From NCBI GenBank assembly GCA_034231615.1, contig CM067307.1:5504647-5568646 (forward strand): DNA of 64,000 nucleotides. The letters run 5' to 3'. Source of the DNA: Meghimatium bilineatum. Taxonomy: Eukaryota > Mollusca > Gastropoda > Stylommatophora > Philomycidae. This document shows, one piece after another, positions 1 through 64,000 of this stretch (its first letter is position 1; every line of letters begins with the position of its first letter). The notes below the pieces were generated by a model. That model made no database searches, had not been told where the DNA came from, and worked only from the letters and a program-made list of their open reading frames with translations. The position numbers were made by a program, and so were the translations under genes.

Positions 1-20
1 ATTTGGATAATTTTGTTGTT

Positions 21-210
21 TGTCAGTCAGTTCCCTGTGTGCCCATCATGAGCACACTTTTTGTCAGTCAGTTCCCTGTGTGCCCATTGTGAGCACACTT
101 TTTGTCAGTCAGTTTCCTGTGTGCCCATCATGAGCACACTTTTTGTCAGTCAGTTTCCTGTGTGCCCATCATGAGCACACTTTTTGTCAGTCAGATTCCT
201 GTGTGCCCAT
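21..210. repeat. 41-bp tandem repeat, about 4.6 copies
   Basis: The unit contains GTCAGTCAGTTCCCTGTGTG and a CATCATGAGCACACTT tail. Start points at 21, 62, 103, 144 and 185 give an exact 41-bp period with few substitutions. Confidence 0.95.
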
Positions 211-1129
211 ACTTTTCAGAATTCACTTTTTTTCAGAATTCACACAGAATTCACTTGGTCATGCTTTATTCTGTAAGTAGAAGTATGTGTCCACCATTAT
301 TCACCTGTCAACTAAAATCATATCCTCCACCCATTGCGCAGTTGCCTCTGTTGCAAATTTGATATGGCAATCAGATTGGACTTCATCAGCAAGTGATACA
401 CATCATCATGATCATTGTGTTATCCAATTATGTACCGCTTTACACAATAAATACTTCTCAGCATAAATAGAAACCATCTCATTATCAATGCCATTGGCAG
501 AAAATCCTTTGGCTAAACAAATATGTTCAACTGACTGCTGTTCATTCTTTGTACATTCTTCGAGCATGATTAACATTTTCAAACACGTTCTACACATGTT
601 GGTACAACAAACAACAACTACTGGTGCAACTATCGTCTACAACGCATATTGATCACATAACTGGATGTCGTAACCACATAACTGGATGTTGTAACCACAT
701 AACAGAATGTTGTAACCACATAATCCAATCTTTAAACCATCTATTGTGCTTCTATTCTTGTCCGTATTAGTTTGTGACTGACGTATTGACTTGCCCTCGT
801 GTTTGCAATGAAATAATATATGATGAAAAAGAAAGAATACTTTAATTTAAAACTAACGGAGTAAGCTCCATAAAATAAAAACTAAACTGTGAAAATTGTT
901 GAGATAAAAAAATGAATGTTGATTGTGTTAAAAGTACAATAATATTGCGTGTCAACAAAGAAGCAGGTGTAAAAATATACAGACAAATCTAGTTTTTTTA
1001 AAATACAGTAACAAAAATTAAATTTATTAATTTGATAAATCATGACAACAAGCAGGTTGTAGGGAAAGAGATATGCTGGACAGCATGGCATTGTGAGAAT
1101 ATTGGTCATGGAAATAATTGACAGTGCAA
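211..1129. other. Downstream flank of the gene, mostly featureless
   Basis: No coding or RNA signal seen except three 21-bp units (CTGGATGTCGTAACCACATAA type) at 660-722. Confidence 0.6.
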
Positions 1130-1392
1130 AAATCAGCAGACTATGGACAGATATTGACAGCACATGAAACAGCAGACTATGGACAGACATTGACAGCACA
1201 TGTAACAGCAGACTATGGACAGACATGATAACTGACTGCACATTAAACAACAGATTATGGACAGACATTGACAGCACATGTAACAGCAGACTATGGACAG
1301 ACATGATAACTGACTGCACATTAAACAGCAGATTATGGAGAGACATTGACAGCACATGAAACAGCAGACTAGAGACAGACATGATAATCAAT
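1130..1392. repeat. Compound 36/42-bp tandem repeat
   Basis: Copies of CAGCAGACTATGGACAGACA recur at spacings 36, 36, 42, 36 and 42. The longer variant adds a TGATAACTGACTGCAC insert, so there is a 78-bp higher-order period. Long ORFs across it are a by-product. Confidence 0.9.
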
Positions 1393-1851
1393 GCCAAATG
1401 CCAAGAACAATAAGAAAAAGAAGATAAATCTAATAGTGTTTAAAATTATTGTGTCAGGAAGATGCACTTAACCCTTACAGCATAATAGACAACATTATAC
1501 ATTTTTCATACATGCATGAGGGAAGTCGGCAGGTCTTACCAGTGACCTACCACTATGTAACAGTATACTGCTAGCAGAGGATATAACTATATAGTGAGGT
1601 TTTCTTTCCAATGAAAATCCATCGAAAATTTATCTTTACAGTTATAAATGTTTTATGTTGTATGTCCTGTTGTCCATATCTCCTGGATTAAATGTATGTT
1701 TTGTCTCAATGTCCTACTTTCTATTACACAATCCTAACGGGTACTTTACCATATACTGGGCATATGTTCTTTGCATGATGCCATCAAAATATAATATAAA
1801 AGGGAGGCAAAAACTGTTGTGTTCTTCCTTTTTATTGATTACTTCCCTTTG

Positions 1852-1912
<61 letters not shown>
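1852..1912. repeat. (TA)n microsatellite
   Basis: About 30 uninterrupted TA units. Confidence 0.98.
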
Positions 1913-1915
<3 letters not shown>

Positions 1916-3924
1916 GACAGCGGGTATTTATTAGTTAATTTAAATATTAATTTATTTAGGATGGTTGTATGCGTGGGATAGGAGAGTATGTGGGTGGAAA
2001 CTGACTGAGGTTAGGAAGGGGGTCAGTATGTGATAATTTCTTATTGTATGGCGCAGAATGGGTTAACATTTACCTGTAGACTAGATCACCACATTTAACT
2101 CTGCCAGATAGATTTTGAAGTAGTGCCGTACTTTTACAACACTTTCATAAAATCCTTCCTTCAGCATACTAGACTAATGAAATAGCATGTGTCTGTGCAA
2201 ATATCTTTTTATCTGCACAGCATGTCCCTGTGTGGATATATTGTCATCTGGGAGCACTCCTCGATCTGTAAATTCTCGCATAACTCATTTTTATCGGTTA
2301 AAGGCAAGTCAAGTGTAGTTACGGTAGCCATTTTATAACTAGGAATGAACCGACATAGTGATATATATTTTTAATAGTCTCAAACCACTAAAAATTTCTG
2401 ATTGATGCAGATTTCTTAAGCAGTGTGAAATGTAGGTCCGGGATAAGGGAAAGAACCTCTGCATGAATAACAAAGAGATGCAGGGCAGCCAAGTCTGTAG
2501 ATAAAGAACAGCCTTCCCCTTAGCAAATCAGAACATGACTTTTATTACTAGGGATGTAGCCAAAAAGGTCATCACATTTGTCATCAACAAGAGGGAATTA
2601 CACACGAAAACAGATGAATCACCTTTATTCCATTTTTTTTAAAAGGTAAAGCTCCCTCTTTATTGTAATCATAGCCTGTGCTTTTGTCAGAAATGCTATG
2701 TACTACCAAGTGCATATTATGAAGTTGACCAACAACTGCCTGTTTGTACATGTATCAGATTATGAAGAAAAAAATAGGAATAATAGTCAAAATATTCTGT
2801 GTAGGACATACCTATTAGACTATTGCTGAATTGCTAGGCACCAATAATTATCCAATCTCATCATCAGTACAATGTTAGTCACCAATAATTATCCAATCAC
2901 ATCATCGTCAGTACAATGTACACAATCAACTTTCAAACCAGATCAAGCTTGACTGAGCTGTGTTTGTGATGCAGATCTACTAACCTCTCTACCACTGAGC
3001 AGACAAGAAATAGAATGCATAATAATTAAATAAATAAAATTGTATAAAAATAACATTCAATATTTCGTTATCCTGACATTTCACATGCTGATGTACAGTA
3101 CAAATTGCGAATATATTTTATTTTTGGTATACAATAAACATGAATTAATTATTGACAATAAATATATTTGGTTCTGAGATAAAAATATTGTTTTGAGATC
3201 TATCAAAGAATATTTTGAGCATGTTGATAAATTTATATATCCAACATAGATGATACAAAACTGTGACTATCTATCAGTGGTGTGTAGTGGCTTTTTCCAA
3301 TGGGAACTAGTGTTATTTTGATTATAGATTGTAGTGGAAAAAATTAATATTAGTATGTTGTGTTCAGAACCGATCTTCAAACAAACATAGCTGGAGTGAT
3401 CACACTCATGCAGTGATGTCATATTGATATTTCTTTCAACAGAAGCACTATTATTATATTGCATGTTCTTACGTAGAATGTTATTAATTATGTCAAGATC
3501 GCACCAAATATCAACTGCAATGGAAACACACTATGAACCCAGTACTTTCGCTTTGTAAACACACTTTCATCTATTTCAACCATAGTATTTGGTCAACCAA
3601 CAACAATAAGCTGCTGTAATTTATTGTAATTCTTTTTATAAGCAAATAAATTACTTCGACATCACAGTACACGAAACTTGTGAGCCATGATCTGAGATCA
3701 CATATATGATGTATATAATGGCACCACAAGCAGGGAATTTATGGAAACCAAAATGACCATCTATCCACTTTAGAAACGCATAAGTAAAAAAAACACCATA
3801 AAAAGAATATTCAAACTTTTTTGTGTGACTTGAATGGCAACCTCAATTAGTATTTATGATCCTGATATAACCAAAATAGACATAGCTGTTTAAAGAGTGG
3901 TGTCTTACAAAAATAAAAATATTT
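1913..3924. other. Gene-poor 3' flank
   Basis: No exon or element boundary identified, apart from a 56-bp direct duplication at about 2838-2925 (CACCAATAATTATCCAATC) and a dispersed-repeat fragment at 2480-2590. Confidence 0.5.
2480..2590 (+). repeat. Dispersed repeat R3 fragment
   Basis: GTAGATAAAGAACAGCC...CCCCTTAGCAAATCAGAAC matches in order the segment at 34138-34270 and, inverted, 36965-37110 (ACCCGTAGATAAGGGA...CCTTACCAAATCGGAAC). Element class unknown. Confidence 0.5.
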
Positions 3925-3930
3925 TTTATT
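3925..3930 (-). terminator. Candidate polyadenylation signal of TTLL11-like gene
   Basis: AATAAA on the minus strand about 194 nt after the stop codon. It is the nearest hexamer that fits, but the region is A/T-rich and other sites are possible. Confidence 0.35.
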
Positions 3931-4123
3931 TCAAATAAATGTAAAAAAAGACCCACAAGTTCTTTTACCCTTCATATCACTCAATCCATGAACACTCTTT
4001 CAAACATTCAATTTGCTCGCTATAGTTCACTCCGCTATTATTCCTCATACTTCTCTAGAACAGGTTGTAGCTGTCTTCTTCATATCCTCTCCTCCCAAAA
4101 TTGTATATTCTACTCACTCTGAC

Positions 4124-4467
4124 TTATTTCTTAATACCCTGAAGCACATGAAATATATTTCTTTGCCTATGATTAAGATGAGGAAAATGAACATTAGCAT
4201 TTGATTCTTCCCGAAGTTTAATGTCCGAACCACCAGATCGTTGCTTCTGCTCAGTTAAAGGAAGCTTCCATAAATCTTTCTCTTTGTTCCTATTCAATGA
4301 TTGACTATATCTACCTGTCCTTCTCTCATCTAAATCCAAGTTTGTTGGTATCTTCATGTATTTATGGCAATGTTGAATAAAACTGTTTATTTGTGTTGCA
4401 GGTGTGCCTGTGAAAGTGTCGGTTGCAATTTTGCAGCACCCAGAAACAAAGGCAAAGAAGTTCAAAC
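4124..4467 (-). CDS. TTLL11: TTLL11-like exon 10, terminal (residues 725-838, stop TAA)
   Basis: Acceptor TTTTCTTTTCTAG|GT joins in frame to exon 9 as [20 protein letters not shown], followed by an amphipathic stretch [16 protein letters not shown] and a basic tail ending VLQGIKK and TAA at 4126-4124. The first 40 residues align in pattern with the family's post-DILYIDL segment; the tail is lineage-specific. Confidence 0.88.
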
Positions 4468-7400
4468 CTAGAAAAGAAAAGCAAGAATAGGGATATATTT
4501 TACCTTATATTGATACTTTAAGTTTGTAGAATTTAAACCAAATCAATATTGTAAACTTGTGAATTTAAGACAAATGGAATTTTGTAGAATTTAACTCTTT
4601 CCCTATGTATCGTCCTTAATAGATCTTATGATACCATCACATTTTACGGACCATCGATAAAACAACATGGAATTTTCTGTTTTATTCATTTTTGGTATGT
4701 ATATCAACATAAAGATGGTTTGATCAAAAGCGTAATATGTCCACATTACTTCTGACATGATTTTTATGTGTTATTGTATCAATTTTGTAAGGATAAGTTT
4801 TGAACATGTGTGGTATGTGACGCCATTTTCCTTATATTTTCTATATATAGCCTATTTTGAGAGTTCTTATGTTGAATGAAAGTATAACTCTTTTATTTAC
4901 TTTGGTCACATTAATTATTGAAATCCAACCTGGCAATAACTGGAAACATATATGGGAGAGATGGGGGGTATCTCGATGTGTACCACCTCATCGTCCACAA
5001 GCTCATCAGTCCAATCCAGCACTAATGGCTCTCGTCAGTGATGGAATACCATGTGCTCTATCAACTTTGAGGTCAACATCTCACATTTGATCCTAGCCAT
5101 CTTAAAACAATTCTCATCTTTTGATGCTATGGTGAGAATATCCTAATTCTTCTTTAATTACAAGATATATGATCCATCATAGTGGTAGTTCCTTCTGTTG
5201 TATAGGCTACTTCCAAGAGTTCTAGCCCAAGTCCCTTGACTTCGATCCTTCTTCAACAAAAAAAATGTAAGTCCAATTATTCTTAATCAAATCCTGCTAA
5301 TACTATAAGCACACACATTCTAAATAAATCTAGCAACAATTAATTTAAAATACATTAAAATAAATCAGTCTTTAATTAAATTAACATGACATAATTAATG
5401 CAGCTTAATAACTAAATGCTAATTCAATTTAGGCCTGGGCTCTATATCAAAGTCTTCCTCTTTACAGGAACACATAAGGCCAGCACATATGAATCCCATA
5501 ATCAATCTTGAGAGTCTAAATTCTATCAGAATCTACCATCTCACTGTAACAGAATGAGATTAATACATACAATCAATCAATGGATCAATGATTAGCACTA
5601 CGACTTACTATAGATTTAGTTGGATAATTAAATAATTCCATTATTTAATTTACCACATGCTAACCTAATTACCCGCCTACAGACTGACATCAATGGCACA
5701 AGGGGGAGATAACTAAACATAGTATTCAGTCCCTTATCCTCACTGTAATACACATTCACATTGAAAATCTTGAACCAATAATTCTTCTACCAAAGTTATG
5801 AAACTAGCTCCAATTAAGTTATAACTCTGATATAGAAGAGTTCCATCCGTCCCCGCTCTATCTGACTAAAAGAATGTCTGGACTTCATTGTTCCAATCAT
5901 GAGGCATTCCTAGACATATTTTTCAACATGTCAACTTAAAAAATATAACTACAAAATTAGATTCACATCTAGCATATGAAAATTAAACATACTGGCAACA
6001 TTCCTTGATATTATTATACAACTATGACTATACATTTCTAATTGTGACCATCGACTTCTCCTTAAGGGAGAGGACGGACAAAAACACCTACGACTACATT
6101 CTAAAGCTTATCAAGACCACCTTCCTCAGAGCTTCTACTTAACTAAAATAAAATTACAATTCAGTCGCTGACTGAACTTTATTTCGACTTCTCTCTTTCA
6201 AGATCTGGACCCAACTGTCCAGCTCAGTGGCTGTCTTTTGAATGAATATTTTCTTCTTTTCGATTTCACATGAAAACTAATCTATATAGACCCGGTTAAC
6301 ACTTGTTGGAGAAATCCATTCTTCAACAGTGTTGTCCCAAGATTTCTAACAATTTGGACATGGTTGCCATTCCTTCACTCCCCTATTGTGACTAGTTTTC
6401 TCTTCCAGAGTGATATTTCGTGATAGTTATTAATTTTGCCAAGGTTGCCATTTTGGTATACCGAAAAGTCCCAGAATTATCCAACTTTCCTTATTCTTAA
6501 AAAACTTAGCTCTATTATCTATAAATTCTGCTAGTCTATGGAAGGTACATTAACCCTCATCAAAATTGTTACATACATACCTAAGTAGATTTACACAAAT
6601 TTGTAAGACAAATCTGAAAAAAAAATGTGTGCACAATCGAAGATCAACTTTCAAATCTGAGAGAACCAGTGTGATTATTTGGGATAACAAACATAATTGA
6701 AGCACTATGCCTATATACGAGACATTTTTGTGTCCGTAATTGGATTATCTACAAAGTGACACAGTTTGAGTAAATGTTACATTTGGAAGAATGGTAAATT
6801 TCTACGTTTGCTGTACGTGTTGCAGGACTGAATGACAATCGGCTTTCTTCCTATAGCACATTTGCTCGCTTGATATGTAGTAATATAGTGATGTCTCAGA
6901 ATGTTAGTAACTCCTTCCATCCACCTTCATCTTGGTCTTCCTCTGTATGTTACTGTTTTCACATTGTATGCTCTTGCCACTGGCAAATAAGGGTTGATTC
7001 TCATTGTAAGCATATTACGTTACTTGAATCAAAGTACTCACCTGCGGCTCTGTTTGAGTTCATGTATTCCCATTTTCTATGTAGGTCAATGTATAATATA
7101 TCTATATCAGCATTTGTTATTCCTTTTCTGTTCAGATGACATTTCCTGAAGGATGATTCAACAAAAAATAGTAGATGACACTCCCTGAAGGAATATTCAA
7201 CAAAAAATAGTAGATGACACTTCCTGAAGGAATATTCAACAAAAATAGTAGATAACACTTCCTGAAGAATGATTCAACAAAAAATAGTAGATGACACTTC
7301 CTGAAGAATGATTCAACAAAAAATAGTAGATAACACTTCCTGAAGAATGATTCAACAAAAAATAGTAGATAACACTTCCTGAAGAATGATTCAACAAAAA

Positions 7401-10400
7401 ATAGTAGATGACACTTCCTGAAGAATGATTCAAAAAAAATAGTAGATGACACTTCCTGAAGGATGATTCAACAAAAAAATAGTAGATGACACTTCCTGAA
7501 GGATGATTCAATAAAAATAGTAGTAAAACCAGATGTGCTAGTATAGAACATTTGTGTGATTAGCTCTTCTTGACTATTTCAACTGTTATAAAAATACATC
7601 TTAAAGGCAAATATGAAAATAGTTATGAAATTTGATTGATAATTGTGTCCGAAGTGTTCTGATATTAAATTTATAATATCTAAAGTTATATTCAAAATCT
7701 CTTCAGAAGTGTTATGAAATCATTTGATTTATGAATTTGTGAAAAATGTTAAATTATATATTTATTCTCAATAAATGTGTTCTTAATTTAGATTTAGACA
7801 ATAGGGAGAACATTATCGAAAGAGAAGAAAACAAATAAAGAGGTTCTAAAAACACTTAATATGAAGAAAGAATTACTAAAAGAAATAAAGATCAGACAAA
7901 TAAAATATTTTGGACACATTCAAAGACATGACACCTTGTTGAAAACCTTACTTGAGGGTAAAGTCAAAGGGAAGCGAGCAAGAGGTATACAGAGATACAA
8001 GTGGGAGAGTAACATCACAAGATGGACAGGTTACAGTCTAGCAGAGTGCACCACCAAAACAAGAGACAGAGGATGTTGGAGATCTGTTGCAGCCAACTTT
8101 CGTTGCGGAGACGGCACTTGATGATAAATTTAGATTTAAATAGAGATTTATAACTTGGAAATTATATTTATAATCTCTATAGAAACTTTATTTTATTTTA
8201 ATATACATTACTTTGCTTGTTTTATTTTATTTTAATGTACATTACTTTGCTTGTTTTATTTACTACCAGCTCTAAAAAATAGTTCATGTACAGAAAAATA
8301 GGGCACATGTAGGCAGAGAAACAAACATAGTTGGATACATAAGAAATTAAATGATATATATTTCATACTTTAAACAAAAGAAGTAGATTATCAGATATTT
8401 TGGACACAGAAAAGAAAGAAGACGTTGATGGAAACTGTTGAGAAAAACAAAGTTGAGTGCTGACTATACAGTATAGATCTAAGTAAAAAAAAGATTATAG
8501 GCTAAGTAAAAATACATGTTGTTCGTCCATCACATGATGATGATGACCATATGCTACACCATGTTTGAAATTCAGTTAGAATTATGCTCTTGATTAAAAA
8601 TACATATACTTTGGGCGGACAACATTAAGAGGCTTAAAACATATAGATGATGAAATAATCCCTGTAACTGTAAGAAGATAACTTTTAACAGCCTTTCTGA
8701 CAACAGCACAGGTTATTCTAAGTTGCGCAACTGAGGTGTCATCCAAACATACATAAGGGTTGTTGTCCCCAAGGTATGGTTGTTATAGGGAGCGTTATGG
8801 ATGCATTTTTAGTCTCTGTGGTGAGGCATTCTAGTGCAGCAGTATTCCAGGATTATCATGTCCTGCCGGAAGTGCAGTATATACATCTGGGTCAACTAGT
8901 TCATCATTCTTCTGTCAGATCTGTTCACCCATCTGTAGTGATAATACTAACATTCCCCACCATGCAGGAGTCTGCCAAAAAAAGAACAAATGTGCAATAT
9001 TCACAGGCTTGTATCTCTTTGTCATCCATTGCAACCATTTGACAGAAGACAAAAGTACAAGAAATCAAGTAAGATATTCATTGACAATGATGATTTTTTT
9101 CAGTTGAAAGGTTGTCAGCATACCCCCCAAGTTTTCTTAGTTGCCTCCTATGACATGTCAGTAAAGTAGACAGTAACTCCTTGCACCCTGAATTAGAAGT
9201 CCAGACACATGTTGCAACACGGGCATAAAAGGTGTACAGCTAAACAACCTACAATGACCTAAAACAAATCGCCTAATACATCAATATCAGACTGGATGTA
9301 TAATATTTGATCATAATAAACAGAACAAGGTGTAGAGAATTGACTTAATTATTTTTGAATTTCCGCATATTTACTTCATGTCTCTGAAAAAAAAAAAGAA
9401 CATTGCTTGCTGAGAAAAGCACTACCTGCTAAGAGAAGCACTGCCTGCTGAGAGAAGCATTACCTGCTAAGAGAACCATTCATAGTACATAACTCTATAG
9501 TGTTAAAAGATAATCACTTCACTAGGAATCTCTTTAAAAGATAATCACTTCACTAGAAATATCTTTTTTAAAAAGGCTATCGGATAAAATATATTTATTG
9601 TGATTTTATAATGACCTTGAATCCATAAGAAAACAGAGTCTTTTCTGTGGTTGTTTAATTTCTAATTATTCTGAGCACCTCATGAGACTGGAAGCAACCA
9701 GCAATAGCTGACTTTGTGCAAACTTTGTGCTTTGTAACTTTGTGCAAACTTTGTGCTTTGTAACTTTGTGCAAACTTTGTGCTTTGTAACTTTGTGCAAA
9801 GAATAGCTGAAGATCAGATTACAAGGCATGAGGAAGATCAAGAATTAGATAGGTGGAAAGAATCAAAGAATCCTTAAAGACACCAGCTGATCATTGCCAA
9901 TGCAACCTAAAGACAGACAACTTCAACTCTCCCGCATGACGCACAAATTGTGAATTGTGAAGTTACAATAGATAAATAAATCAGTTTAATTGAGATGTCA
10001 TGTGACGTATTCCTTCCAGAACGTTGTCTTCCCAATGAACTCTCTGAACCTCTCTCTGTCTTGGGCGATGTGGCTTGCATTTTCTAGCGATGTATTCATG
10101 TAATCTTTAATGTCGTCAGTCCATCGTCTTCTTGGTCTGCCTCTTCTTCTCTTCCCAGGTACTCTTCCCTCCATTATTTGTCTTTCTAAACAGTTATGTC
10201 TCTTTATATGACCAAACAGGCGTAGTTTTCTTTTTGTTATTGTGTTTAGTAACCAACACTCTGAAATATTCAGTGTTTATAATATCTGAGTTTCTGATTT
10301 TATCCTTCCTTGATATTCTAAGTATCTTCATGTAGCATTTCAGCTCGAAGGCGTTGATCCTCTTTGCCGCTGTTTTACTTAGATTCCATGTTTCACAGCT

Positions 10401-13400
10401 GTATGTTGCAACCGGAAAAATAAAAGTTCGTAACATTAGCACTTACGTTTCTATTTTGTTGTTTTTCCATATGTTTTTCAAGAGGACTATGTGCTAGAAA
10501 TATGAAGCATTGTCATTACTGATAGTTTTAAGACACTTAGATCTAGGCCATTTATCTTTATATCTTCTTCTTCTTCAGCGTTCATTCTCAAACTCCTACT
10601 GCATTTCCCTTGTAGCAGGACCATTGTCCTGCTAGATTTCCAGCAGGATGTAGTCCATAGAATGGAAATGCGCTGTGTTGCCGTTTTATTCGCGCCAATG
10701 GCCCAACACATCTGTCTTCGGTGGAGTCTTTATATTATTTACTCAATGTGTAACACAAATTCATTATTCACATTCACCACAATAATCAATTACAGTGGAA
10801 TCCTGTTGTAACAACTTAGTCCGGACCAACAAAATATGTATGTAATAACAGAAATTCACAATATACAGTACAAACAATATAGAATAAATATAATTAGAGA
10901 TTTCAAGAATTGTTGTTATATAGGGAAATTTGTTATAAAAGAATGCACTATAGAGGGAATCCACTGTACTATTTCAGCTTGTACTACGTTTGAGTTGTTA
11001 TTCTAAATAAAAATAAATGAATAGACTTACCGTGCAAAAAGTCGAAACATTGATGGACTAAGATAAAGACTTCCCTTGATACCAAGAAATATTGTAAACA
11101 AGTCAGCCAGTTTCTCAAAAATTCGTTCACTTCTGAAACTCTCGCTGTATAAAGCCGGGAAAATTTCCTTCAGACATGACTCTTCCTCTTCTTCATCCGT
11201 TGCGTCTTCATTAACGTCATCGGACGAGTCAGCTTCATTACTTTCGCTAGACAAAGATTGTGTATTTTGTCTATCTCCATCTTTCTCTACAATGTCAATG
11301 TCCTCAGATTTATCAGTGTCGTCAGATTTATCAATGTCCTCAGATTTATCAATGTCCTCAGATTGATCAGTGTCGTCAGATTTATCTATATCCTCAGATT
11401 TATCAATGTCCTCAGATTTTTCCTCACGTTTGGCTGACGCAGCAAAAAGATGATTATTCGCTTCTATTATAACTGCTGATTTTTTATGTCTACCAATCTT
11501 ACTGGCAATCCAGTTCTTCAAGCTGCTGATTGTACCAACATGTGGATGGGAAGATTCATCTAAATATAGTGAATTTGATGTCCCCTCTTCAGAAATAGCA
11601 TCTCCTTCCCCTTCAGACAACATATGACTTGATTCTCTTCGTATAACTCTTTTTCCAATATAATCATCCGATTGATAAAACATGGATTTCTCTGTGTTTC
11701 CTGTTTCATCGTCAATGTGTAGTATAGAAATTCCATTCTCTTTTGGAGAATTACTTTTGTAGTTTTTGTTACTGTTGCCTTTGTCCAACTCCACGTCTGC
11801 TTCTGCTTTGTTATTGTTGTTATTGTTATTAATACTTCTATTTTGATGTCTGCACCTGGTGAAATATTAAAATAATTATTGAGTTTGTTATTTAAAGATA
11901 TATTATTAAATAAAAACTTACAGCATATACCAGTAGTTTAATGCATTATAGTATCATTATCAATTTAATTCCAGCCAATAGCCATATCTCCTCTGATCCC
12001 TTTTTTTTTGCGCATAAAGATATCAGAAGCAGTGCACAAGCTTTGTAGCAAAGTTCCCATGTAATTTTATGTGTATTTTATATATTAGTATCTATTTTGT
12101 TAAGAAAGCAATGGCAACCTACTGAATGTAATCAATTATCAGGGAATCAATCAATAAATCAAGTGCCATTTAGTGTAGGCAATCATGCTTCTCCACAATT
12201 TACTGTCTCTTGTGTTGTTAATAAGTTCAGTTGGTGACTTCTTATTGTGCCACAGTGGGAATCCATCCAGAAATTTCTCTTGTTGTCTTCCTCTGTCTCT
12301 TCTCCCTTTGATCTTTCCGGTGGTTACTAAATGTTCAAGTTTTACTTTCCTCATCACATGCCCTAACAATCTTGAGTGTCTGCTTCAAATTTTTGTTATA
12401 ATTTGTCGTTTTACTTCAGTATCTCTGAGGACTTCTACATTAGTTTTCTTGGCTGTCCACGGAATTGTTATCATTCTTCTTAAAAACCACATCCCAGTTG
12501 TCTCCAGCTTATCTTGGGTGCTTTTTTTAACTGTCCATGCTTTGCTTCCATAAAGAAGGATTGGCTGAATATAACATCCTAGCACTGAAACTTGCGTATG
12601 TATTGATATTCATTGCATAGAATATTTATTTTTCAAAATGTTTATTTCTATCCTGTTCTTGATCTCATTGGAACACTGCCAATTTGATGTTAAAATGGTC
12701 CCAAGATACTTGACTTTATCCATTTAATTTAATTTTGCATCATTGATAGTAAAACTTCATTTTGGTGGTGTGTAGGCCTATTTCTTTGAAAATACCATTA
12801 CTTCTGTTTTCTTTTTGTTTAGACTGAGGCGTTTGTTTTCACTTTTTTGTACTACTATCTCTAGCAGGGCTTGAAGTTCTTGTTCGATCCCTGCAATTAG
12901 AATTGTATTGTCAGCATATCTTAGAGATCAAGGGAATCAATAATTAAAAAATGTTGAGTTGATCAATAATATGTACTCACTGCAACAAAATTGAAATCCA
13001 ACAACTGAAACTTGGAACAAATTAATGAAGCTTTGATAATCACTGGAAACTCACATAATAACGCACAAAAATAGATGTTTTGACCAAAAAACCTTGAGTT
13101 TATTTTTATATTCTAAATAGGATATGTTACCAACATTTTCTATCTATTATCTGTCCCCATTATGTGTTCAATGTTTCACATTTTCTGAGTAGCTGGAGTT
13201 TCAAATTACAATTCAAAGCAAGATGTTATTTTTGTTGCACTGTATACATATTTGTTCATTATATCATTGATGTTGTCTGCGTAACATTTTCTTGGTTTTT
13301 CTCTCTATCTGTATTCAAAACTTAAGGAACTCATATAACTTAGAAACATGCCCAGAATAAAGAATTAATTCCAACCTAGATGGTATAAAAATACAGTAGA

Positions 13401-16400
13401 CTTAAAAATACTTCCAGGCAATTATGGTGGCAACTGAAAAACTGTTGAAATCCAACCCTGGCCCACATCCTGTCGTATTCCTGACAGATGCAAGGTCACT
13501 GCTTCGACAGTGAGTTTTATTCAGGAGACAGAATCACAGATATAGACATGTTTCAAGTGAACGAAAGAAGAAGCTAACACACAGATAATTCATTCCTGAA
13601 CATCTTCAAATATGGAATATTTTGGGGGTCCATGGCAGTAAAAACTATTTAAAGGGGGTCCATGACAACAGAAAATTTAAGAACCACTGGCTTAGCTCAT
13701 ATTATTGCATCTACCTTTACACTGAGCAAACAGCTCACTTTACACTGAGGAAACAGCTCACATCACACTGAGCAAACAGCTCATTTTACACTGAGCACAC
13801 AGCTCACTTCATGCTGAGCAAACAATGAAACTTGAAAGAACAATATTGAAAACTAACCATCAGAATGATTAGTCAAGAAAAATATATACAGAGAGTCTCA
13901 AGCGCAAACCCCAAATACCAGACACAAAGTAAATAATATTACAGTGGAATCCCTGTATAGCTTACTCTTTTATAACATACTTCCCTATTTAACAACAATT
14001 TTCAATAAAAATCCCAGTTATATTTATTCTATATTGTTTGTACTGTATATAGCAAATTTCTGTTATTACCGTTAAATTCCGAATATAAACCCATCCTATT
14101 GTAGGACGACAACCTAATTAACCCTTCCCAAAAGTGGAGAAAATGGAAGGTCCGACTATAGACCGACATCCCCAATGCCAGCAATAATGAACTTCATCAT
14201 CATAAGAAAGAACCGACATGCTAAATGGAAATTAACACAAACTTTTGCAACTCTCAGAAAATGGCATTCCTTTCATTTGCTTCACTCACGTAACTTGAAT
14301 GAATCAAGGAATGAAACCCCGGTGGCTACTGTATTCTGGAACAATATATCCGAAAATAATGAATACCCCGTAGGCTGACTTCCCTATCCATGACTATAGA
14401 CGGTTTATGAGGTGGCGAGACTTTGGGGAACAAAGTTTTTCCTGAATGAATTGTCTGTGTTGGATGTCTGGGCCTTATGACGCGGAACAGCGCTAGTGAA
14501 TAGTAATTACTATGTAACTATTATGTCACCGGCTTCTGACAGTGACGTTTAAGTGGGAAACGATGAAAGGCAAGACAGCGAGATCACGTTTGTTTTTATA
14601 AGATACAGAAGAGTTTGAACTTTGTTACTGGTTATGTTTACCATGTGGGGAGAATACGGTAATAAAATAAACATAACAGAGGATTGTGAAATTGATCTCA
14701 TCTTCCACTAAATGTACAGTGGTTGGGGGAGGGAATCAATTACGGCGCAATTTTACTACAAAATGCCTAAGATGTGTTGTGATTTGGAACCTCGTTTCAA
14801 ATCTTCTATAAAGAAAGATTGCATTTAGTCACTTATCTGAATGGCATCACATAATGTGAGGGAAACTTGGATTGGTTGAGCCGATTGAAATGGGTAGGGT
14901 CAGTAGTCCATCTGCGGCCTCAGTGGGCTGGACTAATTAACAGAATATAAGGCTGACTTAGCTAGCCAAGAATACTGCACAAGTAGTTTAGCTTCCAGTT
15001 CATACATTTTTATTGTCATTGTGATTTTATTCCTGTAAGTGTAAGCGGGGAAACAGGAAAGATGAATGGCCAGACAAAAACATGCCAGATCACGTTTGTT
15101 TTTAAAAGATACAGAAGAGTTTGAACTTTGTCTGACCTGTATGTTTACCGTAGTATGTAGAGTAAGACCTCTGTACAGAATTAATTAGGACTTCATTCTA
15201 TGTTTCTGATTATTGTCTTGGTCAATATTTATATACTTGGAGTCCCATGTTAAAAATTGGCAAGACCGACCAGCAACATTCACGGAAATACTCAAAATCT
15301 GCCTTTGAGGTGTTGTTTTAAATTTTCTGTACACAGGTATTATAGCCTAGTAGACGGTCAGTAACTGTTGTAACATTTGCTTTACCGCAACAAGAAAGTG
15401 TGTGACAGTGTTTAGATTACTGGTAGTTAGTGTTTCCCTACACAAACAAGACTAGGCCTAAGCTACCAATCAGCTTAGGCTATGGTATTTCATTTGTTTT
15501 TTCCACAGACCATTACCGTATTTTGGTCAATAAATAACATCAGATACTGGTATACTTTTCTGACCAATTTCGATGATCAATTGAAACCTTTATGATAGAA
15601 ATATATGTACTATAAACGGTAAAGAAAAACCGGCAATACCCATTGCTAAAAATAGCGTTTCCGGGAAATTATTCTAAAAAAATGGCGGGCGTGTCTGAAA
15701 TAACGATATAGACCTAGTAAGTGAGTTTTTATCAAGAAATATCGGAGATTTTGAAGGAAATATTATAGGATATATATAAATTAATGTAATTAGAGGCTTA
15801 GCATTATGGTAAGTACGCTCTAGATTGCTGGTGAGCCCTAGTCATTTTATCCTGGCTTAATATATTGGGACATGTGACTGTATTTTTTTTAAAGTGTTTT
15901 TCTCCTTTTTTACTGTGATTTGGACGTAATTTTTTTAAAAATTTGATCTTACTCTCGAAAATAAGCAGAGGAGTATGAAGTCATCTCTGTTTTTTGTCCA
16001 AAAATTCTCGTGTTATACACGGAATTTAACGGTACATGTATATTTTGTCTGTTCATACCAAGTTGTTATAATGGAATTCCACTGTACAAAAATCATGCTC
16101 TTTCAGAGATGAAAATATAAAACAAATAACATCATACGTAAAGACTATCACCTTCTACGTGTGTACTTATGTTTAGGAGCTACAAGCATTAGAGTGTCAC
16201 GTATTAATGTTCTCTTCACTTCTTCATCCTTTGTTGAAATGGTATATTCTACACAACCTTCCGGTGTTTCATGTTCTTCTGTGATGCTAAGACTTGGGTT
16301 TGCATTGACTTCTAGAAGCATTGGTTGAAGGTCTTTCATGAGAATGATATCAAATCCAAGAACCTGTAAGAAATATTACATTATTGGAAGTTAAAATAAA

Positions 16401-19400
16401 GATATAAGGCAATAACTACAGAAAAAAACTAATTACACCGGTGAAGAGAAATTCAGCTGACGGGATGTGAACCAGTACCACTCGGCACCCACTCATCTTC
16501 CAACTTGAGTACTCATGTCACTTCTGAAGCAACCTTGTTTATTTATGTTTGTGTGTTATTTATGTTTTCAAGTAGACCTAATTTGGTCATTGTAGTATTG
16601 ACGCCTTCTGGCACTTAATAATGTTAAATATTTGTGTTTCTCGGGGGAGTTTTCATATCTTTGCAGTGTGTGTGTGTTGTTATTATCTATGTGTCAACCA
16701 ACTGGTCCATTTTTTAGGGATGTGGTCTGACAGAAGACTGACAACTAAAGTTGAGAGGTGAGTGGGTGCCATCAAAATGGACCTGGTTCAAATCCTGTTT
16801 GCTGCATGATTTTTATTTATTAATAAATTCTCAATGTTACTATGTTGTATTAAACTGATGAAGCTTGAAACATGATAAAGTTATGCTAATCACTGGTAAC
16901 ATTTACAAATCAAAGTTTTGTCCAAAAGGCCTTCATCATGAACACATTCACACCATAAATATAATGAGTAGGAACTGCCCATGTTCACATAACCATATTT
17001 AGAAAAGGAGCTAATTAAATATTCATAAGGTGTACCGATTGCTAATTTAAAAGAAAAATTAGTGACTATGGTGTCACCCCATGGGACAGTGAAGAAAAGT
17101 CACTGCACAATAGTGATAGTTCTACCTGAAAACATGTAGGTCCTGGTTTCCCAGCTGGGATTGCTGCCTGGTATTCCACTTTCAGCTCACCAGCGACTGC
17201 AATCAGGGTTTTCGTGACCAGTTGCTCAATCTGTGTCCAGACTTTTTTTACATCATGACCTAGTTTATTCATCTTCTTGAAAACTGCAGACATTTTTCTT
17301 TTGCTGCCTTCATCATCCTACAATTGAACAATTTTGATAATGTACAGCAACATATATAATCATAATAATGTTGGAAGAATGGACAGACAGCTTGAGACAA
17401 GAATTCAAAAAGCCAACTAAGTAAATTTGAACTTACAACAATTTTTAAACACACATGTATATCTATGAAAACCAAAAGGCAAATCATAAATTCAATATTC
17501 ATCTCAACATTGTGTTATCAATGTCAGACATGGACACTAACTAAAGAACAAGAGAGAAAGCTTACTACATGTGACATGAGATGTCTAAGAAAAGCAAGAA
17601 ACATAACAAGAAAAGATCATGTGAGAAATGAAGAGATTACAAGAACTGTTGGAACAACATCTGTGGTCAAATATATTGAAAAACAGAGACTGAATTCCAA
17701 CGGCCACCTAATGAAAATGAACCCTTATGGGCCAGTGTCACGAGCATACAACATTAATGGAAACGGCAAGATTCAGAGAAAGACCAAGAAGAAGGTGGAT
17801 TGAAAGAGTTACCAACATTCTGACATAACACAGTATTACTGCATATCAAACAACCAAACATGCCATAGCCTTAAAAACTTATCGTAATTCAATCCTGCTA
17901 GGCCTCACAGAGAAAACAGAGAAAAGACAACAGATAACAACATTCTGAAAGAATGTTGAAGATCTCTGTAAAACTTCTTTAAGCCGACTTTATCTGGCAT
18001 GTAGATCCTACATATAGGCTTATATTTCTGCAGAAGACAGATGTTTCTTGATTAGAAACTAGCATCACAGCATGTGGCACACTCCCATAAGTGCTCCGCC
18101 CTCCATTCCAGCAGCCATCCCAGTGTATGAAGACTCAGTGTTCCAGTCAGGTGTTGATTGTGTGATCTTCTGAACTTTCCCAAAAAATACTTTTCCTCCC
18201 CTCCCCTCTAGACACATCCATTTCTGACATTCTCTGTATGTCTACATTTTCAGCCTCATTGACATCATCTTCACCTTGAAATGAATTTATTACTGCATAG
18301 AACGGATGAGTTGGACTATTAGCGCAAATAAAATGACAACACAACACATTTTCCATTCTCTGGACTACATCCAGCTGGAAGTCGAGTAGAAACATTGTCC
18401 TGCTACAAGCGATAACCAGCAGCAGTTTGAGAATGAATGCTGAAGAAGAAGGCCTATACTTAATTTACTTTAATCAATGGTGCATTAAACCATCTTTATC
18501 ATCTCCTGTAGTTCTGCTTGATTCAAAGCATATAAGCATTGCCTTTCTGGTGGAGCTAGTAAATACAGCTGAGATAGGGAAGTGGTTTAATGACAATGGG
18601 CAAGGAAACTTCTCTCGTTAAAACCTGACCGGCAATCATGTCTGAAACATAGTTTTTATGAGTCTTGGCCCTGGCCATGCAAGCAATCACATAGCTGTCA
18701 ACATATTTTTTTTATAAATTCATATTTGTTTACAATTGATAAGCGTATTTTTTTTTTTTAAATGTACGTATTTAGTACTAAAAGTCCTATTTCTTGCCTT
18801 TTTTTGGGGTCAATTTTTGTGTGTGTGGCCCATCAATACGTTCACTACGTGTGTAATATAAGAAAAACATCTGCATTAGTAATAATTACTGAAATTTAAC
18901 AAGAAATTACCTTTTTTTATAGTAAATAAATTTTGGGGTCAGAAATCCGTACTAATAAAGAAAATCTATAATCATTTGATGGACTTCTAGTTTATTTGAA
19001 ATTTAACACTGGCGTCTTTCTCCTTCTAGTTTATTTGAAATTTAACACTGGCGTCTTTCTCCTTCTAGTTTATTTGAAATTTAACACTGGCGTCTTTCTC
19101 CTTCTAGTTTATTTGAAATTTAACACTGGTGTCTTTCTCCTTCTAGTTTATTTGAAATTTAACACTGGCGTCTTTCTCCTTCTAGTTTATTTGAAATTTA
19201 ACACTGGCGTCTTTCTCCTTCTAGTTTATTTGAAATTTAACACTGGCGTCTTTCTCCTTCTAGTTTATTTGAAATTTAACACTGGTGTCTTTCTCCTTCT
19301 AGTTTATTTGAAATTTAACACTGGTGTCTTTCTCCTTCTAATGCTGGTCCTCCTTCTTCTTCTTGTTTGCAGTTTAACATGTCTACACAGTTTTTCTTAC

Positions 19401-19886
19401 TCTGAATACAAAACCAGGTTTTCTTGATAGATGTTGCTGTATATGAAAGCTCCTCAAGGCTCCAATACAACTTTCTGTGGATGTCTGTTTCTGTGGGCCA
19501 GTGCTCCTACCTTAACTAGTTTAGTGTAATGCAGTCTTGCAGGATATGTTCCACAGTCTGTGCTGTCCATCCACATGGACAGAGAGGTGATGGAACCAGT
19601 CTTAGTCTATTTAAGTGGCTGTTTAGTCTGTTTTGTTCTGTCCTGATGCGGAAGATGCTAACCTGCTCAACTCAGTCGAGACAGTGATAGTTATCTTTAT
19701 TTTGGTAGAATTTCTTAATATATTTAATGAGGGTCTCCTTTTTTTTTGGTAGGTGATTTGTTAGTCTTTTTTGTTCCTGTGTTGTTCCATTGTTTGATAT
19801 CATATCTGCCTCTTCATTTCCTGGGATTCCACAGTAGGATGGTAAACACTGGATTGTTTTCTGACCATCTGCAAAGACGCAACATG

Positions 19887-19925
<39 letters not shown>

Positions 19926-22900
19926 CCACCATTATCATCAAAATCATTATCTCACCATCATCATTTACCCATCACGTTAGTTGCACTGTACACATACATT
20001 TATGTTAATGACTCCACTCGTATATGAACCTATACTATTTCATTTACGTACACTTAGGCCTGCATATGATTTTAAAGATTATGTTCACATAACTGTTCCG
20101 TACTTTTGTAGTGATAATCCTTCTAAATTGATGCATGTGCCTTTTCCCATGATTTTCACTGGTCATTTTGTGTCTACAGCCAATGAAAATCACTAGAAAA
20201 GTTGAATGCATCACTTTAGAAAGATGATTCCCAGATGAATCAGCAGGTCTTATAAGTGTCAATGGTCACTGAGTAACTCCTAAAAGTCAAATATCTGTAA
20301 CAAAACAGTCCTAATGTTCCTAAAATAAACCAACATGTCAATACCTCCCTCTCTCATCATTAAAAGTAACCCAAAACACAGGTCAGAGAACAAAACAATA
20401 CATACCTCTCCCTTCCCATCACTAAGGTTGAAAAGGTGTAGACGATTTCACTAAAAACTTCAATGATGGTCAAATATGTCTAAACAATACCTTCCCATAC
20501 CCACAGAAAACTACTACACCATTTTCTGGTTCATGAAATAATCACACAATGATTACTTCATGTGAAACATTGTATAAGGGACATAACAATAATAATTGCA
20601 AGGGACATAATATTAATAATTGCAAGGGACATAACTTACAGTAATAATTGCAAGGGACATAACTTACAGTAATAATTGCCCATTATTGTATATAACGAAA
20701 CTCAATTATTATATACATATCCTGTCATTACTGACCAATTCATTATAATGGAACTCCACTGTAACAATGCATTCAGAACAAGGCAAGCTGCAGAGAAGTT
20801 GCCAGATCAGTAGAGTTGTGTTCTATCTGTCCACTTATCAGTGCACCAACTTAGACCAGCTGCCAACCAAGGTTAAGGTACTGGTCTGCCCTGCGACCAT
20901 TTAGTTTTAGATAGCATTTCATCCTAGGACAAGGCCTTTATCCTCCTACATCTGCTCCTCTGACAAAAGCTGTTAGCACAATCATGTGGTTCACCAGGAT
21001 AGGTAATTACCGCCCGACTTATAGCATTCACAGAAACAGTTTGCAGGTCACAATCTACAGTCATATCTAAAAAAAAACCTGACTTTAGACATATCCTGGT
21101 TTATAACTAATATATCCCCTACCGGGGCCAACTCCCTGAAGTGGAGATGGACTTAGTCTAGCCAACAGAGGCTGGTAACTAAGATTGGTATCTTAGGCTG
21201 CAATCCCTTATATCGAGCTGGACCACAGTACTGCCCAAGCAATTCAGGTGCTGAAATTGGAGATTCCAGGCAGAGAGGCACACCAGCAACCATGGTATCA
21301 TGCAATGCAATCCACCTATTATGCTGTGAACAAGAAGAAGAACTAATATATTTAAACATTTTAAAGCAGAATTGCCTTGACCTAGTGTAAATACAAACAG
21401 CTGACATCAATATTTACAAACAGCTGACATCAATATTTACAAAAAGCTGACATCACTATTTACAAACAGCTGACATCAATATTTACAAACAGCTGACATC
21501 AATATTTACAAACAGCATACCTTCTCTGAAATCTTGAAATCGTTACTTTTCTTATTAAGTGAGTAGTTGGTTAAATGCATGAATGTCTCATGCATGTTTT
21601 TATTATTTGGTTGTTCGTATGGGATGGTGGAAAAACGAGCTAGACCTTCTTTGCATATATAGATCTCCAGTGGGTCTATAGACTTGACTACAACATATAT
21701 TCTAAGATCAAACTTGTATCTGCAAAGAAAAGAGATTAGTGTTGTTATTGTGGTTTACCAATAAATTGAAAATATTTGGATCATCTTGCATGAAGGGGAA
21801 AGATAAAGAATAATATAAAGACAAGAGGAGAAAGTGATAGCAGTTAGTTCAAGTGTTGCACATCTACGAAGATGAATAACAGCACACGATGGAACAAGTG
21901 GACCTGTGATTCCTTGTGGATTGGATTCGTCTTGTGGGCCACATCTATCATCGCCATGGATCATAGATTATATTTCTAATAGCACAATGATAATACTATT
22001 GTCTGGAAAGGTCCCTACTGTTTATATAGGCCTAGATCTATACATAATTTAAACAAGACTTATATAGGGTAGGTGGGGACAAAGATCCACACTTTTTACA
22101 TTTGAGTGTATTCTGACACATTTCTAGACTTAACTACAGGACAACAAACTGTCATCAGTGTATAGTTTATTTATTCATCTTACATTAGTTAGGGTATTGA
22201 AAAAATATGTTTTACATGTAGACAATACAATGAGAGTTTATGAATTTATGTAAATGCAGATCTTTGCCCCATTTTATGACGCAAAGATCCACAGACAAAA
22301 AGGTGATATAAATCATTATAAAATTGAGGGAAATCGTCACCGCAACAGGTCCAGCAAACCAGAAGTGTGTAAATGTGTGCTCAGAATAGACATGTAGCCT
22401 ATAATTTAATAAACTTTAATCTGAAGAAAAAATCAACAACGTTAGCACAAAAATAGTTAGTAAATTCCATTTTAAAGCTAATTATGTTTTTGTAAGATCA
22501 TTATAACCAAATATAGTATGTATATGATGCTCTCCTAGCTATGGATCGGCATCAGCAACTTCATCATGACATCAACATTTTCTTCAAACTGTTTGAATGC
22601 AGACCTTTCCTTCAATAGCGTGCAGATCTTTACCTAAAATCATTGTTATAAGCCATCACAAATTCTGATGTAAAAATAAAATAGCCTCACAAGATAACGA
22701 GCTTAAGAACTTAACAACACTACATATATTTCAGTTTAAACTATTGTTTAAAATCACGATATTAACATAACAGCAGGCAGAGTGTGAGTAGTTGAACAAA
22801 AAATAGAACAAACACAGTGAAAAATATTTTTCCTCATTGTTGAAAATTGACTCTTCCTTGACCTATCAAACTTCATTCTGTCAAAGACTGGAATGTTGGC

Positions 22901-25900
22901 ATCTGAAGTAGTCATGTGTGGTTTCTGAAAAATCCGTTGAATAGAAATAAACCTCCTCAGGATCTTTGCCCCTCGCTGATCTTTGCCCCCACATACCCTA
23001 CCCCTAGACCTATAGGCCTACATAATTGCAATAAGACTTACTATTTATATGGCTCAGAAACATTGGGCATAAAAATATAAAGAAAAACTTCCAGTGTTCA
23101 ATAACAGAATAGGGCCTACTAATTAAAATATTGGTTATTCTATAGGATGAACATTCAAATATATGGGGAATTAGAGACAACAAAGAAATTCATGACTTGT
23201 ATGTTATTTGTCTATCACATGATGATGATGACGATTTGTTACATTCACTGTATGAATAAAATTCAGTTAGAAGTATGACCCTGTCTATGAGTTTGTAGGT
23301 GGATGATAAGCTGTATCGTGGCTCCAAAGATCTTTGAATAGTTTGGAATGATCACTTTTGATGGTGTTTGATCTGCTATTAACCTTCTAGCTAGTCTCCA
23401 CTGCTGAGCTGCTACATTCATCCTTTTTTCACATATTGTTGTGTATTTTTTCAATTGCAGAACACCACGTAGCGTGTTTCGTGCAGCAACTTTCCAAGGG
23501 TCATGGTTTATATCAAAGTTTCCATTGATATCTTTTCTGAGTCCTTGTAATGCTTCTTTTGTCCACCCAGAGATCACATGCCCTTGATTCTCTTGATTAT
23601 TGATTAGGCTGGCCTCATGGCATGTGGGACATTCCCATAAGTGCTCCGCCCTTTGTTCCAGCAGCCATTCGACTCAATGTTATTTCGAGTCTAATGTTGC
23701 AGAAATAGACGTCAACATCAGGGCACAACTCTGGCCCTTGCGACAGGTTTCTTTGTTGTTCGGCCCACCCACGCCGTGCCCGTAACTAGTTCAAGCACAA
23801 CGTCGGCCTGTCGGAACAACATGGTAACTGTTATCGAAGGTTACGACTATGGAATTGTATAGATGACGTGCCATGAAGCTTCTATAAGAAGATAACCTCA
23901 ATATAACGGCATGTCATCTACTAAAGTTTTCTGTTGCATGGTTGGTTTGTCTAGTGAGCCATTGGTGAGACCCACAGACGCAACCACATGCCCTTCTTCA
24001 TCTCACCATAGAGGAGTACTCCAGTAAGCCTATTTGTGGTAGATGGTGACATATACATACTACATGAACTATCCATTGTCTTTCTATCTGCATCAGAACA
24101 GCCAATGCTAGAGATACAAGCTCTTTCAAAGGACAGTGCTGTCATCATCACTTTGTAGTGTATTCATATCAGCCATAATTTACTTATCGCTAGCTCCATC
24201 TTTTCACATCTCTGTGCTATTCATTATAGCATTTCCCACAATACATCAAATCTTACATTGCCTCTGATGCCCGCATGACCTGGACAGCATATCCATGTGA
24301 CACTTTGCCTTTAGGATATAGTGCTTCTATTTTCTAAGTAGTGTAAATTCATTTGCATTAAAAGGAAATTCAATTCATTGTACTAAACTGTCCCCATATG
24401 TGCTATGACAAACTCAGTAGTAACACTTCTCACAGAGAGTAACAAACAAGAGAGAGAGACCATGCAACTGTGTAGATCAATGCAATGTTACACAGAAGAG
24501 ACCATGTAACTATAGATCAATGTTGCAAACACACAAAAAAAAGCACAACACTAACTTATCAATCAGAAAAACATTGCTGAGGTATTCTTGCACAACATGA
24601 CTTCTGTTGTTGTAGTTGCTGTAACTAAGGGGATCCTCTAGCAAGTAGATCCCCTGACCCTGGGATCCTTCGCTAGGTTTCACTATGTACATTGGTTTTC
24701 TTGTGGACTTCTTTGCACTGGCTGATCTGACCTGAAACAGGATATGGTGTGTGGGTTTCAATGTCTTAGTGCTTGATATTTTCTGATTAGTGTTTGATGA
24801 TATTTTCTTTTTAGTGTTTGATGATATTTTCTGTTTGGTGTTTGATGATATTTTCTGTTTAGTGTTTGATGATATTTGCTGTTTAGTGTGTGATGAAATT
24901 TGCTGTTTAGTGTTTGATGATATTTGCTGTTTAATCTTTGATGATATTTAATAAATTTATTGTTTTGTGTTTAATATTTACTGATTAGTTTCTCAGTATG
25001 ATCATAGATCATGGATGGCAGAGGCTGAAGACACACTGCGAATAGTATGTGAATTGGAAGAAATAGGAAAGGGCAGTGAATGGGTGGAGGTAGACACTGA
25101 GAAGAAATCACTGACTAAAGTAATAATACAACTAGATAAAGCGTATCGAAAATGGACGGCAGTCAGGGCTCAGGATACAGTACAAGAACTCGCCCAACTA
25201 CACTCGAAACCACAAGACATAATTATATACACAGATGGATCTGTTAGCAGAAACACAAATAAAAGCGGTTGGGGTTTTGTTGCCTACAGAAATGGCGTGA
25301 AGTTGGTTGAGAAATCTTACAGCATATTCTACTGTCACATCGAGCATGAGGATGGAGATAGAGGGAGTTACAGCAGCTCTTAATTGGTTGATAACTGATA
25401 CATCAACACACGCTGTAATACTCATAGACTCTCAAAGCATGTTGCGCAAGATAGAAAAGTTCATGCTAAGAAAAGAATGGTGGGACTTATTGAACAACTC
25501 AGTTGTCCAATGCATTACATGGATATTCTGCCCTGGTCATGCTGGGGTCAGAGGAAACGAGAGAGCCGACTTACTGGCAGGCAATGCGGCGATAGACGGC
25601 ACATTGCTGAGAAGAGATAAAGCAGATTTAATAAAGGCAGTAATAAATTCATTTCGAGATGCAGATAATGTCAATGAGGTTGAGAAAGTACACATACAGA
25701 GAATGTTAGAAATGGGAGTATTCAGAGGTGAGGGGAGGAAAAGTAAATTTTTTGGAAAGTCCAGAAGATCACACAATTAACACCTGACCGGAACTATGAG
25801 TCTACATACACTGGGATGGCTGCTGGAGTGGAGGGCTGAGCACTTATGGGAATGTCCCGTGTGCTGTGAAGCCAGTTTCTAATCAAGAATCAAGTCTCAG

Positions 25901-28900
25901 TATGAGTGCTGACTTCGATGATGGACATTTTGCCGTACAGAGGTATAATAATGATTATGAAAGTAATTTCTTTAGCAACCCCTGTAACTACCCATTTGTA
26001 GACACTGTTCTTATATCAACGAAACAGTGGAACACCTCCTTTTTGACTGCCCTTACTTTTCAACTGTCTGGGAAATGTTTTTTACATACACCATTAAAAT
26101 CACTAATTTAATGTATGGGTCACTAAGTCAACTTCAGAAGACCTGCACATTTTTAAGAATGACATTGAGCTGCCAAAAGTAGAACTAATCTGCAGCATTT
26201 TGAGGACAATAACAAGAACTACAATCCATTTAGTTGTGAGTAGGAGACCCATCACAACCCATAGAGGTTCTGGTAAAAGCACAGGTACTCTTCAATTGAG
26301 CAACTGAAGCAACATCTGAAATTATATAACATTTGTTGTCTCAAAGGCATGGTGTTGTTTTAAGGAGGTTTATGGAAGCATGTTTAGTCCCTGAAGGAAG
26401 ACTTCAAATGCAGCAGTATCCCAGGATTATCACATCCTGGCAGGAGTATAGCATACACTTCTAAGCCAACTAGTTCATAACTCTTCTGTCAGAATGCTTG
26501 ACAAATTTGCAGTGATGGTACACCAAGAACACCCTCAGAATGCTTGACCAATCTGCAGTGATGGTACACCTAGCACACCCTGTCATCTAGGAGTCTGCCA
26601 CAAATGGAAAAAATATGCAGTGTCTACTAGTCTGCATCGTTTCATCATCCATGAGGACCATTCAACAGAAATAAGAAGGTGAAACAAGACAGGCAGTAAC
26701 AATGATCATTTTGTGACAGGTTTTCAGCCTAGCCACCAACTTTGTCAACTGCTTTGATATGCCTATCAGCCTATCCCCCAACTTTGTCACCTACTTTGAT
26801 ATGTCTGAAAAGAGGACAGTGCTCCTATTCTTTTCACCCTGAACTAGAAGCCAAGTCACCAGTCGCCACATGGGCAGCGAAAAGACTATAATAATATTAT
26901 GATGATTGCGATGGTAATGATCATTATGTTAATTGTAATGATGGTGAAATCTGTGGTGATAATGATATTAATGACAATGTTTGTGAAGATGATGATATTA
27001 ATGACACTATTTGTGAAAATATTATATTAATGACACTGTTTGTGAAAATAACAATATTAACAACACTGAGAAGATGATGATATTAACTCAATCTGCCTGT
27101 AAAACCAATATAGCGTTGCAGATAGAGCCCCAAATTCGGACGTATTCACAATGTATCGGTATTGCAGATATGCTATCTAAATTTGCTTCATTTGGATTGT
27201 AAATGAATTAGCATTAACTTATTTAGTTTAATTTTTATACTTTAAAACTGTTTAAACTTTAGAAATCTGGCTAACGAAAGTAAACCTTCATGGTACTTGT
27301 GATTAGACACTTCTGACACATTTATTTCAAATTATAATTCGAACAAGGTAAGTTTGACTTTTATGAAATTAGCAAAATGGCTTCATCTTCCACTAGTAAG
27401 AGAGTTCAAACATTTAGCAAACATTAGGCTTTATTATTCTTTGAGTTTTATAATTGGAGAAGTTATTTAAAGTGATTTGTCAGTAAACACCAGTGTTTTC
27501 GATTTTGACAGTGGAGATTACCGACTTGTTGAAAATTAATGACAATGTTTGTGAAGATGCTGATATTAACTCTTCGAGGACAGAATTATTCCAGGAGTTT
27601 GGACATAATTAATTTTAGGTGAAATATTTGGACCACAATATGATGTACAGCCTTGAAAATCACTATATAGAACTAAGACAGTGAGATCTGAGTATTATAC
27701 ATCTAAATATAGTACTCCTGGTGCAAGAAGGTCACTGTAATAAGATCATGCAAGAGATAGAAAGACAAATAACAATTATTCATTTAACTTTAAAAACATA
27801 CCTCAAAAACAAACTCATTAAAGTGGTAAGGCAGAAGCCATGTTCTAGGGAAGAAATCATAATCATTTGGAAATAGTGTCTTCATGAACTCCAGCCATCT
27901 AAATGTGTTCACTTTTCTGAACACTTCCAGGGATCCTGGGATAGAAGATTAATAAAAAGTTAACCTCTTGTTAGCAGAGATTCCAAAGCTGTAAACAAAC
28001 ATTAATTTGGAATGTATAGTGTAAATATCACTATCAGTCTTGTTTATTACTTTTTCTTCTTTCATTAGCTGCTAATTTATTCCTATTTAGACCCTGACTT
28101 CATCAAAACCATTGCTTCTCAACCTTTTTTTGCATGACTCTTTTGGGTACAATTACTCTTCTGTTGCCCCCTTGTGCCTAAAAAAAGTTGTTGGCTTTCT
28201 TTAAAGATTGCCATGAGTGCCTCAAACCAACAAACCCAGGTTTCAAATTCATATGTGGTTTGAAATAAAAATTATTTCCGTGGTTCAAACAGCCACCAGG
28301 AAGTCCAGGAACATCAAGGCATGGTGCCTTCACAACAGAGCAAGTGCAGATATGCGACGCTAGTTTGTCATAACTAATGAGCAAGTGAAGATAAGCGACG
28401 CTAGTTTGTCATTTTCTGGTCAACAACTGACTAGGCAGCTGAGCACTTATGAGAAAAGGTGTGCTGCGGTGCTGGTTCATAAATCACGTTAACTATAACT
28501 ATTTACTATACCTTCACCTAAAGATCACAAAGGTTTTTTAAGGTTCAGCAATATATGTTGCTTTTGTTGTATTGTTGTTGTAAACCATTGTAACACATAT
28601 CATAACAATTTAACACATATCATAACAATTTAACACATATCATAACAATTTAACACATATCATAACAATTTAACACATATCATAACAATTTAACACATAT
28701 CATAACAATTTAACACATATCATAACAATTTAACACATATCATTACAATTTAACACATATTATAACATTGTAAGGTGTTATAATAGCAAAGCATACCCCT
28801 TATATTTCATTACTATAGCGGGATGTGAACGAAATAAGATTCAATGCACATGTTCATTGGTAGTGTATGATGGTTTGCGTATTGTTTTTATTTCATTGCA

Positions 28901-31900
28901 CTGTCTAAGAAATTAGGCCACTTACGCCACTGGCAGAATGTTAGTATGCAGGATACTGTTATATTTTAGAACCCTGGGAAAGGGTGGGGAGGGGGAGGTT
29001 TAGGTATAGTATTTACAATAAATCTAACACTAGTACATGTCTAACCCCTTCGTGGTTAGAGAGAGAGAGACAAACAAGATAAAAAAGTTTATGGGCGCAA
29101 AATTCTTAAAAACTGTGAACAGGAAGTAGTAGGGTGTATGCTCTGTGATAACTGTTTCCTTTGTAACATATAACATTGTAGCACATAGTATAACATTGTA
29201 GCACATATTATAACATTGTAGCACATAGTATAACATTGTAGCACATATTATAACATTGTAACACATATTATAACATTGTAACACATATAACAACAGCAAT
29301 ATAGGCCTGTATCTTATTATTAATAATTCAAATAATTACCTGTCTGTGTTCCTCTGCACAATGGGTTTGAACCCCCCCCCCACCCATATTTCAAAATGCT
29401 CATCCCTCTGTACCCTGACAAGGCTCTGTTGCTCCCAGGGGAGTCATAGGCCTATGACCCATGTAAAAAACCATTAGTCTAAACACTCATAAATCAAGGG
29501 ACTATTGTCTGTACAACAATGTGCTGATGTGTAGTTACATTATTAACAAACCTGGAAACTTGTTAACTTGTCCTGAGTATACTTCTGGTTGGTCAAAGAA
29601 ACTGACGGCATGCCATGTAATATCACAGTTGTGGTCACGTCGCTGAAAAGGGAACTAATCGATGGGAGTTGGTTTGGAAAAAAAAGTACAACTGTTATTG
29701 AACACAAAGATAACAAACAATAATTGCAGATTATCCTGTATAGCTGCTTATAGTAAATAAGTAAATTAAGTAAATAAGTTTTACAAACACCTACCACTAC
29801 TAATAAAAAGATGATCAAATCAATAATAATAAAATGAATAAGGATACAAACGGTTGACATTTTGATAAAAAATATTTGTCAAAAACGAACGTAATTTAAT
29901 AAGAATGAGGACACGCAGATCAGACCCCAGGTGAAACCACCAGTCCCTAGCAAGACAATTCAGGCCATTGGGCCACAATATATGCCTGATATAACCACAG
30001 GAAAACCATTCCATGGTTGAAAGGTGCGTGTCTGACTCTAGACAGACAAGCCCACCAGATAACTAACTACCGGTAACTAATAACTAAATGTAATAAGAAG
30101 AACAAATAAAGAAGAAATATCAATTTTAAACATCTTTTAAAAAAATAAATAAAAGTTAGAGTAGCAGCCTCGTTCAGATGAAAATCTTTGATCGAAACAG
30201 CAACTTATTTTCATTCATATTGATTTTATTATTGTTTTTGTCCTCCTTTTAGTAGTAGTGGTTTAGTAACACTTATTTGCCTATTCACTATTATCACTTT
30301 GGTATTTGTGTTGCTGCAGCCCATACCTCAGTGTTGGATTTTCTCTGACTTTTTGGTAATTAGGCCTATATATACATACATACAAAACTAACAGATACAA
30401 TGGTTCCATTATCTGGAAAGAATGCTGTGTGATTCAGTAGTTTAAAAGCATATGTGAAGAGAGGAGAAGCAGAAAGAAGAGCCAAGGGTAGACCTAGAGT
30501 ACACTGGATCGACAACATCAAAGACACATTACACGAATACCAAATAACGTTAACTGAAGCTGCCAAAAAGTGAGAACAAGAACATTGTATCTCCCTCGAC
30601 ACCCGTAAAGGGTAAAAGAGGAAGGAAAGAAGAAGAAGAAGATGCCTATATATTCAGTATTAGCTCATGTATACTAGTCTTTGGTCAAAGTTCAGCACCT
30701 GTATACTAGTCTTTGGTCAAAGTTCAGCACCTGTATAGTAGTCTTTGGTCAAAGTTCAGCACCTGTATACTAGTCTTTGGTCAAAGTTCAGCACCTGTAT
30801 ACTAGTCTTTGGTCAAAGTTCAGCACCTGTATACTAGTCTTTGGTCAAAGTTCAGCACCTGTATACTAGTCTTTGGTCAAAGTTCAACACCTGTATACTA
30901 GTCTTTGGTCAAAGTTCAGCACCTGTATACTAGTCTTTGGTCAAAGTTCAGCACCTGTATACTAGTCTTTGGTCAAAGTTCAGCACCTGTATACTAGTCT
31001 TTGGTCAAAGTTCAGCACCTGTATACTAGTCTTTGGTCAAAGTTCAGCACCTGTATACTAGTCTTTGGTCAAAGTTCAGCACCTGTATACTAGTCTTTGG
31101 TCAAAGTTCAACACCTGTATACTAGTCTTTGGTCAAAGTTCAGCACCTGTATACTAGTCTTTGGTCAAAGTTCAGCACCTGTATACTAGTCTTTGGTCAA
31201 AGTTCAACACCTGTATACTAGTCTTTGGTCAAAGTTCAACACCTGTATAGTAGTTATCATGCAATTTCTCAACATTATCAGAGCATGTATCATAGCACTG
31301 AGTTCAGAGTGACTGGATTTAGTGCAGCATTTGATGGTCTCTGTGCAAATGTCTGGATCCAATGTGGATTGCCTGGTAACAAAACTTAATATAGGCCTAT
31401 ACTGTGCAGTCATTATAGCCTATACTGTGAATTATGAATCCTTGACTGTATATCCTAGGCATGCTTAACTCTTTTCATCTGGGATGCCTGGAAAGCTTCA
31501 TTGTGCGCACTGGCAGGATCACATCCCAGATGCAGAGTTTATAAAAAAAAACTACAATGGAAAGCATCTACACTTTGTTGACCAGGTCTCAACTTTGTTG
31601 GGCTGGTAACATTGTCCGTATGCCAAATGAACATCCTCCAAAAAGACTAATCTGCAGTGAACTGTGTGCAGGTAAGTGTTCAAGTGTAGGCCCCAAGCAA
31701 CACTTCAAGTACTACTTGAATATACTAATAGTACTAACTGAATAATATCTATCACACACAACAGGATTGACTCAATCTCTTAAGGAACCATAGCTCTGGG
31801 TTGTCCAGTCTGGAACAGTCAGATCATCAGTCTTTGGCCAATTATTGGCTAGACAGCTAGGTACCCTTTAGCTCAACCACCTTTGGTCAATTATTGTCTA

Positions 31901-33147
31901 GACAGCTAGGTACCCTTTAGTTCAACAACCTTTGTTGTGATCTAGTCATGTACCCAAAGTGATATGGTATGTAACCAACATTGTCATCTTGGCACATGAA
32001 AAATACTTCTCTTAGTTTCACATACAGACACTGTAGATTTTTTTAAAATTTGTGCCATCAATAGGTAGATTTTGTGACTCAGCTTCTGCTTGAAATAATT
32101 TCACTGGTGCTGTTATAAATGATTTCTCTTCAAATATCGAACTTAAATATTAACCCAGGAACACCATGTACAATTTGGAGTGCAGCATATACTTCTGAGC
32201 CAACTAGTTCATTATTCTTCTGTCAGATCTATTGACACATTGGCTTTCACGAATCAAACATTTCCAGCAACCTAGGGGCCTGCACGAAAGGACATTGCTG
32301 AAATGCCCACTGGTCTGTATCTCTTCGTCACTCACGGCAACCATTTGTAATCGAAACAAAACATGCCGTGACAAATTGATTTTCCCCCAATTACTTCACT
32401 ACAGGTTCAGCCTATCCTCCAACTTTCTTTAGATACCTCATACAACATGCCCGGAAAGAAGACAAAGGCAAGTTAATACATTAATTAATACTTTTGACCA
32501 GTGAATATATTCAAGCTCAAGACTGCTAGTACAGAGTAAGTACTAGAGTAGAGTGAAGTACTTTGTGCCAAGGTTAATGCTATTCATTCAGCTCCTACAC
32601 AAGTAACACATTGTCATTGTTGCACAGTCTGCCAGGCAAATCTTTTCGCAAATCACAGTAAGTAGTACTGGTTAGGGTTAATAAGTTAAGTTAGTTTGTG
32701 TTGTCTTCGGCGGCTGTGGAAAATGGACTACCTCACCTAATAATAACTGGATATGTCAACTAAATGAAATGGGTACCGGTACTTAATATTTAATTAGCAT
32801 TAGTTTATGAGGTGAGAAACAATATTTCTAATCTCGCGTGAACCTCCAGTGGAATAGAACTACTGGCGACTAAACAACACACTACTTACCTCTCTCCATC
32901 CTAAGTCTCGGATAGCCAATCGTAGAACATCAGAATTACTGCGGGCTTTGTTGGTATCTATGGTAACCACTTTGCTATGACCTTCCTGTAATCCTTGTTT
33001 ATTTTGTTTTTTTTCCCGCCTCAATAAATGCATCCGGGTCAAATCTCCTCGACGTGCAATTATCTCCCGTCGTTGATCAGTCTGGTATGGTTCTAGTCTG
33101 CTGATGTCAATTCTCCTATTTTCTCTATCTCTTTGTTTTGAGCTCAT
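4124..33147 (-). CDS. TTLL11: TTLL11-like tubulin polyglutamylase, complete ten-exon gene
   Basis: Ten exons join without a frameshift or stop: 33147-32890, 29642-29552, 27935-27802, 24731-24556, 21719-21521, 17317-17126, 16363-16152, 11855-11031, 7127-7042, 4467-4124. Intron phases are 0,1,0,2,0,0,2,2,1 and all nine introns are GT-AG. The 838-residue product has a TTL/ATP-grasp domain at about 65-420. Visible motifs are the ATP lysine K179 in [28 protein letters not shown] (222-233), [11 protein letters not shown] (268-278), and metal ligands D355, E368 and N370 in EVNANPSL. An Asn run and an acidic hexapeptide repeat follow (431-608), then a C-terminal region (648-770) resembling TTLL11 (FLGIKG, DILYIDL). 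Known family role: ATP-dependent addition of glutamate chains to tubulin tails in cilia and other stable microtubules. TTLL11 rather than TTLL6/13 is inferred from the C-terminal region, recalled and not searched. Confidence 0.93.
4468..6799 (-). other. Intron 9, largely featureless
   Basis: This part of the intron between exons 9 and 10 is AT-rich and stop-dense. I recognise no element or repeat in it. Confidence 0.6.
6800..7020 (+). repeat. Dispersed repeat R4, copy 1
   Basis: TTGCAGGACTGAATGACAATCGG...GATATGTAGTAATA...TTGTATGCTCTTGCCACTGG matches 47535-47765 in order over about 220 bp. It lies in intron 9 next to the exon 9 donor. Confidence 0.65.
7042..7127 (-). CDS. TTLL11: TTLL11-like exon 9 (residues 696-725)
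   Basis: 86 nt from CATCTGAACAG|AAAAG to GCCGCAG|GTGAGT. It encodes [20 protein letters not shown], the TTLL11-type DILYIDL motif, and continues to NRAAG. The acceptor is poor in pyrimidines, and the region that should hold the branch point and tract is the first units of a 39-bp tandem array. Confidence 0.9.
7135..7522. repeat. 39-bp minisatellite abutting the exon 9 acceptor
   Basis: About ten copies of a unit read on plus as GATGACACTTCCTGAAGAAT plus GATTCAACAAAAAATAGTA. On the gene strand each unit supplies TTTTTTGTTGAATCATTCTTCAG|G, a usable-looking 3' splice site. The array starts eight bases upstream of exon 9. Confidence 0.96.
7800..8130 (+). pseudogene. LINE reverse-transcriptase C-terminal relic (family of 39415-40110)
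   Basis: [20 protein letters not shown] and [20 protein letters not shown], then CWRSVAANF, is the region after the RT domain in RTE-like LINEs (conserved FGH and GR-R-Y-W). It is nearly colinear with 39780-40110 and antisense to the host gene in intron 8. 5'-truncated; no endonuclease. Confidence 0.8.
8510..8600 (-). repeat. LINE 3'-end fragment
   Basis: TTGTTCGTCCATCACATGAT...GAAATTCAGTTAGAATTATG recurs at 23197-23285 and 39318-39415. At 23 kb it follows an ORF stop on the minus strand, so it is read as a LINE 3' UTR. Confidence 0.6.
8750..9240 (+). repeat. Dispersed repeat R1, copy 1
   Basis: An ordered string of motifs (GGTATGGTTGTTATAGGGAG, GCATTCTAGTGCAGCAGTAT, CCAGGATTATCATGTCCTG, CAACTAGTTCATCATTCTTC, TGCCTCCTATGACATGTC) recurs at 26330-26885, 32150-32480 and 56430-56890. 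Class unknown; no intact ORF. Confidence 0.8.
9395..9480. repeat. 19-bp tandem repeat
   Basis: ACTACCTGCTAAGAGAAGC repeats about four times with substitutions. Confidence 0.85.
9713..9799. repeat. 26-bp tandem repeat
   Basis: About 3.3 copies of a unit built from ACTTTGTGCA and AACTTTGTGCTTTGTA, itself an internal duplication of ACTTTGTGC. Confidence 0.9.
9998..10442 (-). pseudogene. LINE RT C-terminal relic with intact end
   Basis: 10442-10194 encodes [20 protein letters not shown] and [18 protein letters not shown]. After a frame change, 10202-9998 reads [40 protein letters not shown] and ...FWKEYVT, then TGA. The last 67 codons are free of stops, so this is one of the younger copies. Same strand as the host gene, in intron 8. 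A relative lies at 51985-52125. Confidence 0.85.
10557..10725 (-). repeat. SINE S1a copy with (GAA)n tail
   Basis: Minus strand: GGCCATTGGCGCGAATAAAA, GGACTACATCCTGCTGGAAA, CAGTAGGAGTTTGAGAATGA, then a GAAGAAGAAGAA end. The same order occurs at 18285-18453, 54140-54301 and 57868-57995. Confidence 0.75.
10791..10968. mobile_element. TA-flanked MITE with inverted ends, 178 bp
   Basis: Left end TACAGTGGAATCCTGTTGTA and right end GGGAATCCACTGTA form imperfect terminal inverted repeats flanked by TA, as in pogo/Tc1-mariner MITEs. No ORF. A sibling at 13942-16085 is split by another element, and a partial copy lies at 20680-20764. Confidence 0.8.
11031..11855 (-). CDS. TTLL11: TTLL11-like exon 8 (residues 421-696, acidic linker)
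   Basis: At 825 nt this is the largest exon, from TATTTCACCAG|GTG to GCACG|GTAAGT. It holds a run of seven Asn, a Ser/Glu-rich low-complexity linker, seven hexapeptides of [12 protein letters not shown] type at about 568-608, and a DEEEEES run. The C-terminal conserved block is [29 protein letters not shown] and [10 protein letters not shown]. The linker is poorly constrained; the block from 648 on resembles TTLL11 C-termini. Confidence 0.93.
11290..11417. repeat. 18-bp coding repeat within exon 8
   Basis: Seven units of GATTTATCAATGTCCTCA type (plus strand), each encoding six residues ([12 protein letters not shown] or SDDTDQ). The period is a multiple of three, so unit gain or loss keeps frame. 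Confidence 0.93.
12151..12935 (-). pseudogene. LINE reverse-transcriptase relic with palm motif
   Basis: Reads [20 protein letters not shown] (the canonical YADD has become YADN), then [78 protein letters not shown] and [15 protein letters not shown]. Several stops. Related pieces: 33792-33990 (-), 51150-51480 (+) and 60450-60530 (-). Confidence 0.85.
13015..13112 (-). repeat. GAAAC-hairpin family, copy A
   Basis: Minus: CTCAAGGTTTTTTGGTCAAA then ACATCTATTTTTGTGCGTTA, a degenerate copy of the motif at 42304. The flank CACATAATAACGCACAAA is shared with that copy. Confidence 0.5.
13717..13833. repeat. 23-bp tandem repeat
   Basis: CAGCTCACTTTACACTGAGG type units, about five copies with drift. 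Confidence 0.9.
13942..16085. mobile_element. MITE interrupted by a nested transposon
   Basis: It starts TACAGTGGAATCCCTGTATA and ends ATAATGGAATTCCACTGTAC. Outside the insert at 14069-16032 it aligns along its length with the inverted sequence of 10791-10968. Confidence 0.8.
14069..16032. mobile_element. Non-autonomous DNA transposon, 1964 bp, nested in a MITE
   Basis: Perfect 13-bp terminal inverted repeats (CCGTTAAATTCCG / CGGAATTTAACGG), similar for about 10 bp further in, flanked by a TA duplication (14067-14068 and 16033-16034). The uninterrupted sibling MITE shows the empty site TTATTACAT. Inside, a segment ending ACAGAAGAGTTTGAACTTTG is duplicated at about 14560-14650 and 15040-15150. 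No transposase ORF survives. Confidence 0.85.
16152..16363 (-). CDS. TTLL11: TTLL11-like exon 7 (residues 351-421, metal-binding motif)
   Basis: It starts after TTTCTTACAG with [20 protein letters not shown] and then ANPSLSI, giving D355, E368 and N370 as expected Mg ligands. It ends [16 protein letters not shown] at AG|GTGATAG. Read through, the next codons would stop (TGA), but the donor phase matches exon 8 exactly and exon 8 holds family-specific sequence, so splicing is favoured. An unspliced message would encode a core-only isoform. Confidence 0.92.
16855..16945 (-). repeat. GAAAC-hairpin family, copy B
   Basis: Minus: ATGATGAAGGCCTTTTGGAC then AAAACTTTG, with a downstream CCAGTGATTAGCATAAC segment shared with copy A. 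It keeps TGATGA and the GGCC/GGAC stem. Confidence 0.5.
17126..17317 (-). CDS. TTLL11: TTLL11-like exon 6 (residues 287-350)
   Basis: 192 nt, phase 0 at both ends, between TTCAATTGTAG|GAT and TTTCAG|GTAGAA. It encodes [20 protein letters not shown] and [20 protein letters not shown], the helical stretch before the metal-binding motif in TTLL glutamylases. Confidence 0.94.
17465..17950 (+). pseudogene. LINE RT C-terminal relic
   Basis: [60 protein letters not shown], then [16 protein letters not shown], the post-palm region of RTE-like LINEs. Antisense to the host, in intron 5. A decayed copy of the same family lies at 47790-47940 (-). Confidence 0.8.
18040..18300 (-). pseudogene. RNase H LINE 3'-end relic
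   Basis: Minus: [37 protein letters not shown], then CACACAATCAACACCTGACTGG and a GGATGGCTGCTGGAATGGAG segment. It matches the end of the copy at 25015-25890. A SINE abuts its upstream side. Confidence 0.8.
18285..18453 (+). repeat. SINE S1a copy with (GAA) tail
   Basis: TTAGCGCAAATAAAATGACA, CTCTGGACTACATCCAGCTG, CAGTTTGAGAATGAATGCTG, ending AAGAAGAAGG; same layout as 10557-10725 inverted. Confidence 0.7.
18984..19343. repeat. 39-bp minisatellite, nine copies
   Basis: The unit CTTCTAGTTTATTTGAAATT plus TAACACTGGCGTCTTTCTC is almost unchanged in nine copies (a C/T variant in GGCGTC/GGTGTC). Because 39 is divisible by 3, one plus-strand frame stays open. Confidence 0.97.
19425..19947 (-). 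pseudogene. RNase H-bearing LINE C-terminal relic
   Basis: Minus: [20 protein letters not shown] is the RNase H PSHCGIPGNE(K/E)AD motif. Continuing: [40 protein letters not shown], a Cys-containing C-terminal tail. A (CAT)n run at 19886-19925 interrupts upstream. A different family from 25015-25890. Confidence 0.85.
20152..20195. repeat. Small CCAAT palindrome element
   Basis: TTTTCACTGGTCATTTTGTG...CAGCCAATGAAAATC: inverted CCAATGAAAA arms around a short spacer. Relatives at 36700-36747, 40846-40896 and 46650-46708. Confidence 0.45.
20572..20685. repeat. 28-bp tandem repeat
   Basis: GGGACATAACTTACAGTAATAATTGCAA type units, four copies; the first two are shortened. Confidence 0.88.
20680..20764. 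mobile_element. Partial MITE (right end only)
   Basis: ATTATATACATATCCTGTCA...TTATAATGGAACTCCACTGT matches the right half of the 10791-10968 MITE family. Confidence 0.6.
20765..21395. other. Intron 5 segment, nothing recognised
   Basis: No ORF, repeat or element boundary supported. Confidence 0.5.
21398..21516. repeat. 23-bp minisatellite touching the exon 5 donor
   Basis: Five copies of CAGCTGACATCAATATTTAC plus AAA. The last partial unit runs into the intron 5 donor, so intron bases from +5 on are repeat. Confidence 0.93.
21521..21719 (-). CDS. TTLL11: TTLL11-like exon 5 (residues 220-286, catalytic core)
   Basis: 199 nt from TTCTTTGCAG|A to GAGAAG|GTATGC. It encodes [34 protein letters not shown] and [19 protein letters not shown], the most conserved part of the TTLL fold. 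The intron immediately after the first four donor bases is a 23-bp minisatellite. Confidence 0.95.
22063..23003. mobile_element. Candidate non-autonomous DNA transposon, about 0.94 kb
   Basis: Left AGGGTAGGTGGGGACAAAGA and right (inverted) GGGTAGGGTATGTGGGGGCA form terminal inverted repeats. The core GATCTTTGCCCC/GGGGCAAAGATC recurs internally near 22082, 22257, 22285, 22605, 22622, 22965 and 22980. Both flanks carry a similar segment of about 40 bp (CTAGATCTATACATAATT... / CTAGACCTATAGGCCTACAT...). No transposase ORF. Confidence 0.6.
23197..23580 (-). pseudogene. Unrecognised ORF ending in a LINE-type 3' end
   Basis: The 104-codon ORF starts [20 protein letters not shown], continues [20 protein letters not shown]-like sequence and ends THRQGHTSN. 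The following 85 bp match the repeats at 8510 and 39318, so it is read as the 3' end of a LINE ORF. I cannot name the domain. It is not a TTLL11 exon: it lacks splice signals in phase and family motifs. Confidence 0.5.
23590..23690 (-). pseudogene. RNase H LINE 3'-end fragment
   Basis: Minus: GAATGGCTGCTGGAACAAAG and GCGGAGCACTTATGGGAATG, matching 25800-25860 in the better copy. Confidence 0.65.
23960..24330 (-). pseudogene. LINE RNase H and C-terminal fragments
   Basis: Around 24300-24245 one frame gives [15 protein letters not shown], the RNase H WxPGHAGxxGNE motif. Further along, [16 protein letters not shown] resembles the LLYGEL segment of another RT family, so two relics may be juxtaposed. 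Confidence 0.6.
24556..24731 (-). CDS. TTLL11: TTLL11-like exon 4 (residues 162-220, nucleotide-binding loop)
   Basis: 176 nt from CCTGTTTCAG|GTC to GATAA|GTTAGT. It carries [20 protein letters not shown], with the ATP-contacting lysine K179 and the glycine-rich loop, and [13 protein letters not shown]. The donor splits a Lys codon that is completed by the first base of exon 5 (DKYKFDLR). A 24-bp tandem array lies directly upstream in intron 3. Confidence 0.94.
24766..24950. repeat. 24-bp minisatellite upstream of exon 4
   Basis: About eight units of AGTGTTTGATGATATTTTCT plus GTTT, in intron 3 about 35 bp from the exon 4 acceptor. Confidence 0.93.
25015..25890 (+). pseudogene. RNase H-bearing LINE C-terminus (I/Nimb-like), frameshifted
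   Basis: [20 protein letters not shown] (first RNase H Asp in YTDGS), then after a frameshift near 25330 [23 protein letters not shown] and [20 protein letters not shown]. The 3' part is [18 protein letters not shown], a stop, [20 protein letters not shown] and [10 protein letters not shown]. This layout fits I-clade/Nimb elements known from molluscs. Best copy of the family here; antisense to the host in intron 3. Confidence 0.87.
26330..26885 (+). repeat. Dispersed repeat R1, copy 2
   Basis: Same motif order as 8750-9240, with an internal duplication of CAGAATGCTTGACCAATCTG (26490-26570) and of the CTATCAGCCTATCC...TTTGATATG segment. It ends CTAGAAGCCAAGTCACCAG. Confidence 0.8.
26895..27085. 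repeat. Degenerate 30-bp repeat (GATGATATTAATGACA)
   Basis: GATATTAATGACACTGTTTG type units. One more unit reappears at 27535-27575 after about 450 bp of unrelated DNA, suggesting the array was split by an insertion. Confidence 0.7.
27802..27935 (-). CDS. TTLL11: TTLL11-like exon 3 (residues 117-161)
   Basis: 134 nt between TCTATCCCAG|GA and GAG|GTATGT. It encodes [20 protein letters not shown] and then [17 protein letters not shown], the family's conserved (FP)-(YN/D)-F-(FY)-P-(RT)-W block. Phase 1 in, phase 0 out. Confidence 0.93.
28591..28770. repeat. 20-bp minisatellite, nine copies (array 1)
   Basis: TAACACATATCATAACAATT repeated, first copies identical; the last copy shifts to TAACACATATTATAACATTG. 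Confidence 0.97.
29161..29290. repeat. 20-bp minisatellite (array 2, sibling of array 1)
   Basis: TAGCACATAGTATAACATTG / TAACACATATTATAACATTG, about six copies. This is the variant that ends array 1, 390 bp away. Confidence 0.95.
29552..29642 (-). CDS. TTLL11: TTLL11-like exon 2 (residues 87-117)
   Basis: Acceptor CCCTTTTCAG|CG and donor CCAG|GTTTGT flank 91 nt that continue exon 1 in frame. The encoded [11 protein letters not shown]...GQVNKFPG is the usual TTLL segment before the first long helix. It has no in-frame Met, so a Met-initiated ORF search misses it. Confidence 0.93.
30350..30640 (+). pseudogene. LINE 3'-end relic
   Basis: AAATGGTTCC-like FGH region, GCAGAAAGAAGAGCCAAGGG ([11 protein letters not shown]), GGATCGACAACATCAAAGAC (WIDNIKD), CTCGACACCCGTAAAGGGTA and a (GAA)n end. 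Same family as 61727-62280. Confidence 0.75.
30660..31255. repeat. 32-bp minisatellite, about 18 copies
   Basis: Unit ACTAGTCTTTGGTCAAAGTT plus CAGCACCTGTAT; variants are rare (CAACACC, ATAGTAG). CTTTG-GT-CAAAG inside each unit can fold as a hairpin. In intron 1. Confidence 0.98.
31557..31690 (+). pseudogene. LINE RT fragment
   Basis: [20 protein letters not shown] followed by [12 protein letters not shown] resembles the LRWAGHVVRM...LPK-LLYGELxxGKR segment of endonuclease-RT LINEs. The next segment of that family is seen at 38965-39246. Confidence 0.7.
32150..32480 (+). repeat. Dispersed repeat R1, copy 3 (truncated)
   Basis: GAGTGCAGCATATACTTCTG, GCCAACTAGTTCATTATTCT, CCAACTTTCTTTAGATACCT and ACAACATGCCCGGAAAGAAG in the R1 order. 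Confidence 0.7.
32890..33147 (-). CDS. TTLL11: TTLL11-like exon 1 (start codon, residues 1-86)
   Basis: This exon encodes a basic N-terminus ([12 protein letters not shown]...) and the first core strand [20 protein letters not shown], ending LGWRE at donor GAG|GTAAGT (phase 0). An in-frame TAA lies at 33157-33159 and the ATG has A at -3, so this is the first usable Met. TATTTCAG ending at 33180 is a possible acceptor for an upstream non-coding exon. Confidence 0.92.
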
Positions 33148-33344
33148 TCTGTGTCTTTATACACACCCTTAGTCGTTTTCTGAAATACAATATCATAATA
33201 TAATTGAAACAGTATTATATGACGTAGTTTATTAGCTTAATGAATTAACGGACATGAGAACTAGAAAGATACAAATGTGGCTAGGCCGTTACTTAATCAC
33301 ATAGAGAATCTGCTGAACTATGGGTAGTTAAGTTAGGCCTAAGT

Positions 33345-33560
<216 letters not shown>

Positions 33561-33791
33561 CTGTGTCCCATGTTTGCCTTGCGGCGTCAGGGGTAGAAAA
33601 GTATTCTGGAGACGGCCCCCACCTTGTGTGCTGAGTATATTGTGGAATTTGTCGCTTCTTTTATTTCTCTTAGCGATATTCCTAGGATTCTGCGTAAGCA
33701 TGTCATTTCAGCTGTCACAGGTTTACGTTTATCTTGTGGTGTTGCTGTCTTTTAGTTGTATGTTCATTTTCCCTGTTTCTTAATGTAGAAT

Positions 33792-33990
33792 AGATGTCAT
33801 CATCATCAGGTGCCATGCCGGCTGGCGTAGGCAATCATGGCTCTCCACAGCTCTCCGTCTACAGTATTAGCCTATGTATCAAGATCGTTGTTGTTTCCTT
33901 GTCGTGCCAGGTTGTCAAACTGTCTAATTTTTTCTCACGTTATCGCCCTCTGTCTCTGTTGCCTTTAATCTTTCCTGTTGTGACTAAGTT
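33792..33990 (-). pseudogene. LINE C-terminal fragment
   Basis: Minus-strand translation resembles the end of the 12151-12935/51150-51480 family (TTAGTCACAACAGGAAAGAT, GGCAACAGAGACAGAGGGCG, then TCTGTGGAGAGCCATGATTG). Heavily decayed. Confidence 0.6.
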
Positions 33991-34137
33991 CTCCAAACCT
34001 GCCTGTCTAATTGTATATCGCATGTATAAGAATAGGTATAGCACTTTATAATTCTCATGTTTGGTGTGTCTCCAATTTGTTTGAATGTAGCAGTTTCATC
34101 GTGTCAAAAACATTTCAAAACTATCGCACAGGCAGAC

Positions 34138-34270
34138 CCGTAGATAAGGGACCTTTATGTGTTCAAACCCCTACCCCCTTACCAAATCGGAACTTACGTT
34201 TTAGTAGGCCCTACTACGAACATGGCCAAAAGGCATGTGAAAAATTAAAAACGACCTTCCTTAGCGATTT
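34138..34270 (+). repeat. Dispersed repeat R3 copy
   Basis: GACCCGTAGATAAGGGACCT ... CCTTACCAAATCGGAACTTA; inverted copy at 36965-37110. Confidence 0.55.
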
Positions 34271-34299
34271 TCTCCTAAATCAATCAATCAACACAGCAG

Positions 34300-34555
34300 T
34301 GAATCAATAAATCAGTTAACCGTGCAGTCAATCAATCGATCGAAAGATTTAGCGATCAATAGATTAAATCAGCAATCAACCAGTCAATAAGTCAAACAAT
34401 TAATTGAGTTGTCAACCAGTCAATGAATCAATTAATCGATAAATCGATGAATTCATAATACAGTCAATTAATCCATCAATAAATTAACCAAACTATCGAT
34501 CAACCAATCAGTCAATCAATTAATCAACATGTCAATCAATCGATCAAATGATTAA
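34300..34555. repeat. Diffuse ATCAATCA-rich low-complexity DNA
   Basis: Irregular CAATCAATC/AGTCAATAA words without a fixed period; it grades into the 16-bp array. Confidence 0.8.
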
Positions 34556-34737
34556 TGAACCAATCAGTTAATGAACCAATCAGTTAATGAAACAATCAGT
34601 TAATGAACCAATCAGTTAATGAAACAATCAGTTAATGAAACAATCAGTTAATGAAACAATCAGTTAATGAAACAATCAGTTAATGAAACAATCAGTTAAT
34701 GAAACAATCCGTTAATGAAACAATCAGTTAATAGACC
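34556..34737. repeat. 16-bp tandem repeat, about eleven copies
   Basis: GAAACAATCAGTTAAT units with few changes. Confidence 0.95.
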
Positions 34738-35555
34738 AAGCTTGATTTACATTCGCTGCTAACTCATTATTCCTTCTGCAAATCCGTCAATCATTCAATC
34801 TATCAATCAATCAGTGAAATATGCAATCGAACGACCGGTCAATCTCATAATGTTACAAAACCATTATATCTCTTCAGAATATGCGTTCTACTTGCTGTTC
34901 TCGCGCAACGTCAATTATTTTGGCTGATCAGACATTTTCCATTATTTTCATTGGTTGACGAAATAAAGTAAACACAGAGAAACCAACGATCAGTTGCATC
35001 AGCCAACATGAGTGACACATCACCAAGAACATATATTCTGGATAAGGGCTTGTTAAAAACATATCTTTAACCTCAAAGGAATAAATAAAAATGTACTGTA
35101 TGCAACAACTAGATGTAACAGGGATACACATACAGCTGGTGTATCAATAGACATCATCCACAACTAGATATAACAGGGATTAGTCCGGGAATAGTACTAG
35201 ATTAGTCCGGGAAGTAAAGACTGCGAGGGAGAAGAGATGACTATCGCCCTCATATAGCAGAGCCACTGAAATGTTATATCTTGAACATCTCACACCCCTA
35301 CGGCATTAATAAACGTTATGGGTTAACTTTACTTTATAACAGGAATACACATACATCTGGCGTATCAATAGACATCAGTCAATTCTGATACTAAATCGAT
35401 TCTCGTGCTACTTTCTGCTGCCATTTTTATGTGAATTCTATTTTGAGAAACATTGTGAAATCTCCCAGAAAGTACAAACATGTAATACAGTTTTTATTGA
35501 CTACGCATTGTACATTTAGCAACAGAGAAAATAAGTGCGACTTGTGTAAGGTGGT
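34738..35555. other. Intergenic, no gene seen
   Basis: Only an approximate direct duplication (AGGGATACACATACAGCTGG / AGGAATACACATACATCTGG, each followed by GTATCAATAGACATCA) at about 35118-35155 and 35340-35378. Confidence 0.6.
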
Positions 35556-35890
35556 AGGGGCCGGGAGTAGCCTAGTCGATAGTGTGCTGGATTATATCGT
35601 GCCAGGTTCGAAACAAAATCCGATTTTTTAAAAAAAATTGTTCGGTTCTTGATTTTTCGCCTGAAACGGTCGTTCTTCTAGCCGACCCAGCTGTAAATGT
35701 GTACATGACGCATGAGTTAGGGAAACTTAATAGTTGCTGCGGCGTAGTACATGAAGCGTTATCTTCATCCCCGGCGGCAGGTTGCTGCCATAGGACCTGC
35801 CTTGAGCTTTCCTGGGGGGGGGGGCGGGATTACGTGCATTGCCTTGACCGTTAGGGGCCGGGGACACGTGACCTGCCTTGACCTTTAGGG
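35556..35890 (+). repeat. tRNA-derived SINE
   Basis: A-box-like TAGCCTAGTCGATAG (35568-35582) and B-box GGTTCGAAAC (35605-35614) are followed by a body containing GTTGCTGCGGCGTAGTACAT, TTCATCCCCGGCGGCAGGTT and GCTGCCATAGGACC. The same body follows the tRNA head at 63440-63690. Confidence 0.75.
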
Positions 35891-36158
35891 GCGAGGACAC
35901 GTCTTCCGAAAAAAGAGCACCGCTGGGAAATATTTCTGCTGGAAAAATTTGTGGGTCGCCAGTTGATACATTATTTTATCGAATGCTTCATATATTCTAA
36001 TATTAGCTCTTGGTTCTGGCTATCCACAACCACAGCTTTTATTTTATTAGCTTATATTAGATAAGAAGCAATATGTTTTATCTAGTTTGCGTGAACCTCT
36101 TGTCAGTTACACATTTCATTTGCATTGTTTTTCACTGTTTTAAAAAAATATATATATT

Positions 36159-36260
36159 CTTGAGAAAGACCCAACGGTTCGAAACGTTGAAAATGTGTTT
36201 TATCATTTGCATTTTTTGTGTTTACACTCCATTGCTTCTTAGTGGATTGTCAGTTGTGTT
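36159..36260 (+). repeat. GAAAC-hairpin family, copy C
   Basis: CTTGAGAAAGACCCAACGGT then TCGAAACGTTGA, and a GTGTTT-rich flank. Confidence 0.5.
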
Positions 36261-36699
36261 CAAGTGAAACTTAAAAAAAAAAACCCTCTATTCTAGGTAA
36301 GTAAATTCACGTAAAAAGCGAGAGGTTTAAATTAACAATTATTGAGACTACCGGGAATTTCCAAACAAGGTCCGTTTTTACGGCACCGAATCGCCTTGCA
36401 ACACGAGTTTTTCCATACTTGACTAACGGCATTTCTAAAATAACGATGCGATTTTGTCAAGACATTCAAACTGTGTACTCAAGTCACATAGAACGGACCA
36501 ATCGAGACAAGGACTATTACAACAACGAACATTATACCGTACAAGTATGCAGTATCCTCATTAATACAAAACATATAATATCCGTATTCGTAATATAAAG
36601 ACCAATAGGTCTTCTTGCTAATATAAATAACATAGAGACAGTACAATGTTGCTTCAAATAATAGCTAATACATGTACATTCAAGTAGGAAGCAAGTGGA

Positions 36700-36747
36700 T
36701 TTTTATTGGTTACTTTGTGTATTTGATGTGTCGACAGCCAATGAAAC
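36700..36747. repeat. Small CCAAT palindrome element
   Basis: TTTTTATTGGTTACTTTGTG...ACAGCCAATGAAACTC; arms pair imperfectly. Confidence 0.45.
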
Positions 36748-36964
36748 TCACGGGAAAAGTCAAATAGTATCATTTTTCGATGAGTTCAAAAGAAGCGTAT
36801 CCACTCGGGACTCGGTTGACGCACAATAAAACAAGACATGACTTTACACAGTAGAAGATCAATTGGCTATTGGGAAATCCAGCCTTCTAAAATGATTCAT
36901 TTGACTACCACTGATGTAGTTATGATTAGATTAAGGAGAAGGGTTTTACCTCAGTTTGAAGACT

Positions 36965-37110
36965 TTTCTTGTGAAAATCGCTAAGGAAGGAAGGAGTTTT
37001 TCTAATTAATCTTTTGGTTGAGTTCCTGGTACTAAAAGTAATGTTCAGTTGTGCTAAGGAAGGGGTTTGAACATCCCAAACCCCCTCCCTTATCTACGGG
37101 TTTGGTGACT
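36965..37110 (-). repeat. Dispersed repeat R3 copy (inverted)
   Basis: Inverted match to 34138-34270, including CCCTTATCTACGGGTTTG and AATCGCTAAGGAAGG. Confidence 0.55.
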
Positions 37111-37161
37111 ACTACCTTGATTTTCATTGCCTGTTAAGAAAAATATAATCATTGTGACCAT

Positions 37162-37446
37162 CGCCCGTGTGTTGCCGGGGTCCGAAGGAGAGTAAAGAAT
37201 AGCAACACTATTTACCTTCCACGCATGTCGTAAAAGGCGACTAAGGAGGTTATGGGATGGAGTTGGCTATCCCATTCCATATAGGGTCAGTGACCCAAGG
37301 CCATGCTGAAGTTGGATTTGCCAGGCCGAAAGGCGCAGATATCGCAGCAATGCTGTAAACTATAACACAACGCATTCTGTTCTCTGGACTACATCCTGCT
37401 AATCTGCAGGAGTTTGAGAACGAACGCAGAAGAAGAAGAAGAATTG
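37162..37446 (+). repeat. SINE S1b, near full length
   Basis: Starts ATCGCCCGTGTGTTGCCGGG, includes CATGTCGTAAAAGGCGACTA, GTCAGTGACCCAAGGCCATG and GGACTACATCCTGCTAATCT, ends (GAA)n. The copy at 41475-41758 agrees along its whole length. Confidence 0.88.
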
Positions 37447-38282
37447 TGACCAATAAAAGTGGCAATAATATTTAAATGAGTCATTAAGATGTCCCACTAG
37501 ACAGTATGTATTTCTTGTAGATGGCCAAGATCGACTCCAGCTACAATGTAAAAGACTTCGCGAATATTAGTCGCCATAAATCGATAACTATTCCTTATAG
37601 TATTCATTGTTTTCTTATGTTGCATCTGAAATAATCCTATTTCTTGTTTGTAAGTTACTAGTGTGTAAGTTATATTTACCAAAATTTATAGGACCTATAT
37701 CTTGTATGGTCCTTGTAGTGTTGATGTATAATGGTACGTACTAGTGTTAAATGTTTGTTGTCTTCGGTGTTTACATACTGGCGTATCGTGTGTTGCTGGT
37801 ATCTGTGTGTATGTTGACCTGTCTATATTCATAGTGACTATTAAAAGCTGGTAGATTTGACTAAATCCGTATCCATCTTAGGAACATGGATTTGTTGAAA
37901 TAGGAAAACGCATTGTCTCAGGTTACGATGCCATCGATGCCAACTGAAATGACCTGGTTCAAATCTCGTCTGTTGCCTTCTGATTTGTTCAATAACTTAT
38001 CGATTAATTATTAATTTTAGGACTTGATAAACAAATATAGGCTAAAATAACCCCAAATAAATGAATTAACATTCATATTTACGTCATGAACTTTTCGACA
38101 AAAGATCTTTACAATGCATATTTATGTCGATCAAAAGGTAATGTTGATTATATAGGCCTATATATTTGTTCAAGGTAAAGCGGCATTCTAATCCATTATA
38201 TTTGGCGTATATCTATTTGCAATATTATTCACAGATTTACATAAAATTATTTCGTTAAATCAAATGAAGAAGACATATATTT

Positions 38283-38370
38283 CTGAAGAAGGCCGCAGCT
38301 ATATGTTTGCTGGTCGAAACGTCGACTCCGTGTATTTGTTTAACTAAAACTAAATTTCAATCCAGTTTTA
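38283..38370 (+). repeat. GAAAC-hairpin family, copy D (best core)
   Basis: CTGAAGAAGGCCGCAGCTAT ... TGGTCGAAACGTCGACTC: GGCC pairs with GGTC around a loop, followed by GAAACGTCGA. Confidence 0.6.
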
Positions 38371-38964
38371 TTTTTTTTTAAATATTCATACATGTTTCTT
38401 CGTTTTCTTTTCACTAAAATGTAAGAACGTTACACGTATTTCACCCTGTCATATCTACAGGACAAAATTGGCCTTTAAACAAATACATAATCGATTATCT
38501 TAAATCATGATAGACATTTTATCGATTTTTAGATTGATGAATTACACATTTGAAGCATATCCTATTTAAGATGTAGCCATCAATCCATCATTTTCTGACT
38601 GTAGTAATGTTCTATACAGTATAAATACGGGCTGTGTTTGCCATTGATTTCTGAACGGTCCGGAATCACAATTGCCTGCAAGGAGTTTGAACTCTGCATC
38701 TTGGCAGTCACAAGCGTGTTCAGTACCACACAATATCAGAACCAGAATTAGAACAACTTAGCAAAATTTTAACCAAAAGGGGCAAGGTGACAGTACAGAT
38801 CGGAGTATAAGAGGGTTTATCAATGTGACCTGTGTTATGATGATGTTCGTCCGTCGTAATCGACGATGACCAAAAACTCAACCATAATAATAATAACAAT
38901 AAGTAATACACAATTAATAAAGTTAATAGTGCGTTTTTAAATGACTAACAAGTCCAATGTTCTT

Positions 38965-39246
38965 CTACAGAATTGACAACTGTAGAGGATGTCTATGGGA
39001 CGTTGAGATGTTTTCTTCTTTTCTACGCGCCCGCCTCTGTCTTGCAGTATCTTGCCTGGTCTCTTCCGCCGCTAGTGCTTCCGTTCTAAGGCTGTAACGC
39101 CATACTGTTCTATCCTGAGCGAGGCTCTCCCAAGCGCCTACGTTAATTTTAAGATGTTTCAGTGATGACTTAGGCGTGTCTTTGAAGCGCTTTTTCTGCC
39201 CACCAGTTTTTCGAATTCCTGCCTTGAGTACGCCTGTGTTATACAA
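38965..39246 (-). pseudogene. LINE RT C-terminal relic
   Basis: TGGQKKRFKDTPKSSLKHLK, VGAWESLAQDRTVWRYSLRT and RRARRKEE form the end of the endonuclease-RT family that also gave 31557-31690. Open for 93 codons, hence fairly young. Confidence 0.82.
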
Positions 39247-39317
39247 GCCGGAGTATTGACCTATTTCACGTCACTGGGTAAGGTCAACCGGACTATTGCT
39301 AAACATTGTAAATATGT

Positions 39318-39415
39318 GTTTGTTGTTCGTCCATCACAAGTGATAATGATGACCATTTCTTACATCCACTTTTGAAATTCAGTTAGAGTTATGTCCTTGA
39401 TTATGAGTTCGTTTA
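39318..39415 (-). repeat. LINE 3'-end fragment
   Basis: TTGTTCGTCCATCACAAGTG ... GAAATTCAGTTAGAGTTATG; same as 8510-8600. Confidence 0.6.
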
Positions 39416-40110
39416 TGGCAAAAACCATGATAATCAGCAAAGTCACAGAGGAATAGATGATAAACATAAACATACATGAAGAGAAAATATAAGTAGAACA
39501 TTATCAATATCTCGGACACCTAATCACAAATGATGGCAGATGTGAAACAGAAGTTAAAAGGAGAATAGGAATGGCTAAAAATACTTTTAATGAGATGAGG
39601 AAAATATTAACATCTAAACAAATTACAAACAATCTAAAAATGATAATTATAATATGCTACATCTGTTCTATATTAATGTGTGGCTCAGAAACATGGACAA
39701 CAAACAAAGAATTAGAAGACAGTATTGATGCCTTTGATATGTGGATATATAGAAGAATAGGGAAAACATCATGGAAAGAGAAGAAAACAAACTATCAGGT
39801 TCTAACAATATTTTGTATGAAGAAAGAATTATTAAAGGAAATAAAGATCAAGGAAATAAAATATTTTGGACATATTAAAAAACATAAACCTTGTTGAAGA
39901 CCTTACTTGAAGGTAAAGTCGACGGGAGGCGAGCAAGAGGTAGGCAGAGATAGCGAGCAAGAGGTAGGCAGAGATAGCAAGCAAGAGGTAGGCAGAGATA
40001 CAAGTGAGAGAGTAGCATCACAAGATGGACTAGTTACAGCCTAGCAGAGTGCACCAACAAAACAAGAGACAGCGGATGTTGGAGATCTGTTGCAACCAAC
40101 CTTCAGTGAG
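39415..40110 (+). pseudogene. LINE RT 3' half, one of the best copies
   Basis: [97 protein letters not shown], then after a stop RARGRQR and SNITRWTSYSLAECTNKTRD-like sequence. Inside, 24 bp (GCGAGCAAGAGGTAGGCAGA plus GATA) is tandemly tripled at 39937-40010. Confidence 0.88.
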
Positions 40111-40129
40111 GTCTTTAATGAGTACTTGT

Positions 40130-40260
40130 AGCGCTTTTTCTGGCCACCTTTAGAACGTATATCCTACAGCAACTCACCATAGAGAAGTATCTGTGGTAAG
40201 CGATGATAAGGCACACGTACCAGATGACCCGTCCAACGGTTCTGTGTCTGCATCAGAATC
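40130..40260 (-). pseudogene. LINE RT fragment
   Basis: Minus frame: QNRWTGHLVRVPYHRLPQIL then LYGELL, the RW-GH-VR(M/V)...LLYGEL signature. Confidence 0.7.
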
Positions 40261-40261
40261 G

Positions 40262-40545
40262 TATCAATGCTAATGATTTCATTCATTCATTTTCCTTTAG
40301 CGCTGAAATTAGCGCATAAGGCAGAGGTCAGATCTCTCCAATTCTGTCTGTCCAAAGCTATTCTGTGCAGTTCTTGAATAGTATGAATATTGGTTGTTGT
40401 ACTTTCTCTAAGTATTGTTCTTCTGAGTGTTTCTTTTGATCTACCCTTGTCTCTTTTGCCTGTAGGTATCCATTAAAGAGATTGGTGGTGTATTCTGTTG
40501 GTGTCTGCGCGTAGGACATGCCTGATGTAGGACCAACGGCAGTTG
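40262..40545 (-). pseudogene. LINE 3' end, family of 58590-59506
   Basis: Nearly colinear with 58590-58850, including AGCGCATAAGGCAGAGGTCA and the ATGA-rich 3' terminus (TCATTCATTCATTTTCC on plus). 5'-truncated at about 280 bp. Confidence 0.85.
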
Positions 40546-40845
40546 GTCAACAACAAAATGCTAGTGATACCATAAGTAAAAATAAATGACCAATGAAAAC
40601 AACAATAATCGGATGGAGTAGCTCGGTGATACTTCACACAGGCCTGTGTATAACGAAGGTCACGGTATTTAAGCCGAGAATTAACTAAATATCCCGAATG
40701 TTACGACACAGTATACAAGGTAATATATGATTCCACCTACACGAATAAACACCTGACCTTCAAGTTTTGAACCATTATAAATATAAGGCGTATTGGCTAA
40801 TAGGCAATCAAGTATTTTAAGATGATTCGTTTCATTATTCCCCGG

Positions 40846-40896
40846 TTTTCATTGGCTGTCACACATAATATAATCTTTAGTAACCAATGAAAATCG
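40846..40896. repeat. Small CCAAT palindrome element
   Basis: TTTTCATTGGCTGTCACACA ... AGTAACCAATGAAAATC: nearly symmetric arms. Confidence 0.5.
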
Positions 40897-41474
40897 TGTC
40901 ATTATTAAGGTTTGATTTCCTGTTAGCCAATATGTCTTATATCGAAGAATGTCATATCTGAGCAGACGTGACAGTGATAAAGTTACATACTTCATATATT
41001 ACCCGCTTATCAGGCCGGAAGTAGATATAAATACACTTAAAGTGCATTTTTTCCGTTATAGAGTTGAAGGGTTGAAGGGAGGTTTCAAGTAGCTTGTGTG
41101 GTAAGGACCGCATTCCCTTGTTGTCTCCAGATCATGATCGGGGTGGGTTTAGTGTCTCAGAATAATTAGTGCGATCTTCAACTCGAGACATCCGATTTCA
41201 GCATGGTTTCTGTGACATTTTGATCATCTATTTATTACACATCTTCTCAGTCCGTGGATTTCAACACATTGGAACCGCCTGACACATGGTCGCATTCATC
41301 AACCTGCCTGCTCCCAGAGCGTTTAAATAAGGTCCATAAATTACGACAACACAAGGGGGAGCCTTCTGAAAAAAATGTGACATCTTTTGGCATGTGGAAG
41401 GGTGTTGACCAATGTGGTCAATAATACTGTTTTTTCATAAACCAATTAAATAATGTGAATTTGAAACATATTAA

Positions 41475-41758
41475 TCGCCCGTGTGTTACCGGGGCCCGAA
41501 AGGGGAGCAAAGAATAGCAACACTATTTACCTTCCACGCATGTCGTAAAAGTCGACTAAGGAGGTTATGGGATGGAGTTGGCTCTCCCATCCCATATAGG
41601 GTCAGTGATCCAAAACCATGTTGAAGTTGGATGTGTCAGTCCGAAAGGCGCAGATATCTCAGCAATGCTGTAAACCATGACACAACGCATTCCGTTCTCC
41701 GGACTACATCCTGCTAATCTGCAGGAGTTTGAGAACGAACGCAGAAGAAGAAGAAACA
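41475..41758 (+). repeat. SINE S1b, near full length
   Basis: Whole-length match to 37162-37446, ending AGTTTGAGAACGAACGCAGA then AGAAGAAGAA. Confidence 0.88.
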
Positions 41759-42303
41759 TATCAATAAAAATAAAACAAAATTTTTATAGAATTATCGTAC
41801 TGTTTCTGCTAATGTATTTTAGTTTAGGGTGGGGGAGGGGTACTTTTTAAAGACGTAGGCAGGATGAATTAGAAAAGTTCCCTGAGTTGTTGACAAGGTG
41901 ACGGGGTCAAAATGTGATCAAATATTGACGTAATTTATGAAGGCCTATAAGAGCGTGACTTTTGAGAAACTCAATCACCAATGTACATCTTGACAATGAG
42001 TTACATATTCAATCATCGCAATAATTATACGATGAGTGGAAATTAGATTGAACTATAGTGCACTGAAAAATCTAATTTCAATGTCTTATCTTTTACATTT
42101 TTCGTCTATAACCTTGTGGTGAAGACTTAAAAACAAGTTTGAAGAATTAAAACAACACAAGGCGGTCGTGGTGGCTGGATTACCAGAACTATTTAGAGAT
42201 TACGGAAGAGAACCGCTCAATCTATACTACACATACCAATGTGACGTCGATGTCATTACTGTTCGTTTTCTGTTATATGTTTTAATTTTTTTGTAATTAT
42301 TGT

Positions 42304-42390
42304 CTTGATAAAGGCCTTTTTGGTCAAAACGTCGATTTGTGTGTGTGTGTGTTATTATGTGTGTCTTTAGTTATTAGCAAAACTTTATTA
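42304..42390 (+). repeat. GAAAC-hairpin family, copy E
   Basis: CTTGATAAAGGCCTTTTTGG then TCAAAACGTCGA, a (GT)n run and TTATTATGTGTGTC, shared inverted with copy A. Confidence 0.55.
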
Positions 42391-42960
42391 CCCTATTCCT
42401 GGACCTACCCGTCTGCAATTGAAAAAACCTGAATTCACCACAAAATGTACAGTTTACTTAACCAAACGAAAAAGGTTTGAACCTTCGCTCTGTTGGATGG
42501 GACAACAACCTCAACTCGAAATCCTCCTTAGTAGTCTCTTATGACACGCTGCCGTTATGTTTTGATTCTCTTTCGTTCCTTGAAAACACACTGACAAATT
42601 CGTGAAATACTAAATAGACAAAGACGAAAGGAGACGACAGTCAGGTTTCCATTCAATCCTGATATCTTCATTCAGGCTCACGTTGAAGCATTTTTTTTCG
42701 TGCCTGGAGTGAACAGACAATCGCAGATACATACGCCAAATGTAATTGTGATGCCATGAACATATTTGAATGCGAATGAGAAAAACATATTAATAGAGTG
42801 CCTAATGATGCTTATGATGTGGTAATGACGTCGATGGTGTTGATGGTGGTGATAATGAGTGGAATGATGACAATTATGATGACGGCGATAATGGTTAGAA
42901 TTATGTTGATGGTGATTATGATTATAATGATGATTATAAGGAAAGAGACCTGAGGAAGTA
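42391..42960. other. Intergenic, no gene seen
   Basis: A G/A/T-rich ATGATG-type low-complexity tract (42800-42950) creates a His-rich shadow ORF on the minus strand. Nothing else supported. Confidence 0.6.
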
Positions 42961-42969
42961 ACATTTGTC

Positions 42970-43072
42970 ACTCTCATTTCCTATACAAGACATTTCCTAT
43001 ACCTGACATCGGACATTTCCTATACCAGACATCGGACATTTCCTATACGAGACATTGGACATTTATTTTCAA
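42970..43072. repeat. About 23-bp tandem repeat
   Basis: CATTTCCTATACCAGACATC type units, four copies. Confidence 0.88.
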
Positions 43073-43316
43073 CTTCACATAATTGTTGCTCTGACATAGT
43101 GTTTCAATGATTTTCAAGAGTTTGTGAAAACCCCAGATGACTGATTTGCTCAATAGTGTTGCATGGTGAAATATCATGTGCTGATTAGTTTTCTATTCGC
43201 AGAGACACTTGATATTATCGAGTTGTTCAATGATAGTTTTTTTCCTTCATATTCATGCAGTATCTAACTTCATGCCGTAGTTCACAAACACTTGTAAACA
43301 TGTTTTTGATATTTAT

Positions 43317-43421
43317 TCACCACACTTCATTGCGATAAACAAGATCACTGTAATCAGAGTCAAGATCATTCAGCAGTTCGGTGATGTTCATAAATTTGCC
43401 AGAAATGGGTGGTGCGGGTGC
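43317..43421 (-). CDS. Candidate terminal exon of an unidentified minus-strand gene
   Basis: After acceptor CTTCTGATTTTGCAG, 105 nt encode APAPPISGKF, MNITELLNDLDSDYSDLVYR and NEVW, then TGA overlapping AATAAA (TGAATAAA). Composition is unlike the surrounding repeat-derived DNA. The entry phase (0) matches the exit phase of the candidate exon at 47251-47293, giving a Ser/Pro-rich tail ending in an acidic segment. I do not recognise the family. It could be a chance ORF. Confidence 0.38.
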   Translation of the reverse strand, partial: APAPPISGKFMNITELLNDLDSDYSDLVYRNEVW

Positions 43422-43932
43422 CTGCAAAATCAGAAGTTGTTGACAAGGGGAGGAGGGTGTGACAAAAGTAACGTAAAGATATTTTCTACACCAATGAAAG
43501 TATTTCAATCTCTAACTTTTCACTATAATTGAAGAACAAAACATGTATTTGTGTCGTACTTCTGCACACAAACAATTAATATAAGGGGGGGGGGGGGAGG
43601 TTACTGAATTTCTGACAGTTAAAACTTTCCTAAATTATCCAAAATAATTGTCGACCTATTTAGGGGCAGCCCCTTAATGTTAATCCCTAAATTGGAGTCT
43701 GTTGAACTCTGATTTTGACAAATGTTACGCATGCCACTATTATTGACATCACAGTGTTGCCACATATGTGCGTAAAAAACTGTTCATTATATAATGTTGT
43801 GGTATATACAATTAAATTATGTTTATAAAGCCTGGGATGAGTCTAAATTGATTAATAAGTAATTTGTGTGAGTCAAACACGTCTGAGTAAGTTTTTTTTT
43901 TAATTGATATAATTATTCTCTCAAAGAAGTCA

Positions 43933-44332
43933 TCACTTCTGTCACAACCACCCTTGTCTTCCAGTGACATAATATCTTATCCTGTGTCATTGCTTCTGTC
44001 ATAACCACCCTTGTCTTCCAGTGACATAATATCTTATCCTGTGTCATTGCTTCTGTCATAACCACCCTTGTCTTCCAGTGACATAATATCTTATCACCGT
44101 GTATTCACTTCTGTCACAACCACCCTTGTCTTCCAGTGACATAACATCTTATCCCGTGTTATCACTTCTGTCACAACCACCCTTGTCTTCCAGTGACATA
44201 ATATCTTATCACCGTGTATTCACTTCTGTCACAACCACCCTTGTCTTCCAGTGACATAACATCTTATCCCGTGTCGTCACTTCTGTCACAACCACCCTTG
44301 TCTTCCAGTGAAATAATATCTTATCCCGTGTC
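43933..44332. repeat. 57-58-bp minisatellite, seven copies
   Basis: ACCACCCTTGTCTTCCAGTG anchors at 43947, 44004, 44061, 44119, 44176, 44234 and 44291. Two variants of the spacer (CCTGTGTCATT and ACCGTGTATT) alternate. Confidence 0.97.
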
Positions 44333-45055
44333 AAACGTATCTATCAAAAACATTATTTTTGGCAGTATTTATTATGCCTATTGTCTGAGTTAAATCAGAT
44401 GACTTCGCGGACTGGCCCAAATAACATGAGTGCTGTAACGACCCCCAGGCCGGCAGTCCCACTCCTTTAGTAATATTTAAATTAATGTGCCACATGCTGT
44501 CAGCAATTCTAATAGTGTTTACTTTGCGCTATTTATTGACATTGATCGATTACGTTGATATGAACTCTGAAATGGCAAACACCAAATTGTATATAAAGTT
44601 CTCTGGGGTATCAAATCTGAGAAGGTCGATCTAGAATCAAACAATAATGAAATGGAATTCAACCAACGATATCGATCGTAATTTGCTCACTATTTTTATC
44701 CATTAAAATTATCAGCTATAAAATTCTGCTTTAAATATTATATTTTGGACGTAGCAATCAACCTAGTATTTCTATAGTTTAAGTGGTTTCATATGTAATA
44801 TTTATGTTGAGCAGTTTTCCCTTGTTTTATGAAATAGACTGTTAGACTTTCCAGTAGTTATTTAAAAAAATTATTTCGAGACTATCTCACGATTGTAAGA
44901 TGTACTAATTAATTCTTAGCAACAATTACAAAAGAAATGATTAGAAAAGCGCAGATGTTATTCCATACTATATAGCAAGTATATTAGAAAGCGCAAACGT
45001 TATTCCATACTATCTAGCAAGTGTATTATTATATTATAGGCTAGTAAATTAACTT
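44333..45055. other. Intergenic, no gene seen
   Basis: AT-rich; only a short duplication (TGTTATTCCATACTATATAG / CGTTATTCCATACTATCTAG) at about 44956-45023. Confidence 0.6.
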
Positions 45056-45059
45056 TTAA

Positions 45060-45490
45060 CATCATAGAGACGTATGGGAAATGGTACACAACAAGCCATC
45101 AGAAAGCTTGTTACTACAGAAATAACTTGTGTACGTATAATTCTCTGAGTAACAATAAGAGACAGAATCAGACATGAAAACATCAGAAGATTAACAAACA
45201 CAATGTTAATCCTGGATTACATCAGAAGACAACATATTAAGTGGTTTTCATATGCTTCACCATCGGATGGCGTCCCTCAAATAGCATTGCTATAGAGATA
45301 CGATGGATATAAAGTGAGGGGAAGACCATGCAAAAGATGGATTACAGAAATAAAAGAATCAACGAAAACAAGCATACATGAAGGACACAAAAAAGCCTTC
45401 TCCAGAAAACTCCCTCTTCTTCCCATGATACTGCAGGGCATAAATGGGTATAAAGCGAAAAGAAGAAATAGAAGTATGGGCAATATAGCT
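45060..45490 (+). pseudogene. LINE RT C-terminal relic
   Basis: RDRIRHENIRRLTNTMLILD, YIRRQHIKWFSYA, then KVRGRPCKRWITEIKESTKT and HEGHKKAFSRKL. One stop. Same family as 57140-57485. Confidence 0.82.
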
Positions 45491-45837
45491 TAATGTCCGA
45501 TGTGTATTTGTCTCACCAAGTGCGATGTGAACATCATCTAATATTTTTTCTGAAACGCAGTCAATCTAGTAGCCGTTTGCTAAATAATCACGTTTCAGGT
45601 ATTCTAGAAATCGGATTCTAAATTCACACAACTTGAAAATCATTGGAATAATTTGAGACTACAATGTCACACAGAACAGGGAAGGCTTTGCGAAAGAATA
45701 GGCTCAGATGGAAGAAGAGTCGTGCAAGATGGTTTGAAAAACATGAAGATAATAATTGCGAATGATTGACATTAAACGAAGAAAAAAAGATCTCGATGCA
45801 ACTAAGTTTACTAACTCTAAAACGAGCACTAACTCTA

Positions 45838-46095
45838 GAGTACCAGACGAGCACCAACTCTAGAGTAACAGACGAGCACCAACTCTAGAGTAATAGAAGA
45901 GCGCTAACACGAGAGTAAGAGATGAACGCTAACCCAAGAGCAAGAGACATACGCTACCCAGAAATTAATATACAAACGCTAATAAGAAAGTAATAGACAA
46001 ACGCAAACTAGAAAGTAATAGACAAATGTTAACCAAAAAGTAGTAGAGAAACGCTAACCAGAAAGTAATAGACAAACGCTAATTGGAAAGTAAGA
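45838..46095. repeat. Degenerating 25-bp tandem repeat
   Basis: GAGCACCAACTCTAGAGTAA type units decay toward ACGCTAACCAGAAAGTAATA; a graded array with clear sequence drift along its length. Confidence 0.85.
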
Positions 46096-46142
46096 AACTG
46101 CGAATTATAATTAGCGACTGAGCATCAAAATAACTCTAACTT

Positions 46143-46301
46143 AAGCGACCCTTAGGCTATGCTGAATTCGGATGTGTCAGGCCAAAATGTTCAGATATCG
46201 CACCAAAGTTGTAAATCATGATGCAACCCATTCCGCTCTCTGGACTGTATTCTCGTGATCTGTAGAAGTTTGAGAACGAACGTAGATGTAGAAGAAGACA
46301 G
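46143..46301 (+). repeat. SINE S1b, 3' part
   Basis: GACCCTTAGGCTATGCTGAA ... CTCTGGACTGTATTCTCGTG ... AGTTTGAGAACGAACGTAGA; 5' half missing. Confidence 0.75.
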
Positions 46302-46400
46302 GTGTTGATCGTGATAGAGACTTCTTGGTCGAAACGTCAATATTATGTGTTTTTCTATGTGTTTTGCATGATCAACGCCATTAACACTTGTTTTCACTTG
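46302..46400 (+). repeat. GAAAC-hairpin family, copy F
   Basis: GTGATAGAGACTTCTTGGTC then GAAACGTCAAT, directly after the SINE tail. Confidence 0.5.
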
Positions 46401-46649
46401 TCTCCTATCGGAATAAATGCAACTGCAGTGCCCAGTGCTATTAATGTAGAATACCGTATGTTTACTTACAGTTTATTTATGCAGGGCGTACCCTAACTAC
46501 TGACATTTCCAAATATCGTATATTTACACTGCATATATTATTTACAATATGCCTGGGGCAATCAAGCTTTATCGTGACTCTCGTCTATTGAAGACATACG
46601 AGTATAATCAGAACAAGCCTTTTAACATTATGATTTCGATCATTTCGTC

Positions 46650-46708
46650 TCTTTCATTGGTCGGTGCTGCCAGGCGAAACAAAGTATATAAATAGTGGCC
46701 AATGAAAA
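46650..46708. repeat. Small CCAAT palindrome element
   Basis: CTTTCATTGGTCGG ... TATATAAATAGTGGCCAATG then AAAAG. Confidence 0.45.
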
Positions 46709-47250
46709 GAATAGTAATAATAATAATGTCACGAAAGATGGCCTGTTTTTATTCTGCTCAAATGTCTTAGCATTGGCGAGAGTAACGGTTGTAAGCACTA
46801 GATTCCATGTTGATTGAAATTGACATTAATATGATGGCATTTAAGCGCTAAATGTGTGGGTACGTTCCCAATACTTATTAGTGTGGATTGTGGCTCATTG
46901 TGTGGATCTTTTGACTTCGGCAAGCAGGGGTTTTCTCTATTGACCGTTGAGACATTGATCTCTATAGAACATGCAGCTTCTTTATGTAATCTAGACAAGT
47001 GGTTTCTAAGCGCATGACAAATGACTTCATATAAGTTCACAGCAATTACCAGGGGCCACGTAGAAAAACAAAATTTGAAATTGGTCTGCCACAGAAACGA
47101 TGTTGGGGTAGGTTACAGAGAAAGGTAACTATTTGAACAATATTTAACAATGTATGCAGTACAAAAAAAGTAGAAAGTTAACAAAAGACGACAACTAACA
47201 AAACTTGTTTTTAGGCTCTTTGTGGGTCCACTGCTTAAATTATGTCTTAC

Positions 47251-47293
47251 CAGGAGGGGTCGGGAGGTGGGGGAAGTTTGTGAATCATCTAGA
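47251..47293 (-). CDS. Candidate penultimate coding exon of the same unidentified gene
   Basis: 43 nt between GTCAAGTTTCAG and a strong donor CTCCTG|GTAAGA. It encodes LDDSQTSPTSRPLL, with phase 2 in and 0 out. Joined to 43421 it reads SRPLL|APAPPISGK. Recognition is by splice-site quality and phase only. Confidence 0.3.
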
Positions 47294-47534
47294 CTGAAAC
47301 TTGACAGAAATAATATTACTAGCACGAAAAGTATTCTAACGGCCTCTAAAATAATGTCTGGTAGGTTACTTAGTTATAATTCATGAATGCAGCAAAACAA
47401 ACATTATCTATGGTCTGATGCATAAATATAAACGCTTTCAATGTGTCAACAAGAAGCGATAAAGATGACACGCTAAGGACTTTGTAGAATCCCATTCAAA
47501 TAAATAATATATATATCTATCTATTATCTTTTCT

Positions 47535-47765
47535 CTGCTTTTGCTGTAAGGTGTCGCAGGATTGAATGACGATCGGTTTGTGGGCTATGGCAGGTTTGGT
47601 AGCTTGATATGCAGTAATACTGTGACATTTCAGAATGATGGTGCCTTCTTCAATCCAAATTATTCTTGGTCTTTCTCTGCGTCTTGCTGTTTCTATATTT
47701 CATGTTGTATGCTCTTGCTGCTGGCCAATAAGTGTTCATTTACATTAAGTAGTCAAACAATTTAA
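47535..47765 (+). repeat. Dispersed repeat R4, copy 2
   Basis: TCGCAGGATTGAATGACGAT ... TTGATATGCAGTAATACTGT ... GTATGCTCTTGCTGCTGGCC matches 6800-7020. Confidence 0.65.
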
Positions 47766-47789
47766 GTCTTTGTTTTTCAATATTTTTGA

Positions 47790-47940
47790 CCACAGATGTT
47801 GTTCCAACAGTTCTTGTAATCTCTTAATTTCTCACATGGTTTCTTCCTGTTCTGTCTGCTGCTTTTCTTAGGTGTCTCTTTCACGTGTAGTAGGTTCTCT
47901 CTCTTGTTCTTTAAGTTGGTGTCCATGTATGACATTGACA
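47790..47940 (-). pseudogene. LINE RT fragment (family of 17465-17950)
   Basis: Minus: NSIFIPAFCCQCHTWTPT-like start, then AGAAGCCATGTGAGAAATTA equivalents and GGAACAACATCTGTGGTCAA. Confidence 0.7.
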
Positions 47941-48191
47941 ACAAAATGCTGGTATGAAGATTGAATTTATAATTTACTTTCTGGTTTCCATCGGGATAGA
48001 TTTGTGTTTTAAAATTGGTGTAAGTTTTACTAAATATTTTAGGAAATAAATAATGCAGTTGAATTCATAAGTTAATTTTTTTAAGTTAAACGCTTTGATG
48101 TCTTTAAGGTTGACTCGTCCATGCGTTTGAAAAACATGTTTCACCAAATAGGTAAATCATCCAATAGTCAGGGTCTGTGGCTGGATGCTAC

Positions 48192-48232
48192 ACAGAGAGA
48201 GAGAGAGAGAGAGAGAAAGAGGGAGAGAGAGG
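48192..48232. repeat. (GA)n microsatellite
   Basis: AGAGAGAGAGAGAGAGAGAG with minor interruptions. Confidence 0.95.
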
Positions 48233-48826
48233 CTCAGATGTCTAAGATACCAGGTTCAAACTCAATCACAGGAAACTGTGAATTAGTACTGCTCAGAAAA
48301 CAATGGCAATGTACACATATTTCCTAGAAAATTACTAAAATCAAATATGATCGCTACGTCCTGAATATGATATACTACAAAGTGTTAAATATCGGCAAAT
48401 AAAACAATAACATCACAACTAACAGTTTATCTCTAGTAATCCAATATAACCGCTATTTACACCCACCCTACGTGCTAGTAAGTCGTTAGTCTTTCATTTG
48501 TGTAGTTAGTTAATTCATCTTGGGATAAAGATGGTCATTAGTCATTTCTAGCGAGCACCTCGTTGCAATTTTCTAATCATGAGATTTAACTACGGCGCCT
48601 GGAAATAACCCAATACTGATCTTTTTGTTAGTGTTTTGTTTTATACAAATTTCCTTCCATTTTTACATTTGCAAGTTGCTGTAATACTTTTGTATTGCTT
48701 ATAACTCAACAATTTTGAACTCTGTTGCTGTTATGCGTAAAGTTTCGTTTGGTGGTCGTATTTTTTTCGTTTCGTCGTTTATCCTCTGCCTTAGGTGTGT
48801 TATGAATACTAAATTATATTATGTCA

Positions 48827-48906
48827 GGACCGGGAGAGTTGTGGCTCAAAATCGAGAGGTTAGAGCATTGGTCATTCAAATTCCAAGTCCAAGGTTTGAC
48901 TTCTGG
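48827..48906 (+). repeat. tRNA-like SINE head
   Basis: GTGGCTCAAAATCGAGAGGT and, 45 bases on, AAGGTTTGACTTC resemble A and B boxes. A similar head, inverted, is at 50928-51000. Too degenerate for a tRNA gene. Confidence 0.45.
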
Positions 48907-48961
48907 AAATAATTTTAAAAAATATATATGATGGAGGATAAATATAAAAAAATCACTTTTA

Positions 48962-49222
48962 TGTCGTAGTCTTCTGTGGCCATTCTCAAACTCGTGCAGG
49001 TTAGCAGTCATAATGTAATCCAGACAGTGGAGTGCTCTAAGTCATGGTTTACAGCTTTAAAGCATTTCTACATTTTCAGCCGGACACATCCGATTTCTAC
49101 ATGGTTCTGCATCATTCTGACACATTACAGAATATGACAGCGACGTTCCTCCCCCAAAGCTCCATAGTTGTCTCGTGTGACATGCACAGCACATAACATT
49201 CTGTGCCTCCCTTCCTGATCCC
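48962..49222 (-). repeat. SINE S1b, diverged full-length copy
   Basis: On minus: CCGGGATCAGGAAGGGAGGC, GAACCATGTAGAAATCGGAT, GTAAACCATGACTTAGAGCA, GTCTGGATTACATTATGACT and CGAGTTTGAGAATGGCCACA, in S1b order. Confidence 0.7.
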
Positions 49223-49514
49223 GGTAATACAGGAACTACATTTCAAGTAGTATCAAATGCAAGCTGCGTTTATCACACAGTCACAAGTACCTTATACATT
49301 CCAAGAAAACATATAGTAATGACAAGAGTGGTAACCCCTTATTGGGATAGAGCAGGGCCGTAAATACATTTTCAGGAAAGAGGAGAGTGAGGTTGCCTTT
49401 TAAATGTTAAATACGGCACTTATTCCGTTTTTGTGTGCACCTCCTTCCATTTTCTCTGATATCCTCTTCTGTTTCACCCCATCTATAAAGATAATGTCAA
49501 TAAATACAAACTAA

Positions 49515-50045
49515 TGTTAGAGACAGGAGTCTTGTCGTGTTTCATGTCGGAACCGAACATGTTCATGACGTTTTACCGCTGCAAGAGTCGTGTCTTGTTA
49601 CATGTCGAAACCAAAGAAGTTCATGACGTTTTACCACTACAAGAGTCGTGTCTTGTTACATGTCGAAACCAAAGAAGTTCATGACGTTTTACCGCTACAA
49701 GAGTCGTGTCTTGTTACATGTCGAAACCAAAGAAGTTCATGACGTTTTACCGCTACAAGAGTCGTGTCTTGTTACATGTCGAAACCAAACAAGTTCATGA
49801 CGTTTTACCACTACAAGAGTCGTGTCTTGTTACATGTCGGAACCAAACAAGTTCATGACGTTTTACCACTACAAGAGTCGTGTCTTGTTACATGTCGAAA
49901 CCAAACAAGTTCATGACGTTTTACCACTACAAGAGTCGTGTCTTGTTACATGTCGGAACCAAACAAGTTCATGACGTGTTACCGCTACAAGAGTCGTGTC
50001 TTGTTACATGTCGGAACCAAACAAGTTCATGACGTTTTACCGCAG
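49515..50045. repeat. 58-bp minisatellite, nine copies, derived from a LINE
   Basis: ACAAGAGTCGTGTCTTGTTA plus CATGTCGAAACCAAACAAGT plus TCATGACGTTTTACCACT. On minus each unit reads HELVWFRHVTRHDSCSG, i.e. RT C-terminal sequence continuous with the relic at 50046-50160. Confidence 0.95.
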
Positions 50046-50160
50046 CCAAAAGTGGCTCAAATGGAGATTGTAGCCTTTGTTTGATGAGGCAATCTTTCTT
50101 TAACCACAAATGCGAGTCTATCTTGGTTACATTGGGACGTATAAACATCAAATATTTACT
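50046..50160 (-). pseudogene. LINE RT fragment at the edge of the 58-bp array
   Basis: IDSHLWLKKDCLIKQRLQSP then FEPLLAAVKRHELVWFRHVT; same family as 62800-63045 (EPVL-like, WFRHVTRH). Confidence 0.75.
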
Positions 50161-50274
50161 GGAGATCGACTTTCAGGTAATCTGGCCTCAACGACCGTCG
50201 AAGATTAAATATATAAATTAATTATAATTCCGCAAACCCCCCCCCCCCCAAGGCGAAATAAGATACAACATTCC

Positions 50275-50570
50275 AGTATAAGCCTTACTAACATAGTACA
50301 TTAAATATCTCTTGTGTTCTAGTAACATAGAACATTAAGTAACTCTTGTATTCTAGCAACATAGAACATTAAATAACTCTTGTGTTGTATAAAGATTAAG
50401 CGACATGCAAGCGATCAGAAAATAAGCAACAAAGCATAATCATTAGATTATAGTGATTAGAAATTGTAATTAGAAGTACTAGTACTAGATGTATGATGAT
50501 TAGGAATTGTAATTAGAAGTACTAGTACTAGATGTATGATGATTAGGAATTGTAATTAGAAGTATTAGTA
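50275..50570. repeat. Two short tandem arrays (about 40 bp and about 48 bp)
   Basis: AACATAGAACATTAAGTAAC type units (three) at 50285-50395, then GATGTATGATGATTAGGAAT units (three) at 50455-50575. Confidence 0.85.
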
Positions 50571-50654
50571 CTATAACATATATTAGGAAGTGTTTATGTT
50601 GCAATCCCCAGGAAATATGAGAAAAAATGCTCGGCATCTATCTGTGAACTGTCA

Positions 50655-50795
50655 ATACTGAATCTGTCTGTCAGATGTCAATACTGCATCTATCTGTCAG
50701 ATGTCAATACTGCATCTATCTGTCAGATGTCAATACTGCATCTATCTGTCAGATGTCAATACTGCATCTATCTGTCATCTGTCAATATTGCATTT
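50655..50795. repeat. 26-bp tandem repeat
   Basis: GTCAGATGTCAATACTGCAT plus CTATCT, five copies. Confidence 0.93.
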
Positions 50796-50927
50796 TTACT
50801 GTTAGAAGTTTCAGGGATTTTTCGAGTGGCTTCTGTTATAAAGGCCGCATATCCTCGCTGTCGCCGCGTCATGTTCAGGGTGAGTTTTTTAATTAACACT
50901 CCGACAGAAAAAAAAATTCAGTCTTTA

Positions 50928-51000
50928 CTGGTTTCCGAACTCCTGACCTCATGGGTGTCTGACCAACGCTCTAATTTCCTTGACATGAGCTACACGCCCT
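50928..51000 (-). repeat. tRNA-like SINE head
   Basis: On minus GTGTAGCTCATGTCAAGG and GGAGTTCGGAAAC mimic A and B boxes. Confidence 0.4.
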
Positions 51001-51149
51001 GTATCCTACATAAGATACAGAATATACTGTATCACTATCTAAAATTGTGGTATTTCTCCGGAGCTTTTTTTTTTCAAACACGACGATTTCAGCTACTTGG
51101 TGATGTGCAGGTGTTTTAAGAATAGATTCCAACTACCTGGTGATGTGCA

Positions 51150-51480
51150 GGTGTGATGAAAATACCATGGACATCTAAGAAAACTAATGCAGAGATTCTC
51201 ATTGATGCTGGCGTAAAAAGATCAATCATATCAAACATTAGGGGCAGACTGTCAATGTTTCTATGACATGTGCTGAGAAGAACACAGCGTGAACACTTAA
51301 TAACCACTGGAAAGATCAAGGGGAGAAGAGATAGGGGACGACAAAGAGAAAAGTTGCTAGATGGGCTTGTATTGTCGCACGGTAGTAGCTCACCAATCGA
51401 GCTTATTGACAACACAAGAGACAGAGAGTCGTGGAGAAACATGATCGTCTACGCTATTCGGCATGGCACTTGATTGATTG
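51150..51480 (+). pseudogene. LINE C-terminal relic
   Basis: [40 protein letters not shown] and DNTRDRESWRNMIVYAIRHG, then TGA; the best end of the family seen at 12151. Confidence 0.85.
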
Positions 51481-51539
51481 ATCCAACTCAGAGGGGTAAA
51501 TTTATGATAAATTATAGTTAAGAAAGAAGATAAGTATTA

Positions 51540-51860
51540 AGATGTCTGATGATGTAGCAATTGCAGAAAACACGTATTAAGGTGTTTGATCATAAGTTAT
51601 AGTTATTAAGAAGACGGGTATTAAGATGTTTGATGATATTATTATTACGGAAGACAAATATTACCATGTTTTATGATATTATTATTACGGAAGACAAATA
51701 TTACCATGATTGATATTATTATTACGGAAGACAAATATTACCATGTTTGATGATATTATTATTACGTAAGACAAATATTACCATGTTTGATGATATTATT
51801 ATTACGGAAGAAAAATATTACCATGTTTGATGATATTATTATTACCGAAGACTAGTATTG
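51540..51860. repeat. 40-bp minisatellite
   Basis: ATGTTTGATGATATTATTAT plus TACGGAAGACAAATATTACC, five good copies plus degenerate leading units. Confidence 0.92.
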
Positions 51861-51902
51861 AGATGCGTAATTCTATGTTACAGTTATTGTTCACAAGCTA
51901 CT

Positions 51903-51903
51903 A

Positions 51904-51963
<60 letters not shown>
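51903..51963. repeat. (CTA)n microsatellite
   Basis: About 20 pure units. Confidence 0.98.
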
Positions 51964-51964
<1 letters not shown>

Positions 51965-51984
51965 TTGCTTCACGTTACTACTAC

Positions 51985-52125
51985 TAATATTGGAAGAGAA
52001 GAAAAGGAAGACCAAGAAGTCAATGGACCAGCGACATCAAAGAATATATGAACATATCTCTGGCCAATGCAGACCTGCTTCCCAGGAACAAGATGTGTTC
52101 AGAGTATCCACAATGAAGGCAACGT
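51985..52125 (+). pseudogene. LINE C-terminal fragment between (CTA)n tracts
   Basis: YWKRRKGRPRSQWTSDIKEY then MNISLANADLLP; same family as 9998-10442. Confidence 0.75.
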
Positions 52126-52164
52126 TCTGAAAAGAATATGTCACTTGAAATATGTCACTGTTTT

Positions 52165-52230
52165 AATTCTAGTACTAATATTACAACTACTAATTATTAT
52201 TACTACCACTACTATTGCTGATACTAACAG

Positions 52231-52263
<33 letters not shown>

Positions 52264-52765
52264 TACTACTACTACTACTACTACAACTATTACTACGACT
52301 ACTACTATTACCATTGCTAGTACTTCTATTACTACTAATTACAATTACTACTACTACTATTACTACTACTAATACTACTACCATCTTACTGCTACTATAA
52401 CTATTACTACTACTACTACTACTACTACCATTGCTAGTACTTCTATTACTACTGATTACAATTACTACTACTTCTACAACTATTACTACTACTACTACTA
52501 CTACTACTACCATTGCTAGTACTTTTATTACTACTGATTACAATTACTACTACTACTATTACTACTACTAATACTACTACCACCTTATTGCTACTACAAC
52601 TATTACTACGAATACTACTACTACAACTATTACTACGACTACTACTGCAAATATTACTACGACTACTACTACTACCATTGCTAGTACTTCTATTACTACT
52701 GATTACAATTACTACTACTACAACTAATACTGCCACTACTACGAATGCTGCAACTAATATTGTTA
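52165..52765. repeat. Imperfect (CTA)n with higher-order repeat
   Basis: Blocks of CTACTACTA are punctuated by ACCATTGCTAGTACTTCTAT and TACTACTGATTACAATTACT, recurring about every 85-140 bp. Ser-, Thr- and Val-rich ORFs across it are artefacts. Confidence 0.95.
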
Positions 52766-52856
52766 TATATATGCCTGTTATTCTACAACATAAATAGCAA
52801 TATATTTCTAAGTGGTATTTTAATTAATAATATAATTGTTTGCTAAACAAACATAC

Positions 52857-52941
52857 CTTTCCTCATTCTACAAGTTTTTATAATAACCAATGTCACAGTG
52901 AAATCTGACGATGCAATGCCACAACAAATGTATGACAGAAA
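52857..52941 (-). CDS. Candidate internal exon, first-membrane-helix-like
   Basis: Acceptor CTTTTTGTGTGTTAG and donor GGAAAG|GTATGT bound 85 nt, open in one frame: FLSYICCGIA then SSDFTVTLVIIKTCRMRK. A hydrophobic helix followed by a basic RMRK resembles TM1 and intracellular loop 1 of class A GPCRs, but the TM1 Asn is absent. An ORF at 53290-53114 just upstream (MMVVSMAVPLVKRDT..., with NST and NQT sequons) could precede it only through a weak donor, TTC|GTATCT at 53147. Hypothesis only. Confidence 0.22.
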
Positions 52942-53299
52942 CTAACACACAAAAAGGCACACCAAGGTTACATTTATTAGCAATATCTGATAAATACAAA
53001 CCTTTTCTCTGCTTTACGTTAATCCCCTGTGCTGCGAATCAGTGCACTATTAACTAAAGTACAAGTCGTTTAGTTATTAAGAACCGATATACATACATAA
53101 ACTATTGCGTTTATTAGCTGCAAATTACAGAGTGAACTATAGATACGAATAACAAATACATCCCTTCAGTTTGATTTTCAGACGACTTCTCTGTGCTATT
53201 CAAATCGTATATAACTACATCGATTTCAAATGCAGTTGTTTGAACGGTATCGCGTTTGACTAGCGGCACAGCCATTGACACCACCATCATTCTAGCGTT

Positions 53300-54135
53300 A
53301 TTTTGTAGCCTAGCAACTACTAACTCTTGCGAATTACATGTTACATTAACAAGGGAAACTACTGCTATAAATCTTTCTGAACACTATCATTCGGTTATCT
53401 GTACGTTTTGAAGTTGTAAACAAACAGGGTTGCCAGTAGTATAAATTAATTGTAGTAACATTTATAGTTAAATATAACCAAAAGTAGTAAAATTCCTAAT
53501 CCTTAATACATTTGTAAATTGAATATAAATGACTAAAGCTAAAATATTGTGGCTAGTGTAAAAGTTCCATTCTAGCCCCGCCTTGTGTATCTGCAACTAA
53601 AGCTGGAAACAAAGAACTGTACCTCAAAGAACAGATTTAGTCGCGGCAGCTACATTGCCAAATTAGAACAGTAAAACGACTTTTTCAGCCAAACCATTTC
53701 TAAAAAACAAAAACGATGAATCCAAAGTGGCATGTTTCGACAATATAACAAGAAAACTGGCCACTGTGTTTAAAAAGTTATGAAACCAAATGATCTCGAA
53801 TATTTTGTTTGAAATTATATCAAATCTGTGATATAGATAGTAACACAACTGAGTGACTGTATTGTTTAATTGTATTTCAAATAACATATGGAGTGGAAAA
53901 ACAAGTCATGTTTTCTACACGTTATCAAAATACCAAGAAAATAATTACACATTATTAACTAATCTATGCATTATCTATGTGTTCAAAATCGATCTGCTGT
54001 GCGGTGTGTCGTTTTCAAAATATTGTACTATCTGCCTCTTAGTTATGCAAGCTGTCGTGTTTTCTTAACCAACATCTTGATTGGGTGCATTGCTTTTTCA
54101 CGGAACATGTCCTTCAATATTAATTTCTAAAATTA
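53300..54135. other. Intergenic, no gene seen
   Basis: Stop-dense in all frames; no repeat or element recognised. Confidence 0.55.
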
Positions 54136-54139
54136 TTAT

Positions 54140-54301
54140 TTGCACCTAAGAAGGATGTGTTGCGCCTTGGGTGCGAATAAAACAGTCACACCACGCATTT
54201 TCATTCTCTGAACAACATCCTGCTGGAAATCTAGTAGAACCATTGTCCTGCTTCAAGAGAGATCCAGCGGGAGTTTGAAAATGAACGTTGAAGAAGAAAA
54301 G
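54140..54301 (+). repeat. SINE S1a copy with GAA tail
   Basis: GTGCGAATAAAACAGTCACA, CTGAACAACATCCTGCTGGA, GGGAGTTTGAAAATGAACGT, AAGAAGAAAAGG. Confidence 0.75.
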
Positions 54302-54505
54302 GAATTATTTTCAATCCAATCTTACAAATATGTTTCTATGCGCAGTAGTTTTGCCATTTTTTTCTCAGTCAATTCTTGTCATTTAAAGCAGATTCTTGAA
54401 CTTCTGACTTCTCTAACATTTGAGCATCTTCATGCTCGAGAATTCATTTATTTGTATATACCTTTTACGGGTATTTCAGATATAATAATATATTTTTATG
54501 TAAGT

Positions 54506-54509
<4 letters not shown>

Positions 54510-54574
<65 letters not shown>
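54510..54574. repeat. (TA)n microsatellite
   Basis: About 32 pure units. Confidence 0.98.
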
Positions 54575-54576
<2 letters not shown>

Positions 54577-54654
54577 TACATACATAGCACGTCGACAGGG
54601 GATACACAAAGTTGCTCAAAAAGAAACTTAAATGGAGAGGAAGGCACATCACAT

Positions 54655-54990
54655 AACGTATGATTGGAGTTAGCTTGAGAGACAAAATCAGGAATGAAGC
54701 ACTAAGGAAACAATTAGGGATCAAACCAACAATAGAATACATACAGAAACAACAAGTTAAATGGTACGGCCACATAACCAGACAGAAAGAGCAAAGTATT
54801 ATCCAAAAAACACTTAACAAACGATACGAAAACAGGAACCTATTGGACGCCCTCGTAAAAGGTGGATAGATAGTGTATTAGAGACACTCGGAAATATAAC
54901 AGCAGAGGAGGCAAATAGTAGGGCAAAAGACCGTACACTCACTCTCCCCTCAACACCGACAGGTACATGAGGACAGAAAGAAGAAGATAC
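54655..54990 (+). pseudogene. LINE RT C-terminal relic
   Basis: GVSLRDKIRNEALRKQLGIK, IEYIQKQQVKWYGHITRQKE, then after a frame change IGRPRKRWIDSVLETLGNIT and AEEANSRAKDRTLTLPSTPT. Ends AGAAAGAAGAAGATACATAC. Confidence 0.85.
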
Positions 54991-55059
54991 ATACATATAA
55001 ATATTTAATGGCTTCCATCGCAGATGCTGATGGTACCATTCTCAGTCGTGTATTGTCAT

Positions 55060-55060
55060 G

Positions 55061-55098
<38 letters not shown>
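55060..55098. repeat. (CT)n microsatellite
   Basis: About 18 units. Confidence 0.97.
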
Positions 55099-55100
<2 letters not shown>

Positions 55101-55156
55101 GTACACAGAAATGACTAAAACATCACATTTGGACATATAATCATCTCCTTAACACA

Positions 55157-55445
55157 TTGGGTACACGTATTGTCACATTTGATATGTGACTCAACCTATG
55201 ATAATTGGGTACACGTATTGTCACATTTGATATGTGACTCAACCTATGATAATTGGGTACACGTATTGTCACATTTGATATGTGACTCAACCTATGATAA
55301 TTGGGTACACGTATTGTCACATTTGATATGTGACTCAACCTATGATAATTGGGTACACGTATTGTCACATTTGATATGTGACTCAACCTATGATAATTGG
55401 GTACACGTATTGTCACATTTGATATGTGACTCAACCTATGATATC
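55157..55445. repeat. 48-bp minisatellite, six identical copies
   Basis: TTGGGTACACGTATTGTCAC plus ATTTGATATGTGACTCAACC plus TATGATAA. GTCACAT-TTGAT-ATGTGAC is a 7-bp-stem palindrome in each unit. Open frames exist on both strands because 48 is divisible by 3. Confidence 0.97.
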
Positions 55446-56035
55446 GTTTTCAATGTAACAACATCACTTAGTTGTTCATCTTAACACCTCTCCAAATTTG
55501 TGTTGCTATTGCCCTTAATGTTACCGGTGGATTCCATGTCAATACCTGTCGTACGGTGTTGTATTCTGCCTTTCTTTGAATTTCAATCAATACCCATTAT
55601 CTAAACATAATTCGTATGCACACATAACCCCGCCCTGATATTATATGTTCATAAATTAAATTACGTCAATAATTTTTGTAATTACTGTTAACCCACCCCT
55701 CCTAGTCAATACTTTGTCAAGAACTAAGACCCAACCCATGGTTAATTACATTAATTATGTTTCAAATTTAAACCCCCCCCCCGCCCCACCCTCCCCTCAA
55801 GTATTTAACGGAATAATTTTGGAAAAATACATGGATTTTATATCTGATTTTTCTATAAATGTTTCAAATTATAACAATGCAATTTGTATATGATGAGATA
55901 ACCCTCTTAGATATGCGAGGTAACTTTTAACAACAACATAATATTTCTAACACAAGCATAAGTCTTCTTCAGTTGATTAGCCTGTTAGTTAGTCGTTGAA
56001 TCATCGTCATTGCACTCCTGACGTTCATAGGTGAT
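55446..56035. other. Intergenic, no gene seen
   Basis: AT-rich with a C-run at about 55772; nothing else supported. Confidence 0.55.
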
Positions 56036-56039
56036 TAGA

Positions 56040-56411
56040 TCTTTCCTTGAGTGTAGCCGCCATTACACGTTAACTGACGGTCCCAGTACCCAGTTGAGTG
56101 ACCATCATTCTATCTTGCCCAAGAAACCGCTCCTTTCTAGAAACACCACATTTCAAACCAAATTTCCTTATTCTAGTCATGGAACAAGAGTCATCGTCGT
56201 TTATACAGTCATTTGCTCGTGCGTTTTCACGTAGGGAGTTCAAAATGTCTGCTCGATCCATTGCTCCACCAACAGCCGTAGTAGCAGCGTGTGCGGCCAA
56301 CCTATCTGCTCTCTCATTACCCCGGACTCCCGCATGTCCTGGTACAAAATTGAAAGTCACTTTACGCATACAGGAAACTGAAAGATTAGCCTGTGTGATA
56401 CGCAAACGCAT
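56040..56411 (-). pseudogene. RNase H LINE C-terminal relic
   Basis: [20 protein letters not shown] then LAAHAA is the RNase [11 protein letters not shown] motif; it continues RADILNSLRENARAN and GVSRKERFLGQDRM. Open for 113 codons. Related to 25015-25890 but distinct. Confidence 0.85.
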
Positions 56412-56429
56412 AAAGTTTGCTGTGTCGTC

Positions 56430-56890
56430 TCAACGGCATGGTTGTGTTTGGGACGGAGGGGGTTGGGTTTATGGATGCTTGTGTAGTTCCCCAAGGGAGG
56501 CATTCCAGTGCAACAGTATCCCAGGAATACTACGTCTGTCAGGAGTGCAGTATACACGTCTGGACCAAATAGTTCATCATTCTTCCCCCAGATCTGTTGG
56601 CCCATTTGCAATTATGACACACGTAGCTTCCCCGTCATCTGTGAGTCTGTTTCAAAAGGAGAAAAATGCAATGTCCGCTGGCTTTCAATTCTCTGTCAAC
56701 CACGGGGACGATTTGCATGAAGACAAAAGTTAGAAATTGAGGGAGGCAAGACAAGCAGTGAAACAATGACTTTCTCAAAGGTGACACTGTCAGCGCATTC
56801 CCACACCCCCCCCTTTTCTTCATAGCCCCTCATACAACATTACTGGCAAAACAATAGTCGCTCTATTTCTCTCTCCTTGAAATAGAAATC
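56430..56890 (+). repeat. Dispersed repeat R1, copy 4
   Basis: GGCATTCCAGTGCAACAGTA, CCAGGAATACTACGTCTGTC, GAGTGCAGTATACACGTCTG, AATAGTTCATCATTCTTCCC and TAGCCCCTCATACAACATTA in the R1 order. Confidence 0.8.
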
Positions 56891-57139
56891 CAGGCTATGA
56901 CTGCCACACATGCGAATTTGTAAACTTGTATATAAAAAACCAGTTTTGTTGACATCAACTTTTTCAGTCTCCCACCCTCCCCCATTGTCAACAATTGTCA
57001 TACTCCACCAGACACCCCCGTCCCCAATTTTTGACATAATTGAGCTACGGCATACTAGCCTCTTCGTTCCTGGTCATATTTTGTCATATATTATTCATAA
57101 TCTTGAACGTGCAGTTGCTCACAAATATATTTAATCTAC

Positions 57140-57485
57140 ACTAACAAGTTAGCTAATAAAAGCAGAATCCTAGAAATATCGCTAACAGACAGAGTGAGAA
57201 ATGAAGACATTAGACCAAGAACCGGCACCGTCCCAACCTTGAAGTATAGCCAACAGATCAAATGGTTTGCACACATCAGCTGACTACCATCAGACAGCAT
57301 ACAACAGCAAGCTATGCTACACAGATACAGCGAAGGCGGACCCAGAGGCTGACCACGAAAACGATTGACCACCGAAATAAAAGAGGCAACAAATTCCACA
57401 ATATACTCAGCACACACAGGGGCCATCTCGAGAGAACTCTTCTACCACTGACGCTGAAGGCAATAAAGGGTTTAGCGAATAGATA
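57140..57485 (+). pseudogene. LINE RT C-terminal relic
   Basis: RVRNEDIRPRTGTVPTLKYS, QQIKWFAHIS, then RKRLTTEIKEATNST; same family as 45060-45490. Confidence 0.82.
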
Positions 57486-57498
57486 GATCGATAGATAA

Positions 57499-57673
57499 AA
57501 TCATCCTATTATCTACTTATATAAAACCATCCTATTATCTACTTATATAAAACCATCCTATTATCTACTTATATAAAACCATCCTATTATCTACTTATAT
57601 AAAACCATCCTATTATCTACTTATATAAAACCATCCTATTATCTACTTATATAAAACCATCCTATTATCTACT
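57499..57673. repeat. 26-bp minisatellite, seven copies
   Basis: AAAACCATCCTATTATCTAC plus TTATAT, essentially identical copies starting 14 bp after the LINE relic. Confidence 0.97.
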
Positions 57674-57867
57674 TTAATTGCGAACGAAAAGAAGATCTAC
57701 TAAATGCGTTCGCAAATTCATGCCGCACTTTAAAATTCGATAACTAAACAAACATGGGACATACATTAAATGAAATTTGTCATGGAAAACTGTTAGTTTT
57801 CACGACGTTTAGGATACATTTTAAAAGAAAAAATTCAAACACGCAAGAAATGTTCATGTTTATTTAT

Positions 57868-57995
57868 GTCTGGCGATTGGCGCAAATAAAACGATGACAA
57901 AAAGCATATATGTGTTCTGGGCTACACTATGTTGGAAAACGTGTAGGAAGATTGTCCTTCAAGAAGAAAGATTGAGCAGGAATTTGAGAATATAC
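57868..57995 (+). repeat. SINE S1a copy, diverged
   Basis: GGCGATTGGCGCAAATAAAA, GTTCTGGGCTACACTATGTT, AGCAGGAATTTGAGAATATA. Confidence 0.6.
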
Positions 57996-58585
57996 GCTAA
58001 ATGAAAGATTAAATAAACACTAAATATACGCTAACTAAAGAGCCCATACAAGTAATTAGGAGACACAATTTAGCCGTGAACTGAATTTTATAACTATTCA
58101 CTACCTGCACAATAAAAACATGAATTTTTTAGTGTTTATTATTTTTTTTTATTTTAATTTTCTGCAATCAAAATTTACACTATTTGCCAAAAATATTTCT
58201 CAAGTTTAATAATTAGTCAGAAATTTCTCGCGTTATGTTAAAGGTTGTCACCAGAAGACTATTGTCATGCATAGCTATGTCATTGCTTATACCTAAACAT
58301 GATTGCGTCAGAATTCTTCATGTACAAATAATTGCAGCTGTAGGACCATCCTAATGTATTAAACTTATTGTTTGTTTTTATTTCTAGTTCGTACTTGTTT
58401 TTTTTATACAGGTCCCTATTACCGTAACTGGGAATAAGTTCTTGTTTCATTCTTTTTGTTATTTCTCATTGACATTACCTTACATTTGGTGTTATTTATT
58501 AGTTTATTAGTAATCAGTGACAATAATACATTATCATTGTTGTTATCATCGTAGTTTCAGGGCACTTTGATCTTGGTGAATAAAA
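57996..58585. other. Intergenic, no gene seen
   Basis: AT-rich; no element boundary supported. Confidence 0.55.
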
Positions 58586-58589
58586 TCAT

Positions 58590-59506
58590 TCATTCATTCA
58601 TTTTCATTTTGCGCTGAAGTTAGCGCATAGGGCAGAGGTCAGATCTCTCCAATTCTGTCTGTTCAAAGCTATTATGTGCAGTTCTTGAATAGTATGAATA
58701 TTGGTTGTTTTACTTTTTCTAAGTATTGTTCTTCTGAGTGTTTCTTTTGGTCTACCCCTTGCTCTTGTGCCTGTAGGTATCTATTAAAGAGATTGGTAGT
58801 GTATTTTGTTGGTGTCTGCGCGTAGGACATGCCCGATGTATGACCAACGGCGTTTTCTGATAACATCTGTGATGAAATTTTGATGTGTCTCTTCTCTGAT
58901 TTTATCATTCGATTTGAATTAATTCCAATGGGTGTTAGTTATCCTACGAAGACATTTGTTCTCGAAACTCAGTAATTTCTTTTCTGAAGATAACGAGCTT
59001 TTCCAGTTCTCACATCCATATGATAGCACCGGAATAACGCAGGAATTAAATAAGCGCATTTTCGTCCGTGTGCTGATTGACTTTGACTTCCAGATATTAG
59101 ACATTCTGTTAAATGCACTTGATGCTAGGGCAATGCGAGTTGTAATTTTTGGCATGACATCACCGCCGAGTGTTAATTTGCTTCCTAGATAGGAAAATTA
59201 GTGTACTTTTTCAAGTTGTTGTCCATTTAAAGTAATTTCGTTAGGTGAATTTGTGAAGTCCATAATTTTTGTTTTTGATGAATTGATTTGGAGACCTATT
59301 TGTCCTGCAATGAGTTTTAATCTATCAGTTTTTGTTTGTGCATCTTGATGGTTTTCACTCAATAGTGCAAGATCATCGGCAAAATCCAGGTCTTCTAATG
59401 TTGTTTTATTTATCCATTTGATTCCTAAATTTGTGTTGGATGTGCTTTTTCTCATAGCCCAGTCAATTGCGATATTGAATAATAAAGTGTTATGGTACAA
59501 GGTCAA
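58590..59506 (-). pseudogene. LINE reverse transcriptase, palm to C-terminus
   Basis: Longest RT stretch in the window: LEDLDFADDLALLSENHQDA (catalytic FADD intact), KLIAGQIGLQINSSKTKIMD, YLGSKLTLGGDVMPKITTRI, FNSCVIPVLSYGCENWKSSL, FENKCLRRITNTHWN, then RRWSYIGHVLRAD and RARGRPKETLRRT, ending at an ATGA-rich tail (58590). Only a few stops. A truncated sister is at 40262-40545. Confidence 0.9.
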
Positions 59507-59509
59507 TAA

Positions 59510-60220
59510 TAATTTCGCCGATAAAAATTAAGACGATTTCCATTTTAAGAAATTCCAATTATCTGTCAACTTACATTTTATAATCCTAACATCGTAGAAA
59601 ATGTAAGACCTCATACAAAAATTCATTATGATATAAACAGGAATCTCTTGGTTGTTTGATGGAATTTTGACAAGAATGTGAAAACGCATCATAGTTACCT
59701 ACTTACCTGTTTATTTTTTTATTTTTTCTATTTTGTTATTGACATATTATTATATATTAATATTGCATATTATCTGCAAGAATGGCAACACATAAATTGG
59801 ATAAAGTTCTCACGGAAATATTTCGAGTAACATGCGTACAGCAATGGTTGGGAAGCCAACCTCGAACACCATAACAATAGGAATGCAAGTTCAATCTGGC
59901 TTGGTTGTGGGGTGTATGCTGTGACGTCGTAAATCATATATAGGATGGTGATTGGTAGCCAGCAAGTGAGCTGGAAACAAAATAAAATAAGAATTGTGGC
60001 TGGGAAGTAATTATTATAGCAAACACAATTATGATAAATAAGAGAAACAAACGATATGTGGACATCACATTACAATCTGTACAAGAAGGTAACAGTATGT
60101 AAGAGAAATGGGAAACTAAGGCAAGTTAAGGAACAGGTAGGTTTCATGGTAGTAATCTGTCATCGGAGATAAAGCTAACTTTTCATGTACTAAACCATAG
60201 CAACTATTACGTGGGTAGAG
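59510..60220. other. Intergenic, no gene seen
   Basis: No coding or repeat signal recognised. Confidence 0.55.
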
Positions 60221-60224
60221 ATGG

Positions 60225-60440
60225 GCAGTTCTCTTCCTTGTTGTGTTTACCTTCCCCAATACATGCGTCAGGTACCCATTTACAGCTGAGTCGACTGGAG
60301 GAGCGGTCGTGTCATGCTAGAAATCACGACCCGAATTTGTATTTTGTCCAGACGTGGTTTCGAACCCGGCACGTTGTAATCCAGTGATAGTAAGGAAGTT
60401 CGCTATAAACTAGGCTACTACGATTCTCGAAGCTGGTTAA
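60225..60440 (-). repeat. tRNA-derived SINE
   Basis: Minus: A-box-like TAGCCTAGTTTATAG (60417-60403) and GGTTCGAA (60366-60359), then a body with GTCGTGATTTCTAGCATGAC and CAGTCGACTCAGCTGTAAAT. The body differs in part from that of 35556-35890. Confidence 0.7.
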
Positions 60441-60449
60441 AATAGTCAT

Positions 60450-60530
60450 GTTTCTCCACGAATCTCTGTCTCTTGTTTTGTCAATAAGCTCGGATGGTGA
60501 ACTTCTACCGTGCCATGTAAAAGTAACTTA
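60450..60530 (-). pseudogene. LINE C-terminal fragment (family of 51150)
   Basis: Plus TTTCTCCACGAATCTCTGTC, TTGTTTTGTCAATAAGCTCG, CTTCTACCGTGCCATG, inverted relative to the copy at 51370-51475. Confidence 0.7.
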
Positions 60531-61089
60531 TGTTAACAGTAAGTCTGAAGAAAGTAACCGACACAAACTAATAGCAAATTGTCGATAGATCAACTTTTAC
60601 AAGCTAACAAAATGTAGATCTTTTGTAAGAGCAACTGAAACACATGTTAAAAGTAACAATTCAATAGAGTAATTCGTCCCAGTTCACCGTAACAATGAGG
60701 AAACAGCAAATGGCATAAGTTAACGATGAATTATTAGATAAACCTGAGCTGGTACAAGCGAACAGTAACAATATGAAATGTGTAAAAAAAAAAAAATTAA
60801 TTAAAATTAAATCAATGAAGTAGCATGCGGAATGGCGCGGTCGAATATGTTTCTTCACAACTCCCGGCCTATTTTAAAAAAATGTATATACAGTAAACAC
60901 TTTTTTTTTAATACATTAACATTTTGTTGATACATAATTAGTTTAGTCATTGACTTCCAATGTCATTATAATAATCGATTTTGTAGCTAGCGATCTTCAT
61001 GTTCATTCTATTTTTTTTTATCTTTCAATAATTCTTAATTAACGCGCATGCTTCCTACTTGAATTTACTTGATCGTTCCAGATGTTTAT

Positions 61090-61370
61090 TGTTTATTCTC
61101 TTTCCCCGGGTGGATTTTTTATCCACTCTTGCCTTTAAGCGTAGGGGCGAATAGAGCTCGAGCTTTCGTTCTAAAGCCAGATGTGTGGCCTCGGCTGTGC
61201 TATGACCGTGTTTGTTCAGGATGTCCCTGACGTTTTCTATCCATCTTTTCCGTGGTCGTCCTCAGGCTGTGTACCCTGATCTCATTTGGTTATATGCCTG
61301 TACGGGCAACTTGTCGTGATGCATTCTCATAATGTGGTCGAACCACTTGACTTCCTGCCTTTCTATGTAT
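61090..61370 (-). pseudogene. LINE RT C-terminal relic
   Basis: Minus: IERQEVKWFDHIMRMHHDKL, PVQAYNQMRSGYTA, a stop, GRPRKRWIENVRDILNKHGH, STAEATHLALERKLELYSPL, ending KARVDKKS. Its upstream side is the 53-bp array. Confidence 0.87.
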
Positions 61371-61685
61371 TCTATGCAATGTATTATACATATTATTTCC
61401 CTGATATCTTCATTTCTATGTATTCTATGCAATGTATTATACCTATTATTTCCCTGATGTCTTCATTTCTATGTATTCTATGCAATGTATTATACCTATT
61501 ATTTCCCTGATATCTTCATTTCTATGTATTCTATGCAATGTATTATACCTATTATTTCCCTGATGTCTTCATTTCTATGTATTCTATGCAATGTATTATA
61601 CCTATTATTTCCCTGGTGTCTTCATTTCTATGTATTCTATGCAATGTATTATACCTATTATTTCCCTGATATCTTCATTTCGTAA
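61370..61685. repeat. 53-bp minisatellite born inside a LINE relic
   Basis: CTATGCAATG anchors at 61372, 61425, 61478, 61531, 61584 and 61637. On minus the unit reads NEDIREIICIIHCIEYIE, the RNEDIR...EYIERQ segment that directly precedes WF-H in the adjoining relic. Confidence 0.95.
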
Positions 61686-61726
61686 TTTATTGAGCTTGGT
61701 GACCTTTGCATCTCTCTCATCTTCCA

Positions 61727-61963
61727 GCTGTTCTTCTTCTTCTTCTTTCCTTTCTCTTTTACCCTTTACGGGTGTCGAGGGAGATATATTGTTCTTGTTC
61801 TCGATTTTCTGGCAGCTTCAGATAATGTTATTTGGTGTTCGTGTAATGTCTCTTTGATGTTGTCGATCCAGCGTACTCTAGGTCTACCCTTGGCTCTTCT
61901 TTCTGCTTCTCCTCTCTTCATATATGCTTTATAAATTAATTAATCACACGGCATTCTTTCACG
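61727..61963 (-). pseudogene. LINE 3' end, inverted partner of 61985-62280
   Basis: Minus: GAATGCCGTGTGATTAATTA, GCAGAAAGAAGAGCCAAGGG, GATCGACAACATCAAAGAGA, CTCGACACCCGTAAAGGGTA and a (GAA)n tail at 61733-61745. Confidence 0.85.
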
Positions 61964-61984
61964 GCATCTTTTTAATCTTATGTT

Positions 61985-62280
61985 TTATTGAGACAACTGG
62001 TTGCAGCAGAGATGAGATGTCTGAGAAAAGCCGCAGGAGTGACCAGAAGACACAGAATTAGAAACGATGTCATAAGAGAAAGTTTGGGTGTCATATCAAT
62101 TCTACAATACATACAAAACCAAAAGATACAATGGTTTGGTCATCTGGAAAAAATGCCGTGTGATTCATTAGTTTGTAAAGCATATATGAAGAGAGAAGAA
62201 GCAGAAAGAAGTGCCAAGGGTAGACCTAGAGTACTCTGGATCGACAACATCAAAGAAACGTTACAGCTGTTAATGTGTTT
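61985..62280 (+). pseudogene. LINE RT C-terminal relic
   Basis: LVAAEMRCLRKAAGVTRRHR, IRNDVIRESLGVISILQYIQ, NQKIQWFGHLEKMPCD, KREEAERSAKGRPRVLWIDN. Its last 130 bp are the inverted complement of 61800-61963. Confidence 0.87.
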
Positions 62281-62799
62281 TAAATCTGTCCCTGATATTT
62301 CCTTATCAAAAACTTTATACATTTTGAGAATAAATGTACACCCACTTGAAGGTACACACCTGATACTCTTCTTCAGACTTACCTGTAATGTAACAATGCA
62401 TACAAGGCTTAGCAAAATGGACAATTCCGGGTCACGTGCCTTAAGCTCCTCAAAATTAAACTTTCGAAGTGAAGACATGTTTAAACGTGAAATTTTCCAT
62501 GGCACCCTTATTTGAAAAAAAAATAATTAAATAAGCATGTGAAATAATTTGGTCCACGGATCTATAGATACTAGAATATATATATATATATATGTTCCAC
62601 GTATCAATAATAGGTGGTTGTGTACAAACATTGCTAGGATTGTGTTTCCATACAACGTATGCTTTATCTCGGCTCGTAGTGATGGCAATCTGAGAAATGA
62701 GATTAAGCTGGTTGCCATGGCAAGTTTAAATATGATTTGAAAAAGTAAGATCAGTATTTCAGTAAAGATCAATCTATTCAGATCGCTAGTGCTAATTAT
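62281..62799. other. Intergenic, no gene seen
   Basis: Short (TA)n at 62575-62593; nothing else supported. Confidence 0.55.
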
Positions 62800-63045
62800 A
62801 TGTGTATACGAATGTCAAAGTCGGACACTCAATGCTCGGACACACAAGAAGAAAGATTCAGGCTTTTGAAAAAAAAGTGCAACAGAAAAAAAGTGCAACA
62901 GAAGTTTGTTAAGAATTAGCTATATAGAACACAAGACAAATATATTTGTCTGCAGCAAATAAACAAACTTACAGGTTATCAAGAACCAGTTTTGGCAGTG
63001 ATGAAACTGTTTGGTTTAGACATGTAACGAGACACAATTTTCAAA
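62800..63045 (+). pseudogene. LINE RT fragment (family of 50046-50160)
   Basis: RKIQAFEKKVQQK, an internal duplication of AAAAAAAGTGCAACAGAA, then a decayed SLLRISYIEHKTNIFV and VWFRHVTRHN. Confidence 0.7.
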
Positions 63046-63239
63046 TAAACGAGAAACAAAAACAAAAACCAGACAAAAAACTAACATTGTTTTGCAATGA
63101 ACAGTCGAGAGTGGAAGGATGCGAGGGGGACAGTGAACATTTATTTGATTAAGGAATGGTCTGGACGTGATTTTTCAACTCTTCCGAATGTTTGAAGATA
63201 AAGCTGTTTGGAGAGTGGTTGTTGTATTGGTGTATCCAC

Positions 63240-63378
63240 ACTGATATGGCACCCCTACGTCCCTGATTGGCGTGGCACCCCTACGTCTCTGATTGGCGTG
63301 GCACCCCTACGTTCCTGATTGGCGTGGCACCCCTACGTCCCTGATTGGTGTGGCACCCCTACGTCCCTGATTGTTTAT
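63240..63378. repeat. 26-bp minisatellite, five copies
   Basis: CTGATTGGCGTGGCACCCCT plus ACGTCC; GC-richer than its surroundings. Confidence 0.95.
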
Positions 63379-63439
63379 GGATCTTATTATTACATATCGT
63401 ATTGATGAATCTAGCATTTTTGGCTATAAAGAAAATTTG

Positions 63440-63690
63440 TGTATGTTCCATGGCAGCGGCCTACCGTCGGGGACGAATATAACTCTTCATGTGCAAAGCC
63501 GCAGAAATTATTAGGTGGGGTGGCCCGTTCTTATTTACAGATTGGTGGAGTGGTAGCGTCAGGCGAGAAATCACACAACTCTGATTATTTTTCTGTGCTG
63601 GGACGTGATTTCGAACCTGTCGCTGTAACCCGGCGATAGCAATCAAGCAAGTTCACTATCAACTAAGCTACCGCGCTCCCCTAGTCCTAG
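63440..63690 (-). repeat. tRNA-derived SINE
   Basis: Minus: TAGCTTAGTTGATAG (63670-63656) and GGTTCGAAATC (63617-63607), spaced as in Pol III promoters, then a body ending near CGTCCCCGACGGTAGGCCGC and TGCCATGGAAC, shared with 35556-35890. Confidence 0.8.
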
Positions 63691-64000
63691 TGATAATCTA
63701 GACCAGGGGTTCTAGAACTGTGGGACAAACCTCCTAGGAAGGGGATCTTGAGATGATATAAAAGGGATGTGGTGGCGGTTTAGAAATTTAGTCCCTGAAC
63801 ACATTCAGTTTTTCTGGTGATCGGCCGGTACTGAAAGGGTTGAAGGCATATTTACTTTTAGGTTAAAAAAATATAAACATGTTTTTAAAACATATTTTCA
63901 CCAGTAAAGCTCACAAGCTTATAAAAACCTTCATTAACTGTAAAGGAAATACCCTGGCAATATTTGTTTATAATCGCCTGCTTTTTGTGACGTGGCCAGT

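Follow-up and report, generated by a model that had tools for sequence, protein, structure and literature searches.

The window, a 64,000-nt stretch of Meghimatium bilineatum contig CM067307.1, carries on its reverse strand a TTLL11-like gene whose six modelled exons (Table 1) join into a single open frame of 569 amino acids, which bears out the exon 8 phase (CG/, with the slash marking a splice junction) that an earlier note on this DNA had read. The gene product contains a PF03133 TTL domain, and its best solved relative is TTLL11, the catalytic exons scoring 280 bits against TTLL11 in the PDB, compared to 174 for TTLL6 and 166 for TTLL7. The C-terminal bundle of helices that binds microtubules is present too, contact residues included, and extends past exon 9. 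The residues named as microtubule contacts (R574, R578, A590, I594, I597, and R601; PMC12366701) are identical in the window protein at all six positions, the codon for R578 being split by intron 8. A search of 40 kb downstream with an approximate probe did not find the exon(s) that follow exon 9. By homology, the gene is a TTLL11 orthologue and codes for a tubulin-modifying enzyme, with polyglutamylation of microtubules as its predicted activity.

Its 12 splice sites showed no significant enrichment for tandem arrays when compared with 41 merged TRF arrays (period at least 10, typed by hand): one site lay inside an array (1.32 expected), two lay within 10 bp of one (1.48 expected), and three within 50 bp (2.04 expected, P = 0.34).

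Table 1. Modelled exons, repeat array, and acceptor sites of the TTLL11-like gene (window positions).
Feature	Position	Strand	Basis
Exon A; 24-bp array (24774-24949) stops 42 nt before the exon's first base	24556..24731	-	PF03133; TRF; exon model
Exon B; 23-bp array (21392-21516) starts at base 5 of the next intron	21521..21719	-	PF03133; TRF; exon model
Exon C	17126..17317	-	Exon model; alignment to 9hq4_E
Exon D, TTL domain	16152..16363	-	PF03133; exon model
Exon 8 (E), last residues ...FRLFAR plus split codon CG/; 18-bp repeats within the coding sequence at 11295-11419	11031..11855	-	TRF; exon model
Exon 9 (F), conserved start 7145, donor CAG/GTGAGT	7042..7145	-	Ungapped alignment to 9hq4_E at junction
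Minisatellite across the junction (mirage kind), 39-bp unit, 10.1 copies	7134..7523	-	TRF and unit listings
Innermost, conserved acceptor, TTTGTTGAATCATCCTTCAG/G	7146..7165	-	Homology; unit listing; acceptor score
Acceptor of the earlier note, CATCTGAACAG/A, inside conserved exon sequence; its use would remove 6 residues	7127..7127	-	Alignment; score
Acceptor copy 2; adds 39 nt (13 residues) in an open frame	7184..7184	-	Frame reading
Acceptor copy 3; adds 78 nt (26 residues) in an open frame	7223..7223	-	Frame reading
Acceptor copies 4-10, frame shifted, reach stops	7261..7495	-	Frame reading

Structure of the array at exon 9

A 39-bp tandem array (10.1 copies, 94% matches, TRF score 655) lies at the intron 8/exon 9 junction, confirming the row of acceptor-like sites beside a TTLL11 exon that had been described earlier. 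Its unit holds a pyrimidine-rich tract and a CAG acceptor, followed by 12 nt that repeat the opening of exon 9, and the CAG/G acceptor is intact in all ten copies. From the outermost copy inwards, their first exon bases are 7495, 7455, 7417, 7378, 7339, 7300, 7261, 7223, 7184, and 7145, which gives spacings of 40, 38, 39, 39, 39, 39, 38, 39, and 39. The pyrimidine-rich stretch of every unit had been said to end in TTCTTCAG/G, and this proved right for the G after CAG (10/10), but TTCTTCAG/G in full occurs in 5/10 copies and CCTTCAG/G in the rest. Likewise, nine copies do lie upstream of exon 9 as had been stated, but the array as such runs across the junction, with its last partial copy covering the first 12 nt of the exon (7145-7134).

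Searching the whole genome with the array returned its own locus as the sole full-length match (100%), the six other matches being partial with 66-73% identity. An origin from a dispersed repeat was consequently rejected, and the array is locus-specific within the limits of this search. The genome is 1.61 Gb in size.

Position of the exon 9 acceptor

Against the human TTLL11 structure 9hq4, an exon 9 starting at 7145 scored 66.0 bits (E = 2.5e-17) with an ungapped junction, while a start at 7127 scored 50.2 bits (E = 2.5e-12) with a six-residue gap. The 34-aa exon 9 peptide matched a single place in the whole genome. Judged by this homology, the conserved acceptor is 7145, the innermost array copy, and 7127 lies inside the exon, which reverses the roles in the earlier note, where 7127 was the real acceptor and 7145 a decoy. 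With exon 9 starting at 7145, the unit is therefore best read as duplicating the junction between intron 8 and exon 9 together with 12 coding nucleotides. If instead 7127 were the true acceptor and the array purely intronic, the reading frame would be preserved too; this is hardly credible, however, given that the exon would lose six residues present in human TTLL11 and 15.8 bits of alignment score, and that 7127 scored 3.95 on an approximate Shapiro-Senapathy matrix, below all ten array copies (6.02-6.71) and the other five modelled acceptors (5.08-13.01). The weakness of 7127 had been recognised from the start, and where decoys scoring far below it had been named as a refuting outcome, all ten in fact score higher. 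The case is also a caution for annotation: the exon start chosen by eye is inside the exon, and the conserved start is inside the repeat.

The arithmetic of +18 and +57 nt from 7127 to 7145 and 7184 was right, and the frame is indeed open over the three nearest acceptors. These are also the only in-frame ones in the array (7145, +0; 7184, +13 aa; 7223, +26 aa). Seven of the nine upstream copies break the frame and hit stops, and the in-frame set is therefore not open-ended. Since the exon starts at 7145 by homology, an in-frame insert could measure 13 or 26 residues, not the 6+13n residues that had been proposed.

Acceptor strength hardly separates the copies: 7184 and 7223 scored 6.48 versus 6.71 for 7145, on a score that discriminates weakly, 3.7% of 1069 AGs in 7600-24700 scoring at least as high as 7145. 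A branch-point-like nTnAy motif occurs at -29 to -32 of each array acceptor, and across the ten these motifs single out none. As the ten acceptors score alike and each has such a motif, the sequence gives no reason for the innermost copy to win, and the outermost could be favoured by scanning or by earlier transcription.

Junction arrays elsewhere in the genome

Arrays spanning an acceptor or donor were found at 5 of 70 conserved-exon loci (L036, L039, L062, L072, and L074), two of them at acceptors and three at donors. In L039, L062, and L074, with units of 35, 35/43, and 73 bp, a frameshift already comes with the first additional copy; L036 and L072 have 51-bp units, which are divisible by three, and extra copies without GT or AG. 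Arrays cover ~9.7% of the sampled exon neighbourhoods. Surveyed junctions were not enriched for them, the five found being below the 13.6 expected for 140 junctions at this coverage (P for five or fewer 0.005), a rough expectation for which the two ends of each match were counted as junctions and hits were judged by eye. Margins around a match were not the same for the TTL loci as for the myosin and dynein loci.

Interpretation and alternatives

I consider the array to be a TTLL11 "mirage", a minisatellite of the junction-spanning kind known from amphioxus, that is mostly passive: the innermost acceptor would make the protein, and the outer copies would give rise to minor or NMD-prone transcripts at most. 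On the sequence evidence, this reading has a probability of roughly 0.85. The minisatellite would have arisen when the junction of intron 8 and exon 9 was duplicated in tandem, with growth probably running from the junction outward. The spliceosome presumably uses mostly the innermost copy, with outer copies used at a low level and their out-of-frame products cleared by nonsense-mediated decay. Forms with 13 or 26 additional residues, if made, would part alpha10 from alpha11, two microtubule-contacting helices of the bundle, and may weaken the enzyme.

The earlier note instead suggested an in-frame isoform generator. With exon 9 starting at 7145, this would mean substantial use of 7184 and 7223 and forms with 13 or 26 further residues between alpha10 and alpha11, in a set that changes with the make-up of the array. 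The arithmetic of the note holds for these nearest sites, both of which are in frame, open, and similar in score to 7145, but the idea as a whole has been weakened and now appears quite improbable. Seven of the nine extra copies, and seven of all ten acceptors, are out of frame, a unit length divisible by three is expected by chance in one third of cases, and in three of the five other junction arrays the frame is already shifted by the first additional copy. The insert would moreover adjoin microtubule-contact residues, and RT-PCR on amphioxus mirages suggested that regular splicing was unaffected, as reported in PMC3087553. A dosage effect, whereby outer acceptors compete and yield frameshifted, NMD-targeted products so that array length tunes the TTLL11 level, is rather unlikely. 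It would fit the seven acceptors that lead to stops, and it would resemble the human ABCA7 VNTR, whose length is described as inversely correlated with expression and of which one unit is retained in 2 +/- 1% of transcripts, bringing in a premature stop (PMC5954066). However, the same source ties ABCA7 VNTR length to exon 19 skipping and not to single-unit retention (PMC5954066), the amphioxus report suggests that mirages do not disturb splicing (PMC3087553), and two of the five other junction arrays (L036 and L072) are without extra splice sites.

A broader idea is that mirages are a general feature of this genome, dense in minisatellites as it is: several percent of its conserved exons would carry arrays of spare, often intact, acceptors or donors, copy number would tune the splicing of many genes, and TTLL11 exon 9 would be an extreme case with a bundle lengthened in 13-residue steps. 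This seems doubtful to me. With arrays on about a tenth of the sampled exon neighbourhoods and across other junctions, the TTLL11 array is best seen as a tolerated by-product and not an adaptation. Mirages are known from amphioxus and occur in several other genes here; the additional sites accordingly look like side effects of a genome rich in repeats, and not like a switch made by design.

Junction arrays amount to natural experiments on splice-site choice, since they offer the spliceosome near-identical acceptors or donors whose main difference is the distance to the exon body. If the outer copies are used, repeat length would tune the form or dose of the protein in a heritable way; if they are not, position alone can silence good-looking sites. 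Six such arrays in one genome (five from the 70 loci, and TTLL11) make the question testable.

Comparison with known systems

The closest relatives are the "mirage" minisatellites described as spanning exon-intron boundaries, the acceptor side included, of amphioxus Adh3 and globin genes, where the units measure 10-72 bp (Adh3) or 150-160 bp (globins) (PMC3087553); those of TTLL11 measure 39 bp. Copy-number differences between haplotypes belong to the description of the amphioxus mirages, and somatic variation has been reported for Adh3. In both settings the unit spans the boundary, so that intron and exon sequence are copied together, and amphioxus and the present genome share the involvement of several genes, of 3' or 5' boundaries, and of many but not all units carrying AG or GT. 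The TTLL11 array differs in the gene affected, in having two in-frame extra acceptors, and in being known here from the sequence of one assembly alone. The minisatellite of IFI6 (6-16, G1P3) reportedly supplies repeated splice sites too, but on the donor side, unlike the acceptor-side array of TTLL11. Human ABCA7 has in intron 18 a VNTR, a minisatellite with 25-bp units that each open with a splice donor (PMC5954066). It resembles the TTLL11 array in carrying a splice site, and retention of one of its units occurs and causes a frameshift; it differs in being on the donor side, in a unit apparently without exon sequence, and in that its use was shown by cDNA (PMC5954066). Minisatellites with ~30-bp units are reported to change splicing at exon-intron boundaries of human segmental-duplication paralogues, where they are described as forming novel introns (PMC2812944), whereas the TTLL11 array multiplies an old junction. 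Similarly, novel introns in Drosophila are attributed to tandem duplication of sequence with splice motifs, which yields a new intron position (PMC2891723), while in TTLL11 the acceptor of a standing intron was multiplied. The MSY2 minisatellite of DDX3Y was rejected as a comparison, being described as a promoter repeat and not a splice-site array (PMC3039753). The kind of array found here is known, namely the mirage; what is new is the gene, the ten intact CAGs, the two in-frame extra acceptors, and a rough frequency.

Gene model and start of exon 9

The exon model covers six exons, all from a tubulin tyrosine ligase-like gene, and these join into a single open frame of 569 residues; of the six exon pieces put through Pfam, three matched TTL. 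Among PDB chains, the catalytic exons matched solved human TTLL11 (9hq4_E) at 280 bits, followed by TTLL6 (174) and TTLL7 (166); for the end of exon 8, TTLL11 was the sole PDB chain matched (E up to 1), and the 34-residue exon 9 peptide had one matching place in the whole 1.61-Gb genome. Exon 8 also carries 18-bp coding repeats (11295-11419; KSEDID-like), within an acidic stretch between the catalytic domain and the helix bundle. After exon B, a 23-bp array (21392-21516) starts at intron base 5, with GTAAAT and CAG in its units.

The earlier note had placed the start of exon 9 at 7127 and taken 7145 and 7184 as the two nearest decoys; the start at 7127 was not borne out. With a start at 7145, the alignment of the joined exon 8/9 peptide to TTLL11 ran through the junction ungapped (66.0 bits, E 2.5e-17), versus 50.2 bits (E 2.5e-12) and a six-residue gap with 7127, and this better alignment identifies 7145, the nearest of the supposed decoys, as the conserved acceptor. 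Scoring with a Shapiro-Senapathy matrix gave 3.95 for 7127, 6.02-6.71 for the array copies and 5.08-13.01 for the other five modelled acceptors, as a weak guide (of the 1069 AGs at 7600-24700, 3.7% equalled or exceeded the score of 7145, and 10.8% that of 7127).

Features of the TTLL11-like gene (window positions) and junction arrays at other loci (positions local to each locus)
Feature	Position	Strand	Description
Exon A	24731-24556	minus	exon model
Exon B	21719-21521	minus	exon model
Exon C	17317-17126	minus	exon model
Exon D	16363-16152	minus	exon model
Exon 8 (E)	11855-11031	minus	exon model
Exon 9 (F)	7145-7042	minus	exon model
Minisatellite	7134-7523	minus	39-bp unit, 10.1 copies, 94% matching
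L039, TTL family	1394-1523		acceptor and first 17 nt of exon, four copies, 35 bp
L036, TTL family	1575-1674	read on minus	donor, two copies, 51 bp
L062, myosin head	1647-1852		exon ...NYLLEK/GTAATC; five tandem donors with exon tail
L072, dynein ...CVVFNCSDG	1259-1527	read on minus	acceptor junction, 51 bp, ~5 copies
L074, dynein ...DALLFQ/GTAAGT	1711-2002		73-bp units including ~60 nt of exon tail

Array anatomy and acceptor choice

Ten CAG/G sites occur in the array, with first exon bases at 7495, 7455, 7417, 7378, 7339, 7300, 7261, 7223, 7184, and 7145, and successive sites are spaced by 40, 38, 39, 39, 39, 39, 38, 39, and 39 nt. The acceptor reads TTCTTCAG/G in five and CCTTCAG/G in the other five, and a branch-point-like motif lies ~30 nt upstream of each of the ten. 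Given the conserved start at 7145, the unit therefore combines an acceptor with duplicated sequence from the exon 9 start (its first 12 nt), and the array would have grown from the junction. That it grew outward is suggested by the homology of the exon-start codons (human R-S-C-K-L versus R-K-C-H-L here).

As the ten acceptors and their motifs are alike, the sequence does not settle which of them is chosen. Either 7184 or 7223 could conceivably see substantial use, since both resemble the other array acceptors, branch-point-like motif included. An open frame through exon 9 is obtained only from 7145, 7184 (+39 nt) and 7223 (+78 nt), and the remaining seven acceptors shift the frame and reach stops. 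In the working judged probable here, the spliceosome would use the innermost copy, as suggested for amphioxus, while the outer copies may leak at a low level, their products going mostly to nonsense-mediated decay.

The prominent microtubule contacts described for TTLL11 are R574 and R578 in helix alpha10, and A590, I594, I597, and R601 in alpha11, and I594W and R601E are reported to weaken binding and activity (PMC12366701). The window protein has the same residue at each of these six positions under a chain offset of 280 that places the named letters at the named positions. The intron between exons 8 and 9 splits the R578 codon, so that 13 or 26 extra residues would fall between R578 and A590; use of 7127 would remove six residues from the same interval. 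Such insertions or the deletion might affect the enzyme.

Junction arrays elsewhere in the genome

Loci were cut around 30 of 33 TTL-family matches (two being exons A and B of the window gene), 30 of at least 67 myosin head matches and 10 of 122 dynein AAA_6 matches; kinesin gave 123 matches, from which zero loci were taken. Within these loci, arrays with a period of at least 10 make up 9.9% (TTL), 8.4% (myosin) and 13.3% (dynein) of the sequence, and the window holds 41 such merged arrays (11.1% coverage). A unit spanning a splice junction was found in 5 of the 70 loci (95% interval 2.4-15.9%), in a small survey of best-scoring matches from a single assembly with hits judged by eye. Coverage predicted 13.6 hits over 140 junctions, and this shortfall argues that junctions are not targets of arrays; junction arrays are leftovers of a minisatellite-dense genome, presumably after selection.

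Spare splice sites are kept in three of these five arrays and absent in two. In L039, where the exon starts SEYHIF (SEYHIFVDEFRKCPG...), the outermost copy has AAG and the others CAG, and the first additional copy is out of frame. For a similar exon in L038, the closest array on the upstream side stops 58 nt short of the exon. L036 has GT in the first donor copy and AT in the second, at a donor position taken from TTL-family sequence. The L062 donors are spaced by 35, 35, 43, and 43 nt, and the following exon (SRVVYQ) is visible downstream; between the copies there are GT...CAG stretches, each 16 or 24 nt long. L072 has CTG in four upstream copies versus CAG at the real site, as if its spare acceptors had been silenced or were never active. 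Three GTAAGT donors were counted in L074, with GTATGT in a fourth copy; each of its units resembles a mini-exon between ATCAG and GTAAGT. At L040 and at window exon B (L019), the array starts within or just after the donor and lacks exon sequence.

Comparison with known systems

By its anatomy, the TTLL11 array belongs to the kind named mirage in amphioxus (Adh3, globin genes), a minisatellite copying an exon-intron boundary. Many, but not all, units of amphioxus mirages are described as having AG/GT signals, and the authors' RT-PCR and Adh3 data suggest that regular splicing is undisturbed (PMC3087553). On the donor side, a 25-bp unit of human ABCA7 that starts with the donor is reported as retained in 2 +/- 1% of transcripts, independently of VNTR length, while exon 19 skipping is length-dependent (PMC5954066). 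Repeats at exon-intron boundaries are also described for human paralogues (PMC2812944). Another human donor-side relative is reportedly named in a title from 1995. The present assembly comprises 1.61 Gb in 32 contigs, and GC content in the window is 36%. Amphioxus genomes, at ~0.5 Gb, are smaller, so mirages likely extend beyond cephalochordates.
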